A DNA stretch of 64,000 nucleotides from an endosymbiont of Galathealinum brachiosum (GTDB lineage: Bacteria; Pseudomonadota; Gammaproteobacteria; SZUA-229), in the NCBI GenBank assembly GCA_003349885.1, contig QFXC01000007.1, forward strand, positions 197,475 through 261,474, written 5' to 3'. Position 1 is the stretch's first letter. Every line of letters starts with the position of its first letter. The translations under genes and the position numbers were made by a program. Shown here piece after piece: positions 1-64,000 of this stretch. The notes beneath the pieces are model-generated. The model did not search any database and had not been told where the DNA came from. It was given only the letters and a program-made list of their open reading frames with translations.

Positions 1-1
1 C

Positions 2-154
2 AGTATTTTTCGTTATGTAGATGATTTCGAAATTCGTATTGATAACGAAAAAAAGCTAATACATATTCGCTCAGCATCTCGAGTGGGGCATAGTGATATG
101 GGGGCTAATCTTAAACGAATTAATCAATTTAAACGCATTATTGGGTTACTGTAA
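2..154 (+). CDS. DUF1499 family protein, C-terminal part
   Basis: The window opens inside this gene; only about 50 C-terminal residues are present, ending with TAA at 152-154. The readable peptide contains FRYVDDFEIRID and then IRSASRVGHSDMGANLKRI, which closely resembles the conserved end of DUF1499 proteins (RSASRVGYSDLGVNRKRIE). DUF1499 is a small family of unknown function common in proteobacteria. Start and N-terminus lie upstream. No terminator is obvious in the 150 bases that follow. Confidence 0.75.
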   Translation, partial: SIFRYVDDFEIRIDNEKKLIHIRSASRVGHSDMGANLKRINQFKRIIGLL

Positions 155-304
155 AAAAGAACTTGCCACAAAGGCACAGAGAAAAGTGTTGGTTATTATA
201 TTTTCAGACGGCTACGTATGAATAAATAAGGCCTCAACACACTTCATGGCTCTATGATAAACTTATAAAAACTCACTAATAACCATTTATTCAAAGCCAG
301 ATGA

Positions 305-1045
305 CTAATCACAAATCCCAACAGAACCATTTCTACAACGCTTATATTTAACCCAGGTAGTACTGCTCAATTTAGCATCTGTAAAAACCGCCCCATCTAT
401 CACTGCACCCTGAATTGATGCAGCATTTAAAGTCGCCTGATTAAATTTAACATTTAATAAATTAGCCTCAACGAATTTAGCTGAAGTTAAATTCGCAGCT
501 GTAAAATCTGCATTTTCTAAATTTGCCTGTGAAAAATTAGCCTCAATACCGGCCACATTCTTAAAATTAGCTGAAACCAGCATGGCTCGACTGAAATTTG
601 CCTTAGCTATTTCTGTGTTTTCAAACTGACTCGTTTCAACTCTGGCTTCATAAAAATCAGCTTTATTTAATTTTGCTAAATTGAATACAGTCTGCTTGAT
701 TACCGCTCGACTAAATCGAGCATTATCAATCACAGCCGATGAAAAATCTGCCTCATTTATTTTTGCATTATTCAACCGAACACGCTCCATTCGTGCATTA
801 ACAAATTTAGTATTTTCCAGTCTGGAAAAACTCAGGTCAGCTGCCTGTAGGCGAGCTTTCGATAAATTACTGTTGGTAAAATTCACGCGGCGTAAAATAG
901 CACCCTGCAAATCAACACCAGACAAGTCTAAGCTACTTTTATCACAGCCTGTCCAGTTCACACCCGCTTTGGCTTCATCATCACATTTTGCGAATGAAGA
1001 AAAAGACACTGTCATTAAACAAAGAAAAACAAAACTATAACGCAT
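305..1045 (-). CDS. Exported pentapeptide-repeat protein
   Basis: A 246-residue protein. Residues 1-19 look like a Sec signal peptide (MRYSFVFLCLMTVSFSSFA) followed by KCDDEAKAGVNWTGC. From about residue 35 to 230 there is an almost unbroken run of A(D/N)(L/F)xx pentapeptides, which in known members fold into a right-handed quadrilateral beta-helix. The four cysteines (two near each end) could form disulfides in the periplasm. Its ATG overlaps the mnmC stop as TAATG, so translation is probably coupled to mnmC. Molecular role unknown; DNA-gyrase-protecting pentapeptide proteins are cytoplasmic, so that function is unlikely here. Confidence 0.85.
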   Translation of the reverse strand: MRYSFVFLCLMTVSFSSFAKCDDEAKAGVNWTGCDKSSLDLSGVDLQGAILRRVNFTNSNLSKARLQAADLSFSRLENTKFVNARMERVRLNNAKINEADFSSAVIDNARFSRAVIKQTVFNLAKLNKADFYEARVETSQFENTEIAKANFSRAMLVSANFKNVAGIEANFSQANLENADFTAANLTSAKFVEANLLNVKFNQATLNAASIQGAVIDGAVFTDAKLSSTTWVKYKRCRNGSVGICD

Positions 1046-2988
1046 TACACCCTTCTCTTTTTTAGGGATCGAATTAAAAACCTTGATGAGTGCAGAGCAT
1101 AACTCACCCTGTTTGATACAGGCAAGGATTCTTCACATATCATTGCTGCAAGCAGTTCCGATGATAAAAAAGCACTGGTAAATCCCCTGGCACCATGTCC
1201 TGTATTCACATACAAACCCGGTAACATTTTTGATAAAGGGTATTTATTCACGGGTTTACCCTTGTGTAAATCAGCATAATCACTAACAAGCCGACATTTA
1301 TCAGCAACACGCCCAACAACGGGCACCCTGTCTGATGTGACCGCCCTGACTGATGCCCTGCCACCATTGATATCATCTTCGACAAACAAATCCTTAAACC
1401 AGAGATTTATATCAGACAAATTAGCCTGAAACTCTTCAGTTCGTATATCCGTTTCACTGTCATCAACAACAAAGCTGGCACCAGACACATGCTGATTATC
1501 ACTTTCCGGCATCAGGTACCCCTCAAAAGACAAAGGTAATTTCAATTTTCTACTTTGTTGATTTGCCTTATATAAACTTATCTGCCCACGAGCAGGTTGT
1601 AAATTTAAATGATCTAACTGCTCAAACAGCTTCACCTGCCAGGCATTAGCCAGAATAAGGTTTGCTGCCTGATTAACGACTTCACCCTTCTTGTTCACTA
1701 ATGACCAATGTTGATTTTCATAATGAATTGATTTGACATCAGTATTATACGTAATAGTTAATGCATCACCCATTTCATCAATCATTATCTGTAAAATCTT
1801 TTTCGGATAAACACAGGCGGCCCGAGGAAAATAATGGGCTTTATTCTCAATTTTAAGTCCACTTACCTCACTTGCCTCCTCTGCATCTAAAACCTGTGCC
1901 AGTAAACTATCTTGCGGAAAATTTTCTATCTGTTTTTTAAATCGTTCACTGCAAGCTAATTGAATTCCACCTGTTTGCTTCCAGCAATTTTGTTCTATGT
2001 CTAATAACTGTAAACAGCGTAATGCATAAAAGTAGGCCGATATATAAAATTCCGCTTCTGCTGAATCCTGTAAACTTAAACGGGGCATTAACATACCCTG
2101 CGGATTACCTGATGCCTGTGCTCCTGCCTGACCGCCCTTTTCTATAATTTCAACCTTAAACCCTCTTTTAACTAATGCCCATGCACTACTGATACCCGCA
2201 AGCCCTGCACCGATTATTGTGACCTGTTTATTAACTGACTCTGATAATTTATTCTCATACCAGGGCTGCGGGGATTGATAAGCAAGAGTATTTTCACTAT
2301 TCAATCTACCCGTTATCATATGACGCTTATTACCCGTACCGCTCACCTTCTCCACATCAAAACCGACTTCTATTAAACCGCGCCTGACAAACCCGGCAGC
2401 AGTATACGTACTGAAAGTCGTTCCCTTTTTACTTAATCGCTTAATATGTGAAAAAACGGTTTCACTCCACATATCCGGATTACGGCCTGGCGCAAAACCA
2501 TCAAGAAACCAGGCATCTACCTTTGCCTGCATCCGGGGAAGCATGGTTTCTACATCCCCAATCATTAAAACTAATTTCACTCTGCCGTTAAACAAATCGA
2601 ATGAATGAAAACCATAACTCGCGGCGCAGTAGTGCTGCTGTAATTCTTCGGCTAGTTCAGCCAGTTCTGGCCATGAATTGTGCGCCTGAATAAGATCCTG
2701 AAGACTAAAAGGTGAATTTTCTACCGAATAAAAATGCAGTGTGCATGATGGCTCACTTAATTCAAGCCAGTGTTTAACCGTAACCAGAAAGTTGAGGCCC
2801 GAACCAAAACCGGTTTCAGTAATAACAAAATGAGGGGTACCAATCTGTGTAAAGCGCTGTAACAGCTGATTATGCTGAATAAACACATGCTCAGTTTCCT
2901 CAATTCCATTATCAATTGAAAAATAAACATCATCAAATTCAGGGTTATAAGGCTGACCATCACGCCATTCCAGGTTTGCATACTTCAT
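1045..2988 (-). CDS. mnmC: Bifunctional tRNA mnm5s2U34 biosynthesis protein MnmC
   Basis: A 647-residue two-domain enzyme that finishes the mnm5s2U modification at wobble position 34 of tRNAs for Lys, Glu and others. The N-terminal part (about 1-240) is the SAM-dependent MnmC2 methyltransferase, with ETGFGSGLNFL as the SAM loop and DAWFLDGFAPGRNPDMW as the signature. The C-terminal part (about 252-647) is the FAD-dependent MnmC1 oxidoreductase, beginning with the dinucleotide motif IIGAGLAGISSAW near residue 257 and ending with the GHGARGFTSAFL signature. Length fits the family (E. coli about 668). It is divergent from hpnC with a 56-base gap and is translationally coupled to the downstream pentapeptide gene. 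Confidence 0.95.
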   Translation of the reverse strand: MKYANLEWRDGQPYNPEFDDVYFSIDNGIEETEHVFIQHNQLLQRFTQIGTPHFVITETGFGSGLNFLVTVKHWLELSEPSCTLHFYSVENSPFSLQDLIQAHNSWPELAELAEELQQHYCAASYGFHSFDLFNGRVKLVLMIGDVETMLPRMQAKVDAWFLDGFAPGRNPDMWSETVFSHIKRLSKKGTTFSTYTAAGFVRRGLIEVGFDVEKVSGTGNKRHMITGRLNSENTLAYQSPQPWYENKLSESVNKQVTIIGAGLAGISSAWALVKRGFKVEIIEKGGQAGAQASGNPQGMLMPRLSLQDSAEAEFYISAYFYALRCLQLLDIEQNCWKQTGGIQLACSERFKKQIENFPQDSLLAQVLDAEEASEVSGLKIENKAHYFPRAACVYPKKILQIMIDEMGDALTITYNTDVKSIHYENQHWSLVNKKGEVVNQAANLILANAWQVKLFEQLDHLNLQPARGQISLYKANQQSRKLKLPLSFEGYLMPESDNQHVSGASFVVDDSETDIRTEEFQANLSDINLWFKDLFVEDDINGGRASVRAVTSDRVPVVGRVADKCRLVSDYADLHKGKPVNKYPLSKMLPGLYVNTGHGARGFTSAFLSSELLAAMICEESLPVSNRVSYALHSSRFLIRSLKKRRV

Positions 2989-3044
2989 AACTTGATTATA
3001 CTATCCAGATTCATATCCAGTCAGATTTAAATATATCTCTACAC

Positions 3045-3893
3045 ATGAATACTAAACAAGCCTATAAGCATTGCCTCAATATATCTAAAAATCATTATGA
3101 AAATTTTCCTGTGGCATCCTGGGTGTTACCCAAAAGAATGCGTCTGCCAACAGCTGCAATTTATGCCTTTGCCCGACGTGCTGATGATTTCGCAGATGAA
3201 GGCGGCTTAACAGATGAAGAGAGATTAAACGAGCTTGATAAGCTGGCACAGCAGGTTGAAGACCTGTTTGAAGACAAACCAGGTGATGACCCTGTCTTTA
3301 TCGCACTTGCTGACTGCGTGAAGAATTTTTCATTACCCAAAGAACTGTTTCTCGATTTAATCAATGCATTTAAACAGGATGTAACCACAAATCGTTATGC
3401 TGATTTTGGTGAACTAATGCAATACTGTCGCCGATCAGCCAACCCGGTTGGACGGTTAATGTTACATCTATATGGCCTGACAGACCGAAAGAGCCTTGGA
3501 CAGTCTGATGCGATATGCACCTCTTTACAGTTAATCAATTTTTATCAGGATATGGCACAGGATTATAACGAACTGGGACGTATCTATATTCCTCAGGACG
3601 AAATACGCGCTTCTTTTGTCAATGACACCTATTTTAAAAATAGCCTGACTGATGGCCCGATGATTTTATTAATGCGTAAGCAATATGAACGAGCTCACAA
3701 ATTATTACAGGGTGGCGCTCCTCTGGGCAAAACACTAAAAGGCCGTTTTGGTTTTGAGATTCGTTTAATTATTGCCGCTGGTTCAAATATTTTATTAAAG
3801 CTTGATAAACAGACAGATGATGTATTCAGCCGACCACGACTTAATTTTCAGGACTGGTTTGTTATTTTCTGGAAAGCACTTAGAGCTAAATAA
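3045..3893 (+). CDS. hpnC: Squalene/hydroxysqualene synthase HpnC
   Basis: A 282-residue all-alpha prenyl-transferase of the squalene/phytoene synthase family. The first aspartate-rich motif is RRADDFADEG (residues 44-53). The second is DMAQDYNELGRIYIP, near residue 170. In the HpnCDE route, HpnD makes presqualene diphosphate, HpnC converts it to hydroxysqualene, and HpnE reduces that to squalene. The N-terminal pattern HYENFPVASWVLPKRMR is typical of HpnC and unlike HpnD. The gene stands 15 kb from hpnD-hpnE, whereas hpnCDE are often clustered. No strong ribosome binding site is visible before the ATG. Confidence 0.9.
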   Translation: MNTKQAYKHCLNISKNHYENFPVASWVLPKRMRLPTAAIYAFARRADDFADEGGLTDEERLNELDKLAQQVEDLFEDKPGDDPVFIALADCVKNFSLPKELFLDLINAFKQDVTTNRYADFGELMQYCRRSANPVGRLMLHLYGLTDRKSLGQSDAICTSLQLINFYQDMAQDYNELGRIYIPQDEIRASFVNDTYFKNSLTDGPMILLMRKQYERAHKLLQGGAPLGKTLKGRFGFEIRLIIAAGSNILLKLDKQTDDVFSRPRLNFQDWFVIFWKALRAK

Positions 3894-4099
3894 AACTATT
3901 ATAATCAAGGCTTTATTGTTTTTTCTGTATATCATAATCTCTAATAGCACTGCCTAATAATCACTCAAGCTTATATGCTTAAGTAATAATGACTATAAAT
4001 TACTATCAACACCCATCTAAAAAATGATTAATGCCATGTTATAGTCGCGTCCATATATTTCCACATCAATAAAACATCTAATCAGGGACTTTAACCACC

Positions 4100-4684
4100 A
4101 TGTTTAAAAAACTAACTTCTTCTCTTCTTTTACTTTTATTTCTTACAGGCTGTGAACAGTTCCAGGCTGCATCAAACACGGTTGTACTTGACCTGGATGT
4201 TATAGCTAAAGCAACAGGTCAGGCAGAGACAATTAAACAACAGGTAGAAAAAGCAAATAGCGAGTTAACGGCTCAGCTACAAAATATATCTACACAATTA
4301 AATGAACAGCTTGCAGAAGAAAAGAAAAAACTAGGCAAAAAACCAACAGCTGAAGACAATCGAAATATCCAACAGTTAACTATACAAGCTAATCAGAAAA
4401 TGCAGCAGGCAAAAACTTTAGCGTCACAAAAGTCACAACAGTATCGTGCCGCTTTAATTCTACAGCTGAGAAAAAACATACAACCTGTTGCAGAGAAAAT
4501 TGCGCGTGAACGGGGTGCTGACATCGTATCAATTTCTAGTAATTCAATGATCTGGTTTAATCCTGAAATTGATATTACAGATGAAGTCATTGCTGCGGTT
4601 CGTGCACAGCCTTTAAGCAGTGATGAAAATAACAAAGCAACAGAGTCTACCAAAAACACGGTTAGTCAGGATAACGACAAATAA
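4100..4684 (+). CDS. OmpH/Skp-like lipoprotein
   Basis: A 194-residue protein with a lipoprotein signal: a hydrophobic stretch to about residue 17 and the lipobox LTGC with Cys18. A long charged coiled coil follows (about 45-130, rich in Gln, Lys and Glu), flanked by short beta segments (NTVVLDLDVIAKATG; GADIVSISSNSMIWF). This is the architecture of Skp/OmpH periplasmic chaperones, which are normally soluble rather than lipid-anchored. The Ser/Asn/Thr-rich tail looks disordered. It stands alone and is followed by a clear intrinsic terminator. Substrate unknown. Confidence 0.75.
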   Translation: MFKKLTSSLLLLLFLTGCEQFQAASNTVVLDLDVIAKATGQAETIKQQVEKANSELTAQLQNISTQLNEQLAEEKKKLGKKPTAEDNRNIQQLTIQANQKMQQAKTLASQKSQQYRAALILQLRKNIQPVAEKIARERGADIVSISSNSMIWFNPEIDITDEVIAAVRAQPLSSDENNKATESTKNTVSQDNDK

Positions 4685-4705
4685 CTCAAATATTTATAAG
4701 TAATA

Positions 4706-4750
4706 GTGAAGCGAGCCTTACTATCACGGCTCGCCTCACTCGATTTTTTA
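4706..4750 (+). terminator. Intrinsic terminator after the OmpH-like gene
   Basis: GTGAAGCGAGCC pairs with GGCTCGCCTCAC (one mismatch in twelve) around a 10-base loop, followed by TCGATTTTTTA. The T-run favours the plus strand, ending the 4100-4684 transcript. The T-run reaches into the stop codon of the convergent VIT/vWA gene. Confidence 0.85.
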
Positions 4751-6775
4751 TTTCAGCTTTCGCAACATCAATACGGGAAATAGCAATAACAACATCCAGA
4801 TATTCATTGCTCCTCCACCCCTACCACCAAAGCTCGGACGAGGTGACTTAAACATCGGTTTATTATTGTCTACCCGGTGCGAAACCGTTGGCTGCTGTGC
4901 TCGTTGCTGCTGAGCCGCATGCTCTGTTTTCAAACGCTGTTGATTAGAGCGTTTAATACCATAAGTATTATACATATCATCACGTAGCACTATCATTGAG
5001 GTGTAATCACTCACCAGGCCATACTCCAGAGCAATATCTGTTACCGCCTGTTTTATATCAGCCTTCTCACCGAAGTTATTAATTTCTTCCATCATGGATT
5101 CAATTGACGCATAAGCCCATAGCCTTTCTATTTCCGGGTTACGCTTGTCCAGTGATGGAAAAGAAATTTGCGTTTGATATTCTTTTTCAATGCCTGATAT
5201 TTTTCCTGTCAGTTTTATATCTGCAACACCATCACCAAAATAATGGCCAAACACTATCAACTGCTGACCTCGATACAAACTGCCAATCATTGTTGGCGTT
5301 AGATCAGACGTTTTTACACCTTTTATTGACAGTTTTACTCCGTGTAGATTTTCATGGGTCATTTTACTGCTAGCCTGAAGAACTTTACCCACAATGTCAT
5401 CACTATTAGAAATACTCAGCGCAAAACCATTAGACACTTTTGTCATTGTCTGCAGCAGCGGTTTGTTTGCACTATTACCCATAATAAAAGTAAACAGGCG
5501 AATATCTTTAGTCTTAAGCAACTCAATAAACTTACGCTGATGTGTTTCACCCACGTTAGCAACACCATCCGTAACCAGAACAATGGCACTGCTTCTATCA
5601 GCATCAATACTCTTTAGTGCACTGGCCAGTCCATTGTACAAATTAGTACCATTTCCCGGGCTTACCCGAGCCACTTCATCACTATAATGTTTAATATTTT
5701 CTGGTGTTGCATTGATATAACCAGAAGTAATCTCGCGCGCATTATTATTAAACAGAATAATACGGAAACGATCATTATTTCGCATTTTACCCAGTGCTTT
5801 CTGTACTGCATTTGCAAGGGTTGCATACTTACCCTGCATTGATCCGGAAATATCCAGAACAAACACCCAGTCACTGCCTTCTGTTACCGGTTTCAAGTCG
5901 TCACCGGGTGTGAGAGTAAGCATAAAAGTACCGCGTTTTTCATTCGCAGATTTATAAGTCACCATGTCTACACTACCAGGCAATCCTTCTTTATGTCTCC
6001 AGTAAACCAGTAGATCTTTATCCAGATTAAAAACGGCCTGATTAACTGCTTTTTGTCCTTCCTGAATCCCACTATTACTATTTTCCAGCTGCACAACCCA
6101 GTCACCATTTGCATTTTTCTGAGGGATAACTGAAGGTTGATTTGGAAAACGCAACGCTTCAACCGGGTATCCTGATTTAAGGGTTAGCTTAAAAGAAAAT
6201 GATTCCATAACTTCAGTGTTAGCTGTCCAGAAAGCCAGCTTCTGCTCATCAACCCCGCCTTCCTCAAGCGGATACACATATCGACCAATCCCTGTATCCA
6301 TATGAGCGGGCTGCAAGTAAACAAAACGAACCCGAGTATCCTGCCCAGCACGAACCGGACTCACATGAATATCAAATGTTTTATAAGCATCTTTTTCGGC
6401 CAGACCGGTTTCGCGACCTGATGATTTTTCCTGCTCATAAACCTGACGTGCCTGCTGCTTTTCCAGCACCTCCCCGGTAACCGGTTTACCGTCTATCCAG
6501 ATAGTAAACTCTGCAACCGCCGCTTTTTCAGGAACAGGAAAAGAATAAATCGCTTCAAGATCCTGCGCATTCGGGTTATGAAAAACCTGCTCAACTTCAG
6601 TAATCGCATAACCATCTTCAATTATTACATTTACATCATGATGCTTGATTTGTAGTGCTGGCAAATTACCGCTTGCCGGGGTTAGCAAGCCCGCTGCAAA
6701 ACTAAAACTGCTAAAGAGCAGGTTAAAAATCAGTGATATTACACCTATATTTAGACGTGTTTTCAGCTGTTTCAT
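4748..6775 (-). CDS. VIT and vWA domain protein with GlyGly-CTERM-like tail
   Basis: 675 residues from the chosen ATG at 6775, which sits behind AAAGGAGGAC; an in-frame ATG 14 codons upstream lacks such a site. Residues 1-28 form a signal peptide. A VIT domain (about 35-170) is followed by a vWA domain (about 300-470) with the metal-ion site DISGSM near residue 306. The C-terminus has a Gly-rich stretch (GGRGGGAMN), a hydrophobic helix and the basic end RKLK, which is the GlyGly-CTERM layout processed by rhombosortase. It resembles the proteins annotated as marine proteobacterial sortase targets, but no LPXTG-like motif or sortase is seen here. Likely a surface or periplasmic adhesion-type protein. 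Confidence 0.85.
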   Translation of the reverse strand: MKQLKTRLNIGVISLIFNLLFSSFSFAAGLLTPASGNLPALQIKHHDVNVIIEDGYAITEVEQVFHNPNAQDLEAIYSFPVPEKAAVAEFTIWIDGKPVTGEVLEKQQARQVYEQEKSSGRETGLAEKDAYKTFDIHVSPVRAGQDTRVRFVYLQPAHMDTGIGRYVYPLEEGGVDEQKLAFWTANTEVMESFSFKLTLKSGYPVEALRFPNQPSVIPQKNANGDWVVQLENSNSGIQEGQKAVNQAVFNLDKDLLVYWRHKEGLPGSVDMVTYKSANEKRGTFMLTLTPGDDLKPVTEGSDWVFVLDISGSMQGKYATLANAVQKALGKMRNNDRFRIILFNNNAREITSGYINATPENIKHYSDEVARVSPGNGTNLYNGLASALKSIDADRSSAIVLVTDGVANVGETHQRKFIELLKTKDIRLFTFIMGNSANKPLLQTMTKVSNGFALSISNSDDIVGKVLQASSKMTHENLHGVKLSIKGVKTSDLTPTMIGSLYRGQQLIVFGHYFGDGVADIKLTGKISGIEKEYQTQISFPSLDKRNPEIERLWAYASIESMMEEINNFGEKADIKQAVTDIALEYGLVSDYTSMIVLRDDMYNTYGIKRSNQQRLKTEHAAQQQRAQQPTVSHRVDNNKPMFKSPRPSFGGRGGGAMNIWMLLLLFPVLMLRKLK

Positions 6776-6800
6776 GATATGTCCTCCTTTGTTAATAATG
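6776..6800 (-). promoter_or_regulatory. Strong Shine-Dalgarno that sets the VIT/vWA start
   Basis: Read on the minus strand, AAAGGAGGAC lies five bases before the ATG at 6775. It is among the closest matches to the anti-Shine-Dalgarno seen in the window and argues for the shorter 675-residue product. Confidence 0.7.
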
Positions 6801-6965
6801 TAATCAGTGTCGGACATGGGACACTTAAAATAAACTATTACAACAATAGGTATTTATTTATAAACCAATAGTCTATATATTTAATACTAAACATAGTTTC
6901 CCCATACTGAATAATCGTTGAAATAAGTGCCAGCTTTAGCTGACGACCACAAACAAGGCCCACAC

Positions 6966-7709
6966 ATGACACAGACCAACGCATTAATAGAAACCCTTAA
7001 AAAGTCTCTAAAAGCCAACCAGTTAACCTATGCCCTGGTAGCCGATAAACTGGATATGAGTGAAGCCAATATCAAAAGAATGTTTGCCAGCAAACGTTTC
7101 AGTCTGGATAGACTGGAAGAAGTTTGCCAGTTAATGCAAATGGAATTAACCGACCTGTTTCAACTATATGAAGAATCACGACAACACATTAATCAACTGA
7201 GCCGGGAACAGGAAAAAGAACTGGTCGCCAATGAAAAACTACTATTAATTGCTGTCAGTGTTCGCAACCGCTTAAGCTTTAACGATATGATTTCAAATTA
7301 TAAAATTTCTGAGCCTGAGTGTATTCAATATTTAGCCAAACTCGACAAGTTGAAAATTATCGATCTGTTACCAAACAATAGAATTAAATTACGCATAGAT
7401 GACGGCTTCAGCTGGTTAAAAAATGGCCCGATAGAGCAGTTTTTTGAAAAACAGATACAGACACAATTTTTAAAATCTACCTTTAACGGTGACTGTGAAA
7501 AACGAAAGTTTCTATTTGGTTTACTAAGCGAATCATCAATACAGATACTGATGAAAAGAATCGGCACATTATCAAATGAGTTTTCTGAACTGCATCGCCA
7601 GGACTCTTCACTACCTTTAGATAAACGTCATAATGTAGGTTTTATGCTGGCACTTCGCCCATGGGAGCTTGAAAAGTTTCAGCCTTTTTTAAAAAAGCAT
7701 CGCTCATGA
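6966..7709 (+). CDS. XRE-type HTH transcriptional regulator
   Basis: 247 residues from the ATG at 6966, preceded by AAGG at about eight bases; a longer in-frame start exists at 6927. Residues 1-65 form a Cro/C1-type helix-turn-helix (LTYALVADKLDMSEANIKRMF). The remaining 180 residues hold a helical region that looks like a second winged helix (KLLLIAVSVRNRLSFNDMI, then IDLLPNNRIKLRIDDGF). It is divergent from the VIT/vWA gene. A second copy of its C-terminal three quarters lies at 12013-12570. Ligand and target unknown. Confidence 0.8.
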   Translation: MTQTNALIETLKKSLKANQLTYALVADKLDMSEANIKRMFASKRFSLDRLEEVCQLMQMELTDLFQLYEESRQHINQLSREQEKELVANEKLLLIAVSVRNRLSFNDMISNYKISEPECIQYLAKLDKLKIIDLLPNNRIKLRIDDGFSWLKNGPIEQFFEKQIQTQFLKSTFNGDCEKRKFLFGLLSESSIQILMKRIGTLSNEFSELHRQDSSLPLDKRHNVGFMLALRPWELEKFQPFLKKHRS

Positions 7710-7747
7710 CTGGTTAAGATAAATACTTACTAAACAATAAAATCAAA

Positions 7748-8083
7748 CTATTTAAATTCAACTAACCCCTTGAACCAAACGTGAACATTATTAATTTTTT
7801 CACCAGCACGCACAAAGAAGTCAACCCATGCTTCATCTTGTCTCTCAACAATATTTACTGATAATGAAGCCTCGTCTTCAACAAAACTTTCTAAGTTTAA
7901 TTTTAGGGATAATGACTTTGTCAAAAAAACATTCTGCATTTTCACCAATATAAATAGCTGTTTCATTATTACGCGTAATTGGTAAAAAGTATCCGTATCA
8001 ATTTTACTCACACATGCATTTAAATAAACATTAAAGTCAGTTCCATTCCTTTGATATCCGTAAACACGATAAGCACCACCCAA
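7748..8083 (-). CDS. Uncertain ORF in a decayed region
   Basis: An open frame of 111 codons that could only start from TTG directly after an in-frame stop. The peptide (ending VEDEASLSVNIVERQDEAWVDFFVRAG) is compositionally plausible but I recognise no family, signal or ribosome binding site. The neighbouring 8.1-8.7 kb contains clear gene decay, so this may be the tail of a broken gene. Reported with low confidence. Confidence 0.25.
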   Translation of the reverse strand: MGGAYRVYGYQRNGTDFNVYLNACVSKIDTDTFYQLRVIMKQLFILVKMQNVFLTKSLSLKLNLESFVEDEASLSVNIVERQDEAWVDFFVRAGEKINNVHVWFKGLVEFK

Positions 8084-8324
8084 TGCTTACGATGTGTAAC
8101 TAACCTCTCCTACTCTGGTATCTGTTGATGATACTTTCGCTTATCCAAGGTCATTCCAGACCAATTCAATTAACCAATCTGTATTCAACTTATTTCCAAA
8201 CACTAAGTATGTTGATTGGCTTGAGCTATCAGATAACTAAAAAACTGTACCTGATATATTTGATAAAATATCAGATATTCCAAAACCTGCACTTGTATAC
8301 TTTTTTGTTTATATATGTAAAAAA

Positions 8325-8655
8325 TTAAAGAATTATAAACAAGCAACTAATTACAAATTAAATGTTCAGGACATTGTACTGCTAGCAGAGCGGGGAAATG
8401 AGCAGACTGAAACCTGTTTGCAAAATTACGAAGTACGTATATCCAGAAGTTTATCTCATGTGATTAATATTCTTGATTCTGACTTCATAGTTAATGGGAA
8501 TGTAAGGGAGGCATGTCAAATATAAATCGACAGTATAAAAATGTGCCGAAAATATGAAATCAGTATATTTTTTCAGATACGGTAAATACAAAGCTAGTGG
8601 CTCCTAAATATGCTAACTCCAGCGGCCTACGTGGTGCGTTATGGTTATGGAGTAT
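8325..8655 (+). pseudogene. Remnant of a ROK-family fructokinase
   Basis: Two frames together spell the last third of a ROK sugar kinase. The first frame reads DIVLLAERGNEQTETCLQNY and then SLSHVINILDSDFIV. After a frameshift near 8495-8506 the next frame reads GGMSNINRQYKNVPKI, a TGA at 8555-8557 where the family has Trp (KIWNQY), then NQYIFSDTVNTKLVAPKY and NSSGLRGALWLW. Intact fructokinases have INILDPDVIVLGGG and DSSGVRGAAWLW at these places. The N-terminal ATP- and sugar-binding parts were not found upstream. This is a dead gene fragment with at least one frameshift and one nonsense change. Confidence 0.8.
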
Positions 8656-8832
8656 ATTTTTTATCAGTCTCTTTTCTTATGTGACAAATATCACCAAGAA
8701 AAATTTTAATATCCCTCATAAAAGACATGTGCCTTTAATATTTGTCTATAATTTGCAAATACTGGCCACTCCTGAAAATAGAAAGGCTGTATTTGTGAAG
8801 TAATAATTTTCGAATAACTAAGGGAACGTAAT

Positions 8833-11598
8833 ATGAAATCGAGAGTGTCATCTTTGTTAAGTAAAGCAGGTATTGCATCAACACTGCTTCTAAGTTCTAT
8901 AATTATTGGTTGTAGCGGAAGCAGTAGCAGTACTCCTCCGCCCCCATCAACTACATTGAGTGGTGTAGCAGCAGCAGGTGCACCGATAATAGGTACCGTT
9001 ATAATTAAAGGAGCTTTAGGTAATACTAATTCAGCCCTTATTGAAGCAGACGGTAGTTATGATGTCGATGTAACAGGCTTAACTGCTCCTTATCGTTTAC
9101 GTGCCCAGGGCTCTGTAGGTGGCCGTCAATATAAACTGCACTCTTACGCTATTGAGTCTGATGTTGGTGGTACGGTAAATATTACGCCATTTACTGACCT
9201 GATTATTGCTAATGTGGCCGGTCAGATTGCTGAAACTTTCTTTGACCAGGCACAACAGATTAATCCACTGGATGAAACAATTATTGAAGAACAGGAAGCA
9301 GAATTGCAGGCTAAATTACAGGATGTATTTAATGCTGTAGGTGTAGGTACAGCCATCGATCTACTAAGAACTACTTTTAGTGCAGATCACTCTGGTTTAG
9401 ATGCCGCTCTTGATATTGTTAGAGTAGAACAAACATCAGCAAATATTGTAACTATCACTAACCTTGTTGAAAATACATCAATTACTGATGATGTAACTGA
9501 TACTACAGATAATACTGAGACCTTGACAGTTACAGATCCTGTCGCTTTGCAAACCACAGCAACAGATACCCAGCAAATAGCAGCTCTGTTTGATGCATTT
9601 TCTGCAGCTTACGCAACCGGCCTGCCAACAGGTAGTACACTGACTGCGGTTGAGAATACCTTTGCAACTGACTTCCTGGAAGATGGTTATAATAAATCAT
9701 TATTCTTAACTGAAATTACAACTGATCCCGAAATGATTGGTTCAATATTCAGCGGCATTGTTGTCTCCAACCTGGATTCAATTGCAGGTACGGCTGAGGT
9801 AACATTTAGCTGGGGTGCCAATGGAGTTCTGGAACCAGAGCCTGAAACATGGTTTGTGGCTAAAGATGCAACTCTGGGCTGGCAGTTCCGTGGTGATCAG
9901 AGAATTGTAGAGACTTACTTCTCTTTCCACTGTAATGACTATGATGGTTTTGTAGCTGATAACCCTAATGGCTGGACTTGTGGTATTAACACTCAGTACT
10001 GGGATGAAGACCCAACGGTTAATCCAGGTGGTACAGTGATTGCCTCTGGTACAGTAAGAATTCTGGATGCTAACACTCAGGCGCAAAAAGCCATTATTTA
10101 TCTGGGCACACCAGCAGGTAGTACAGCTGGTAACGTTCAGGTGTATAACGAAGCTAATCAAGGCTTTCAAGGTGATTACAGAGAGCTAGCAAATAACACA
10201 GGTGGTACTGATCCATCAATATTTGCAGTAGGTGATATTATTGAATACGCCTTATACACAGCTGATCTGGATATTTCAACACCAGCCTCTCCTGCGGTAG
10301 TGGGTATACCTGTTGCTACTTACACAGATACACTGGCGTTTTTACCTAACCCAACTACATGGTCAGATAGTTCAAATAAAATGCCTACGGCAACATCAGC
10401 AACTCAATCTGCAATTCAGGGTTATAGCACTGGTAATAATTTAACCATTGGCTGGGATCTGTCTGCAGGTACACGTATTGAAGAAGTTCTGGTAAGAATT
10501 ACAGACTCGGCGGGTGATCAAGTTGAAGTCTGGGACTGGATGTTTGGCTCTACGGCGACATCAGTAACTTACTCAGCTGCTTCTCTTGATACATCAGCTT
10601 TATTGCAGACTGATACTGCCTATGAGCTAAGAGTTCGCATTTATGCCCAGGATGAAGTGAATGGTCAGTCTCATTCTAAAGATTATGCGTATAACATTGC
10701 CGGTCCAGCAGCACAGGATGGTTCAGGCATTGCATGTGATCCAACTGGTGTAACTACTCTGGCAGAGTTTGAAACCATTATGGATGCCTGTGGCACAGTT
10801 ACCCCTATGGTTGCTAACGATCTTGCGGGTAACTCTTATACCTTTGTTGCTGCAACTAATGAAGTAACTACATTTAATCTGGATGGATCTACTGGTTCAT
10901 TCACGAATGATGGTGGTAATACGGCTATTCCATTGACCTGGTCGATTGATTCTCGTGGTTACCTGACGGTTAATTACACAGTACCTAATGTAGGCACATT
11001 CTTTGATGTCATGGCGGCTTACGGTGTAGATACTTCAACTGGTGGACTGATGGTTCGTGCTTTCACTAATGAAAATAATTCCACATTCTCAGAAATTATT
11101 ATTCCTGTGGGTGGTGGTTCTTCTACATCACTGACCTGTGGTTATTCTACACCCTGGGATGATGTTGCTGATGAACCTTCATCGTTTAACAGTTATGATG
11201 ATTTCCTGACTGTAGTAGCTGATTGTGGTGGAGCATCGCCGACAACAACTGCTGATATTATTGGTACATGGACTGATACATGGACTGATGGCAGTACAGG
11301 TGCACTAATAGTAGTAACAATGGTGTTTAATGGCGATGGAAGTACTGGTACATACTCCGAAACAGCAGATGGTGTTCCTTTAGTAAATGGCAGTGGTTCA
11401 TTTACATGGTCTGTAGCTAATAACCTTCTTACAGTTAATGTTGCTGGTGTATTTATGGAAGTAACAGCTGTAACTGCAAGTGGTATGGTTCATTACGCAG
11501 AAGATGCAGAATGGTCGACACCATCAGATTTAAGTATTAGCAATACAGCAACACTAGATGGTGAAATCTGGAACGGTAATTACGTTAAACAGCCGTAG
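8833..11598 (+). CDS. Large multi-domain lipoprotein of unknown function
   Basis: 921 residues. A lipoprotein signal ends at the lipobox-like SIIIGC (Cys27), followed by a Ser-rich and PPPP linker. A carboxypeptidase-regulatory-like beta domain comes next (about 40-130: LSGVAAAGAPIIGTVIIKG, then TPFTDLIIANVAG), as in other gammaproteobacterial lipoproteins. The middle is an acidic beta-rich region. The last 290 residues contain two related segments (about 632-745 and 766-905), each with an EF/DF-x-DACG-like start, a DGSTG turn and a TWS...LTVN strand. Composition is strongly acidic, fitting an exposed protein. ATG follows AAGGGAACG. It lies between the two copies of the XRE-type regulator and has its own terminator. 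Confidence 0.8.
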   Translation: MKSRVSSLLSKAGIASTLLLSSIIIGCSGSSSSTPPPPSTTLSGVAAAGAPIIGTVIIKGALGNTNSALIEADGSYDVDVTGLTAPYRLRAQGSVGGRQYKLHSYAIESDVGGTVNITPFTDLIIANVAGQIAETFFDQAQQINPLDETIIEEQEAELQAKLQDVFNAVGVGTAIDLLRTTFSADHSGLDAALDIVRVEQTSANIVTITNLVENTSITDDVTDTTDNTETLTVTDPVALQTTATDTQQIAALFDAFSAAYATGLPTGSTLTAVENTFATDFLEDGYNKSLFLTEITTDPEMIGSIFSGIVVSNLDSIAGTAEVTFSWGANGVLEPEPETWFVAKDATLGWQFRGDQRIVETYFSFHCNDYDGFVADNPNGWTCGINTQYWDEDPTVNPGGTVIASGTVRILDANTQAQKAIIYLGTPAGSTAGNVQVYNEANQGFQGDYRELANNTGGTDPSIFAVGDIIEYALYTADLDISTPASPAVVGIPVATYTDTLAFLPNPTTWSDSSNKMPTATSATQSAIQGYSTGNNLTIGWDLSAGTRIEEVLVRITDSAGDQVEVWDWMFGSTATSVTYSAASLDTSALLQTDTAYELRVRIYAQDEVNGQSHSKDYAYNIAGPAAQDGSGIACDPTGVTTLAEFETIMDACGTVTPMVANDLAGNSYTFVAATNEVTTFNLDGSTGSFTNDGGNTAIPLTWSIDSRGYLTVNYTVPNVGTFFDVMAAYGVDTSTGGLMVRAFTNENNSTFSEIIIPVGGGSSTSLTCGYSTPWDDVADEPSSFNSYDDFLTVVADCGGASPTTTADIIGTWTDTWTDGSTGALIVVTMVFNGDGSTGTYSETADGVPLVNGSGSFTWSVANNLLTVNVAGVFMEVTAVTASGMVHYAEDAEWSTPSDLSISNTATLDGEIWNGNYVKQP

Positions 11599-11638
11599 AC
11601 CAAGTATTAAGAAATTTTGATATTTGGTATGACTAGAT

Positions 11639-11669
11639 AAAAAGCCACCCACATGGGTGGCTTTTTTTT
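11639..11669 (+). terminator. Intrinsic terminator after the large lipoprotein gene
   Basis: AAAGCCACCC and GGGTGGCTTT form a near-perfect stem around ACAT, followed by eight T. It is a textbook plus-strand terminator placed about 40 bases after the lipoprotein stop codon. Confidence 0.95.
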
Positions 11670-12012
11670 AAAATAATAAAAGTTCTATACACAAGAAATA
11701 TCAGAAATAGATGATGACTAATCCCACTCTTAAACTCAACGTAATTACTTTGACTATGACATTATCAGCCTCCCAAGCAAATTACTAATATAAGGCACAT
11801 GGCCGACGCGGCTCGGTCAACTCGCAACTCAGACACCTCAACAAATCTGTGAAGCAACCAGTATTGCGGTTGCTGATACGAATAAAGAAATGCCTGAAGG
11901 TCAATAAGCTGGTTGAAAATGGTATTACTATAAAAGCAAATGCAAAAAAGCTCTTTAAGTGTTTCCCTGGCTGAGCTGAAAATGCTGAAGAAAGCGGATT
12001 CGCAGAAAATTT
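11670..12012. other. Non-coding stretch upstream of the regulator copy
   Basis: About 340 bases with no credible gene. Short frames around 11800-11960 (one starts ATGGCCGACGCGGCTCGG and stops after 17 codons) are not recognisable. An in-frame stop at 11986-11988 blocks the frame of the regulator copy that follows. It may hold scrambled remains of the missing regulator N-terminus, but alignment by eye is not convincing. Confidence 0.4.
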
Positions 12013-12570
12013 ACCTACCTGTCCCAGTTGTATAAAAAATCACAACAATACATTAACCAACTGAGTCGGGAACAGGAAAAAGAACTGGTCGCCAATGAAA
12101 AACTACTATTGATTGCTGTCAGCGTTCGCAACCGATTAAGTTTTAACGACATGATCACAAATTATGAAATTTCTGAAACCGAATGCATTCAGTATTTAGC
12201 TAAACTCGATAAGCTAAAAATCATCGATTTGTTACCAAACAATAGAATTAAATTACGCATAGATGATGGCTTCAGCTGGTTAAAAAATGGCCCGATAGAG
12301 CAGTTTTTTGAAAAACAGATACAGGCACAGTTTTTAAAATCCACCTTTAATGGCGACTGTGAAAAACGAAAGTTTCTATTTGGTTTATTAAGTGAGTCAT
12401 CGATACAGGTACTGATGAAAAAGATTACTACACTATCGAATGAATTTTCTGAACTGCATCGTCAGGATTCAGCATTACCTTTAGATAAACGTCATAATAT
12501 CGGTTTTATGCTAGCACTTCGCCCCTGGGAACTGGAGAAATTTCAGTCTTTTATAAAAAAAATTGATTAA
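12013..12570 (+). pseudogene. 5'-truncated second copy of the XRE-type regulator
   Basis: The peptide runs LSQLYKKSQQYINQLSREQE to ALRPWELEKFQSFIKKID and matches residues about 67-245 of the 6966-7709 regulator nearly throughout, with roughly nine bases in ten identical by eye. Homology begins at the LTDLFQLY position of the parent. The HTH-coding part is absent, an in-frame stop occurs at 11986-11988, and no ATG precedes the conserved part, only a TTG at 12028. Many differences are third-position changes, so the copy may have been under protein-level selection. If translated it would be a C-terminal-domain-only protein of about 180 residues. Confidence 0.75.
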
Positions 12571-12727
12571 TATAACAATCGGTTTAGGGAAGAGAAAATA
12601 AATTTTCTTAAGTTCTGCTAACACCTGCGGATTTAACCGGTCAATGCAACATCTATTCTCTAAATCCAGTCATTTAGACATTTATTTCTATTTTCTAAAA
12701 ACCATTAAAAGCAGTCGTTTGTAAAAC

Positions 12728-12760
12728 AAAAAAGCCCACTAAAAATTAGCAGGCTTTCTA
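12728..12760 (-). terminator. Intrinsic terminator of the first PEP-CTERM gene
   Basis: On the minus strand AAAGCC...GGCTTT and an inner CTAA...TTAG stem form a hairpin followed by TTTTTTGTTTT. It lies about 20 bases after the stop of the gene at 12782-13486. Confidence 0.8.
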
Positions 12761-12781
12761 AAATCAAAATGGATTTAACTT

Positions 12782-13486
12782 TTATGCTTTCTTACGTCTT
12801 GCAAAACCTACCAATCCAACTAAACCAGAACCAAATAACCAAACAGCTGCAGGCACTGGCACAGTACTTACTGCACCGAAGGTTCCTTCAAAGTTGTCAA
12901 TAATATAACGCTGACCACCCATATCACTTGTATTAAAGTCTAATAGAGCATATGCAGCCTCACCTGAAAATGATACGTTTACAATCCCTTCAGCAAAAAT
13001 ACTTTCTGGTACGCCGAACTCATTTATAGGCATGCCGAACTCATCAACTGGCATTTGAGTGAATATTGCATTTTGGAATCCAGTCGTTAGAAGATTGTTG
13101 TTAGTATCATATACTGAAATCGCACCCCACGCGTCTAGTGATGATGGCATTGTTGGGTCAAAATTGTTAAATTCACTAACAGCAAAACTAAAATTTAAAG
13201 ATCCAGTAGCTCCACTTAAAAAATCAACTCTGATGTCTGGATTGAGAAGTGTAGATCCTTCAAGACCAGGTTCATTTATATACAGTTGCGCAGGCCCAGG
13301 TCCAATTACATTAAATCCAGTAATATCAGTTGTAGAAAACACGACATCACTATTACCATCACTATCTGAATCATAGGAATAAGTGGTAGATCCTGTAACT
13401 GCGTCATCAAATGTAATAAGAGCTGCACTTACATTAGTTGATAATATTAAAGCTGTAGTTGCTGATGCTAGTTTCCAAAATTTCAT
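12782..13486 (-). CDS. PEP-CTERM sorting-domain protein
   Basis: 234 residues with a signal peptide (1-21, cleaved after VSA) and a typical exosortase recognition tail: VPVPAAVWLFGSGLVGLVGF followed by ARRKKA. The body is rich in Asp, Asn, Gly and Phe and predicted beta, like many PEP-CTERM exoproteins. An internal near-repeat DEFGMPINEFGVP is present around residue 150. PEP-CTERM proteins are cut by an exosortase and exported to the envelope or biofilm matrix; no exosortase is in the window. AAAGGA precedes the ATG. Separate transcript from the second PEP-CTERM gene. Confidence 0.9.
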   Translation of the reverse strand: MKFWKLASATTALILSTNVSAALITFDDAVTGSTTYSYDSDSDGNSDVVFSTTDITGFNVIGPGPAQLYINEPGLEGSTLLNPDIRVDFLSGATGSLNFSFAVSEFNNFDPTMPSSLDAWGAISVYDTNNNLLTTGFQNAIFTQMPVDEFGMPINEFGVPESIFAEGIVNVSFSGEAAYALLDFNTSDMGGQRYIIDNFEGTFGAVSTVPVPAAVWLFGSGLVGLVGFARRKKA

Positions 13487-13931
13487 TTATCATTTTCCTT
13501 TATACATTTTATTAGTTTTTATTAATAAAAAATAAGCAAGCAATATTCATACCCATCTTATAACCTACTGTTTTTGTTTAATAATATGCAAGGACAATGG
13601 TATTGATGATTAATTACTGTAAAAGAGTACGACATAAACAATATATATTTTAGGAAATTACTGCTTTGAAGAAATTATGTTTGATTCCATAGAAATAAGT
13701 AAAATTCAGCTTATAGCTACTTCCTGCTACCCAACAGAATATTTTCAAGTTCTGCTATCGATTCATGCGATACAATTTATTGAATTATTATTTGCGGACA
13801 AAAGTGGACATTGTTTTTATAGAAAAAGCGTAAAAATGTCCAGACCATGCCCGACAGTTTTTTACAGAAAAACAATCATATAACCTGATACTGATGAGTA
13901 ATTACACCCTAAAGCAGAAATTGGAGACAAT
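13487..13931. other. Non-coding stretch between the two PEP-CTERM genes
   Basis: About 445 bases without a convincing gene. A plus-strand frame at 13677-13883 has no recognisable product. An inverted repeat, TGGACATT at 13805-13812 with AATGTCCA at 13835-13842, is the only structure I see. The promoter of the 12782-13486 gene should lie near 13490-13560. Confidence 0.5.
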
Positions 13932-13959
13932 AAAAAAGACGGCTAAAAAGCCGCCTTTA
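13932..13959 (-). terminator. Intrinsic terminator of the second PEP-CTERM gene
   Basis: On the minus strand AAAGGCGGCTTTTTAGCCGTC folds into a CGGCT/AGCCG stem (with flanking AAAG/CTTT) and is followed by TTTTTTA. It is positioned 22 bases after the stop codon of 13981-14763. Confidence 0.8.
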
Positions 13960-13980
13960 ATATAATCACTAATTTAAACT

Positions 13981-14763
13981 TTAAGCTGTTTTACGTCTAG
14001 CAAAACCAAATAAACCTAACAAACCAGAGCCAAACAACCATAAAGCAGCTGGTACAGGAACAGGGGTAATACTCGTTGCTACATTTTGTGTCATATTAAT
14101 GTCTATATTATAAAGACCGGCAGCCAGAGCAATACTTACATTATCACTCGTATTTAATGTTGCAGAACCATCATTCGGGCCAACACCAACAAACATACTC
14201 GCTGCGGCATAACTATCTAACAGGTTTATACCACTACCAGATTCATACAAACCCAGATCAAAACTAAAATTAGCCAACCCTGTATCCTGGTTAGACGTTA
14301 AAATATCCAGATAATAATTAACGTCAAAATCAAACATAACCGTGCCAGCACTTGCTACATTAAGCATGCCCGTCATAGAATTGCTGGACATTGCGCTACC
14401 ACCAGTACCACTATCCGAATATATTTCAGCTATTGCAGCTGCAGAACCACCAGCACCATTTAAATCGGTACTTGTTATTATTGAATCACTGTATGTATAA
14501 CCTGAGGTCTGCCCATGAGATAAAAAGCTATCCTCATATGAGCAATTGATACATGAACCCGGCGCATTTAATGAATCACCATTCGCTAAGACGGTTGTTC
14601 CGTCAATTGCAATATTCTGACTAAATGTCCAGCCTGATACCGTACCACCTGATACTGTAAAGTTATCAATTGAGGTTGTTGATATTGCATAGGTTGACGC
14701 ATTAACAGCCACAGGGGATGCAAGCGTTAATACAAACGCTGTAAATAATACTGGTTTAAACAT
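13981..14763 (-). CDS. PEP-CTERM sorting-domain protein
   Basis: 260 residues: signal peptide 1-22 (cleaved near VNAS), a Ser/Gly/Asp-rich beta-type body, and the tail VPVPAALWLFGSGLLGLFGF plus ARRKTA. Two cysteines form a CINC motif (residues about 71-74). The last 25 codons are very like those of the neighbour at 12782, while the bodies are unrelated, as usual for PEP-CTERM proteins that share only the sorting signal. AAGGGA precedes the ATG. Function beyond surface or extracellular location is unknown. Confidence 0.9.
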   Translation of the reverse strand: MFKPVLFTAFVLTLASPVAVNASTYAISTTSIDNFTVSGGTVSGWTFSQNIAIDGTTVLANGDSLNAPGSCINCSYEDSFLSHGQTSGYTYSDSIITSTDLNGAGGSAAAIAEIYSDSGTGGSAMSSNSMTGMLNVASAGTVMFDFDVNYYLDILTSNQDTGLANFSFDLGLYESGSGINLLDSYAAASMFVGVGPNDGSATLNTSDNVSIALAAGLYNIDINMTQNVATSITPVPVPAALWLFGSGLLGLFGFARRKTA

Positions 14764-14952
14764 TTTAAAAAGTCCCTTAACGTTCTATATTTATTAGAAT
14801 TTAACTTTGCCCACGTGAGCCTTAATACAGCACCCACATAATAATACGTTGGATAGTACCAAATACATCTACTTCAATAAGTGATATATAATACATAAAA
14901 CAGTCTAATTTAATTTATTCTGATACAAATTAAATTAAAGCAAAAATCATTA

Positions 14953-14979
14953 TTGATATTTCGCAATTTTCTATATAAT
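14953..14979 (+). promoter_or_regulatory. Possible sigma-70 promoter for the PstS-like/cyclase pair
   Basis: TTGATA at 14953-14958 and TATAAT at 14974-14979 with a 15-base spacer, shorter than the ideal 17. It is about 114 bases before the ATG at 15093 and is the best promoter-like pair in the 329-base gap between the divergent genes. Nothing else is recognisable in that gap. Confidence 0.4.
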
Positions 14980-15092
14980 CCCCATATAGAAAGAGCTTCT
15001 AGTTAGACTATAGAAATAACCTAACATCTCACCTACTAACTGAATACACACCGTCCTTCTAAAGAAACTAACGAGTTATTATTTTTACTTAT

Positions 15093-15902
15093 ATGCATCA
15101 TCATAGTATTCCACGTCATCAATACCGTAAATTCTATATTTCGAGTATATTTTTTCTGTTTTCAAGCATGCTAAGCAACAGCTATGCGAATGAAACCCAC
15201 CCTGTAATGGGGGCAGGTCCATCAACCACTGTTGCTGAACTATTTTTCAAGCATTTTTCATTAAAACCTGTAGCTCAAAATTATTCGTTTATCGTTGAAT
15301 CACGCTCGATCAAACATGCAGGTGGTATCAAAGCATCAGGAGAATACCTCTTTGGACGTACAGGTCGACCACTAAATAAAAAAGAAAAAGAGCTAAATAA
15401 GCACGAAATCATAATTGCCCGTATCCCCCTGTCATTTGTAACAGGCAAAAACACAGGTGTTAATCACATTACCCTGAAACAACTAAAAAGCATCTATAGT
15501 CGTAAAACCACTAACTGGGGTCAATTAGGCGGAAACAATTCAGAAATCATACTTGCCGGCAGAGAGCCTACTGAAGCAGCTTACAGCGCCTTAAAACATG
15601 ACCATCCCTTTTTAAATCAAGTTGCATTTGATCAGATACTCACGCGTGACCATCAACTCGTCAATTTCATCAAGTCAACCAGCGGTGACTATGCTATAGG
15701 CTTTGGAGCTCAATCTAATTTTGATACTTCCTACTTATTAAAAGTCGATGATTTCAACAGCGGCCTCAGTTTAGGCCTTGTCTATGACACTAAAAACATG
15801 AATCACCCTGTTGTAAAAGCCGCCATTGATTTTTCCAGAAGTGATACGTGGCGCGAACTGGTAACAGCGCATGATTTTTTACCTCCAGAAATTCATAAAT
15901 AA
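15093..15902 (+). CDS. PstS-like periplasmic binding protein
   Basis: 269 residues with an N-terminal signal segment (hydrophobic 17-30, likely cleaved after SYA). The body resembles type-2 periplasmic phosphate-binding proteins: GAGPSTTVAELFF near the start, ITLKQLKSIYSRKTTNWGQLGG in the middle and a C-terminal lobe. There is no permease or ATPase nearby. Its TAA overlaps the ATG of the diguanylate cyclase (TAATG), which suggests it serves as the ligand-sensing partner of that membrane enzyme rather than in uptake. The ligand could be phosphate or another oxyanion; this is inferred from fold only. Confidence 0.8.
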   Translation: MHHHSIPRHQYRKFYISSIFFLFSSMLSNSYANETHPVMGAGPSTTVAELFFKHFSLKPVAQNYSFIVESRSIKHAGGIKASGEYLFGRTGRPLNKKEKELNKHEIIIARIPLSFVTGKNTGVNHITLKQLKSIYSRKTTNWGQLGGNNSEIILAGREPTEAAYSALKHDHPFLNQVAFDQILTRDHQLVNFIKSTSGDYAIGFGAQSNFDTSYLLKVDDFNSGLSLGLVYDTKNMNHPVVKAAIDFSRSDTWRELVTAHDFLPPEIHK

Positions 15903-17353
15903 TGATAAAAAAAATAGACCTCACATCGCAGTTTATCTTCTACATCGCAATCATCCTGATAGGTGTTATCGGGTCAATGAATTTCTGGTTTTATCACGAC
16001 CATACAAAACACCTGACTGAAACACTTGAAAATAAAGCCGTTGCCAAACTAGATTTTCTTGCATCATCTACCGGTTATTACCTTAAGCACTTTGAAAACG
16101 AACTAATTTTAGAATTAGGTAAAGAGACAATGCTGACAGATCATAATGTCATTTTTCTCTCCATAAAAGATACTGACGGAAAAATTCTATTTGAAAAAGG
16201 CAATCCTAAACAGAAAGACAGTCGAGTTTTTTTTAGAAAAATAACTAAAGATAGCAATGAATTTGGCAGCCTGACTATTTCACTCGATATTAAACAGTTA
16301 ATAATAAACCAACGTTATACGATGTATTATACCATTGGCCTGATGGTTATTTCCGTATCCCTCATTGGTGGAATGATTTACCTTTTCTATAGAAAAAAAA
16401 TCCTCCATAAGATTAATATAATTAATCGAGAAAAAGATTTTCTTCGCCATGAGCATGATTTTTTTATGTCGATTATCAATACTGCCAGCAATATGGTTAT
16501 TGTACTCGATAGATATGGTTACATCATGCTGGTGAATCAGACATGTGCTACAACATTGGGAAACACCTTAGACGAACTAACAGAAAAACATATTACTTCA
16601 ATTCTGGATATAGACTGTGGTGGACAAAAACTGAAATCGATCACTCTATCTGATGTGGAAAGTAATTTTGAATCATTTTCTGAAAACCTTATATGCAAAG
16701 ACTGTAAAACACTGCTGAACCTGAATGACACAGAAATTCACATTGAATGGAAATTCAGTAAAACATCTGAAAAAAATGGACAGGTTAAGTTTCTAACTGG
16801 TACAGGTATTGATATCACTCATCAACACCAAAAACAATTAGAGCTTAGTCATCGCGCACATTACGACCATCTGACCTTGTTACCTAACCGAATTCTTTTT
16901 AACGATCGAATTCAGGAATCATTTAAACAGGCCAGACGCAGCAATGCACTATTTGCCGTACTCTTTATAGATCTCGATAATTTTAAACCGATCAATGATA
17001 AATACGGGCATGAAGCTGGTGACCTGGTACTTAAAACTGTTGCACAACGAATGCAGTCTACGATTCGGGAGCTGGATACAGTTGCTCGATTTGGAGGAGA
17101 TGAGTTCGGTATGTTAGTGCTTGATATAAAAAACAGAGAAAACATCACTCAATTAACAGAAAAATTACTACGTGTTATTTCCGATCCGATCACATATGGC
17201 GAGAAGATGCTAAATATTAGTGCCAGCATAGGTATCACCTTTTACAATAATGAAATAAAGGATACTAAAGAGCTAATTAATCAGGCGGATACTGCTATGT
17301 ATGAAGCGAAAAGATCAGGACGAAATAAATACTGCTATTTTAAATTAACCTGA
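15902..17353 (+). CDS. Membrane PAS-GGDEF diguanylate cyclase
   Basis: 483 residues. Two membrane helices (about 11-31 and 141-163) enclose a roughly 110-residue periplasmic sensor domain. A PAS domain (about 186-305) follows, then a GGDEF domain (about 312-483). The active-site motif is intact, ARFGGDEF (398-402), and a classic inhibitory I-site RELD (389-392) lies five residues before it, so product inhibition is expected. It makes c-di-GMP from two GTP. Translational coupling to the upstream PstS-like protein suggests a periplasmic signal controls cyclase activity. Confidence 0.93.
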   Translation: MIKKIDLTSQFIFYIAIILIGVIGSMNFWFYHDHTKHLTETLENKAVAKLDFLASSTGYYLKHFENELILELGKETMLTDHNVIFLSIKDTDGKILFEKGNPKQKDSRVFFRKITKDSNEFGSLTISLDIKQLIINQRYTMYYTIGLMVISVSLIGGMIYLFYRKKILHKINIINREKDFLRHEHDFFMSIINTASNMVIVLDRYGYIMLVNQTCATTLGNTLDELTEKHITSILDIDCGGQKLKSITLSDVESNFESFSENLICKDCKTLLNLNDTEIHIEWKFSKTSEKNGQVKFLTGTGIDITHQHQKQLELSHRAHYDHLTLLPNRILFNDRIQESFKQARRSNALFAVLFIDLDNFKPINDKYGHEAGDLVLKTVAQRMQSTIRELDTVARFGGDEFGMLVLDIKNRENITQLTEKLLRVISDPITYGEKMLNISASIGITFYNNEIKDTKELINQADTAMYEAKRSGRNKYCYFKLT

Positions 17354-17650
17354 TATTATGAATGGCACTGAAATCAAAATCAATTAACACAAAAAAGTAA
17401 TATCCCTCCATATAAAACATCTATTTTGATACAGGAAAATATATTCTTCATCAATAGAAAAAAACCATACTCAACTATCAAATTTTTCTGTCTTTACTTC
17501 TTATGAAAAACATTCTAACTTTTCAAACATAGGGTAATTAACTAGCCACCAGTTAATAGCTTTCTGAGATGACATAATATTTGCTTTTAAATACATCTTA
17601 TTTCGCATAAAACTCTTTTTTGATACTCAGAAGCTAAGATAAACACATTC

Positions 17651-18820
17651 ATGAAAAAAGACATTTACAAAGTACTCAGCACACAGTTTCTCACAGCCTT
17701 TGCAGATAATGCCGTGCTGTTTACAGCCATTACCATGATCATGCAACAAATTGAAATAGGTGACTGGTATATCCCTGCACTGCAGGCATCATTTCTAGTG
17801 GCCTATGTTATCTTTGCCCCCTGGGTGGGTAGTTTTGCTGATGCTCGCCCAAAACGTGGTGTTATGCTGTTTTCTAACCTGGTTAAGGCCGCTGGTGCAA
17901 GTTTGCTGTTACTACATATTGAACCCATGCTGTCATATGCAGTTATCGGTTTGGGTGCTGCTATGTATAGCCCTGCTAAATACGGCATTTTGCCTGAACT
18001 AGTGGAGGAAAATAAACTGGTTAAAGCAAATGGCTGGATAGAAGGTTCAACTATTCTGGCAATTTTAAGTGGCACACTGGTCGGTGCTGCACTTGCTGAA
18101 CATTCTATTTCAGTTGCACTTATTATGGTCATCGTGCTGTATTTCTTCTCAGCAATGATAGCCTGGACCATCCAGCATAAACTTATTGTAGGCGCGTCAT
18201 CTAAAAATCCACTAAAAACATTTTACTCTCAAATGCGTGGCCTACTAGAAACACCAAGAGCACGTTTTGCGACTCTGGGCGTTAGTCTATTCTGGGCTGC
18301 GGCTACTGTTTTACGCGTATTACTAATTGCCTGGGCGCCTGTTGTTCTGTTTATTTACAACACAACAGATATTGCTCTGCTAACCATGTTCGTCGCTATT
18401 GGTATTGCTGTTGGCTCAATACTGGCACCTAAACTTATTCCCATTGCATACCTTCGCCGAGCAAGGCTCGCTGCTTACGCAATGGGCCTGGTTATCATTC
18501 TGCTCTCATTTATGGACAATATATGGGCCGTTAGATCCATGTTATTTCTAGCTGGAATGTGTGGTGGACTTTTTGTTGTACCCATTAATGCTGCTTTGCA
18601 GGAAATAGGACACCGCTCTATTGGGGCAGGAGGGGCTGTTGCGGTACAGAATTTTTTTGAAAATTTTGCCATGTTAATAGCTTCCGGTATCTATGCGGTG
18701 ATTGCAGGAGCTAGTATAAGCCCAGTTACGACCATGACATCATTGGGGGGCATTGTAGTTATTCTAACTCTGCTAGTATCCATGCGTTTACCAGAAGATA
18801 CTGGAGACCTGAACAACTAG
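17651..18820 (+). CDS. lplT: Lysophospholipid transporter LplT
   Basis: 389 residues, about 12 membrane helices, of the major facilitator superfamily. The start (YKVLSTQFLTAFADNAVLFT) and the segment MYSPAKYGILPEL are characteristic of LplT, which flips lysophospholipids across the inner membrane for re-acylation. Length is close to the E. coli protein. The usual partner aas (acyltransferase/acyl-ACP synthetase) is not adjacent. The 297 bases before it hold only an inverted repeat, ATTAACT/AGTTAAT, around 17537-17557. Confidence 0.9.
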   Translation: MKKDIYKVLSTQFLTAFADNAVLFTAITMIMQQIEIGDWYIPALQASFLVAYVIFAPWVGSFADARPKRGVMLFSNLVKAAGASLLLLHIEPMLSYAVIGLGAAMYSPAKYGILPELVEENKLVKANGWIEGSTILAILSGTLVGAALAEHSISVALIMVIVLYFFSAMIAWTIQHKLIVGASSKNPLKTFYSQMRGLLETPRARFATLGVSLFWAAATVLRVLLIAWAPVVLFIYNTTDIALLTMFVAIGIAVGSILAPKLIPIAYLRRARLAAYAMGLVIILLSFMDNIWAVRSMLFLAGMCGGLFVVPINAALQEIGHRSIGAGGAVAVQNFFENFAMLIASGIYAVIAGASISPVTTMTSLGGIVVILTLLVSMRLPEDTGDLNN

Positions 18821-18980
18821 GGAGCATTAGGGTGGAGGGAAAGCTTAAAAGAAATTTATCCATTATCCACGGCAAAACCCTCGCTATAGCGGAATTTTGT
18901 TTATTTATTTCAACATACGCCTTTGCCTTCTTCTGCACTTTACGTCAAAATCCAGTTTCCAGATAAATAACCATCCGAAT

Positions 18981-19847
18981 ATGACACCAGATCAATACTG
19001 TCAGAACAAAGCCGCTTCAAGTGGCTCCAGTTTCTACTCCAGCTTTCGTTTTTTACCAGAGCTTAAACGTCGAGCTATTACCGCTCTCTACGCTTTTTGT
19101 CGTGAAGTGGATGATGTGGTGGATGAGACAAATGATGAAGATATAGCACGACAAACCCTTAACTGGTGGCGCGATGAAGTCGCTAAACTCTACAGGGGAA
19201 ATGCGACTCATCCGGTAACTCTGGCTTTACAGGACCTACTAAACGATTTCAATCTGGCAGAAGAATACCTGCTGGAAATTATTGATGGTATGGAAATGGA
19301 TCTGGATACCCATAATTACGCCACATTTAAAGACTTATCTCTATACTGTTACCGAGCTGCTAGCGTTGTAGGTTTGTTATCAGCTGAAATTTTTGGTTTT
19401 AACAACAGAAATACTCTTAAATACGCCCATGATTTAGGCATGGCTTTTCAGCTTACCAATATATTGCGTGATGTACGTGAAGATGCTGAACGAGGAAGAG
19501 TTTACTTACCCCTGGATGAACTGGAAAAATTTGGTGTAACAAAACAGAATTTAATCCAGCCTGTTACCAGCGATAATGTAAAAGAACTATTTCAGTTTCA
19601 GGCAGATCGAGCACGTGAATTTTATTTAAAAGCATTTAGTGAATTACCGGAAGAAGACCGCTACTCTCAACGCACTGGTTTGATAATGGCAGAAATTTAT
19701 TTATCTTTACTGGAAGAAATTGAAAACGATGGTTATCGCGTACTGGAACATCGAATAAAGCTTACACCATCACGTAAACTCTGGTTAGCCTGGCGAGCAT
19801 CTCGGCGTGAAAAAAAACGCCACAAAAAACATCAACGTAAAGCCTGA
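18981..19847 (+). CDS. hpnD: Presqualene diphosphate synthase HpnD
   Basis: 288 residues from the ATG at 18981; a longer frame opens at 18897 but its extra 28 residues do not match the family, whose N-terminus is MTPDQYC-like. The aspartate motifs are REVDDVVDE (41-49) and LRDVREDAERGRVYLP. It condenses two farnesyl diphosphates to presqualene diphosphate, the first step of squalene synthesis. Its stop overlaps the hpnE start as TGATG, so the two are coupled. The Lys/Arg-rich C-terminus (KKRHKKHQRKA) is probably disordered. Confidence 0.93.
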   Translation: MTPDQYCQNKAASSGSSFYSSFRFLPELKRRAITALYAFCREVDDVVDETNDEDIARQTLNWWRDEVAKLYRGNATHPVTLALQDLLNDFNLAEEYLLEIIDGMEMDLDTHNYATFKDLSLYCYRAASVVGLLSAEIFGFNNRNTLKYAHDLGMAFQLTNILRDVREDAERGRVYLPLDELEKFGVTKQNLIQPVTSDNVKELFQFQADRAREFYLKAFSELPEEDRYSQRTGLIMAEIYLSLLEEIENDGYRVLEHRIKLTPSRKLWLAWRASRREKKRHKKHQRKA

Positions 19848-21184
19848 TGCCATCAAAACAGAATATTGCCATTATCGGTGGTGGCTGGGCCGGTCTTGCT
19901 GCTGCAGTAGAGCTATGCAAACACGGACATAAAGTAACTCTATTTGAATCTGCACCTCATTTAGGTGGACGAGCACGCAGCATTGAGTGGAATGGCATGG
20001 CACTGGATAATGGGCAGCATTTAATGATTGGCGCCTACCAGAAAATGCTGGAATGCCTTAAAACTATTGATGCCGATGTAACCAAACTATTTAAACAACT
20101 TCCCCATCGAATGTTAATGATGGACGCACAAACCGGTAACACCGCTTTTGATTTACAACTACCTACCTACCCTGCTCCATTGCATTTATTATTTGGCGTA
20201 TTAAATACACCCAGCCTGTCTATAAAAGAAAAACTATTATTACTACTGCGTTTTAACCGATTACTGAACACAGAAATAAAAACAGACATCAGCGTAAGTG
20301 AGTGGTTAAGCCAGGCTAAACTACCCGTTAGTTACTGCAAAAATTTACTTGAACCCGTTTGCCTGGCAGCATTAACAACTCACCCTCATCAGGCTTCAGC
20401 AAAAGCATTTCAAAACGTTTTACAACAAACCTTTAATGCACCGGCAAATTTTACAGATCTATTAATACCGACAACTGATTTAGGTCGGGTATTTCCTGCT
20501 TTAGCTAAAGAGTATATATTGAAACAGGGTGGTGAAATCAGAACTCGAAGCAAGGTTCAGCAATTGCAAAGTGAAGGTTCTCGAATTAAGTCTATTTTAA
20601 TAAATAATGAAACCATGAGTTTTGATCAGATCATACTAGCAACACCACCAGTCGCCTCGGCAAAATTACTGCATAAGCAACCCGGCTGTGAAAAGCTAAA
20701 TGCACAGATTAGCCGGCTTGAGTATGAGCCAGTATCTACATTATATCTGCACTTTGAACGGCCTGTCCCTCTACCATATCCTATGCTGGGAGTAATTAAC
20801 GGTATCAGTGAGTGGGTATTTGAGCGCACGTTAAGTGGTCATAATGATGTGCTTGCAGTGGTATTCAGCGCTCAGGGAAAGCACCTTAAAATGCCTGTTG
20901 ATGAACTGGTAGAAACGGTTTATAACGAATTAGGCAATATAATTGAAAACCTGCCAGAGTTACTTCATAGCCAATTAATAACTGAAAAGCGTGCGACCTT
21001 TCAGTGCCACCCTGATATTGATAAAGACCGCCCCAATATCAATACAGGTTTGAATAATCTCAAATTATGTGGTGATTATGTCTATATAGAGGAAAATAAT
21101 CAGCCGGGATTGCCTTCAACACTCGAAGGAGCACTCCGCTCTGGTGTAAAATGTGCACAATTACTTTTATCCAACTTAAATTAA
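19847..21184 (+). CDS. hpnE: Hydroxysqualene dehydroxylase HpnE
   Basis: 445-residue FAD-dependent amine-oxidase/phytoene-desaturase-like enzyme. The dinucleotide-binding motif IIGGGWAGLAAAVEL is at the N-terminus, and a conserved C-terminal FAD motif includes LPSTLEGALRSG. In the HpnCDE pathway it reduces hydroxysqualene to squalene. It overlaps hpnD by one base and is followed 13 bases later by an SDR gene. No squalene-hopene cyclase gene is in the window, so the final product (hopanoid or free squalene) cannot be told. Confidence 0.93.
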   Translation: MPSKQNIAIIGGGWAGLAAAVELCKHGHKVTLFESAPHLGGRARSIEWNGMALDNGQHLMIGAYQKMLECLKTIDADVTKLFKQLPHRMLMMDAQTGNTAFDLQLPTYPAPLHLLFGVLNTPSLSIKEKLLLLLRFNRLLNTEIKTDISVSEWLSQAKLPVSYCKNLLEPVCLAALTTHPHQASAKAFQNVLQQTFNAPANFTDLLIPTTDLGRVFPALAKEYILKQGGEIRTRSKVQQLQSEGSRIKSILINNETMSFDQIILATPPVASAKLLHKQPGCEKLNAQISRLEYEPVSTLYLHFERPVPLPYPMLGVINGISEWVFERTLSGHNDVLAVVFSAQGKHLKMPVDELVETVYNELGNIIENLPELLHSQLITEKRATFQCHPDIDKDRPNINTGLNNLKLCGDYVYIEENNQPGLPSTLEGALRSGVKCAQLLLSNLN

Positions 21185-21197
21185 CAATGAGATCACT

Positions 21198-21938
21198 ATG
21201 CAATATCAGGCACAACAAGATTTTCTAAAAGATAAGATAATACTCGTCACCGGTGCCGGAGATGGACTCGGTCAGGCCGCTGCCAAAGCTTATGCTGCGC
21301 ATGGTGCCACCGTTGTATTGCTAGGGCGCACCATAAAGAAACTTGAAAAGACCTATGATGATATTATTAACGCAGGCCACCCTGAACCTGCTATTTACCC
21401 TTTAAATCTGGAGGGTGCCACGCCTAAAGACTATGAAGAGCTGGCTGAAACACTAAAAGAACAGTTTGGTGGTTTACACGGTTTATTACATAACGCGGCC
21501 ATACTGGGTGTAACCACTCCCATTCAACAGCATGATATAGAAGTCTGGTACAAGGTAATGCAGGTAAATCTGAATGCTCCTTTTGTAATGACCCGTGCAT
21601 TACTACCGCTTTTACGCGAGACTCAAGGCTCAAAAATTATATTCACTACAGATGATAAATCACATGCTTACTGGGGAGCTTATGGTATCTCTAAAGACGC
21701 TATCACCAGCTTTATGAAAATACTCGGTGATGAACTTGATACGGAGGAAAACGCTGTTCAGGTAAACGCAATTAATCCCGGCCCGGTAAGAACTCAGATG
21801 CGCGTTCGAGCATTTCCAGGCGAAGACCCTAACACTATGCCGTTAACTGATGAAGTAATGCCCGCATATTTGTATCTAATGAGTGATGACTGTAAAGAAA
21901 TTGCGCAAACTATACATGCTCAGGAATCAAACGCCTGA
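21198..21938 (+). CDS. YciK-type short-chain dehydrogenase/reductase
   Basis: 246 residues. The cofactor motif is TGAGDGLGQA near the N-terminus and the NNAG-equivalent is HNAAILG. The catalytic Tyr-Lys pair is YGISK, embedded in YWGAYGISK as in YciK. The segment before it, IIFTTDDKSHAYWGAY, is about three residues shorter than in E. coli YciK (FTSSSVGRQG...) and has Thr where the catalytic Ser is expected. Physiological substrate of this family is unknown. It lies 13 bases after hpnE, probably in the same transcript, though a role in squalene metabolism is not established. Confidence 0.85.
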   Translation: MQYQAQQDFLKDKIILVTGAGDGLGQAAAKAYAAHGATVVLLGRTIKKLEKTYDDIINAGHPEPAIYPLNLEGATPKDYEELAETLKEQFGGLHGLLHNAAILGVTTPIQQHDIEVWYKVMQVNLNAPFVMTRALLPLLRETQGSKIIFTTDDKSHAYWGAYGISKDAITSFMKILGDELDTEENAVQVNAINPGPVRTQMRVRAFPGEDPNTMPLTDEVMPAYLYLMSDDCKEIAQTIHAQESNA

Positions 21939-22039
21939 GCCACAACTTTTTTCACTAACAAAATCAGAATCAGAATCAGGGTATTTTAATTAGCATTAAT
22001 GACTGAGCTGTCACCTATGCTAAATACCTCTGATGAAAA

Positions 22040-22066
22040 ATAAAAAAATCAGACAAAGCCTGATTT
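22040..22066 (-). terminator. Intrinsic terminator of the large signalling operon
   Basis: On the minus strand AAATCAG/CTGATTT pair around a seven-base loop and are followed by TTTTATTTTT. It lies about 18 bases after the stop of the REC-PP2C gene, the last gene of the 22-37 kb cluster. Confidence 0.75.
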
Positions 22067-22083
22067 AAATATATTGAAATAAT

Positions 22084-23226
22084 TTAATTATCATCTGCTG
22101 CTGGTACTTCGTCACAGGTCATTTCAACCAGTGTTATATCATCATTTTGATCATGACTATCTGTAAAAGACTGCAGTTCCTGTAAAATTGCATCGAAACG
22201 GTTAACTGAATTATTAACCATAACTTCATTAAGCCGATCACTACCAAACATTTCACCTTCAGGACTATTAGCTTCTGTGATACCGTCACTGTATAAGTAT
22301 ATTTTGTCCCCTTTTATCATATTATAAACCGTCGTTGCATCATCAAAACTAGTATCTTTTAATATACCTAATGGCATATGCTGTGATTTTATCGTTCCTT
22401 TAATTTCACCATTCTGATCAAACCAGTAACTTTCAGGCATCCCCCCCGTCCATAAAGACATAATGTCACCATGAGGGTTCAGTTCAAGTAATGTAGCGGC
22501 TAAAAACATGCCTGTTGGCATTAACAAATTAAGCTGACAATTCAGCTCACGTGATATCTCACTTACTGATAAACCCTTTTTAGCCATTTTAAAAAATATC
22601 ATAGCCGTAGGTAAAGTGCCCATAGCCGCAGTCAACCCATGCCCGGTAAAATCGCCCATAAGCAGATAAAATCCTCCATTTGGACCGCGTTCTACTAACA
22701 ATAAATCTCCATTAAAAGTAGACATAGATGACATATGATATTTAACAATACTTTCATCCAGGAAACTTTTCTTTAATGCACTCTCAAAAAAATGCTCAAT
22801 TAAATCCTGCTCATGAAGTAACTGTGCATTTCTTTCATTTAATTGTTTATTTAACTCCCTTATACGCAAATGCGCTTTAATTTTAGATTCGAGAACATCA
22901 ACATTAAACGGTTTACCAATAAAATCATCTCCGCCAGAAATGAGCGCATTTATATGGGTGATTTCAGTATCAAGAGCCGTAACAAAAATAATAGGCGTAT
23001 AGTTATCACCCGACATGCTTTTTATATGAGATGCAGATTCGTATCCATTCATCTCAGGCATATTTATATCCATTAATATTAAATCAGGTTTCTCACTTTC
23101 ATAAACAGCGATTGCATCTTTTCCATTAATTGCTTCACATACGGTATAGACCTTTAGTGTCTGTAGCATTTGCCTTAGCAACTTACGGTTTGTTTTTATA
23201 TCATCAACTACGAGTATTTTATTCAT
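22084..23226 (-). CDS. Response regulator with PP2C/SpoIIE-type phosphatase output
   Basis: 380 residues. A receiver domain (1-118) has the acidic pocket D8-D9, phospho-acceptor D53 and K105. A helical linker follows (about 118-150), then an RsbU/SpoIIE-like PP2C domain with NGD at 172-174, GDFTGHG at 191-197 and a C-terminal NDDITLVEM metal motif. Such proteins dephosphorylate anti-sigma-antagonist (STAS) proteins in partner-switching systems, or control c-di-GMP enzymes. No STAS or anti-sigma gene is adjacent. It is last in the operon, 13 bases after the HD-GYP gene. Confidence 0.92.
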   Translation of the reverse strand: MNKILVVDDIKTNRKLLRQMLQTLKVYTVCEAINGKDAIAVYESEKPDLILMDINMPEMNGYESASHIKSMSGDNYTPIIFVTALDTEITHINALISGGDDFIGKPFNVDVLESKIKAHLRIRELNKQLNERNAQLLHEQDLIEHFFESALKKSFLDESIVKYHMSSMSTFNGDLLLVERGPNGGFYLLMGDFTGHGLTAAMGTLPTAMIFFKMAKKGLSVSEISRELNCQLNLLMPTGMFLAATLLELNPHGDIMSLWTGGMPESYWFDQNGEIKGTIKSQHMPLGILKDTSFDDATTVYNMIKGDKIYLYSDGITEANSPEGEMFGSDRLNEVMVNNSVNRFDAILQELQSFTDSHDQNDDITLVEMTCDEVPAADDN

Positions 23227-23239
23227 ATGTACTCATTAT

Positions 23240-24319
23240 TTATAATGCTTCCGAAACTGGCTCAGCATATTCATCCTTGATTTCAACAATTTCTGGTAAA
23301 ATAGTTATAAAAACATCTACCAGTTCAGGATCAAAGTGCTTACCACTTTCTTCTTTTATTAAGTCCATTGCATCTGATACAGTCCACGCTTTCTTATACG
23401 GACGTACCGATGTCAACGCATCAAACACATCTGCTATAGACGTAACGCGAGCAACAAACGGAATTGATTTACCCTGAAGGCTATTTGGATACCCCTGACC
23501 ATTCCATTTTTCATGATGGTAAAGTGCTATTTCACGTGCCATTATCATTAATTTAGAATCATCACCTTCTAGTATATCTGCACCAATCTGAGCATGTGTC
23601 TGCATTATTGCCCATTCATCTGCATCAAGCTTACCCGGCTTTAATAAAATATCATCAGGAATACCTATCTTGCCAATATCATGCATTGGTGAAGCATTTA
23701 ATAGTAAATCACAGTCAGTGTCAGACATTCCAGCGGCTTTAGCGAGTAATGTAGCCATTTTACTCATTCGAATAATATGTAAACCTGTTTCATTATCGCG
23801 ATATTCAGCAGCACGCCCCAGGTAACGTACAACCTGTAAACGTGTTTTCTGCAAATCCAGTGTGCGCTTATGAACCTTTTGTTCAAGAATATCGTTCTGG
23901 CTACGCATATATTCTTGCGCCTGCTGAACTTCTAATAAATTACGCACACGAGATAACAACTCATTTATATCAAAAGGCTTAGTTACATAATCTCGAGCAC
24001 CGCTATCCAATGCCTGTTGACGAAAATCCTGTGCATGCTGGGCAGTCAGAATTAATATCGGTGGTATATCTTTACCTTTAAGGTCATTTAACTGCTGCAT
24101 TACTTCATAACCAGAAATTTTAGGCATATTGAGATCGAGTAATATCAGGTCACTATTGTGCTCTTTGTAAAGCGGCAAGGCTTCAGTAGAATCCTGAGTG
24201 CAAACAACATTACAATACCCTTCAGCTAATAGAATTTTTTCTATAAGTCTGACATTAGCGTATTCGTCATCAACAACAAGAATACTGGCAAACTTAATAT
24301 CATTAATTATTGTATTCAT
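23240..24319 (-). CDS. Response regulator with HD-GYP c-di-GMP phosphodiesterase
   Basis: 359 residues. Receiver domain 10-130 has D17-D18, phospho-acceptor D62 and K114. A coiled-coil linker (about 130-165) leads to an HD-GYP domain (about 170-350). Its motifs are intact: H181, the HD pair H213-D214 in MHDIGKIGIPD, HH at 268-269 and the GQGYP signature at 274-278. It should hydrolyse c-di-GMP when phosphorylated. It is 10 bases downstream of the 24330-25814 kinase and is one of two enzymatic outputs of the operon. Confidence 0.94.
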   Translation of the reverse strand: MNTIINDIKFASILVVDDEYANVRLIEKILLAEGYCNVVCTQDSTEALPLYKEHNSDLILLDLNMPKISGYEVMQQLNDLKGKDIPPILILTAQHAQDFRQQALDSGARDYVTKPFDINELLSRVRNLLEVQQAQEYMRSQNDILEQKVHKRTLDLQKTRLQVVRYLGRAAEYRDNETGLHIIRMSKMATLLAKAAGMSDTDCDLLLNASPMHDIGKIGIPDDILLKPGKLDADEWAIMQTHAQIGADILEGDDSKLMIMAREIALYHHEKWNGQGYPNSLQGKSIPFVARVTSIADVFDALTSVRPYKKAWTVSDAMDLIKEESGKHFDPELVDVFITILPEIVEIKDEYAEPVSEAL

Positions 24320-24329
24320 TATCTAAACC

Positions 24330-25814
24330 TCAATCCTGATTTTCTGACAGAGCAAGTTCAACCCAGAATGTGCAACCATTTCCAGGTACACTTTTTACAC
24401 CTATAGATCCACCCATTGACTCCACCAGATACTTACTAATAACCAGACCAATACCGGTACCTTCAACGTTATGTGTGCCATTTAATCTCTCAAAGGGGGT
24501 AAATAATTTATTTATATCTTCCTTACACAAACCTTTACCTGAATCGGTTATACCTATTCTTAATGATTTATTATCAATTACTTCACTAATAAGTAGTATA
24601 GAGCCATATTCACTATTGTATTTAACTGCATTAGCCAGAATATTAATAAAAACCTGCTTAAGCCTCATATAATCAGCCATAACAATATGATTTTGACCAA
24701 TAATATTATTTACTATTTTAAGTTTTGAATTTAATATTAATGGTTGTATTAGAGAAAGGCTATCTTTTATAATCTTATTTATATTCACTTCTTCACGGGC
24801 AATTTCAAGCTCTCCAGACTCTATTTTAACAAGATCTAATACATCATTTATTAGCACTAACAAATGATCTCCGGCACCCAGAATTTCCTTTATGTTACCC
24901 CTTTGAATATCATTAAGTTCTTTATCATCAAGTTCAAGAATTTGTGCAAATCCTAAAATAGCATTAAGAGGTGTACGTAATTCATGACTCATTCTGGAAA
25001 GAAATTCTGATTTTGCCTGATTAGCCTTATCAGCCTGCTGCTTTTCTAACTGCAAAGTATCTGATGTATCACGTAAATAACCAATTGTCTTATCCAGAGG
25101 AATAACTATTTTTATATATACAAAATATACAATTATCAAAAACACAAATACACTTAAAACAATAATAATTCTTAATTTTGTATTAGTTTTTTTGAATTCA
25201 TCACTATTTATAGATTGCAGCAATAAAACAACATGATCCATTTCATCTACTGCTTTGGATGACTGGTTTAGTAATTCTATAACATAAGGACTTTTTGATA
25301 CTTCATCTGAATCTGATCTCAAACTCAATAAAGACAGACGTTTTAACTCATTCCACTCACTTTTAACATGTGATAGATGTTCAAGCATTTCCTCATTATT
25401 CTGGTATTTAAAATCAGCAACATTAGAAGCAGGAATAAAACTGATGAAACTTCCGTAATCATCACTATTCTGAACAATAACATGACCACCATCAATAAGT
25501 GAATTAAGCATATATTCAAACACTTTAATGGTTTCATCACTTTTATGTTTTTCTGACAGTGCTAGTTGGTAGTTATTTGTCGCAATACCTAACAACGCCT
25601 GATTAACCTCACTGGTGTACTGCCGTATTAACGTCTTTTGTTGTGCCGACGCGTTAAGTAAAATATTATTATATTGCATTGAATAAATCACTTTCGAGGA
25701 TAAGTAATAAGCAATAACTAACATCAACATCAAAACAGATAATAAAAAAACAAACCGTAACATAAGATTACGTTTTAATGTTTGTTTAGAACCACCAGAA
25801 AACATCTCTTCCAT
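24330..25814 (-). CDS. Membrane histidine kinase with all-helical sensor domain
   Basis: 494 residues. TM1 (about 19-38), a roughly 175-residue predicted all-helical periplasmic domain, and TM2 (about 214-236). A short coiled coil leads to HisKA with the phospho-acceptor H277 in [15 protein letters not shown], then HATPase with [19 protein letters not shown] and GTGIGL. There is no attached receiver. The start overlaps the stop of the PhnD-like gene upstream (TAATG), which makes that protein the likely extracytoplasmic partner. The kinase core closely resembles those at 26791, 29729 and 49883. Confidence 0.92.
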   Translation of the reverse strand: MEEMFSGGSKQTLKRNLMLRFVFLLSVLMLMLVIAYYLSSKVIYSMQYNNILLNASAQQKTLIRQYTSEVNQALLGIATNNYQLALSEKHKSDETIKVFEYMLNSLIDGGHVIVQNSDDYGSFISFIPASNVADFKYQNNEEMLEHLSHVKSEWNELKRLSLLSLRSDSDEVSKSPYVIELLNQSSKAVDEMDHVVLLLQSINSDEFKKTNTKLRIIIVLSVFVFLIIVYFVYIKIVIPLDKTIGYLRDTSDTLQLEKQQADKANQAKSEFLSRMSHELRTPLNAILGFAQILELDDKELNDIQRGNIKEILGAGDHLLVLINDVLDLVKIESGELEIAREEVNINKIIKDSLSLIQPLILNSKLKIVNNIIGQNHIVMADYMRLKQVFINILANAVKYNSEYGSILLISEVIDNKSLRIGITDSGKGLCKEDINKLFTPFERLNGTHNVEGTGIGLVISKYLVESMGGSIGVKSVPGNGCTFWVELALSENQD

Positions 25815-26761
25815 TATTTGATTCTCAAATAACCGGACATTTTAGCCTTATTATACATATCGCGAATTGAGTCATAATTTTTATTATCGACAAGTATAAA
25901 TCTATCAACAAGTGCCTTATCAAGAATCGCCTTACCAACAGGATCTTCCTTCATCTCAAGAAGAACCTTTATCATTTCTTCTCTAACATTTAAATCTATA
26001 ACAGAAGACACAACAACAGGCGGTATACCTGCAGGGCCAAGAGTTTCGATAACATTTAATTTTTTAACATACACATTATTTTTTTCTATTTCAAAATCAT
26101 AAACCAGTGAATCGACAGCACTAACATCAGCTTCACCTAAAGCCACCATACGAATTGATTCTTCATGAGATCCAGAGCGAACTACATCACTAAAATAACC
26201 AGACATTTCCCCCAGATCGATAAGATGAGACCTGAGCATATTGTATCCAGAGTTAGATATTTCATCGTTGAACACCAAACGGCTTCCTTTTAAATCAGAA
26301 AACGTTTTATATTTACTTTTTTTGTTTACAATTACATATGAATAATAAACAGGTTTATCATTATATTTAGAATTCTTCATAACAGGTGCAAGTAATAACT
26401 CCATCTTTGAATCGCTATTTTGTTGATTTAAAATTAGTGGTAGACCACAAACAAAAGCAAAATCAATCATTCCTGAATCAAACATATTATTAATAGTTGT
26501 ATATGAAAACCCTGATATCAAATCCACTTTACGATCTAGTTTTACACTAATGTAATTCACTAACTCTTCGTAGACACCTATACCAGCCTCCGATACAAAA
26601 GCGGCTGACAAAGCGACTTTCACACTATCTCTTTCAACTGCATCACTTTGTACTGTTTTAGTTAATTCACCTGAAATCAATGAAGAAGAAAAAAACAGCA
26701 TGACTAACAGAAAACATATAGGTTTTTCAGTTAGTTTACATAATTTAATATCAAGCTTCAT
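25814..26761 (-). CDS. PhnD-like periplasmic binding protein
   Basis: 315 residues from the ATG at 26761; an upstream in-frame TTG at 26773 is possible. A signal peptide (to about residue 32) is followed by a type-2 periplasmic binding fold of the phosphonate/PhnD and TtrS-sensor kind: VSEAGIGVYEELVNYISVKL, FAFVCGLPLI, FSDLKGSRLVFNDE and ALGEADVSAVDSLVYDF. No transport genes are near. Gene overlap with the downstream histidine kinase suggests ligand presentation to that kinase. The ligand is not identifiable by reading. Confidence 0.85.
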   Translation of the reverse strand: MKLDIKLCKLTEKPICFLLVMLFFSSSLISGELTKTVQSDAVERDSVKVALSAAFVSEAGIGVYEELVNYISVKLDRKVDLISGFSYTTINNMFDSGMIDFAFVCGLPLILNQQNSDSKMELLLAPVMKNSKYNDKPVYYSYVIVNKKSKYKTFSDLKGSRLVFNDEISNSGYNMLRSHLIDLGEMSGYFSDVVRSGSHEESIRMVALGEADVSAVDSLVYDFEIEKNNVYVKKLNVIETLGPAGIPPVVVSSVIDLNVREEMIKVLLEMKEDPVGKAILDKALVDRFILVDNKNYDSIRDMYNKAKMSGYLRIK

Positions 26762-26790
26762 ATCATGCACCAATTATAAATTCATATAGC

Positions 26791-28776
26791 TTAAACACTT
26801 TCTATAACCTCATATAACTTTAAGTCAAACCAGAATGTACTTCCTACACCCTTATTACACTCAACGCCTATATTTCCACCCATTGCTTCAACCAGGTGTT
26901 TGGTAATTACAAGACCGATGCCTGTACCTTCAACATTCTGTTCGACATTAAGCCGATCAAACGGTGTAAATAACCGAGATATTTTATCATCTGTTAAACA
27001 TTCACCAGAATCAGTTATACATATACGAAGAAAATCACATGACAAAATTTTTGACTCAATCATAATTTCTCCCTCTTCGGCATTATACTTAACCGCATTA
27101 GAGAGCAAATTCAATATCACCTGCTTAAGACGAGTATAATCTGCCTGTACGCTATAACCCTTACCTTTTATGCTGTCAATTATCTTTATCTGTCGTTCAT
27201 CAGCATTTACTGAAACTAGTTTTAAACATTGCTCTAAAACATCATCAACATACACTTTTTCTAATTGAATATCTAACTTACCAGATTCAATTCTCGCAAG
27301 ATCGAGAACCTCATTTATAAGATCGAGTAGATGTTGACCAGCATCCAGGATTTCTTTAACATTGCCTTTCTGATATCTATTAAATCCTTCCATATCAAGC
27401 TGTAGCATTTGTGCAAAGCCAAGAATTGCATTCATAGGTGTCCGTAATTCATGACTCATACGTGACAAAAATTCTGACTTGGCTGCATTAGCATGTTCAG
27501 CCTCGTCTCGAGCAACAAGCAAATCATTTGTCCTTTCTTTAACTTTAATTTCAAGATTCGATTGCACATCTTTTACCTGGGCAATCATTGATTGATAACT
27601 TTGTGCAAGTATGCCGATTTCATCTGTCTGATGAACTGGCAAAACAACTCTGCTCACTCGTTTATTCGTATAATCATCCATCACCTTTGTGATTTGCTTT
27701 ATAGGGTAAGTAAGACGATAAGACCATATTATGGCGAAGATTATAATTACGCTTGACATTAATAAAGCTAACATCACCACTTCATTCAATACCGTATTAA
27801 CTTTATTAAAAACAATTGAATATGGTTCTGTAATGCCTACAATAATAAATCGTTCTGGATGCACAGGATCAAAAGGCATTTTAACAACATTCATGACATT
27901 TTTACCGCCGGTATCACCTGGCAATAACACAAGTCCTTTATCTTTATTGTCTGGCAAATACAGATGAGACAACTGTGGAAACTCTTCCTGTATTCTGTAT
28001 CTTTTCCCCATGCTAAAGCCATATGATTTTCTGGAGTCCGGGTGTAATAAATATCCACCCTGGTCATTTGTTATATAAATTTTATTATCTTTCCCCTGAA
28101 TTTTCTCCTGTATTTCTCGAAGTTCAAACCCAACTTCTGCTGTAATAACGATTAAGCCCTCAATCTCACCTGACTGAATATCATAAACAGGTGTCGCACT
28201 ACGAATTACTTCACGGTATGGAACTTCGACTACGCCATTTTCCCTATTTAAATTAAATTCTGACAAGTAAATTGAATCTGGCTTAAGTTTAAGCGTTTCT
28301 ATAACATAATCACGGCTAGATTTATCCTGATGCTTATCTGCTTCTAACGTTATTATTTCTCCAGCTCTTCGAACTACTACAATTTGTTCAACTCCATTTT
28401 TATCGATAAATCTTATTCTTAAATATGTTCTTTTACTACTTAACATGGTTTCGAAAATCGTTTCTAATCGCTGTTCCCATAACTGATAACTTGACTTACC
28501 CTGCTCATCATATTTATCAATTGCTTTACCAGCACGTAACATCCCCTGTATCGGAGGCGTCTTCAATAAAAAAGAGACGTCATTCTGCAAGGCATCAATA
28601 TGCGCTATAATGCTTGCACCGACACTTAGTGTTTCACCTTCTATATTCTGTATAGTCTGTTGTACCAATAACTCTTTTGTTTTGTTATAAAACAAACTAC
28701 CTACAGTATAGCTACTGATTAACACAAGCATAATTGCGCCTATTATCAGCTTATGTACAATTGTCAATTTCACCAT
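26791..28776 (-). CDS. dCache-HAMP histidine kinase
   Basis: 661 residues. TM1 (about 7-29) and TM2 (about 331-352) flank a large periplasmic domain of the double-Cache type (NRENGVVEVPYREVIRSATP, GLIVITAEVGFELREI, YITNDQGGYLLHPD). HAMP (about 353-405), a coiled coil, HisKA with [15 protein letters not shown] and HATPase with GTGIGL follow. Double-Cache domains bind small molecules such as organic acids or amino acids. It sits between the two PhnD-like genes in the operon. The kinase is not a hybrid, so it must pass phosphate to a separate receiver. Confidence 0.92.
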   Translation of the reverse strand: MVKLTIVHKLIIGAIMLVLISSYTVGSLFYNKTKELLVQQTIQNIEGETLSVGASIIAHIDALQNDVSFLLKTPPIQGMLRAGKAIDKYDEQGKSSYQLWEQRLETIFETMLSSKRTYLRIRFIDKNGVEQIVVVRRAGEIITLEADKHQDKSSRDYVIETLKLKPDSIYLSEFNLNRENGVVEVPYREVIRSATPVYDIQSGEIEGLIVITAEVGFELREIQEKIQGKDNKIYITNDQGGYLLHPDSRKSYGFSMGKRYRIQEEFPQLSHLYLPDNKDKGLVLLPGDTGGKNVMNVVKMPFDPVHPERFIIVGITEPYSIVFNKVNTVLNEVVMLALLMSSVIIIFAIIWSYRLTYPIKQITKVMDDYTNKRVSRVVLPVHQTDEIGILAQSYQSMIAQVKDVQSNLEIKVKERTNDLLVARDEAEHANAAKSEFLSRMSHELRTPMNAILGFAQMLQLDMEGFNRYQKGNVKEILDAGQHLLDLINEVLDLARIESGKLDIQLEKVYVDDVLEQCLKLVSVNADERQIKIIDSIKGKGYSVQADYTRLKQVILNLLSNAVKYNAEEGEIMIESKILSCDFLRICITDSGECLTDDKISRLFTPFDRLNVEQNVEGTGIGLVITKHLVEAMGGNIGVECNKGVGSTFWFDLKLYEVIESV

Positions 28777-28799
28777 ATACCTCTTAACTTATCAGCACA

Positions 28800-29720
28800 T
28801 TATCGATTCTTGAGTTTTATCATCAAATTTTGTACAGAACTATAATCTCTGGATTTAACCCATCCTATGTAAACTGCACTTTTAGCAGCGACACTTTCCT
28901 TTCTAATTTTTAGCAATGTATCCGAAACCAGGTTTGCATCTTTATCAGGCACATGTTTTAAAACAGAAAAAGGCCATTCTGGATACAATCTTGTACTTAA
29001 AAAAAATGGAAAATCAAATATATATTGATTATTAAGAACTCGTATATAACGCATATCCAGATTACCATCAGCTTCCATCTGCTCTAACCACCCCGTGCGC
29101 ACCACTCCCGCATCAGCTCCACCAGAATAAACAGTACTAACAACTTCTCTATGGGTTTTGCTTTTAGTAAACATTATCTCCTTCACATCTGACTGTGCAT
29201 CAAAGCCTAGCTCTAGCATTTCTAATAAAGCAACACGCCAGCCACCAAAGGCCTTATTCGATACAGCTATCAACGTTTTATCTTCCAGATCTTGAATATT
29301 CAATATATCTTTATTACTGACATGAGTAAAAATAACAGATCCAAACCTGTCCTGAGATGTATGTCCACGTTTTCTGTTCAAAGTTACAAGTGCTCTAGCA
29401 CCATACAAATTCTTTACCTCAACATATGAGGAGGGATTTGTTAATAAAAAATCAAACTCACCTTTTCCTGCGATCACTGATATTTCTTGAAGATCTAAAA
29501 CAGGTAATAAATTAAAATAATGTTGAGGTATTTCTTTATTAAGAACATCAATCGTGGGTTGCCAACGTTTAATTGCATAATCAACACCATAATGCGCTCT
29601 AACAGCTACTGTATATTCATCAGCCATTAACGACTGCATGAATCCAGTAAAAATTAAAATAATTACTATAAATTTTTTTATATACTTCACGCACAAACAC
29701 CTGTATCTGATTAATTTCAA
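28800..29720 (-). CDS. PhnD-like periplasmic binding protein
   Basis: 306 residues with a long N-terminal signal (hydrophobic about 17-33, cleaved near LMA). It resembles the PhnD/TtrS periplasmic domain: YTVAVRAHYGVDYAIKRWQP, GKGEFDFLLTNPSSYVE, LEDKTLIAVSNKAFGGW and STVYSGGADAGVVRTGWLE. In TtrS-type sensors this fold recognises sulfur oxyanions; in PhnD, phosphonates. The gene is 8 bases from the kinase upstream (29729) and 23 bases from the dCache kinase downstream, so it could serve either. No ABC transporter genes accompany it. Confidence 0.86.
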   Translation of the reverse strand: MKLIRYRCLCVKYIKKFIVIILIFTGFMQSLMADEYTVAVRAHYGVDYAIKRWQPTIDVLNKEIPQHYFNLLPVLDLQEISVIAGKGEFDFLLTNPSSYVEVKNLYGARALVTLNRKRGHTSQDRFGSVIFTHVSNKDILNIQDLEDKTLIAVSNKAFGGWRVALLEMLELGFDAQSDVKEIMFTKSKTHREVVSTVYSGGADAGVVRTGWLEQMEADGNLDMRYIRVLNNQYIFDFPFFLSTRLYPEWPFSVLKHVPDKDANLVSDTLLKIRKESVAAKSAVYIGWVKSRDYSSVQNLMIKLKNR

Positions 29721-29728
29721 TAACTATA

Positions 29729-32689
29729 TTAATCATCATTAACTAATTTAAGCTCTATCCAGAACGTACTTCCCTTGCCATTAATACTTTCTATTCCAAT
29801 CTTGCCATTCATTAATTCTATTAAACGCTTACAAATAACGAGACCAATTCCAGTACCTTCAACATTGTTTACCGCATTTAGTCTTTCAAACGGTGTAAAC
29901 AACTTATCAATTTCTTCTTCTGACAATCCATTTCCTGTATCTGATATACAGATTCGGGCAACATCTTTATCAGTTACGAAGGCCTTAACCCTAATAAGGC
30001 CTTTCTCATTATTATATTTAACTGCATTTGATATTAGATTAATTAATATTTGCTTTAGGCGTATTGAATCTGCGAATACAATTAAATTATTAGAGCTGTA
30101 TTGATCAATAATTTCAATTTCACGAGTGTCAGCCTGTGGACCCGTTAGTGATATACATTGATCAATTACATCATTAACTGATACCTTAGTTATATCAATA
30201 TCAAGCTTACCTGACTCTATTTTTGCTAGATCAAGCACTTCATTAATTAACATTAGAAGATGATTACCAGCATCTAGAATTTCATTAACATTATCTTTCT
30301 GTATATCACTAAACCCTTCAACATCAAGCTCTAGCATCTGACCAAAGCCAAGAATCGCATTCAATGGAGTCCGTAATTCATGGCTCATTCTGGATAAGAA
30401 ATCTGACTTAGATACATTAGCCTGCTCTGCCTCATCTCTTGCCGAACTCAAGTCAATAGTACGTTGTGTCACTAGTTCTTCGAGATGATCTCTATGTTGA
30501 CTAAGTTCCTGATTGGCTATATCCCTTTCTAGCTCCAGTGACACTCTTGTAGAAAATACTCCCAGCACGGGCTCAGTCCATTCATCTATTTCCATTTCAT
30601 TGACATCCATCACCGTCAGAATACCTAGCAATGAACCGTCAAGTGTTACAAGCGGCGATCCAAAATAACTTTCTATTCCCATTTCAACCAACATTTTATC
30701 TTCTGGATACAAAGTTGCTGCATCACGCGATATTAATTCTTTTTTTCTATTTAGAACATCCTTACAAGGTGTATTTTTCAATTCATATTCGAAATTTTCA
30801 ACACGTTTACCATCTATTTTTACTGCTAATGTTTTTACATGATTACCATCCTCAGTTAATAGACCAATAAATGCATATTTACATGAATATAGCTCTGTTA
30901 ACCGATCTAGTACATCATCTATAAATGAATCAAATTCAAGACCTGAGACTCCTGCGGCAAGAGACCTTAATATCGCTTCAACATGCCCTCGTTCTGATAT
31001 ATCGCGAACAATTGCAAGATGCCCCAGAACATCACCTGCAGAAGAAGCGACCGATGTTGCAACGGTTTCACCTTGAAATACGTTACCATTTTTACGTTTG
31101 TATGTTATTTCGTAAGGAAGTGGAATAAAATTAAAATTCGTATCGAATTTGTTTTTATTTGTATCTTTAATATCATCATTTATCGTATAAAGAATTTCAA
31201 ATTTTTCACCAACTATTTCATCCTCTTGATAGCCAAACATTTCTAACGCCGCACTATTAAACATTTTCATGCTTCTATTCTGATCAATAAAAACTATCGC
31301 ATCCGGTATTGACTTAAACATGGCTTCAAATCTAGACCGACTTTCTACCGCTTCATTCTCAACAATTTTCTGTTTAGTTACATCCTGGATCGTTCCATAA
31401 ACCTCGGTCACTTTTCCAGAATCATCTAAGGTTGCACCACCTACACCATGCAACCATTTGATATTTCCACCTACCACACACCTATACTCTACATCCCTGT
31501 TCTCACCACTCTTACCTCTATTGAACGAACTTATTACCAGATCTTTATCATCAGGATGAATAACATCTATAAACGCTTCAACAGTTAGATTTTCCCCATC
31601 AAAACCAATAATATTTTTCAACTCATCTGAAGCCCAAACCTGATTTGTTTCAATATTTAACTTCCAGTTTCCAATATGGGAAATTTCCTGCGATCTTTTT
31701 AAAAACCTTTCACTTTCTTTAAGGTTTTTTTCAATCTCAAGCCTTAAACTAATTTCTTGAGTCAATCGACGATTCCAATAAAAAAAGATAGCTACAATAA
31801 TTACGAAAAATATTATGATTCTAACAATGTACTGGTAATCAGTTTTTTCTATATACTTATCCTTTATCCAGTTTTCTAATATGGCATACGATTCTTTTTC
31901 AGTAATCGTTTTTAAAGACTTTTCAATTATGGAATATAAAACGGGCTCATTCTTATCAACAAACAAAGTAAGATCCATAACAATTGGTGTTTTTCCAACG
32001 ACTTTAACATTATGTAAACCCATTTCTGCGATGTTATAACTCGCTAACGCCATCGTTGCGAGCATTGCATCAAACCTGCCTTCTGCAATACCTGACAATC
32101 CCTGTTGAATATTTTCTACTTCTATAAATTTAAATTCCGGGTATTGATTTAAAATCAAAGATGTATAACCATAATCCTTTATAAGTACAATTTTTTTGTT
32201 TTTTATCTCATTCAGATTTTCAATATAATTTTGATGTGAACCCATTATGATAACAACAGGATTACGACTATAACTCTCAACTGGATTAAAATTTTTATTT
32301 AAATTCACATCAGCTATATCACCTGATATAACAGACACCTCACCTTTCATAGCAATTTGCAATGAACTTGACCAGGTATTTACAGATATTGATTTAAATC
32401 TTAAACCTGTCTTATTTTCTATGATTTTTAAATGATCAGCCACAATTCCAACATAGTTGCCATCTGCATTAAAAGCCTCATAAGGTAACCAGTTCGGGTC
32501 TCCCGTAAATTTAATTTCCGGGTTATCAATAATCCATTTTTTCTCACTATCACTTAAAAACTCTTCCGCTGAGATAGAGCCTGAACTGACAAACATAAAC
32601 ATTAAAATCAACAATAACGTCTTAATGTATCGATATATATACGATACAAAGTATTTCATACCTTCTACATCTTTAAACATCTTAATCAT
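29729..32689 (-). CDS. Histidine kinase with SBP_bac_3 sensor, PAS, PAS and GAF domains
   Basis: 986 residues. Signal/TM segment (about 18-38), then a family-3 solute-binding domain (about 50-280: FTGDPNWLPYEAFNADGNYV, FDAMLATMALASYNIAEMGL) fused to TM (about 288-307). Two PAS domains (about 325-440 and 450-570) and a GAF domain (about 575-725) follow. A short coiled coil, HisKA with [15 protein letters not shown] and HATPase with GTGIGL complete the protein. It is an EvgS/BvgS-like sensor without a receiver. It overlaps the end of the upstream hybrid kinase gene by 8 bases. The binding domain suggests an amino-acid-like ligand. Confidence 0.92.
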   Translation of the reverse strand: MIKMFKDVEGMKYFVSYIYRYIKTLLLILMFMFVSSGSISAEEFLSDSEKKWIIDNPEIKFTGDPNWLPYEAFNADGNYVGIVADHLKIIENKTGLRFKSISVNTWSSSLQIAMKGEVSVISGDIADVNLNKNFNPVESYSRNPVVIIMGSHQNYIENLNEIKNKKIVLIKDYGYTSLILNQYPEFKFIEVENIQQGLSGIAEGRFDAMLATMALASYNIAEMGLHNVKVVGKTPIVMDLTLFVDKNEPVLYSIIEKSLKTITEKESYAILENWIKDKYIEKTDYQYIVRIIIFFVIIVAIFFYWNRRLTQEISLRLEIEKNLKESERFLKRSQEISHIGNWKLNIETNQVWASDELKNIIGFDGENLTVEAFIDVIHPDDKDLVISSFNRGKSGENRDVEYRCVVGGNIKWLHGVGGATLDDSGKVTEVYGTIQDVTKQKIVENEAVESRSRFEAMFKSIPDAIVFIDQNRSMKMFNSAALEMFGYQEDEIVGEKFEILYTINDDIKDTNKNKFDTNFNFIPLPYEITYKRKNGNVFQGETVATSVASSAGDVLGHLAIVRDISERGHVEAILRSLAAGVSGLEFDSFIDDVLDRLTELYSCKYAFIGLLTEDGNHVKTLAVKIDGKRVENFEYELKNTPCKDVLNRKKELISRDAATLYPEDKMLVEMGIESYFGSPLVTLDGSLLGILTVMDVNEMEIDEWTEPVLGVFSTRVSLELERDIANQELSQHRDHLEELVTQRTIDLSSARDEAEQANVSKSDFLSRMSHELRTPLNAILGFGQMLELDVEGFSDIQKDNVNEILDAGNHLLMLINEVLDLAKIESGKLDIDITKVSVNDVIDQCISLTGPQADTREIEIIDQYSSNNLIVFADSIRLKQILINLISNAVKYNNEKGLIRVKAFVTDKDVARICISDTGNGLSEEEIDKLFTPFERLNAVNNVEGTGIGLVICKRLIELMNGKIGIESINGKGSTFWIELKLVNDD

Positions 32690-35600
32690 TTATCGTTTCC
32701 GATAATTTTTTATCCACCGTTTCAAGAAGAGTCGTCACATTAATTGGTTTTGTTATATAATCATCAAAACCTGCTTTTGCACCTTTTTCAATATCTCTTG
32801 GCATTGCATTAGCGCTAATCGCTATAACGGGTATATTTCGCGTGATCTCTCTTAACTTCAACTGCTTAAGGACTTCATATCCATCCATACCAGGCAGGTT
32901 TATATCCAGTAAAATCAAATCAGGCTTATGCTCCGCTGCAAGCTCAAGACCCAGCAATGGCTCAGGAGCACTCCACATATGTATATTTGATCGTCGACTT
33001 AATAATTGATTTACCAGTCTTAAGTTTGCCGGATTATCTTCAATATATAACACTGTATATTTATGTTTCATAATATTCTCAACCTCATTCTTTAGTAGCT
33101 TTGAATCATCCTGCAAGTCATCTACATTTATTTTCAATTCATCACTCTTTAATTCTACCCAGAAAGTACTACCGGAACCCTCCGCACTGCTCATGCCAAT
33201 ATTACCGCCCATAAGTTCGATAATATTTTTTGTAATAACCAGACCAATCCCGGAACCTTCCACTTCAGTCTGCTCTGCACCCAAACGATTAAATGCTTTA
33301 AACAACTGTCCCTGCTGATCCGTCGATAGGCCATACCCCGTATCAGTAATACTGACGCGGATCAGGTTGCTTTCACTATTTTCATAGTTAATAATTATTT
33401 TTCCATTTTCATTATTATATTTAACCGCATTACTTAATAAATTAAGTAAAACCTGTCTAAGCCTGCTGTGATCTGCTCGAACTGCATGTTGTAAATTAAT
33501 CATCTGATCAAATGAAATTTCAGTTCCATTATGTTCTATACTTATTTCTATGCCTCGTTTTTGTGCCAGTGGTGTTATTAACTGAAACGATTCACTTATA
33601 GCTTCTTCAATAATGATACTATCCATCGAAAGTTCTATTCGACCTGCCTCTATCTTCGACAAATCTAAAACTTCATTAATAAGTTCAAGTAAATGACCAC
33701 CAGCTTTCGTTATTTCGTTCACATTTTCATTCTGTGATTCATTCAACTGCTCCATTTTTAACAATTGACTAAAACCCATAATCGCATTTAAAGGTGTTCG
33801 TAATTCATGACTCATACTCGAAAGAAACTGAGACTTTGCTCGATTAGCATTTTCTGCTTCTTCTTTAGCATCAATAATTACTTTTCGATTTTCGCTCTCT
33901 AACTCCATCATTCTTTTAGAGTGAATAATTGCTCCATAGGTAATATCAAAAGGACGCAAGAAACTCTGTATTTCTTTATCATAACCATTTTCACGATTAG
34001 CTATTGCATATACACCAATTAGCTCATTACCATAAAATACAGGTACTCCCATAAAGCTACTCATTACCGGATGACCTTCTGGTAAACCTGTAGATCGGGA
34101 ATCATTAGCAGGGTCATTACTAATAACAACTTCACGTGAAATAAGTATATGACCAAACAAATTATTCAGATTTCTAAATTCAATCCCATCCTCTATGCTG
34201 TTTTCATAAAGTAGCTGCGTTTCATCATTCCATGCAATATTTGTTATTGCATGCGTTTTTAAATACTGCCCTTTATCATCTGTCAGCACTTCTGCAATAA
34301 ATCCATAATCACTTTCAGTTAGTAATAACAGGGTATTAAGCATGCCATTCATTGTTTTTCTAAAATCAGACTTTTCTACAAAACTGGTTGCAGAATGATG
34401 AAGCCTGTCTACCAGACTTTTTTGCAAACTTAACTTATCGAGCAGTTCTACCCTTTCTGTTATATCACTATGTATACCAATCATTCTTAATGGCCTATTG
34501 CCCTGATCACGTGAAACAACGGTTCCACGACATAGTACCCATATATAATTACCTTGCTTACACTGTAACCTTAATTCAACACTATAATTTTCTGACCTGC
34601 CCTGCAGATAGTCCTGCAAACTTTTCTGTATCCGCGCCATATCATCAGGATGCACCATCTTTACCCAGGTATCTAATTTATGCGCTAACTCATTTTTTGT
34701 GTATCCAATCATTTTCATATAGGTTTCTGAAAACTGCATACTATTACTCTGCATATCCCAGTCCCAGACTCCATCACCCGCTCCTTCAACCGCAAAAGCA
34801 AATCGCTCTTCTGTTTCATGAAGTTTTTCTTCTGATTCAATTCTGTCAGTTATATCCTGCACTGTACCCGTCAGATTGATTAAATTACCCGCCTCATCAG
34901 TTTCAGCCTGTGCCAGTTCATGAACATAACGAACTGAATCATCACTGAGTATAATTCTATGAATCACATCATGAAGTCCGGTCTGTTGTGCCTGCTTTTC
35001 ACTTTCTTCAAGCTTTGCAAGATCATCGGGATGCACCGCTTTTTTAAATGCTTCAACACTGGGTTTTATACTGCCGGGCTCATAACCAAAAATACGATAA
35101 ATTTCATCTGACCAGACCAATTCACCACTAATAACATTCGCTTTCCAGTTTCCAATACGTGCTATCGACTGAGCCTCACGCAGTTGCTTTTCACGCTCCT
35201 GTAAATCTAATTCAGCTTTTTTTCGAGTATTAATATCCTGTACAACACCCAGCATATGTAATGGCTTACCATCGACACTACGAACGACATCACCACTTTC
35301 CTGCACCCATCGTTCACTGCCATCTGCCCATATCACTCTATGTTCAATGTTATACTCTGATCCCTTCTCTACACAGTTGTTCACCGCATCTATTACATTT
35401 TGACGGTCATCCGGATGAACTGCCGCCAAAAAATTTTCATACGTTGTTTCAATTAATTCTTTTTCATAACCAAATAAAGGCCAGATAAGATCTGACCAAA
35501 AAAGTTCACCCGTTGTTATATCCCAGTCCCAGGTGCCAATTTTTGAAAACTGCTGACTACGATTCAGTCTCTCTTCGCTTTTTCTTAACTCTGTAACATT

Positions 35601-36764
35601 TGTACGGGCAGAAACATACTTATAGGGTTTTCCTTTATTATCAAGAAACGGAACGATCGTTGAGTCCACCCAGTATTCTTCACCATTTTTCTTATGATTG
35701 CAGATAGTGCCACGCCAGATTTCACCTTCAGAAACTGTCTTCCACATTTCCTTATAAAACGAATCAGGATGTAAGCCTGATTTAAGCAATCGATGATTCT
35801 GCCCAAGTAATTCTTCACGACTATAACCACTAATTTCACAGAAAAGATCATTTACATTGGTTATTTTTCCCGTCACATCAGTGCAGCTAACAATGTCATG
35901 CTCGTCCATTGTTGCTAGCTGAAATTTATTTTCTCTAAGAACATGCTGTAGATTTTTATTTAACTGATAAATTTGCCTTGCTCTTTTTACTCTGGCATTA
36001 ACAGCAGCAAGAAAATGATCAACAGATACTGGTTTTGATAGAAAAAAATCCCCCCCGAGATTCATTGCAGCCAGTTGATTTCCCAGATCAACTTCAGAAG
36101 ACAAAAAGATAATTGGCATTTGTGCCCATGTATCATCCTGACGTATCACCTGAGCTAACTCAGACCCCAAACACTCTGGCATCTGGATATCCATAACAAT
36201 AATATCTGGATTAAATTTTTCTAAAACATCTAACGCCTGTAACGGTTTACTAAGCATTTCACATTCAATGTTGGCTTCTTTTAATACCGATTCATAAAAC
36301 TCGAGCATGAGTTCATTATCATCAATACACAACACACGATAAGGATTAACATTTAACTGATCAGTTAACTCTATTATGGTTAGAAGAAATTTTTCACAAT
36401 CTAATGGCTTACAGAAAAATCGGCTTACACCCGCTCTAGCAGATGCCAAACGAGTTTTCATAGTATTGTTCTGTGAAATTAATACAATTGGAAGACAGGA
36501 TTTAAATCGATTATTTATTCCTGAAATTTCATTCAAAATTTCTTTATCTTCTTTAAAGTCCTTTTCTATAACAAGACAGGCTGGCATTTTATATTCACAT
36601 GCCTGTTTCATCTCACTTAAATTAGAAAACACATTCACAATAAAATTATCCTGCTGAAGCAGTTTAATAATATTTTCTATAATTAACTCATCACTCCCTG
36701 TTAGATAAATATACTGAACATCTTGCTGTTCTTTAACAGTTTCTATATTCATCGACTTAAGCAA
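32682..36764 (-). CDS. 1360-residue hybrid histidine kinase REC-REC-PASx4-GAF-HK-REC
   Basis: No membrane segment is visible, so it is probably cytoplasmic. Order: a degenerate receiver (about 16-135), an intact receiver (142-260; D148-D149, D192), four PAS domains with PAC-like ends (about 280-780), a GAF domain (about 795-945), HisKA ([15 protein letters not shown]), HATPase (GSGIGL), and a C-terminal receiver (about 1235-1355; IEDN, LLDINLPGMDG, KP). The first receiver carries Glu67 at the phospho-acceptor position and lacks the paired acidic residues. The PAS series and GAF suggest several intracellular signals are integrated. It lies 3 bases after the HTH-REC gene and is the likely phosphorelay hub. 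Confidence 0.93.
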   Translation of the reverse strand: MLKSMNIETVKEQQDVQYIYLTGSDELIIENIIKLLQQDNFIVNVFSNLSEMKQACEYKMPACLVIEKDFKEDKEILNEISGINNRFKSCLPIVLISQNNTMKTRLASARAGVSRFFCKPLDCEKFLLTIIELTDQLNVNPYRVLCIDDNELMLEFYESVLKEANIECEMLSKPLQALDVLEKFNPDIIVMDIQMPECLGSELAQVIRQDDTWAQMPIIFLSSEVDLGNQLAAMNLGGDFFLSKPVSVDHFLAAVNARVKRARQIYQLNKNLQHVLRENKFQLATMDEHDIVSCTDVTGKITNVNDLFCEISGYSREELLGQNHRLLKSGLHPDSFYKEMWKTVSEGEIWRGTICNHKKNGEEYWVDSTIVPFLDNKGKPYKYVSARTNVTELRKSEERLNRSQQFSKIGTWDWDITTGELFWSDLIWPLFGYEKELIETTYENFLAAVHPDDRQNVIDAVNNCVEKGSEYNIEHRVIWADGSERWVQESGDVVRSVDGKPLHMLGVVQDINTRKKAELDLQEREKQLREAQSIARIGNWKANVISGELVWSDEIYRIFGYEPGSIKPSVEAFKKAVHPDDLAKLEESEKQAQQTGLHDVIHRIILSDDSVRYVHELAQAETDEAGNLINLTGTVQDITDRIESEEKLHETEERFAFAVEGAGDGVWDWDMQSNSMQFSETYMKMIGYTKNELAHKLDTWVKMVHPDDMARIQKSLQDYLQGRSENYSVELRLQCKQGNYIWVLCRGTVVSRDQGNRPLRMIGIHSDITERVELLDKLSLQKSLVDRLHHSATSFVEKSDFRKTMNGMLNTLLLLTESDYGFIAEVLTDDKGQYLKTHAITNIAWNDETQLLYENSIEDGIEFRNLNNLFGHILISREVVISNDPANDSRSTGLPEGHPVMSSFMGVPVFYGNELIGVYAIANRENGYDKEIQSFLRPFDITYGAIIHSKRMMELESENRKVIIDAKEEAENANRAKSQFLSSMSHELRTPLNAIMGFSQLLKMEQLNESQNENVNEITKAGGHLLELINEVLDLSKIEAGRIELSMDSIIIEEAISESFQLITPLAQKRGIEISIEHNGTEISFDQMINLQHAVRADHSRLRQVLLNLLSNAVKYNNENGKIIINYENSESNLIRVSITDTGYGLSTDQQGQLFKAFNRLGAEQTEVEGSGIGLVITKNIIELMGGNIGMSSAEGSGSTFWVELKSDELKINVDDLQDDSKLLKNEVENIMKHKYTVLYIEDNPANLRLVNQLLSRRSNIHMWSAPEPLLGLELAAEHKPDLILLDINLPGMDGYEVLKQLKLREITRNIPVIAISANAMPRDIEKGAKAGFDDYITKPINVTTLLETVDKKLSETIND

Positions 36765-36767
36765 CCT

Positions 36768-37346
36768 TTACTTTAATTTTTCACGTACAAGAGCTTCCAG
36801 CTCTTTATAAGGAACAGGCTTAGTTAACTGATGTACACTTTCTGGTAACCCTCCTTTTTCCTCAACCTCATCGCCTCTAAGACCAGTGATGACAATAATC
36901 AAACTATCCTGTAATTCCGGCATTACCTGTAGAGCCCTTACCATCTGAAACCCATCCATATTAGGCATTTTTAAATCAGTAATAATAATATCGGGAATGG
37001 TATTCCCTATTTTAACTAGTCCCTGGTAACCATCTCTGGCAGTAACTACCTGCGCATTAATGCCCCATGATTCAAACTGTTTAATATATAAACGAAGCTG
37101 TTGCTCATTATCCTCAACAATTACAACCGACAATTTGTGCTCTGGTGCACTCTTTCCCGCTGTAGCAGCCTTCTGTTCATTTAACATCTCTTCTACAGAT
37201 ATTCGAGCTATTCGCCTGTGCCCACCATCAGTTGTCCACGCACTTAAGGAACCATTGCTGGTCCATAACTGAATAGTGCTCACCGCTACACCCAACAACT
37301 CTGCAGCCTCTCGGCTGGTGTAATAATTTTTTTCTTTGCCTGACAT
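36768..37346 (-). CDS. Response regulator with N-terminal MerR/excisionase-type HTH
   Basis: 192 residues. Residues 7-55 are a helix-turn-helix of the MerR/excisionase class (TSREAAELLGVAVSTIQLW, then TDGGHRRI as the wing). A linker leads to a receiver (72-190) with D79, phospho-acceptor D124 in IITDLKMPNMDGF and K176. The order, DNA-binding domain first and receiver second, is the reverse of the common response regulators. It is the first gene of the operon and the only DNA-binding one, so it may autoregulate the operon. The 205-base gap to the divergent mannosyltransferase gene should hold both promoters. Confidence 0.9.
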   Translation of the reverse strand: MSGKEKNYYTSREAAELLGVAVSTIQLWTSNGSLSAWTTDGGHRRIARISVEEMLNEQKAATAGKSAPEHKLSVVIVEDNEQQLRLYIKQFESWGINAQVVTARDGYQGLVKIGNTIPDIIITDLKMPNMDGFQMVRALQVMPELQDSLIIVITGLRGDEVEEKGGLPESVHQLTKPVPYKELEALVREKLK

Positions 37347-37551
37347 AATTATCTCAGTATATACTCACAATATACAAGGTTATAGTACAAATCGTCATTT
37401 TTGTCAATTTCATCAGTTTCATCATTTGATGATATTCACAATTAACGGGATTACATCTATTAATCATCTGCAAAATATCACATGTATAATGACTAATTAT
37501 CAGCCCCAAACCAGATTTCAGGGTATTTACAGCACTTAATACAGGCAAATT

Positions 37552-38595
37552 GTGGACAAAAAAAAAGTAATCTGGCTACTCTCAGCCTACCGATCTGATA
37601 GTCATGCAGCCTGGGCAGACGGGTTAATAGCATCTTTTAGAAATTTTGACTGGTTTAAGCTCGAATTAAGCGGTCGTCATTTTCGTTGGAGAATTCGCGG
37701 CAACCCTTTATCCTGGATAGACAAGATACCGGCAGAACAACCTGATTTAATACTGGCTACATCAATGGTTGATCTAGCCACACTCAAAGGGCTTCACCCT
37801 CAGCTGGCTAATACCCCCTGCCTTTATTATTTTCACGAGAATCAGTTTGCTTACCCTATAAGCAAACAACAACATCAGTCTGTAGACCCGCAAATGGTAC
37901 AGTTATATGGTGCATTAGCCGCCAGTAAACTTCTGTTTAATTCAGCTTATAACCGTGATTCTTTTTTAAAAGGTGTCGATCAACTTTTAAAACGATTACC
38001 TGATGAAGTACCCGGTAATATTACCAGCCGACTAAGCATTAAAACTGAAGTTTTGCCGGTTGCAATAAAAAGAATTGAATCTCAGGGTGAAAAAAATCCA
38101 CAACTTATTTTATGGAACCACCGCTGGGAATACGATAAAGCTCCGCAGGTGTTCGCCGATGCACTGGTCAAATTAAAAAAGCTGAATATTGATTTTCAAC
38201 TCGCATTACTAGGTGTTCGAGCTGAAAAAAAACCATCTTATTTAATGCAGATAGAAAATGAGTTTAATGATCAGATTATTATTAACGAGAAAGTGTCAAA
38301 ACTAAATTACCAGAAATATCTACAACTATCTTCAATTGTTGTCAGTACCGCGATACATGAATTTCAGGGGTTATCGATGCTCGAAGCGGTTAGTGCAGGT
38401 GCCATACCGGCTGTACCGGATGATTTATGTTATCAGGAACAATATGCTGAAGAATTTCGTTACAAAGCGGGTGATAGCGATGCACTGGCTGAAAAAATAA
38501 TTCACTACTTTAACATCAGACCTGCAGCACCTGATATCTCTCAATATTATGATGAGGCACTTAAACAAAAGTGGAATGATACTCTTAGAGAATAA
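37552..38595 (+). CDS. tRNA-queuosine alpha-mannosyltransferase-type protein (DUF3524)
   Basis: 347 residues starting at GTG. The N-terminal half is the DUF3524 glycosyltransferase domain: WLLSAYRSDSHAAWADGL, LELSGRHFRWRIRGNPLSW, LYYFHENQFAYPI. The C-terminal half is a GT-B family-4-like lobe (LWNHRWEYDKAPQVF, FQGLSMLEAVSAGAIPAVP). The animal homologue GTDC1/QTMAN attaches mannose to queuosine in tRNA-Asp. The bacterial acceptor is presumed similar but I cannot confirm it. Transcribed alone, divergent from the signalling operon. The base stretch downstream (38596-38832) is visibly more GC-rich and carries no clear gene. Confidence 0.85.
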   Translation: MDKKKVIWLLSAYRSDSHAAWADGLIASFRNFDWFKLELSGRHFRWRIRGNPLSWIDKIPAEQPDLILATSMVDLATLKGLHPQLANTPCLYYFHENQFAYPISKQQHQSVDPQMVQLYGALAASKLLFNSAYNRDSFLKGVDQLLKRLPDEVPGNITSRLSIKTEVLPVAIKRIESQGEKNPQLILWNHRWEYDKAPQVFADALVKLKKLNIDFQLALLGVRAEKKPSYLMQIENEFNDQIIINEKVSKLNYQKYLQLSSIVVSTAIHEFQGLSMLEAVSAGAIPAVPDDLCYQEQYAEEFRYKAGDSDALAEKIIHYFNIRPAAPDISQYYDEALKQKWNDTLRE

Positions 38596-38832
38596 CTTTT
38601 CCCTGTTAAGCAGAGTAAATGTAAACGCTGCTGCGAAACATCCCCCCTCTGGAGAAAGGTCGCGTTTTTTTTTGCGCCCACCCCCTCTTAACCCATACCG
38701 CTATACACTGACAGTGCAGGCATCAGACTTCGTAAAGTTCTTGATGGCATTACAACAGGGGACGGAGCGCAAAAAGCAGCGGTCCATCCTCAGTCAAAGC
38801 AGGCGTATATGTGTGTGCATTTATCTATTACA

Positions 38833-40650
38833 TCAAAGCGCAGCTTCTTCATCCTGCTGCATTTTCCACAAACTTGCATATAAACCATTTTTATCCAGTA
38901 ACTGCTGATGCGTTCCCTGCTCTTCTATTCTGCCTTGCTGCAAAACAATAATATTATTCGCATCGACAATAGTTGACAAGCGATGAGCGATAACTAAAGT
39001 CGTATGCTCTTCTGCCACCTTTTTTAATGATTTAAGAATAGTCTGTTCCGAATGCGAATCTAATGATGATGTTGCCTCATCAAATATCAAAATTCTCGGA
39101 TTTTTAAGAATAACTCTAGCAATAGCAATACGTTGTTTTTCACCACCGGAGAGCTTTAACCCACGTTCACCAACAATAGTGTCATAGCCATCTGGCAAAG
39201 ATTCTATGAACTCATCTATATTCGCAATTTTCGCGGCACTTCTCACTTCGCCCATTGTTGAGTCGGGGCGAGCATATTGAATATTGTGAAAAACACTTTC
39301 GTTAAATAACACGGTATCCTGTGGCACAATTCCTATATTCTTACGTAAACTAGCCTGGCTAACATCCTGTATATTCTGTCCATCTATCTGAATTTCACCC
39401 TGATTCGTATCATAAAAACGAAACAGTAATCGGGCCAGTGTTGATTTACCCGCACCGGACGGACCTACCACGGCAACTTTGTGCCCACTGGGTATATCAA
39501 AACTCACATCATGCAATATCTGTCTTTCTTTATTGTATGAAAAATTAATATTGTTAAATGTTATATTTGCCTGATCAACAAGTAGATCTTTTGAATCATC
39601 TGCATCCTGAATTTGTGGCCTGTTATCAAGCAATTTAAACATCAAATCCATATCAGCAAGTGAATGTTTCATCGAGCGATAAATTATGCCGAGAAAACCT
39701 AATGGTATAAATAACTGCAACATCATGGCGTTTACCAGCACCAGATCACCGATTGTCATTTCTCCAGCGACAACGCCCTTAGCTGCAAACACCATAACCA
39801 GCGTGACACCAACAGCAATAATTGAACCCTGACCAAAATTTAAAAGCGCCATCGAACTGGTACTTTTAACAGCAGATTCTTCCCATTTTTCTAATGTATC
39901 GTTATAACGATTTACTTCGTATTCTTCATTATTGAAATACTTAACCGTTTCATAATTTATCAAACCGTCTATTGCCCGTGAATTAGCTTCTGAATCATGA
40001 GCATTCATTTCATGACGAAAATGCATACGCCACTCAGTTAGCGCCATTGTATAAGCAAGGTATATAACCACCGTACCAAATGTAATTAACGCAAATTCAG
40101 CATCATATTGACTAAATAAAATAACGGCAACCAGTACAAACTCGGCAAGAGTCGGAATAATATTAAAGGTCAGGTAATTTAAAATTGAAGACAGGCTACG
40201 AGCACCCCGATCGAGGTCACGGGAAATACCACCTGTTTTACGCTCCAGATGAAAACTAAGCGACAGATCATATAAATGTGTTACTACTTTTTTTGAAATA
40301 TCTCTCATTGCCCGATATCTCACCCGGGCGAAAATAGCATCCCGCAGTTCATTGAATAACACATTCATTAAACGTAAGGCACCATAACCAAGTAACAAAA
40401 TAAGAGGCAGTTCTATGGGGAGTTGTTGAGGGATAGAGCTAATGCTGCTCACAGATACATTCAAAGCATCAACTATATCTTTTAATACAAGCGGAATACT
40501 GACTGTTGCTACTTTGGCTAACATCAACGAAACAAGCGCTACAAGCACTCTTCCCTTATAGCTCCATAAGAAGGGTAACATCCGTTTAAGGTTAATAAGG
40601 TCAGTACGCTCAGTATGAGGCGCCTCGGTTGCACGATGAATTGTATGCAT
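38833..40650 (-). CDS. Atm1-type ABC exporter (fused permease and ATPase)
   Basis: 605 residues: a six-helix ABC-B type membrane domain (about 30-330) then an ATPase (about 350-600). Walker A is GPSGAGKST (near residue 396), the signature LSGGEKQRIAIARV and Walker B ILIFDEATSSLD. The segment HLERKTGGISRDLDRGARS is characteristic of Atm1/HMT1-like half transporters, which act as homodimers exporting glutathione-related or sulfur-containing compounds. It stands alone. No regulator is adjacent. Confidence 0.9.
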   Translation of the reverse strand: MHTIHRATEAPHTERTDLINLKRMLPFLWSYKGRVLVALVSLMLAKVATVSIPLVLKDIVDALNVSVSSISSIPQQLPIELPLILLLGYGALRLMNVLFNELRDAIFARVRYRAMRDISKKVVTHLYDLSLSFHLERKTGGISRDLDRGARSLSSILNYLTFNIIPTLAEFVLVAVILFSQYDAEFALITFGTVVIYLAYTMALTEWRMHFRHEMNAHDSEANSRAIDGLINYETVKYFNNEEYEVNRYNDTLEKWEESAVKSTSSMALLNFGQGSIIAVGVTLVMVFAAKGVVAGEMTIGDLVLVNAMMLQLFIPLGFLGIIYRSMKHSLADMDLMFKLLDNRPQIQDADDSKDLLVDQANITFNNINFSYNKERQILHDVSFDIPSGHKVAVVGPSGAGKSTLARLLFRFYDTNQGEIQIDGQNIQDVSQASLRKNIGIVPQDTVLFNESVFHNIQYARPDSTMGEVRSAAKIANIDEFIESLPDGYDTIVGERGLKLSGGEKQRIAIARVILKNPRILIFDEATSSLDSHSEQTILKSLKKVAEEHTTLVIAHRLSTIVDANNIIVLQQGRIEEQGTHQQLLDKNGLYASLWKMQQDEEAAL

Positions 40651-40904
40651 ATAATTTAGGGGGAATCTTGAAGGTTAGAATAATTGGATCACATTATACT
40701 TAAAGGACATAACTAATAACAGATTCTCTTCGCAGCCAATGGGCTAATATACCTAATATCAAAGGGATTAAGCACGTACATTACCCAGCTGAACAGACCC
40801 ATTATGGTTATATTCTGCTATATTCAATATAGAATAAAAATTTTTGGGTTTAATTAGTAATCCGGGCCTGCACAGCAGGTTATTTAATAAGGGCACATCT
40901 ATTA

Positions 40905-42140
40905 ATGTCAATAAAAGAAATAAAAGTCAGAATTGGCGATCTTGAGCCAGGCATGTACGTAGCCCACCTTGACAGACCATGGACTGAAACCCCGTACCAG
41001 TTACAGGGTTTTATTATAAATTCACTTGATGATGTAGATGAATTATTCAAATATTGTAAATACGTGTTTGTTGATGTCGAATTAAGCGTTGCCGCTGATA
41101 CGGTTGAAAAATTAAAACACCCGAAAGACTTATCAGATGATGAGAGAAAAGAATCTCTCATCAATATGAAACCCAAACATTATGAGGAAAAAACAGATTT
41201 AAATGATGAGCTGGAAACCGCTCGTGAAAGCCATAACATGTTATCAAATGTTGCTGAAAACATTATGGTTGATATCACCAACAACAAAAGTCTGGATCTA
41301 CCCGCTCTAAAAAAAGCCATTACCCCAATGGTTGATAGTGTTATTCGTAACCCTGATGCTTTTTCCTGGTTAACTCGAATGAAATATAAAAATAACTACA
41401 TTTATAACCATTCAGTTAGCTGTTCTGTCTGGGCAGTTGCATTTGGCCGTCATCTGGGTATGCCAAAAAAAGATCTGCAATCTCTGGCTATAGGCGCCCT
41501 ACTATTTGATGTAGGCAAAATGAAACTACCTGATAAATTAATCAACAATACCAAACGATTTAATCAGTATGAGTTCAAGTTAGTAAAATTACATGTTAAA
41601 CACAGTGCAGATATCATAAGCACTATAAATGACATCAATAAAGATATTATTGAAATGGTAAATACTCACCATGAGCGGCACAATGGCAGTGGTTACCCTA
41701 ATGGCCTAAGTGGAAACAAGATACCTATATTTGGTAAAATAGCAGGCATTGTGGATTGTTATGATGCCATTATATCAGAGCGCCCATTTGCTTCTGCCAT
41801 GTCACCACACGATGCAATTAAAAAATTCTATGAATGGCGCGACATTGATTTTCAGGCTGAGTTAATTGAACAGTTTATACAGGTTGTTGGAATTTACCCT
41901 GTCGGAACCATTGTTGAATTAAGCAACGGCACAGTGGGCGTGATTATTGCTCAACACAGAGTATGGCGTCTCAGACCTAAAATAATGTTATTGCTGGATG
42001 AAAACAAAGATTATTACAATCATTTTGATACTATTGATCTATACACTAAAGAAAACGATGATGATGGTAACACACTGGAAATTGTAAAAAGCATTGAACC
42101 GGGAATGTACGGCATAGACCCGGAACAGTTTTATCTTTAG
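40905..42140 (+). CDS. DUF3391 HD-GYP domain protein with altered HD motif
   Basis: 411 residues: DUF3391 (about 4-135) followed by an HD-GYP domain (about 145-330) and a C-terminal extension (about 335-411, GTIVELSNGTVGVIIAQ). The GYP signature is intact (HHERHNGSGYPNG, 255-267) and the first ligand His is present (YNHS, H169). The eponymous HD pair reads FD (F201-D202 in LLFDVGKMKLPD), so one metal ligand is missing. It may have reduced or no c-di-GMP hydrolase activity. The GGDEF-EAL gene starts 14 bases downstream, suggesting a functional pair. Confidence 0.92.
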   Translation: MSIKEIKVRIGDLEPGMYVAHLDRPWTETPYQLQGFIINSLDDVDELFKYCKYVFVDVELSVAADTVEKLKHPKDLSDDERKESLINMKPKHYEEKTDLNDELETARESHNMLSNVAENIMVDITNNKSLDLPALKKAITPMVDSVIRNPDAFSWLTRMKYKNNYIYNHSVSCSVWAVAFGRHLGMPKKDLQSLAIGALLFDVGKMKLPDKLINNTKRFNQYEFKLVKLHVKHSADIISTINDINKDIIEMVNTHHERHNGSGYPNGLSGNKIPIFGKIAGIVDCYDAIISERPFASAMSPHDAIKKFYEWRDIDFQAELIEQFIQVVGIYPVGTIVELSNGTVGVIIAQHRVWRLRPKIMLLLDENKDYYNHFDTIDLYTKENDDDGNTLEIVKSIEPGMYGIDPEQFYL

Positions 42141-42154
42141 GAACACACCTTTGT

Positions 42155-43432
42155 ATGAATGACACACCCGCATATGTTGCCGACAGAAATTCCCTGTTAA
42201 AAGATCTTGAGCATTTTATTAATGATCACCTGTCTGAAGGCAAAAAACTTGCCATCCTGCTTATTAATATTAATCACTTCAGACAGATTAATGTTATCTA
42301 CGGTTACCAGTCTGCAGATATCCTACTTGAAGAATTTGTACACCGATTAAAAAAACTTTCTCGTGAACAGGATTATATAGCGCGTGTCGGTAACTCTGAA
42401 TTTATAATGGTATTGCCTGAAATTCTAAATGAAGGGCATGTCACATTAGCCGCGAATAAATTACTTAGTTGCCTTAACACTCCTTTTAGCTTTGGTGATA
42501 GCAACCACAAAGTCATTGCTGATATGGGAATAGCCCTGTTCCCTGATCATGCAATTGATATTCAGGGGTTAATTCAAAAAGCTGAACTTGCACTATTAGA
42601 CGCTAGAAGTAGCGCTAAGTCATATTCAATTTATAAGAAAAAATCACAACAGGTAGATTTTTATAACTGGGATATAGAAGATGAACTTCGCAACGCTCAG
42701 GAACGTGACGAATTCGAACTTTTTTTCCAGCCACAGGTAAACCTGCAAACAGGCAAGCTATTTGGTGCAGAAGCATTAATTCGCTGGAACAATCGCGAAA
42801 AAGGCAGGATAAGACCAGACCTGTTTATTCCCATCGCTGAAGAAAGCGGACAAATTCATAGCATAACCTGGTGGACAATTAATGCTGCCCTTCGATTAAT
42901 AAAAGACTGGCCAGAAACACTTCCACCCCTGCAGGTCTCGGTTAATCTATCCGCAAAAGTTTTAAGTGACCCTGAACTGGTTCATTCTGTAAGAAGTGCT
43001 CTGAGTATCTGGGGAGCCAAACCAGAGCAGTTAACACTTGAAGTAACAGAAAGTGCATTGATGGAAGACATGGATACCAGTTTTATCACACTCGATGAGC
43101 TAAGATCATTCGGCTTGAATATATCAATAGATGATTTTGGTACAGGTTATTCATCAATGGCCTATTTTAAATACATCCCCGCAAATGAACTAAAAATTGA
43201 TCAGTCATTTATACGTTATATGCTAGACAATGAAATGGATCAGCATATTGTAAAAACTGTAATTGAAATGGCACATGGTTTTGATATTAAAGTTGTCGCT
43301 GAAGGCATCGAAAATGAAGAAACTTACAACTCATTAAAAGAATTAGGTTGTGATATTGCCCAGGGATATTTTCTGGCAAAACCAATGCCACAGGATGAGT
43401 TTATTCAATGGCTGAAAAATTATCAGTCATAA
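42155..43432 (+). CDS. GGDEF-EAL protein, probable c-di-GMP phosphodiesterase
   Basis: 425 residues. A degenerate GGDEF domain (about 10-165) has GNSEF at 79-83 in place of GGDEF, so it should not be a cyclase but may bind GTP. The EAL domain (about 178-420) has the catalytic set: EALIRW (206-211), EVTES, DDFGTGYSS (326 on) and AEGIENEE. It should hydrolyse c-di-GMP to pGpG. There is no membrane or sensor segment. Its position behind the HD-GYP protein implies shared expression. Confidence 0.93.
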   Translation: MNDTPAYVADRNSLLKDLEHFINDHLSEGKKLAILLININHFRQINVIYGYQSADILLEEFVHRLKKLSREQDYIARVGNSEFIMVLPEILNEGHVTLAANKLLSCLNTPFSFGDSNHKVIADMGIALFPDHAIDIQGLIQKAELALLDARSSAKSYSIYKKKSQQVDFYNWDIEDELRNAQERDEFELFFQPQVNLQTGKLFGAEALIRWNNREKGRIRPDLFIPIAEESGQIHSITWWTINAALRLIKDWPETLPPLQVSVNLSAKVLSDPELVHSVRSALSIWGAKPEQLTLEVTESALMEDMDTSFITLDELRSFGLNISIDDFGTGYSSMAYFKYIPANELKIDQSFIRYMLDNEMDQHIVKTVIEMAHGFDIKVVAEGIENEETYNSLKELGCDIAQGYFLAKPMPQDEFIQWLKNYQS

Positions 43433-43438
43433 ATAGCA

Positions 43439-43462
43439 AATTTTTACTCATGAGTAAAAATT
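43439..43462. promoter_or_regulatory. Perfect 24-base palindrome before the RND efflux operon
   Basis: AATTTTTACTCATGAGTAAAAATT is self-complementary with no spacer. It starts 7 bases after the EAL stop and lies about 100 bases before the efflux operon. It could be an operator for a dimeric regulator. With no loop it would make a poor terminator hairpin, although the A/T flanks resemble one. Confidence 0.5.
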
Positions 43463-43560
43463 GACAGCTGAAATTAAGTTATTTTTTATCGATTATGAGC
43501 TCTTTTACTACCAGCCTCAGATGATATAATCAACATACATTGCTCTCTAAAGGTATTCCC

Positions 43561-44616
43561 TTGATTTCTCACTCGTTTATATCAATTACTCGAACATTGT
43601 GGTTAACCTGCTTTTGTTTTACATTAATAGCCTGCAGCGATTCTTCTTCGCAAAGACCTTCACGCAAAGCCCCGGTACACCTGATAGAAACAGTATCTGC
43701 CAGTATTCAGACTATTGCAGTTAAACAAACCATTACAGGCACTCTACAGGCTATACGTAAAGTACGAATTATAAATCAGGTGCCGGGTTTATTAACGGCT
43801 TTACCTGCTTATCCTGGTGATATCATTAAAAAGGGCCAGTTATTAGTTCAACTGGAAGATAGTTTACTCAAAGCTGAAGTTGAGAAAGCGGAAGCAACAC
43901 TCAATCAGGCAAAAGTTGATTATCGTCGCCTTAAAGATCTGGCTCCACGTAAACTGGCATCAGAAAGTGAAGTCGCTCAGGCACAAACGCTGAATGATAT
44001 TGCTGTTGCCAATTTACGCTTAAAACAGACAGAATTATCACATAGCCGAATCAAAGCTCCATTATCAGGCATTATCTCAGAACGTTTAGTTGAACCAGGT
44101 GATGTTATTCCTTTACATAACCACTTGCTCACACTGATTGATACATCCAGCCTGAAAGCAGAAATCAATTTAAGCGAATTACTTCTACCGTTAATAGAGG
44201 TTGGCAATCAGGTTGATATAACAATTGACGCTTTAGGTGAACAGTCATTTAACGGAAAAATAAAACGTATCCACCCCATAATTAACAAAGACACTCGCAG
44301 GGGTACAGTAGAAGTTATTTTAAACCCTGTACCCGATGGTGCAATTGCAGGTCAGTTCTGTCGTGTTAGCATTCACACGATGAGCAGATCCCGCCTGATG
44401 ATTCCATATACTGCTGTAAGACATGATAAACAGGGAGCTTATGTTTATGCTTTTACCCAGAACAGGGCTAAACGCATTAATATTACAACAGGTATACAGC
44501 AGGACGAATCAATTGAGGTGCTTGATGGCCTTATCGATAAACAACAAATTATCAGTAAAGGTTTTTTTGGACTGAAAGATGACATGAGTGTAAAAATCAT
44601 CTCTAATAAATCATGA
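43561..44616 (+). CDS. RND efflux periplasmic adaptor (membrane fusion lipoprotein)
   Basis: 351 residues from the TTG at 43561, chosen because AAAGG lies seven bases upstream; another in-frame TTG is at 43540. A lipoprotein signal ends at LIAC. The body has the HlyD/AcrA layout: a barrel-sandwich segment (GTLQAIRKVRIINQVPGLL), a helical hairpin, a second lipoyl half (IKAPLSGIISERLVEPGDVI) and a beta-barrel. It links the inner-membrane pump to an outer-membrane channel. It overlaps the pump gene as ATGA. No TolC-like gene is in the window. Confidence 0.9.
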   Translation: MISHSFISITRTLWLTCFCFTLIACSDSSSQRPSRKAPVHLIETVSASIQTIAVKQTITGTLQAIRKVRIINQVPGLLTALPAYPGDIIKKGQLLVQLEDSLLKAEVEKAEATLNQAKVDYRRLKDLAPRKLASESEVAQAQTLNDIAVANLRLKQTELSHSRIKAPLSGIISERLVEPGDVIPLHNHLLTLIDTSSLKAEINLSELLLPLIEVGNQVDITIDALGEQSFNGKIKRIHPIINKDTRRGTVEVILNPVPDGAIAGQFCRVSIHTMSRSRLMIPYTAVRHDKQGAYVYAFTQNRAKRINITTGIQQDESIEVLDGLIDKQQIISKGFFGLKDDMSVKIISNKS

Positions 44617-47600
44617 GTAAATTACAACGCACAGGCGGTCTCGCCAACTGGTCAATTCAACGACCTATTGCTGTCATTATGCTGTCGCTGACAGTACTCG
44701 TTATAGGGTTATTTTCATTTGACCGTTTAAATATCAATTTACTACCCGATATTATTTATCCAAATGTAAATATACGTATACTGGAACCAGGCACTCCAGC
44801 TAAGGTAATGGAAGATAAGTTCACTCGCCAGCTTGAAGAACAGTTAGCTATTACTGAAGACGCTATACGGGTTCAGTCCGACACATCCGAGGGACGTAGC
44901 GCCGTAAATCTGATCTTTCCTTATGGCACTGATATTGATAGAGCTTTACAGGATGCCAGCACACGACTCGACAGAGCAAAACGCTTTCTACCCCAGACCG
45001 CAGAACCTGCTGTCATCTATAAACGAGACCCATCCCAGTTACCGGTAATGGAACTGATTGTTAGCTCATCAACACGCAGCTCCGTTGAACTACGTAGCTG
45101 GGTTGATTATGAATTTTCAAAATGGTTCTTAAATATTGAGGGCGTAGCTTCAACCGAAGTGGGTGGTGGTCTTGTTCGAGAAATACAGGTTATTATTGAT
45201 CAGGAAAAGCTTGCCGCAGCTGGTTATAAAATAGCGGATATAAAACAACTTTTACAAAATGAAAATCAGGATATATCCAGTGGTGTTCTTTATATGGACA
45301 CACACAAGCTAAGCGCACGAACAGAAGGCCGCTTCGACTCTATAGAAACAATTTCAAACTTGCCCTTAAATACCAGCCCACTGAATAGCAGTGAAAAAAA
45401 CCTTATTTTAAGTGATATTGCTCAAATTATAGATGCCCATCAGGATGAAGAGTTACGCATTCGTTTAAATCAACAGCCAGGTATTAAACTTACCATTCAA
45501 AAACAACCCGACACTAATACTATTGATGTTGCCGATCGTTTACACCAACAGATTGAATGGTTTAAAACTCAAAACCTGTTGCCATCTGACATACAAATTG
45601 AAACCGTCGATGATCAATCGGTTTATGTAAAACATGCATTAAACAATGCCAGTTATGCCGCTATCAGCGGTGCATTACTGGCAATGTTAGTTGTTTATCT
45701 TTTTCTACGTGACATTCGCCGTACATTAATCGTTGCAACCGCAATTCCTCTGGCTATTTTCATTACTTTTCTAATTATGAGTTTAAATGATATTAGTTTA
45801 AACATTATGTCACTGGGTGGACTAGCGCTGGGTATAGGATTGCTGGTAGATAACACAATTGTAATGCTGGAAAACATATCACGACATCAGATGCTAGGTA
45901 AGACACCCGACATTGCAGCATCAAATGCCGCTGCAGAAGTAACTAGCGCGATCACTGCCTCTACCACAACTAACCTGGTAGCTGTTCTACCTTTTCTTTT
46001 TATAGGCGGTTTAATTGGACTGCTGTTCAGTGAATTAATTATTACCTTAAGTGCTGCTATCATTGCATCACTGGTCGTTGCATTAACATTGATTCCCGCA
46101 CTTGGAGCAAAGATACAGGCACCAGTAGATCAGAAAAAAAATACTTTTTTCGATACATTAAAACAGAATTACAAGAAGGTTTTGACATTTTTACTACCCC
46201 ATAGCTTACTCATATTTAGCCTGTTTAGCATCGTATTAATATTAAGCTCTATGCAGTTACTTGACGCAAAAAATAGTTTCTTTCCAACAATGGATGAAGG
46301 CAAGGTTTCAATAAGCATTAGCACTGAACCGGGAACCCGACTTAGCGAATTAGATAAAACATTACAAATAATTGAAAAACTCGTTTTACAGCAACCCGAA
46401 GTTAGCACCGCTTTTGTAAGCTCCGGTGGCTTTGTGTTTGGCCGATCCCAGTTTCAGAAAAGCAACCGTGGATCAATATCGGTTCAACTAAAACCTTTAT
46501 CCAAAAGAAATAATATAAGCAGCTCAAACTGGGTCAAAAAAACTAACAAAAAAATAAAGAAGCTACAACTTGCTGGTTACAAAGTCCGTATGCGCGTAAA
46601 GGGTGTGCGTGGCATACACACAAGCCATGGTGATGATGATTTTAGCCTGCGTATTCAAGGCTCTGAGATCGAAGTTTTAACCGAAATAGCTGAAACTATT
46701 ATCGAGAAAATACGGTTAATTCCTGAATTAAAGAATTTGAGTCATAGCTATGAAGAACAAAGCAATGAACTGGTTATAAAAGTAAAACGCCAACGAGCGG
46801 CTGATTTAAATATCAGCACAGAAGACATAGGCACAGCATTACAACTGGCATTAAATGGACAGGTCGCGACAGAGTATATTGAAGGTGACAGAGAATATGA
46901 TATTCGTTTACGTTTACAACGAAGCGAAATAAAACAGTTACATGATATAAATAACATTATTATTTCACTACAGCAGGGTGAAGCCATACGCTTATTTGAT
47001 GTTGCTGACATTAGCATTTCACCTGCTCCCAGTATCATTAAACGGGATAATCAATTACGTATAAATGAAATTTCAGCCTCGGTTAATTCTGATGTAGATT
47101 ACCAGCAGTTAATTGAAAGAGTATTTGATATCGTGAATGAGATGCCCATACCCGATGGATATATTGTTTATGACGGTGGCACACTTGATACACTCAAGGA
47201 AAGTAGCTCAACCAGTTATATCTTATTAGCGTTAGCCGTATTTCTGGTTTTTGTTGTAATGACTGTTCAATATGAATCCCTGACCAATCCAGTTATTATT
47301 ATTTTAGGCGTACCCTTTACATTAATAGGTGTTTATCTAGCAGTTGAATTCGCACTTGATGGTCGGCTAAGTATGCCTGCCAGACTGGGAATAATTATGT
47401 TGGCAGGCATTGTGGTTAATAATGCGATCGTACTGGTTGAACAAATTGAAATTTGTCGACAACAGGGCATGGAAAAAGTAAATGCCGTATTAGAAGCAGC
47501 TATGTTACGCCTAAGGCCTATACTTATGACCAGTTTAACAAGCGTCTTCGGTATGCTACCTCTGGCTCTGGGTTTAAGTGAAGGCTCTGAAATGCTAAAA

Positions 47601-47708
47601 CCACTAGCCACAGTCGTGGTTTTTGGGTTGTCATTTTCATTACTGGTATCTTTAATACTTATCCCCATGCTGTATTTACTTGTTCATAAGAAGGAATCGT
47701 TAACTTGA
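44613..47708 (+). CDS. RND efflux pump, AcrB/HAE1-type inner-membrane subunit
   Basis: 1031 residues with the RND plan: TM1 near residue 20, a large periplasmic loop, a TM2-6 cluster (about 340-500, with GGLALGIGLLVDNTIVMLEN carrying the charged TM4 residues), TM7, a second periplasmic loop, and TM8-12 (about 870-1020). It exports a hydrophobic or amphiphilic substrate by proton antiport; substrate unknown. It overlaps both neighbours by four bases (adaptor upstream, phosphopantetheinyl transferase downstream), so the three genes are one unit. Confidence 0.92.
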   Translation: MSKLQRTGGLANWSIQRPIAVIMLSLTVLVIGLFSFDRLNINLLPDIIYPNVNIRILEPGTPAKVMEDKFTRQLEEQLAITEDAIRVQSDTSEGRSAVNLIFPYGTDIDRALQDASTRLDRAKRFLPQTAEPAVIYKRDPSQLPVMELIVSSSTRSSVELRSWVDYEFSKWFLNIEGVASTEVGGGLVREIQVIIDQEKLAAAGYKIADIKQLLQNENQDISSGVLYMDTHKLSARTEGRFDSIETISNLPLNTSPLNSSEKNLILSDIAQIIDAHQDEELRIRLNQQPGIKLTIQKQPDTNTIDVADRLHQQIEWFKTQNLLPSDIQIETVDDQSVYVKHALNNASYAAISGALLAMLVVYLFLRDIRRTLIVATAIPLAIFITFLIMSLNDISLNIMSLGGLALGIGLLVDNTIVMLENISRHQMLGKTPDIAASNAAAEVTSAITASTTTNLVAVLPFLFIGGLIGLLFSELIITLSAAIIASLVVALTLIPALGAKIQAPVDQKKNTFFDTLKQNYKKVLTFLLPHSLLIFSLFSIVLILSSMQLLDAKNSFFPTMDEGKVSISISTEPGTRLSELDKTLQIIEKLVLQQPEVSTAFVSSGGFVFGRSQFQKSNRGSISVQLKPLSKRNNISSSNWVKKTNKKIKKLQLAGYKVRMRVKGVRGIHTSHGDDDFSLRIQGSEIEVLTEIAETIIEKIRLIPELKNLSHSYEEQSNELVIKVKRQRAADLNISTEDIGTALQLALNGQVATEYIEGDREYDIRLRLQRSEIKQLHDINNIIISLQQGEAIRLFDVADISISPAPSIIKRDNQLRINEISASVNSDVDYQQLIERVFDIVNEMPIPDGYIVYDGGTLDTLKESSSTSYILLALAVFLVFVVMTVQYESLTNPVIIILGVPFTLIGVYLAVEFALDGRLSMPARLGIIMLAGIVVNNAIVLVEQIEICRQQGMEKVNAVLEAAMLRLRPILMTSLTSVFGMLPLALGLSEGSEMLKPLATVVVFGLSFSLLVSLILIPMLYLLVHKKESLT

Positions 47709-48442
47709 GCGATTGGTATAATCAGGATTCATATACAGAACTTGCTGAAAATGATATTCACATATGGCTCAATTACCTGAATGTTCATGAAGCCAGAATA
47801 AAGCACCTCTACCCGCTTCTATCCAATAAAGAAAAAGAACGTAGCGAACGATTTAAGTTTTATAAACACCGTAAAGCATTCATAGCTTCTCATGGTTTTA
47901 TGCAAATGGTGCTTTCATATTACATTGATGCATCTGCAGGTGAAATTGAGTTTACTCAAACAGAGTTGGGGAAACCCTCACTCATTGAAAAACAGAATTC
48001 TAATAACATCCAATTTAACTTAAGTCATTCAGGCAATATTGCGATACTTGCTGTGTGTAAACAACATGCTTTGGGAGTAGATATTGAATACGCTGAAAGA
48101 AAAATAGAATGGCAGGGTATTAGCAAACGGTTTTTTACTCCAAATGAGCAATCACAACTTTTTAAATTACACGAATCAGCTCAAAGAGATGCTTTTTTCC
48201 AGGTCTGGACGCGTAAAGAAGCGCATATGAAAGTAACAGGTCAGGGTTTATCTCTGGCACCATCGCATTTTGAAGTCACTGTTCCACCGTCACCCGCCGA
48301 GTTTATTGGCAATATGAAAACAGTAGACAATCATTATTACAAAATGAAAGATATCAGGTTGCCAGACATGTTTAAAGATTACTTCGCCTGTCTATCTGCT
48401 GACTTTGATTTTGACAACATTACCCAGTTCATACACTCCTGA
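47705..48442 (+). CDS. 4'-Phosphopantetheinyl transferase (Sfp/HetI type)
   Basis: 245 residues starting at TTG, whose TTGA overlaps the pump stop codon. The two signature motifs are present: LGVDIEYAER (Mg ligands D126 and E128) and the VWTRKEAHMK segment (W168, K171, E172). FNLSHSG near residue 108 is also typical. The enzyme moves phosphopantetheine from CoA to a carrier protein. Sfp-type enzymes commonly serve secondary-metabolite or polyunsaturated fatty acid synthases, none of which is in the window. Coupling with an RND pump is unusual. Confidence 0.92.
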   Translation: MSDWYNQDSYTELAENDIHIWLNYLNVHEARIKHLYPLLSNKEKERSERFKFYKHRKAFIASHGFMQMVLSYYIDASAGEIEFTQTELGKPSLIEKQNSNNIQFNLSHSGNIAILAVCKQHALGVDIEYAERKIEWQGISKRFFTPNEQSQLFKLHESAQRDAFFQVWTRKEAHMKVTGQGLSLAPSHFEVTVPPSPAEFIGNMKTVDNHYYKMKDIRLPDMFKDYFACLSADFDFDNITQFIHS

Positions 48443-48586
48443 AATAAAATATCTACGTTTAAGCATATAATGGTTAACTCTATAATCCATATATCACGCC
48501 TTGAATTTATCAAATCTTATATTATTATCTTTCTATACCTTTACTTTAAACCATAGAGTTTTAATAACTTCCTGGAGACAGTTAGA

Positions 48587-49864
48587 ATGATTAATAAGAA
48601 TATTCTTATTTTCATCATATTCATTATCAGCTCTAAAACTTATGCCATAGATATATTAACTGGACAGGACAGTCTGGAATTTCATGGTTATTTTCGCGGA
48701 GGTCTGGGATCAAGCGAATCAGGTGCAACACAGGCAAAATTTCAGGCACCCGGGGCACGCGCAAAATATCGCTTAGGCAATGAACCTGAAACCAATATGG
48801 AGTTGCAGCTAACTTACACTTACGACATGAAAGAACCTGAAAATGAAAACAGCCATGTTCAGGGTATTATTATGCTTGATGGTTTTAAACATCACGGTGA
48901 GAGCAATAGTTTTACAGTAGACAATCTTGCTCAGGGTTATTTGAGTTTTAATAATTTTTTTAACAATGAAATAAAACTTTGGGTCGGGCGTCGTTATTAT
49001 GATAGAAAATCTATCCATATTATGAACCATTACTGGCTTAATCCCGGACAACGCTCACAGGCTGGAGCTGGCATTGAAGATATAAATACAGGTAGTGGAA
49101 AATTAGATATTGCCCTGTTCCGTTATGAAGATGATTTTGATATCAACGGAACATCTCACTTAATAAACAGCACAAGCATTGATACTCGATGGCATGATCT
49201 AAACATAAATGATAATTTAAAGTTAACACTCTGGGCCGGATTGTCTCTACGTCATGCAAATGATGATCTCAATTATGAAGATAAATCAGGATATGGCCTG
49301 GGTGGATGGTTAGATCATAAACATTTAAATATAAAAAACACCTCTGTCATTATTTACCAGACAGGATCTGCAATCACGCAGGCAGACTTTAACCCTAACC
49401 CTATTCGTGAAGATAAGGGCTGGGAGCTTGATAACGCAACAGCTCTTGAAATAAGTAATACATTAACTTACGAGTCGCTTCCAGATCACTCTATACAATG
49501 GACCTTGCTCTATCGCCATGAAGATCATGGCTTTACTGAAAACACCGATTTCAGTTGGTACAGCACAGGTGCAAGACCCATTTTTTATTTCAGTAAACAC
49601 ATAAACCTGGCATTTGAAGCCGGAATTGATTATGTCGATGACGAAGTTAATAATCGCAATGGAACATTAACAAAACTCAGTACTGTATTACAGATTTCGG
49701 CTGATAGAGGACTAAAAAGTCGGCCCGTACTACGTTTTTTCGTTACGCTTGCTGAATGGAGTGATGAGCTGAAAGGGCTTATCGGTCATTTTCCTGGAAA
49801 TGCACCCTATGCTAACGATACCCAGGGCTGGACGGTTGGAGCTCAAGCTGAAGTATGGTGGTAA
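48587..49864 (+). CDS. LamB/maltoporin-like outer-membrane porin
   Basis: 425 residues with a signal peptide (about 1-20). The first mature segment, LEFHGYFRGGLGSSESG followed by FQAPGARAKYRLGNE, and the end VLRFFVTLAEW...VGAQAEVWW match carbohydrate porins of the LamB family, which form 18-stranded trimeric barrels. The aromatic C-terminal end fits outer-membrane insertion. It is convergent, 18 bases apart, with a histidine kinase that is itself next to a sugar-type binding protein, suggesting sugar uptake or sensing. No sugar permease genes are present nearby. A good ribosome binding site (CTGGAGA) precedes the ATG. Confidence 0.85.
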   Translation: MINKNILIFIIFIISSKTYAIDILTGQDSLEFHGYFRGGLGSSESGATQAKFQAPGARAKYRLGNEPETNMELQLTYTYDMKEPENENSHVQGIIMLDGFKHHGESNSFTVDNLAQGYLSFNNFFNNEIKLWVGRRYYDRKSIHIMNHYWLNPGQRSQAGAGIEDINTGSGKLDIALFRYEDDFDINGTSHLINSTSIDTRWHDLNINDNLKLTLWAGLSLRHANDDLNYEDKSGYGLGGWLDHKHLNIKNTSVIIYQTGSAITQADFNPNPIREDKGWELDNATALEISNTLTYESLPDHSIQWTLLYRHEDHGFTENTDFSWYSTGARPIFYFSKHINLAFEAGIDYVDDEVNNRNGTLTKLSTVLQISADRGLKSRPVLRFFVTLAEWSDELKGLIGHFPGNAPYANDTQGWTVGAQAEVWW

Positions 49865-49882
49865 TTATAAAGTCACAGAGCA

Positions 49883-52306
49883 TTACACTAAACTGTCTAA
49901 ATCACAGGGCACTGTAAACCAGAAGATACTACCCACTCCTTCTTTACTTTCAACACCCACTTCTCCTCCCATATACTCTATCAATTGTTTACAGATAACC
50001 AGACCTATACCTGTACCATCTACGCTCGACCCATCTGCTCCAAGTCTTTCAAATGGAGTAAATAACTTATCAATACCTTCCTGAGAAATACCGAAACCGG
50101 TATCTATAATTTTAAATTTAATATGTGAATTATTTACATCTGAACAATTTATTATAACTTTTCCATTTGGCTTATTATATTTAATTGCATTAGTTACAAA
50201 GTTGATAAAAACCTGCTTTAATCTTGTTTCATCAGCCATAACAAATGGCTGTAGACAACTAGTCACTTCATCTTCAATACTAATATTCTGAGACTCTGCA
50301 TATAATTTAGTTAATTTTAAACTATCAATTAACACATCACATGCATTGATACTTTCAATTTTTAAAACAAGGCCGCCTGATTCAATACGTGCCAGATCCA
50401 GCACTTCATTTATTAACTCAAGGAGATGCCCGCCAGCTTCTAAAATCTCATTAATATTACTTGAAACATTCTCATCATCAATATTCGCAAGATCCATTTC
50501 AAGCAATTGAGCAAAGCCGAGTATCGCATTTAACGGAGTGCGTAATTCATGACTCATTTTTGAAAGAAATTCAGATTTTGCCTGATTTGCTTTTTCAGCA
50601 TACTCTTTAGCATTCAGGATTTCTTTTTCAAAATATTTACGTTCGGTAATATCATGATACGTGCCTAGTATACCAATAACTTTTCCATCAATATCATGCA
50701 AAGGAATTTTATTAGTTTCTACACAGGTTTCAGCTTCTGATGATGTTTCCTGAGTCTCCTGAATATTATACTCTGCCTGATCCGAGCCCATTACTCTACG
50801 ATCAGTAGCTACATAGAAATCTGATTCGTCTTTTGTCCAGGGCAGATCATAGTCTGTCTTCCCTATAATCTCTTCAGGGTACTGCAAACCACAAACATCT
50901 ATAAAATTTTTATTACATCCTAAATAGACAGAATTAATATCTTTCCAGAAAACATACTGAGGGATGTTATCCATTATAAGTTTAAGAAACTGTGTTGACT
51001 CTTCCAGTTTAATTTCAGCTTCAATTCTGTCTTTATTTTCACGCTGTAAGCTTTCATTAGAAGCAAGCAAGTCTCTTGTTCTTTCTTCTACACGTTTTTC
51101 AAGTGACTCCTGAGACGCAAGCAACTCCTTCTCTCTTAAATCAACTGTTTTAGCTGCAACATTAAATGCATCTGCAAGCACATTGATTTCATAACTCGTG
51201 CTTTCATCTGCATTAAATAACTCATAATCCCCTTTCTCTAAAGACCTCACCGATTTAACTAATTTATCGATTGGAGTGGTAATACTATAACGAGAAAAAA
51301 TCAAACCTATAGGCAATAAAGTCAAAATTGATATAAGAAACACAAAAAACATGACAATTATGGTGTCATTAATTTGCATATTAATAATATTTTTATTAAG
51401 ACTTGAAACCAGGTAAAATCTCTCACCACTAGAAAGAGGAATAGAATATGACTCTATCAAATAATTCTTATGTTTTATCCAGCTTGTTTTATGATCATCT
51501 TTATCATTAAAAAGCCCTGGCGAATACTTTAAACTTTCTAGCCTTGCACCATTTATATCATCACCGATATGCTTATTATTTGGTAAAATTATACTATGTT
51601 TTGCTCTGGAGCCTTTAGACAATACATTTAAAATTGATTCATTTATAGGATTAACCAGATATAAACTACCAATATTCTTTTTAGCACCGTCCAGATACAA
51701 CCTGTCCACACTAGATACTGCTTCCACACCAACTATTTCTTCATGGTAAGTATAAACACTCTCAGCTCTATTTACGGCTGGTTCAATATTAACCACCGGA
51801 AACAAATTATTATTTTCAGAAACTATCCATTCATTATCATTTTCAACCGATAATATATAAACAGGCTTTCCTGATTTGAATGATAAGATACCCATTGCAA
51901 CTTCACCAGGTCTCGAGAAAGCCGTTAACCAGCCATTTTTATCATAAACTCTTAATTCATATAAGCGTGTGGATTTAGCATAATCATATAATGCGTGAGC
52001 TATGTTTTTCTTCTCTTCATCGTAAATATTAGCCTGATATGTTTCTATTTCAGCATATTCAGAAATAAGATTAAGAGAGTTTATTACTGTATTCCGATTA
52101 GACAATTCTTCTGCATAAAATCGGGTATCTACCTGAATCTGATTAAAGCTACTCTTTGCTCGCTCATAATAACTTTTAAAATTTAATCGAGTTGAATTTT
52201 CATAATCATCTTTAATAATGAAACTTAAAGACAAACCCGCCAGTAACATACTTCCCCCCATTGAGAGAACAAGTAATAACATTATTTTTTTTCTGATCGT
52301 TTTCAT
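49883..52306 (-). CDS. Membrane HAMP-PAS histidine kinase
   Basis: 807 residues. TM1 (about 9-30) and TM2 (about 305-327) enclose a roughly 275-residue periplasmic sensor region. HAMP (about 328-380), a coiled coil (about 385-430) and a PAS/PAC domain (about 435-560, [18 protein letters not shown]) follow. HisKA has [15 protein letters not shown] and the HATPase has GTGIGL. There is no receiver, and no response regulator gene is adjacent. It lies 20 bases downstream of the sugar-type binding protein gene, a TorT-TorS or LuxP-LuxQ-like pairing. The kinase core resembles those of the 22-37 kb operon. Confidence 0.92.
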
Positions 52307-52326
52307 GTTTATTTAATTATATCTGA

Positions 52327-53283
52327 TTAAAATATAGGTGAAATTTTCTCAACATTTTCTTTAGTTATAATTTTACTTTCAACTCGAACAATTTTTGGTA
52401 CTGATTTGCCATGTAATATCCTGAGTACTATCTCTGCAGTTTCTTTGGCACAGGTCGGATAAACAAATGAAGCAGATTGATTTCCTGTTCTAATAGCTTC
52501 TCTTGCTTCATTTATATAATCAATGCCCACTATTAATTTCTCTTTAGGTGAGATACCCGCCTTTTTTAAAGCCAGTCGAGCACCTACCGCCATACTATCA
52601 CTCTGAGAATATATAGCATCAAAGGCTATATTTTCCATTATAGCGGCTTCAGTCTGGGTAATAGCATCTCCACGAAGGTAATTTGCATCTTTTATAGCAC
52701 TGACTTTAATTCCGGGATAGCGTTTTAAGCTATTCATAAAACCATCTGTCCTGGCTATCGCAGTTGTTGCTGTGGGTACACCGCGCAGCACAAGCACATT
52801 ACCTTTGCCTGATAACTTTTTCGAAATATATTCCCCGGCTTTTGTTGCAATCTGATAATCATCAGGCGCAATCAACGTAGTATAATCATCTGATGTAATA
52901 GTACGGGTAATTAATACGACAGGAATACCCTGTTTGTAGACTCGTGATATCGCGGGTGTGCTCGTTACCCCATTTCTCGGGCTTGTAATTAAGACATCCA
53001 CTTTTTGATAAGCCAGATTTTCAATATCCTGTATCTGTTTAGCACTATCCCCGCCTGCATCTGTAACTATTAACTTGATTTCAGGATGTTTTTTGAATTC
53101 CGTAATGAGCTCATTCACCTGCGCCCTTCTCCAGTCATTTGCAAGTGTATCCTGTGCAAAACCTACTATATATTGTTTATCATGCTCACTTTTGTCTGCA
53201 TGTGATAATTGTATATTGATACTAAAAATTATTGTTATTAATACGATACATTTTGTAAACAGTTTAAATAAATGTGCATTCAT
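52327..53283 (-). CDS. Sugar-type (RbsB-like) periplasmic binding protein
   Basis: 318 residues from the ATG at 53283, where a signal peptide begins; another in-frame ATG lies at 53316 and neither has a strong ribosome binding site. The fold is the type-1 periplasmic binding protein of the ribose/LuxP group: IVGFAQDTLANDWRRAQVNE, DAGGDSAKQIQDIENLAYQKVD (conserved DA...DIE pattern), VLVLRGVPTATTAIARTDGF and FDAIYSQSDSMAVGA. No ABC permease is present. It precedes the kinase gene by 20 bases, so it probably delivers ligand information to it. Confidence 0.88.
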   Translation of the reverse strand: MNAHLFKLFTKCIVLITIIFSINIQLSHADKSEHDKQYIVGFAQDTLANDWRRAQVNELITEFKKHPEIKLIVTDAGGDSAKQIQDIENLAYQKVDVLITSPRNGVTSTPAISRVYKQGIPVVLITRTITSDDYTTLIAPDDYQIATKAGEYISKKLSGKGNVLVLRGVPTATTAIARTDGFMNSLKRYPGIKVSAIKDANYLRGDAITQTEAAIMENIAFDAIYSQSDSMAVGARLALKKAGISPKEKLIVGIDYINEAREAIRTGNQSASFVYPTCAKETAEIVLRILHGKSVPKIVRVESKIITKENVEKISPIF

Positions 53284-53331
53284 AGGGTGTTGACTCTTTT
53301 TAATATTTTTATACATTTGCCAGTTTAGAGT

Positions 53332-53511
53332 TTAACCTAATATTGTCAAAACGACTATAACGACTACTGCAACCCCAATAAGTACTGAAATAATTACGGA
53401 CCAATGCTTTTCCTGTATTTCTTTTTTATCTTCTTCATTTACTATCTTATGTATATCATTTAAAACTTTACCCGCTACAAGCTGATCAATATTTTTCTTT
53501 AACTTATCCAT
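53332..53511 (-). CDS. Small single-pass membrane protein after the PP2C gene
   Basis: 59 residues, ATG at 53511 preceded by GAGGGTAAT. The N-terminal 36 residues are charged and helical (MDKLKKNIDQLVAGKVLNDI, ending in EEDKKEIQEKHW). The rest is one membrane helix (VIISVLIGVAVVVIVVLTIL) ending in Gly. It begins 9 bases after the phosphatase stop codon, so it is probably the third gene of the kinase-phosphatase operon. I recognise no family. Coding is supported by the ribosome binding site, the clean charge-then-helix layout and the tight spacing. Confidence 0.7.
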   Translation of the reverse strand: MDKLKKNIDQLVAGKVLNDIHKIVNEEDKKEIQEKHWSVIISVLIGVAVVVIVVLTILG

Positions 53512-53520
53512 ATTACCCTC

Positions 53521-54318
53521 TCAATTAGCCATCACTTCAGACTTAACTATTATCACCGATATATTATCTACTCCACCATTATCATTAGCTCTGGTTATCA
53601 ACTCATCAACCGCAGTTTCCAGACATTCATTCTTTTCTAAAATCAGCTTTATCTGCTCATCAGATACACAGTTAGTCAAACCATCAGAACATAATAAGTA
53701 AATTCTATTTTGATTTAATTCTAAACGATTTGCCTGTATATCAGGGTCATCTACCAAACCTATTGCCTGGCTAATCATGTGATGCATCGGCATAATTTCA
53801 AATTCATGCTGATTAATTTTTCCTTCGTTTAGCATTTTCTGCAACATAGTATGGTCTTCTGTTACCTGTTTAAGTAACTGCTGAGAATACTGATAACACC
53901 TTGAGTCACCTAAATGACTGATTGCTACTTCATTATCATGAATTAACATCGCAACAATTGTGGTTGCCATATTATTCAAATCAAAATTAAGTTTTTGTTG
54001 TTCCATTATATGCAGGTTTGCATCAGCAATAGCATGTTTAAGTGTAAGACTTAACCAGTCAGAACCATAACCTCCACCACTATGTGCCTGCAAAATAGCC
54101 TTTGCCACATATGCCTGTATAGTATCTACTGCTAGCTTACTGGCGACTTCGCCACCTTTATGCCCACCTACACCATCAGCCACAAGCAAGAGCACTGCAT
54201 TACTATGCTCAAACTCTGACATCAATATACTATCCTGATTTTGCTGACGTACCTTACCTCTATCTGTACCTCCTGCATAAACAATTGATGTGTTTTTATC
54301 CGTCATCATATTTTCCAT
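53521..54318 (-). CDS. PP2C-family Ser/Thr protein phosphatase
   Basis: 265 residues. The metal-binding motifs of bacterial PP2C enzymes are complete: GGTDRGKVRQQNQDS at the start, ADGVGGHKGGEVAS, HLGDSRCYQY, SDGLTNCV and DNISVIIV near the end. It should remove phosphate from Ser/Thr residues, most likely on targets of the kinase encoded 20 bases upstream. This kinase-phosphatase pairing is typical of PpkA/PppA or Stp/Stk systems. No type VI secretion genes are in the window. Confidence 0.93.
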   Translation of the reverse strand: MENMMTDKNTSIVYAGGTDRGKVRQQNQDSILMSEFEHSNAVLLLVADGVGGHKGGEVASKLAVDTIQAYVAKAILQAHSGGGYGSDWLSLTLKHAIADANLHIMEQQKLNFDLNNMATTIVAMLIHDNEVAISHLGDSRCYQYSQQLLKQVTEDHTMLQKMLNEGKINQHEFEIMPMHHMISQAIGLVDDPDIQANRLELNQNRIYLLCSDGLTNCVSDEQIKLILEKNECLETAVDELITRANDNGGVDNISVIIVKSEVMAN

Positions 54319-54338
54319 TAACCAGATAGTTTATATAA

Positions 54339-56717
54339 CTACTCTGATGGCATGCCTCTATTCAATGCATCTGCCATCTCAGCACCATTTGCATAACGCT
54401 TTTCAGATTTTTTCTGTAAAGCCTTATTGGTAATACGTGTTGCACTGGCAGGTAATTCAGGTCGAATTTCTCGAATAGATTTATGTTTTTCATTGGTAAT
54501 TTTATAAGCTAAATTACCCAGACTATCTGCATCAAACGGTAGATTACCTGTTAACAGTTGATACATGCTCACCCCAAGTGAATACAGATCAGCCTGCCCA
54601 TCCACTCGGGAACCGGTCATTTGTTCTGGCGCCATGTAAGACGGACTGCCCATAAAACTTCCTGTGCGGGTTTTCACCGAATCGGTAATGCGCGCAATAC
54701 CAAAATCAGTGATTTTAATTTGCCTGTCTTCCGGGTTATACATAATATTTCCCGGTTTTATATCACGGTGAACGATATTCTGACTATGGGCATAACCCAG
54801 AGCATCCGCTACTACCTGTAAAATTCGATACACTTCACGCACTGGTAATAATTTGTTCTTCTGAGTGAAATCAGAAAGTGGCACGCCTTCTACATAATCC
54901 ATTGCAATAAAGGCAAAACCATCTTCTTCACCCACATCATAAACTGTCACTATATTATTATGTGACAAACGGCCTGCTGCTTCTGCTTCACGAAAAAATC
55001 GTGACTTTACTGTTTTTAATTCTGTTTTATTAAACTGGGTATAATCAAGTGTCTTAATTGCAACCTTTCTATTTATTTTAGGATCCCTACCTAAATACAC
55101 CACGCCCATTGCACCACGCCCCAGTTCCTTTTCAATTTTATAACGTCCAAATTCTGGCATTTCCATATCAGGCATAACCAGTGTTTTCTGCGCCTGGGCA
55201 GGTGATAATATTTCTGTACGTGTTTCCGAAAAACCACTAAGAGATTTCAGTCGCTTATCTATATCTTTGTATTTCTTCTGTCGAATATTTATTTCTGAAT
55301 AAATCTGTAATGCCCTGTCATATTGGCGCTTACGTTCAAAACTAAGGCCTATTTCATATAAATCAGACAATACCTCTTCATTAGCCTGGCATTTAAGTAA
55401 ACTTGTAATAGCTGTCTCATAATCACCTTTTTGATATTGATAATGCCCCAATTGAAACCAGGCATCTGTTTGCTTCTGAGACAGGTCTTTTAATATGTCA
55501 TAACCAGACAGATAAACATAAACCGATATCTGGCCTATAAACATAAATAACAATAAGTTAATTGTCGGCCACCATACCCCGTTTAATATCAACAGCACAG
55601 GTTGAACTGATATGATTCCCAGTATAATAAATGCACCTAAAAACAAACCACTTGTTTTTGATAATAACGGCAACACCCATAACAGGTAGATACCAAGTAC
55701 ACACATAATGACGGGCAATAACCACCAGCTATATGCCGGCGTATGATAAACAGCACCCGCATCAATACTGCTTAGCGAGTCTGCCAACACCTGTAACTGA
55801 TGTTCGTCCTGACCAATTAGAACTATTTTATTTTTAAAGTACGATTTTGATTTTTTTTCTGCCATCTCTAAAGACAGTGAATTAATTCGTGTATGCCTAT
55901 TCGTAAGATCAGAGAAATAATTAAACACTTTTCCTGACAGACCTGTTTTTATTTTAAGCGTATCCAGTTTTATAAGGCCCGATTCATTCCAGAATAATTT
56001 TTTATTATTTTGATACTGGCTAAACAAAGCAAGACTCAGATCAGGTAATGTAAATGACCCATCATGGTCATACCATATTAACGATTTTTCACCTGACTCC
56101 TGATAATCGAAAGGGTATACACGATAAGGCAATTCAGTTTTAGTTAATCTGAAGGTTTTTTTCTGTGATAAAAACAGTGCAGGTATGTATTTGCGCCAAC
56201 CATCCTGGTAGATCAGTACTTCATTATAAGGAATGTTGTTTTGATGCTGAGCTGTATTTTTATATTGTGTGAGAAAGACATTCTGATTTTCTAACATCCA
56301 TGCCAGCTTATTACGCTCCCCTTCTGTTGGTTTCCAGTGAACGGTCTCTTCTACTTTCTTATCCTTGTTCTTTTCTTTTTGTTTTTTATTTTTCTTCTTT
56401 TCTGGAGGTTCCTGCTGAACATAATCCATCTGAGGAAAGTCATCTGTCAGCCAGACAATTTCCGCTGCTTTGGATTTGTCTAATTTACGTAATAAAAACC
56501 GGAAATCCTTAATACCCTGCGGTTTCTGCAGTTGAGATTCACTTAACTGAACAACACGCACACCACTGATTTCAGCCTGTGCGGGCAATAAATAACTGGC
56601 AAAGCGGAACATCTGGGCATCAAGCCAGCGAACAGTGCTATTTTGTGGCGACAACAAAGCCAGTAAAAAGCAAATTAAAATAAAAAGAGAAAAATAAAGT
56701 CTTCGATGCTGATTCAA
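54339..56717 (-). CDS. Membrane Ser/Thr protein kinase with CHASE2-like sensor
   Basis: 792 residues, with an unusual order for this kinase class. TM1 (about 7-23), a roughly 300-residue extracytoplasmic region of CHASE2 type containing a Lys/Glu-rich insert (about 108-128), and three membrane helices (about 335-410). TPR-like helices follow (about 415-500), then a C-terminal Hanks kinase (about 528-790). Kinase motifs are GRGAMGVVY, VAIKTL (Lys near 553), HRDIKPGN, DFGIAR and SPSYMAPEQ, so it should be active. The sensor probably detects an envelope signal. Operon with PP2C and the 59-residue protein. Confidence 0.92.
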   Translation of the reverse strand: MNQHRRLYFSLFILICFLLALLSPQNSTVRWLDAQMFRFASYLLPAQAEISGVRVVQLSESQLQKPQGIKDFRFLLRKLDKSKAAEIVWLTDDFPQMDYVQQEPPEKKKNKKQKEKNKDKKVEETVHWKPTEGERNKLAWMLENQNVFLTQYKNTAQHQNNIPYNEVLIYQDGWRKYIPALFLSQKKTFRLTKTELPYRVYPFDYQESGEKSLIWYDHDGSFTLPDLSLALFSQYQNNKKLFWNESGLIKLDTLKIKTGLSGKVFNYFSDLTNRHTRINSLSLEMAEKKSKSYFKNKIVLIGQDEHQLQVLADSLSSIDAGAVYHTPAYSWWLLPVIMCVLGIYLLWVLPLLSKTSGLFLGAFIILGIISVQPVLLILNGVWWPTINLLLFMFIGQISVYVYLSGYDILKDLSQKQTDAWFQLGHYQYQKGDYETAITSLLKCQANEEVLSDLYEIGLSFERKRQYDRALQIYSEINIRQKKYKDIDKRLKSLSGFSETRTEILSPAQAQKTLVMPDMEMPEFGRYKIEKELGRGAMGVVYLGRDPKINRKVAIKTLDYTQFNKTELKTVKSRFFREAEAAGRLSHNNIVTVYDVGEEDGFAFIAMDYVEGVPLSDFTQKNKLLPVREVYRILQVVADALGYAHSQNIVHRDIKPGNIMYNPEDRQIKITDFGIARITDSVKTRTGSFMGSPSYMAPEQMTGSRVDGQADLYSLGVSMYQLLTGNLPFDADSLGNLAYKITNEKHKSIREIRPELPASATRITNKALQKKSEKRYANGAEMADALNRGMPSE

Positions 56718-56826
56718 AATAAGCGCTTATTATAATTATGGGAATAAGCACTATTTATAGCAGATTTGAGGGCATAATTGCACAACTATGTACAATTATG
56801 GGAAACAGTTCCAAGTATATTACGTC

Positions 56827-56858
56827 GCAGAAACATCAGCCAATGCTAATGTTTCTGC
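56827..56858. repeat. Long hairpin after the di-iron/MBL-fold gene
   Basis: GCAGAAACAT and ATGTTTCTGC are perfect complements, with an inner AGC/GCT extension around CAAT. It starts about five bases after the minus-strand stop at 56864. The T-run (ATTTTTATT) is on the plus-strand side, where no gene needs termination, so it may stabilise the minus-strand mRNA end or be a plus-strand terminator for antisense transcription. Confidence 0.6.
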
Positions 56859-56863
56859 AATTT

Positions 56864-57595
56864 TTATTCAACAGCCGAGCCTACATCCAGTCGTTCAAAC
56901 CAGTTAAGAAAGTTCTGCACATCCTCACCTTTAAATATTCTTCCATGCTGTGGTGCCATGTACTCAATATCGAGCTTTCTAACTCTATTGATCCAGTCCT
57001 GCTTGGCTCTATTTGATGGCATCCAGCGTTGATGAAACATCTTCATCTTCCCAGTGTGTTCTTCAAAATCCTCTACATACATTGATGCACCGGGCGTCTC
57101 TAATGCGGCACCCACATCACCGCTCATTAAAACTTTAGCCTGAGGGTCATACACATGAAAGTTACCTGAAGAATGCAGATAATGCGCCGGAATAAACTGC
57201 AACTTTGCATTATTCAACACGATAGACAAACCATCATCAGGAATCGCATTATAATTAATATTATTTAAACCAAAATGACGAATGAAACTTTCCCATATCC
57301 ATGGTGCGTGAAGCGTTGCTTTTGGTAATGCTTCATCCCATAAGCCTAATGAAGAAATGATATCCGGATCCTGATGAGATGCAAAAATATCAACCAGATT
57401 TTCAATCTCTGTGTGCCTTAATACGGCAGCCAGCATAGATGAAAATATCTCTATACCTCCCGGATCCATTAAAAACGATTTATCTCCATCAACAATCATA
57501 TATTGATTTGTATCGATGATTTTATCTGGTTTATCCGGATCACGCCCAAATACGATCCATTGATGCCTGCCGTTATAAAAGATGGTAGATTTCAT
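56864..57595 (-). CDS. MBL-fold di-iron protein (ODP/flavodiiron-like)
   Basis: 243 residues, a metallo-beta-lactamase fold like the di-iron domain of flavodiiron proteins but with no flavodoxin domain. Flavodiiron enzymes have HxExDH; here the site reads HQDPDI (H74, D76, D78, then Ile in place of the last His). Further probable ligands are H141 in YLHSSGN, D160 in SGDVGA and H217 in PQHGRI. Stand-alone versions (ODP) act as oxygen or peroxide sensors for chemotaxis in spirochetes. It overlaps the chemotaxis-like gene upstream by one base, which supports a sensory role. Confidence 0.82.
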   Translation of the reverse strand: MKSTIFYNGRHQWIVFGRDPDKPDKIIDTNQYMIVDGDKSFLMDPGGIEIFSSMLAAVLRHTEIENLVDIFASHQDPDIISSLGLWDEALPKATLHAPWIWESFIRHFGLNNINYNAIPDDGLSIVLNNAKLQFIPAHYLHSSGNFHVYDPQAKVLMSGDVGAALETPGASMYVEDFEEHTGKMKMFHQRWMPSNRAKQDWINRVRKLDIEYMAPQHGRIFKGEDVQNFLNWFERLDVGSAVE

Positions 57596-58215
57596 TATTT
57601 TCCTGTCATTTTTGTAAGATCATCAAGATAGGTTTTACAGATTTTAATTTCACTTGTTATATCATCGCTACAGCCCTCAAGGTCATTTGCAATGGCAAAT
57701 AAATTGGTCTGATACTCACCCGCTCTTGATGCTTCAGTTCTGGAATTTGTTACGATAACTTTAGCAGCTCGAATACCCTGAGAAATGTCATCAAATAAAG
57801 CAGACAGATATTTACAGTCATCTGCCTGAGATTTCTTTAATTCGCTTATTTTTATATGCAATTTTTCAATTAATGCTGAAATTTCTCTGGCTTTAGATTC
57901 ACTTTCCAGCTTTTCAATTGCCTTGGTAAAATTATTAAGCGCATTATTTGTTCTTTTTTCATTAACCGCAGTAATAGAAAACTTCAATGCAACTGCATTT
58001 ATTTTTGATGAGATCGAGATAGTGTCTCGAGCCATATCACTTATAAACTCGGTAATAGGTTTAAAACCGGCGGTTTTATCCCCACCCCTGATCGATATGC
58101 ATTTAGCATTACTTGAACTGATATACATTACTTTTGTAATTTCAAGCATTCGATAAAGTCTGCCCGCCAGTAATGCGGAAATAACGAAAGGAGGTTGTAG
58201 TTCTATTTTTGCCAT
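57595..58215 (-). CDS. Chemotaxis-receptor-like soluble helical protein
   Basis: 206 residues, no signal peptide or membrane helix. After about 55 residues the protein is almost wholly helical (IKISELKKSQADDCKYLSAL, ending in EIKICKTYLDDLTKM), resembling the coiled-coil of methyl-accepting chemotaxis proteins but shorter and without a recognisable signalling tip (no EVxxL hairpin motif seen). It overlaps the di-iron protein gene at its stop, so the two are probably partners. Possibly a signal transducer for the ODP-like sensor. Family assignment is tentative. Confidence 0.6.
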   Translation of the reverse strand: MAKIELQPPFVISALLAGRLYRMLEITKVMYISSSNAKCISIRGGDKTAGFKPITEFISDMARDTISISSKINAVALKFSITAVNEKRTNNALNNFTKAIEKLESESKAREISALIEKLHIKISELKKSQADDCKYLSALFDDISQGIRAAKVIVTNSRTEASRAGEYQTNLFAIANDLEGCSDDITSEIKICKTYLDDLTKMTGK

Positions 58216-58398
58216 ATTAATAATATATAAATAAACTCACTGATTAATTGCCATTAATTATGGGTATATCAATAAACTTTGATATGTCTCAACATTAATG
58301 TCGCCCTGTATTTAATTACAGACACCCATTGAATATAGCCCAATATAAGAAAAGAGTAAGTGATTTAAGCACATGAGATACCACTTATTAACAAAAAA

Positions 58399-59226
58399 CT
58401 AGCGAAGATTAAAAAAATGCCGCGCTGAAGCCGTCGTCTGTTTAGCCACCTCGCTGGGCTCCTCATCTTTATATCGAGCCAGAGCAGTACATACGTGAGG
58501 TAATACAAAAGGTTCATTACGCCTTTCCTGTAAATCAGCCGATATCGAATCAGGTAGATCACGGGGCATCAGATAAGGCGCATCAGTTTCTATCATCAAC
58601 TGCGACAACGGTATTTCTTTTACTGCCTTTTGCAATGACTGGCCACGACGCTCATCACATAACCAGCCGGTAATGCCAATCATTAAATCCAGCTCAAGAT
58701 ATGCTTTTGCTTCTTCTACTGTACCGGTAAAGCAATGCGCAACGCCACCGGTTAATTGATCACGCCAGCGCACCAGAATAGACATAAAATCGGCATGCGC
58801 ATCCCTTTGATGAAGAAAGACAGGTAACCTAAGGTCGGCAGCTAGCTCAAGTTGTGCCTCAAAACTGCGTCGCTGGTCTTTTGGGTCAGAAAAATTGCGA
58901 TTATAATCAAGACCACATTCACCAATGGCCCTGACACTGTTAGTTTGCGCCATACCATAAATTTCCTGAGCTGTTTTATCAGTCCACTCTTTAGCATGAT
59001 GAGGGTGAACACCCGCTGTTGAAAATAAAACACCGGGCCATTTCTCACATAATTCAATCGCGGCGTCACTGTGCTGCAAATTTGTGCCTGTAATAACCAT
59101 TTGCGACACACCGGAACCCGTTGCGCGGTTAATTACCTGAGTTAAATCTTTCTGAAATGATTTAGCGGTCAGATTTACGCCTATATCAATAAGATCACTA
59201 TATGTTTCTGCTTTATCTGTCGACAT
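58399..59226 (-). CDS. tatD: TatD-family metal-dependent deoxyribonuclease
   Basis: 275 residues with the amidohydrolase-type TIM barrel. Markers are DIGVNLTAKSF (metal His replaced by the GVN pattern typical of true TatD rather than YcfH), AGVHPHHA, GECGLDYNR, VFLHQRDA, HCFTG and ETDAPYL. TatD proteins have 3'-5' exonuclease activity. Despite the name, no twin-arginine translocation genes are next to it. It lies 22 bases downstream of ycaO, possibly co-transcribed. Confidence 0.9.
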   Translation of the reverse strand: MSTDKAETYSDLIDIGVNLTAKSFQKDLTQVINRATGSGVSQMVITGTNLQHSDAAIELCEKWPGVLFSTAGVHPHHAKEWTDKTAQEIYGMAQTNSVRAIGECGLDYNRNFSDPKDQRRSFEAQLELAADLRLPVFLHQRDAHADFMSILVRWRDQLTGGVAHCFTGTVEEAKAYLELDLMIGITGWLCDERRGQSLQKAVKEIPLSQLMIETDAPYLMPRDLPDSISADLQERRNEPFVLPHVCTALARYKDEEPSEVAKQTTASARHFFNLR

Positions 59227-59248
59227 TATTTAATCACTAATACAAAAT

Positions 59249-60994
59249 TCACGACCAGTTTTCAAGCTTCGCTTTATGCAATTTAGCATAACCATCCAGC
59301 AGTTTTTTATGCAGGGTAAAACCATCCAGACTCAAGCCGGGGCTATGTAACCCATGAAATTTTTCTTCACCTTCCAGTAGTTTAATCCCGACACTGATGA
59401 CTTCATCACCATACATCAAATTAAGGCTTTCTATATAATCATCATAGTTACGAGCATCATCCAGTTTAATTTCCAATAAAGCCTGCAAACCTCTATAAAA
59501 ACGAATACGTTCATCGCTTAACTGGTCCATCTGTAAACACCAGTCATTCCACTCCATAGCCTGATCATAGTCTTCTAGTGCCAGACACAACATGGCTTTT
59601 AATTCACCAATGCGCAAGCCGGCCCAGACAGTACCCGGGTTTGGCGCTACACCAATAAACTCTGCAACACGTTGCACTTCGTTATAACCACCCTCTTCGA
59701 GACGTTGCAAGATAGATTGCCATTGATTTTTATCCAGATGATTGAGTAACAGAATTTCTTCACGAAATAATGCACCTTCATTATTATTACTCCACTCCAG
59801 ATCATCTACCGGATAGATATCCGACATACCGGGAACAACAATACGGCAGGCGTAAACATTTAGATGGTTGTAATCTGATATATAAATATCAAATCCCATT
59901 TCATGAATTAATCGACTGCAATATTCAAACTCATCTTCAGTGCTCGAGTTATGGTTCCAGTCAGAAAATTCATAATCCGGTTTGTTTTTAAAGAAGTCAT
60001 AAGAGATCAATCCACTGGAGTCGATGAAATGGCTTTCCAGATTATGGTGATCAGCACACTCTTCCAGATCAAATGACGGAGGCAGAAAACCATCCAGTTG
60101 ATCAAGGCTTCTACCCTGCAGCAGTTCAGTAACCGTACGCTCGAAAGCAACCTCAAAACAGGGGTGTGCGCCAAATGAGGCGAAAACAGCTCCGTCTTTC
60201 GGGTTAATTAAAGTCACACTGATTACCGGGTATTTACCTCCTAATGAGGCATCTGCAACCCGCAAGTGATAACCATGTGACTCCAGTTCATCCATAGATT
60301 TTTTAATGCCCGGAAAACGAGCGATGACATCTGAAGGAATCTCGGGCAGACAAATGCCTTCCGCAATGATTTTATTTTTAACATAACGCTCAAAAACCTC
60401 AGACAGGCTCTGCACTCTGGCCTCATTCTGAGTATTTCCTGCTGACATGCCATTACTGACATAGACATTGCCAATAACATTAACAGGGATATAGACGGTT
60501 TTGTTATCTCGTAGGCGCTCATAAGGCACAGCGCAAATACCGCGCTCACCTACGCCAGAATTAGTATCCACAATATTATGCGGTTTTAACACCCTGTCAG
60601 GGTCATAATAATCCCAGAGAGAATCATCCATTAAACCATCCGGCATGGTATCGCTATCAGCATCAAACCATTTTTCATCCGGATAATGAACAAAATCCGC
60701 CTTTGCAAAGTCCTGTCCCAGATAAAAATCTGCAAAAAAATAGTTACAGCTTAGGCGCTCAAAATACTCACCCAACGCACTTGCCAGACAGGCTTTAGCT
60801 GTCGCTCCTTTACCATTTGTAAACATCAGACCACAATCTTTATCACGTATATGCACAGAATAGACATTGGGTACCGGGTTTAACCAGGAGGCTTCTTCTA
60901 TATCAAAATTCAAATCTTTCAACTTCTGCTGCATGGTTTCAATAGAAGTTTCCAGGGCCTGATCCTTGCCTATAATGAAAGTTTGTTCGTTCAT
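59249..60994 (-). CDS. ycaO: YcaO protein (RimO-associated, E. coli type)
   Basis: 581 residues, close to E. coli YcaO. The YcaO ATP-binding domain (about 60-420) shows GKGATAKACLASALGEYFERL and NVIGNVYVSNGMSAGNTQNEA, then EVFERYVKNKII. The C-terminal 150 residues are TPR-like (ALEDYDQAMEWNDWCLQMDQ). E. coli YcaO aids beta-methylthiolation of ribosomal protein S12 with RimO. It is not in a thiazole/azoline peptide cluster: no precursor peptide, dehydrogenase or E1-like gene is near. Divergent from rsmJ across a region with strong inverted repeats. Confidence 0.93.
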   Translation of the reverse strand: MNEQTFIIGKDQALETSIETMQQKLKDLNFDIEEASWLNPVPNVYSVHIRDKDCGLMFTNGKGATAKACLASALGEYFERLSCNYFFADFYLGQDFAKADFVHYPDEKWFDADSDTMPDGLMDDSLWDYYDPDRVLKPHNIVDTNSGVGERGICAVPYERLRDNKTVYIPVNVIGNVYVSNGMSAGNTQNEARVQSLSEVFERYVKNKIIAEGICLPEIPSDVIARFPGIKKSMDELESHGYHLRVADASLGGKYPVISVTLINPKDGAVFASFGAHPCFEVAFERTVTELLQGRSLDQLDGFLPPSFDLEECADHHNLESHFIDSSGLISYDFFKNKPDYEFSDWNHNSSTEDEFEYCSRLIHEMGFDIYISDYNHLNVYACRIVVPGMSDIYPVDDLEWSNNNEGALFREEILLLNHLDKNQWQSILQRLEEGGYNEVQRVAEFIGVAPNPGTVWAGLRIGELKAMLCLALEDYDQAMEWNDWCLQMDQLSDERIRFYRGLQALLEIKLDDARNYDDYIESLNLMYGDEVISVGIKLLEGEEKFHGLHSPGLSLDGFTLHKKLLDGYAKLHKAKLENWS

Positions 60995-61012
60995 AATATT
61001 CTTATTCCAGTA

Positions 61013-61056
61013 GGTGCACTCTCAGGCGCACATTGTTTGGTATCTGTGCACCTGAG
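61013..61056. repeat. Overlapping inverted repeats between ycaO and rsmJ
   Basis: CTCAGGCGCACA (61021-61032) pairs with TGTGCACCTGAG (61045-61056) with one mismatch in twelve around a 12-base loop. An alternative pairing joins AGGTGCAC (61012-61019) with GTGCACCT. The two folds are mutually exclusive. No T-run follows, so it is not a plain terminator. Possible operator or 5' leader structure for one of the divergent genes. Confidence 0.6.
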
Positions 61057-61112
61057 GGGGCAGCTACAATATGTAATGGCACAGAAGAGCGAATCTTATT
61101 ACAATTTGCCTA

Positions 61113-61901
61113 ATGAAAACACCAACACATCACCTATTAAGTGTCAGCTTTGCCCATCAGGCACAAAAACAGGCCGCCGAAGCCTTTGCCTGTGAATTTA
61201 ACCTGCCTTGTCAGGCACTACACAAAGCACAATCTGAACTCACTCTGAACTTCACTGAAATGCAGTTAGAACTTATCGATCTATCTCAAAACATGAAACT
61301 CAGTATTGATTTTGTTGGTGGAAGCCTGGGGCATCGAAAAAAATACGGTGGTGGTAAAGGCCAGACCATTGCTAAAGCCATTGGCATAAAACAGGGCAAG
61401 CCTGTGCCCAGCGTGCTGGACGCAACGGCCGGGCTGGGTAAGGACAGTTATGTCTTTGCCTGCCTGGGCTGCCCGGTTACATTAATCGAACGCTCACCGG
61501 TCATTGCCGCTCTGGTCAAAGATGGAATTGAACGCGCCAGTCTGAATATTGAGTTCACTGAGATCATTGATAAAGGCTTTGTCCTGCACAATTGTGATGC
61601 CCTGGAATACATACAGGCAATAGAAAGCAATAATAAACCAGATGTAATTTACCTTGATCCAATGTATCCGGAGAAAAAAAAATCTGCCTCGGTTAAAAAG
61701 AATATGCAAATGCTGCAAAAATTACTCGGACATGATCTGGATACAGATAAAGTATTAGAAGCCGCTTTAGACAAAGCAGAAAAGCGTGTAGTTGTTAAAC
61801 GCCCCAAAGGAGCTCCCGTTTTGCAGGCTAATAAGCCTCCTACCCTGAATTATGAAAGCAAAGGCACACGTTATGATGTTTATATAATTCAGTCCAGATA
61901 A
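61113..61901 (+). CDS. rsmJ: 16S rRNA m2G1516 methyltransferase RsmJ
   Basis: 262 residues. Characteristic RsmJ features are present: LSIDFVGGSLGHRKKYGGGK with the following GQTIAKAIGI, the SAM loop LDATAGLGKDSYVFACLG, and the catalytic region YLDPMYPEKKKSASVKKNMQ. It methylates G1516 of 16S rRNA. Length matches the family (E. coli 250). Single gene, divergent from ycaO. Confidence 0.95.
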   Translation: MKTPTHHLLSVSFAHQAQKQAAEAFACEFNLPCQALHKAQSELTLNFTEMQLELIDLSQNMKLSIDFVGGSLGHRKKYGGGKGQTIAKAIGIKQGKPVPSVLDATAGLGKDSYVFACLGCPVTLIERSPVIAALVKDGIERASLNIEFTEIIDKGFVLHNCDALEYIQAIESNNKPDVIYLDPMYPEKKKSASVKKNMQMLQKLLGHDLDTDKVLEAALDKAEKRVVVKRPKGAPVLQANKPPTLNYESKGTRYDVYIIQSR

Positions 61902-62064
61902 CACATTAAGAACAGGCAGATTCAGGCTACTCGAAGCCAGATTTTGCACCCGCTAATTGAGGCACATCAAAACCAGCAGGCCAATCAGTTAAAAAACCAT
62001 TCTTCCCCGTCTATACTACAATGTACATTTAAAGATACTTTTAGAAAATTGACGGAGAGTATAG

Positions 62065-62433
62065 ATGTCTAAATCAGTAGAGCGCCGCACCCAATGCCGT
62101 GTTTCCAATATAGACAATGCGGATGAAACTAAAAAAAGCCTTATTATCAATATTTCTGCTGGAGGAGCAGGGCTTTTAATTTCAAAAAGCATTGAAGGCG
62201 TATCAGGTAAAGTATGCATGAAAATATTACACCCGGAACTATCCAGGCTTGAAGAGTTTGATATTGACGCCGGTGTAGTCTGGATCGATGAAGAAGAATC
62301 AGCTGATTTTCGTAAAATCGGTGTGCAGTTTACTGGCATGGATGAAGAGTCACAAAAAAACGTTTCTCATGCAATTGACTGGCTAGGTTTAAAAGACCAC
62401 CATTTCTTACGTTGTGAGATTACAGAGTATTAG
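62065..62433 (+). CDS. PilZ-domain protein, probable c-di-GMP receptor
   Basis: 122 residues forming one PilZ domain. The c-di-GMP-binding RxxxR motif is ERRTQCRV near the N-terminus (Arg7/8 and Arg12), and the second motif is NISAGGAGL in place of D/NxSxxG. A C-terminal helix and extension complete the protein. GGAGAG precedes the ATG at a good distance. A likely effector for the many c-di-GMP enzymes in this window, but its downstream target is not visible. Confidence 0.9.
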   Translation: MSKSVERRTQCRVSNIDNADETKKSLIINISAGGAGLLISKSIEGVSGKVCMKILHPELSRLEEFDIDAGVVWIDEEESADFRKIGVQFTGMDEESQKNVSHAIDWLGLKDHHFLRCEITEY

Positions 62434-62643
62434 AGATACCTTTAAGGAACAGTCAATAATTGAATTTACACTCGTATTGGAATGAATAATGTTTATTCTA
62501 CTCCCTGGTACTTTAAAAGCTGTTTTTCATATATTTCGATGGCCCTTAATTTAATTATTACTAAAACATTAACTCGCCTCAAACCTTCACAAAGGGCTTT
62601 TGAGTGCTACACTTAAATCTATCACTATTTAACTTTTACCCCC

Positions 62644-63084
62644 ATGATATTAAGAATACTACTCATTTTCAGCCTTCAGGTATACTCTGTCGCACGAGCT
62701 AATCCCGCTACTTCCGATACCCTTCAGCATGAAGCGCCTGAAGCTATCAAAGGGGTAACAACTCTCTCAGCCAATCAGATTATCAATGAAATAACAGATA
62801 ACAATACTATCGTATTAATTGACTCACGCTATCCGGCAGATAGAAAACAGGGTTTCATACAGGGTTCAATCCCTTTGCCTGACACTAGTACAAATTGTAC
62901 AAGCCTCAAACAAAATATAGCCAGCCTGAAACACCCTGTCATTTTTTATTGCAATGGCGTTCGCTGTAAGCGTAGTGAAAATGCCATTAATATTGCTCGT
63001 GCATGTGGTTACCAAAAACTATACTGGTTCAGAGGGGGCTTCGACGAGTGGCTAGCCAATGAATACCCCTATGCAAAAGAATAA
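62644..63084 (+). CDS. Periplasmic rhodanese-domain protein
   Basis: 146 residues with a signal peptide (about 1-19, cleaved near ARA) and one rhodanese domain. The active-site loop is FYCNGVRCKRS with catalytic C103 and a second cysteine, C108. It could carry persulfide sulfur or serve as a redox/sulfur sensor in the periplasm. The next gene begins 5 bases later, so the two are probably co-expressed. Confidence 0.88.
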   Translation: MILRILLIFSLQVYSVARANPATSDTLQHEAPEAIKGVTTLSANQIINEITDNNTIVLIDSRYPADRKQGFIQGSIPLPDTSTNCTSLKQNIASLKHPVIFYCNGVRCKRSENAINIARACGYQKLYWFRGGFDEWLANEYPYAKE

Positions 63085-63089
63085 TAATC

Positions 63090-64000
63090 ATGCTTCAACA
63101 TACGGGTTTCAGCCTTAAAAAAAATCTTATTTTCACGCTGCTTATATTAGGTGGAATAGGTATATTTCTTGTTTATCTGACTATTAATCAATTTCGAATT
63201 TTGACATATGAAAACCAGAAAACAGCAATCGAACATCTGTTAGATATACAAATTTATAACATTACGACTGAAGCAATCACAACAGCCAAAGAACTCGCCC
63301 TGTCAGTACAACAGGATCTTGATTTTCAGCATGCTATGAAATTCAAAAACATTAACACTCTGGATAAGCATATACAGGCTCAACAGAATCGCTATTTTGT
63401 CACCATGGGATTTCTCAAAATAAAATCTATATTTTTATATGATAAAAAGCTGAATCTTATTACAACCAATTCTAATTCAGTTACTTTATGCCAGACATTT
63501 ATTAATGAAGCAAAAAACAGACAGGGTGCAAACCGTTCAAAAATAATGGAAGGACGCTGTTTTAAGGATGGGAAACTTTCTTTAAGCATCCTTGTACCTG
63601 TTGGCTCGATTTTCAATCAACTTGGGTATATACAGATTATAATTGATCCTGCACATAATTTGCATAAGCTTGAGGAATTTTTCAATTACCCTATCAAATT
63701 ATCAGATGCAAATGAAAACACCTTATATCAATCAAAAGACTGGAACACACTGGAACAGGCAAAATCAAACATTCATATTATTCGACATTTAACATCCAAA
63801 AATCACCCCACTGCTTTAAAAATAGAATTATTAAATAATATGCAGGATTTTGAAAGTCAGTTGAATTATGTTCGTAATACGATGATTATTATATCTATGA
63901 TTATCATTGTATTCGCTATGTTTATTAGCTTTGTATTTCTAAGGCAATCAACACTAGGCCCATTACAGGAGTTAACAAAAAAAATACACCAGGTAAGGGG
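63090..64000 (+). CDS. Membrane sensor protein, N-terminal part (cut by window end)
   Basis: About 303 codons are present from the ATG at 63090. TM1 (about 12-33) and TM2 (about 262-286) enclose a roughly 230-residue periplasmic domain with a Cache-like pattern (YDKKLNLITTNSNSV, LVPVGSIFNQLGYIQIII). The HAMP linker is just beginning (STLGPLQELTKKIHQV) at the window edge. The output domain is not visible; a kinase, GGDEF or chemotaxis domain would all fit. Coupling with the rhodanese gene suggests a sulfur- or redox-related signal. Confidence 0.8.
   Translation, partial: MLQHTGFSLKKNLIFTLLILGGIGIFLVYLTINQFRILTYENQKTAIEHLLDIQIYNITTEAITTAKELALSVQQDLDFQHAMKFKNINTLDKHIQAQQNRYFVTMGFLKIKSIFLYDKKLNLITTNSNSVTLCQTFINEAKNRQGANRSKIMEGRCFKDGKLSLSILVPVGSIFNQLGYIQIIIDPAHNLHKLEEFFNYPIKLSDANENTLYQSKDWNTLEQAKSNIHIIRHLTSKNHPTALKIELLNNMQDFESQLNYVRNTMIIISMIIIVFAMFISFVFLRQSTLGPLQELTKKIHQVR

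Follow-up and report, generated by a model that had tools for sequence, protein, structure and literature searches.

A 59-residue membrane protein gene behind the kinase and PP2C phosphatase genes of a gammaproteobacterial CHASE2-type module

The window analysed here, a stretch of 64,000 nucleotides, carries on its minus strand a Ser/Thr kinase gene (56717–54339), a PP2C phosphatase gene (54318–53521) and, directly behind them, a small open frame (53511–53332) that we term SM. This arrangement raises two questions. First, is SM a translated gene? Second, if it is, what part might a single-pass membrane protein of 59 residues take in a kinase–phosphatase switch? The features concerned are the following.

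53332..53511 (−): SM, gene for a 59-residue single-pass membrane protein (open frame; genus conservation with dN < dS; coding-score shuffle test)
53338..53400 (−): SM residues 38–58, one predicted transmembrane helix (hydropathy; helix pLDDT 90–93)
53401..53511 (−): SM residues 1–37, charged, predicted helical and probably cytoplasmic head (composition and model; topology inferred)
53440..53478 (−): SM residues 12–24, conserved core VAxKVxxDIHKIV (invariant columns of the four-row alignment; common to the g167 proteins described below)
53516..53520 (−): GAGGG ribosome-binding site of SM, with the ATG 4 bases on (sequence)
53521..54318 (−): soluble Stp1/IreP-type PP2C Ser/Thr phosphatase (NF033484; PP2C_2, 1.3e-17)
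54339..56717 (−): Ser/Thr kinase with CHASE2-like sensor and TTG start (Pfam; start alignment)
54390..55142 (−): kinase catalytic domain, residues 526–776 (Pkinase PF00069, 1.6e-55)
56340..56411 (−): Lys/Glu-rich sensor loop, residues 103–126 (orthologue alignment; variable)

Coding status of SM

SM is separated from the PP2C gene by 9 bases (53512–53520). Its head, residues 1–37, contains eight Lys/Arg and eight Asp/Glu residues and, in the window's copy, no Ser, Thr or Tyr, and is followed by a hydrophobic stretch at residues 39–57, with a 19-residue mean hydropathy of 3.35 from residue 39. The coordinates, strand, 59-residue frame, 9-base gap, GAGGG site, charged head and single hydrophobic stretch given by the first-pass annotation were thus all confirmed from the sequence. 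The AlphaFold2 model of SM is a single helix from residue 2 to 58 (mean pLDDT 75.5, pTM 0.38), in which only the membrane part is confident, the pLDDT being 59–75 for the head against 90–93 for the membrane helix. Most likely the head lies in the cytoplasm and the short C-terminal end outside. SM matches no family above cut-off in Pfam or NCBIfam, FHA included, and has no match in PHROGs at E < 0.005 or in PADLOC at E < 0.01.

When 54 genomes of the order, each belonging to family f1, were searched with a profile, strong matches to SM were confined to the window's genus (G000, G002, G003 and G004; E values from 1e-30 to 3e-33), with a partial match in G001 (1e-7) and three weak ones in other f1 genera (9e-4 to 5e-3) that fall far under the genus matches. 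A single SM sequence also gave weak matches in several f1 genomes (E values of 0.07–0.7); those examined in frame (L007, L009, L014 and L015) were rejected, being a different small protein that is alike only around the membrane helix. The frame is intact in four of the five species of the genus, and across these copies 20 positions are invariant, of which 18 lie in residues 1–35. Over codons 1–40, dN is 0.10–0.30 and dS 0.36–2.6 in five of the six sequence pairs (dS was not computable in the sixth), and in every one of the six, changes are most frequent at the third codon position. Scored in frame over 43 codons, the substitutions give 784, whereas 3000 column shuffles of the alignment average 361 (sd 67) and never reach that value; only one of the 3000 is stop-free in all four sequences. 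The other five frames over the same alignment score 234–575 and contain 5 to 21 stops.

The conservation of the frame in relatives, which the first-pass annotation had named as one check to make, is therefore borne out by the four intact copies and the shuffle test. The fifth copy, in G001 (L054, 5204–5294), has two one-base deletions and early stops that disrupt the frame, and the kinase (788 residues) and PP2C (264 residues) frames beside it are open; the gene may have been lost, or the assembly may be wrong at this point. The gap between PP2C and SM, 9 bases in the window, is 12 in G002 and G004, whereas the two genes of G003 overlap by 8 bases at the PP2C stop and the SM start; this spacing suggests that SM is translationally coupled to PP2C. 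On account of the codon-position bias, a dN well below dS, the shuffle test, the conservation in the genus and the overlap in G003, SM is a true, translated gene by every sequence criterion applied. A chance frame was rejected on the dN/dS and shuffle tests, and the broader notion of an untranslated frame, kept by chance or for the sake of the RNA, is hardly credible: just four intact SM sequences exist in what was searched, but the same coding tests, the ribosome-binding site and protein-level homologues in another family all speak against it.

The kinase–phosphatase module and its third slot

The kinase and PP2C assignments of the first-pass annotation are right, the former by its PF00069 match and the latter by NCBIfam NF033484, which it passes with 236.9 bits against a cut-off of 230. 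The two genes are 20 bases apart in the window. The PP2C has no 19-residue hydropathy window above 1.08 and hence no membrane segment of its own. The kinase consists of an N-terminal membrane helix, an extracytoplasmic domain, about three further membrane helices and a C-terminal output domain; windows with a hydropathy above 1.6 begin near residues 7, 334 and 360, with a weaker one near 385, and weak TPR matches follow right behind the last membrane helix, at about residues 415–476. The CHASE2 match at residues 32–310 scores 20.9 bits in the window's kinase, under the curated cut-off of 26.3, and reaches E ≤ 0.01, with a best value of 3.9e-7, in nine of the 15 orthologue rows, among which there is one duplicate. 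The TTG start is kept in nine close orthologues, the window's included. An AlphaFold2 model of the kinase built from four close sequences was uninformative (mean pLDDT 34.3).

This kinase had been called unusual for its N-terminal sensor and Lys/Glu-rich insert, a description that does not hold. A CHASE2 domain at the N-terminus with a C-terminal kinase domain is the usual order, since it is found in a paralogue of the same genome (CHASE2 at 17–392, kinase at 581–832) and agrees with a survey of cyanobacterial kinases, the available part of which places additional domains mostly C-terminally, with the exception of FHA and CHASE2 (PMC2176072). The Lys/Glu-rich insert is a loop whose length and composition vary among orthologues. 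A related sensor region was found in 69 of 369 gammaproteobacterial genomes.

SM had also been described as the end of the operon. It does lie directly behind PP2C, but on the same strand, after a 15-base gap, genes for a periplasmic binding protein and a histidine kinase come next, so that the transcript need not end at SM in the window. Between SM and a phosphopantetheinyl-transferase-like gene (47705–48442), the window carries at 48587–53316 a LamB porin (+), a PAS-histidine kinase (−) and a ribose-type periplasmic binding protein (−). Because the convergent transferase gene directly adjoins the module in G001, G003 and G004, these sugar-sensing genes look like an insertion in the lineage of the window. 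On the other side of the module, at 57595–58215, lies a gene for a 206-residue coiled-coil-like protein of no clear family, whose stop shares one base with the start of an ODP-family (PF19583) gene; among the 20 kinase orthologue loci of f1, both genes are present in G001 only.

These 20 loci all contain the kinase (incomplete in G022 and G030). PP2C follows it in eight (G001–G004, G006, G008, G009 and G018) and an intact SM in three (G002, G003 and G004), counts that include contigs ending too soon past the kinase to judge, such as G007 and G032. In G006, G008, G009 and G018 the PP2C gene stands without SM; G006 has no room for it, the interval from PP2C to the convergent neighbour being 27 bases. 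Close kinase orthologues, with 64–66% identity, occur in another gammaproteobacterial family (L168 and L169, in G424 and G432), which suggests that the kinase gene has moved from one family to another; neither PP2C nor SM was found behind the kinase in the stretches examined there.

What occupies the slot behind PP2C in more distant operons? A set of 23 distant-kinase loci was assembled from the own-genome paralogue, G297 and G392 (the next-best outside f1) and 20 of 25 further loci, the omitted ones being G088, G101, G211, G233 and G239. PP2C lies directly behind the kinase in 13 of the 23, and in 12 of these 13 an FHA gene follows; the FHA domain was verified by Pfam in each of the three genes tested. 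In the window's genus the slot holds SM and not FHA, and the module is thus no kinase–PP2C–FHA triad. A membrane protein of 59 residues in the third slot of a kinase–PP2C module, where FHA stands elsewhere, is new here. Among the titles covered on CHASE2 with Ser/Thr kinases, PP2C or FHA, none concerns such an operon with a small membrane protein. Since an FHA gene occupies it in related operons, the third slot is a plausible location for an accessory part.

Relatives of SM in other families

Once widened with two weak matches (profile A6), the SM profile picked up further small proteins in five genomes, which belong to three other families; the core of one of these proteins, in G206, is VAHKVMLDIHQQVE. 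Family f154, searched with profile A8, gave seven SM-like proteins, all of genus g167 (7 of 41 genomes; L148 and L153–L158), which are unannotated, single-pass and 77–82 residues long. They are not mutually independent, because the profile with which they were found already contained G206. In a stricter test, a profile made from the four SM sequences alone was run against segment-wise shuffles (n = 2000 per target): it matches all seven g167 proteins at 17.8–30.8 bits, scores that no shuffle of the respective protein attains. Alignment of SM with the g167 proteins by hhalign gives an E value of 4.4e-9. The likeness comprises the head motif VAxKVxxDIxxxV and a C-terminal helix; the g167 proteins differ from SM in being longer and in their neighbours, with no kinase or phosphatase gene found nearby. 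In six of the seven loci the gene adjoins what we take, from its sequence, to be a LysE-like gene, and on the other side, again in six of seven, what is presumably a gene for a small Cys-rich protein.

A looser and more distant set, the 'ALRRIR' group, scores 13–21 bits with the SM-only profile, without any of 2000 shuffles reaching the real score for five of its six members; the sixth, L151, failed (2.6 bits, 116 of 2000 shuffles). Its place in the SM family is tentative. One frame examined in G299 (L166) showed nothing SM-like. Judged by profile matches to the conserved head, which the SM-only profile, its shuffles and hhalign bear out, SM belongs to a family of short single-pass proteins that is rare and has no name, and to which no family model matches above cut-off. 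The family was found in 8 genomes of a 369-genome sample of the class, two of them of the window's genus, and in a 200-genome sample of the phylum in the window's own genome only; plasmids searched with a g167 protein and viral contigs searched with the PP2C gave no match.

None of 15 loci of SM-family matches, mostly examined over 1.5 kb to each side, showed a kinase, PP2C or FHA gene. Any link of SM to the kinase is therefore local to the window's genus, and the SM head cannot be specific for the kinase–PP2C pair across the family. All eight class-sample genomes with an SM relative lie among the 69 with the related kinase. This co-occurrence probably reflects clade composition and is not counted as evidence, because in f154 the related kinase is present in 37 of 41 genomes and an SM relative in seven (by profile A8; the looser profile A9 adds an eighth, G316) and because the matches come from just five families.

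Possible roles of SM and comparison with known systems

We tentatively propose, from sequence and gene order, that SM is a recruited membrane-docking adaptor for the phosphatase or the kinase, to which it is predicted to bind. A member of the SM family would in one genus have joined a CHASE2-type Ser/Thr kinase/PP2C module as its third cistron, taking the slot held in related operons by an FHA-domain phosphothreonine reader. Its helical head would lie at the membrane face, beside the juxtamembrane TPR-like helices of the kinase, and may dock the soluble PP2C or, less likely, tune the kinase. Consistent with this proposal, SM is a real gene with short or overlapping spacing to PP2C, the phosphatase has no membrane segment and the kinase has about four with a TPR-like region right behind the last, the third slot is filled by FHA in 12 of 13 related loci with PP2C, and the SM-only profile matches the g167 proteins. 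A membrane anchor, the other role offered by the first-pass annotation, is likewise possible. Against the docking and anchor readings stand the G001 locus, where SM is broken while its two partners are open, the four f1 loci with PP2C and without SM, and the SM homologues of other families, whose surroundings, as far as searched, contain no kinase, PP2C or FHA gene. An amphipathic docking face is also unsupported, as the head's hydrophobic moment does not stand out from shuffles (183–455 of 2000 reach the observed value).

A possible, though doubtful, alternative is that SM is a passenger, a small head-plus-helix protein which landed behind PP2C in the ancestor of the genus and performs a membrane task of its own family, unrelated to phosphorylation. 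It accords with the relatives, which adjoin the LysE-like gene (g167) or other genes (f1, f2 and f94) with no kinase found nearby, with the broken copy in G001, and with the unequal distribution of kinase and SM relatives in f154; harder to reconcile with it is that four of the five species of the genus keep SM in the same slot, with short or overlapping spacing and a dN well below dS. Another reading, on which PP2C is not the partner and SM packs against the membrane bundle of the kinase and tunes its activity as MgrB does with PhoQ, we consider unlikely. The size and single-pass layout of SM resemble those of MgrB (PMC8404706, in its available part), and the kinase, with its N-terminal and about three later membrane helices, would offer such a bundle. 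Yet the conservation of SM sits in the head and not in the membrane helix, and SM homologues occur without an adjoining kinase.

It is a good deal less probable still that SM founds a family of membrane adaptors whose 'VAxKVxxDIHxxV' head plugs into different operons and which, in the window's genus, replaced the FHA reader, so that the third part of the switch would be membrane docking and not phosphothreonine reading. That the kinase phosphorylates SM as a membrane-bound substrate, as the first-pass annotation suggested and as its operon position alone might indicate, is very unlikely and was rejected after a census of the four intact copies, because the head lacks Ser, Thr and Tyr in three of them (the window's, G002 and G003; G004 has one unconserved Ser) and the whole G002 protein has none.

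An FHA third gene recurs in gammaproteobacterial kinase–phosphatase operons, and the window's genus offers a simple system in which to ask about a dedicated adaptor: is a soluble bacterial PP2C brought to a membrane kinase by such a protein? If SM proves unrelated to the kinase, it will serve as a warning against inferring the function of small genes from operon position.

Three known systems come closest. In the MgrB-type regulators, the available parts of the sources describe proteins of tens of residues, single-pass and encoded apart from the kinase on which they may act (PMC8404706, PMC2789325); SM resembles them in size and layout. MgrB, of 47 residues, inhibits the histidine kinase PhoQ (PMC8404706), a kinase of another type, whereas the conservation of SM lies in its charged head. 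The PpkA–PppA–Fha pathway of the type VI secretion system, as far as these sources describe it, likewise combines an inner-membrane Ser/Thr kinase, a phosphatase and a third accessory component (PMC12607579, PMC3953482, PMC5995506), and differs in that the window has no FHA gene directly behind PP2C. The third system is that of the CHASE2 kinase–PP2C–FHA operons of Gammaproteobacteria, that of the own-genome paralogue included, which share the N-terminal sensor, the membrane helices, the C-terminal catalytic domain and a PP2C gene at once behind, and in which the third gene encodes an FHA protein where the window encodes a membrane protein of 59 residues.
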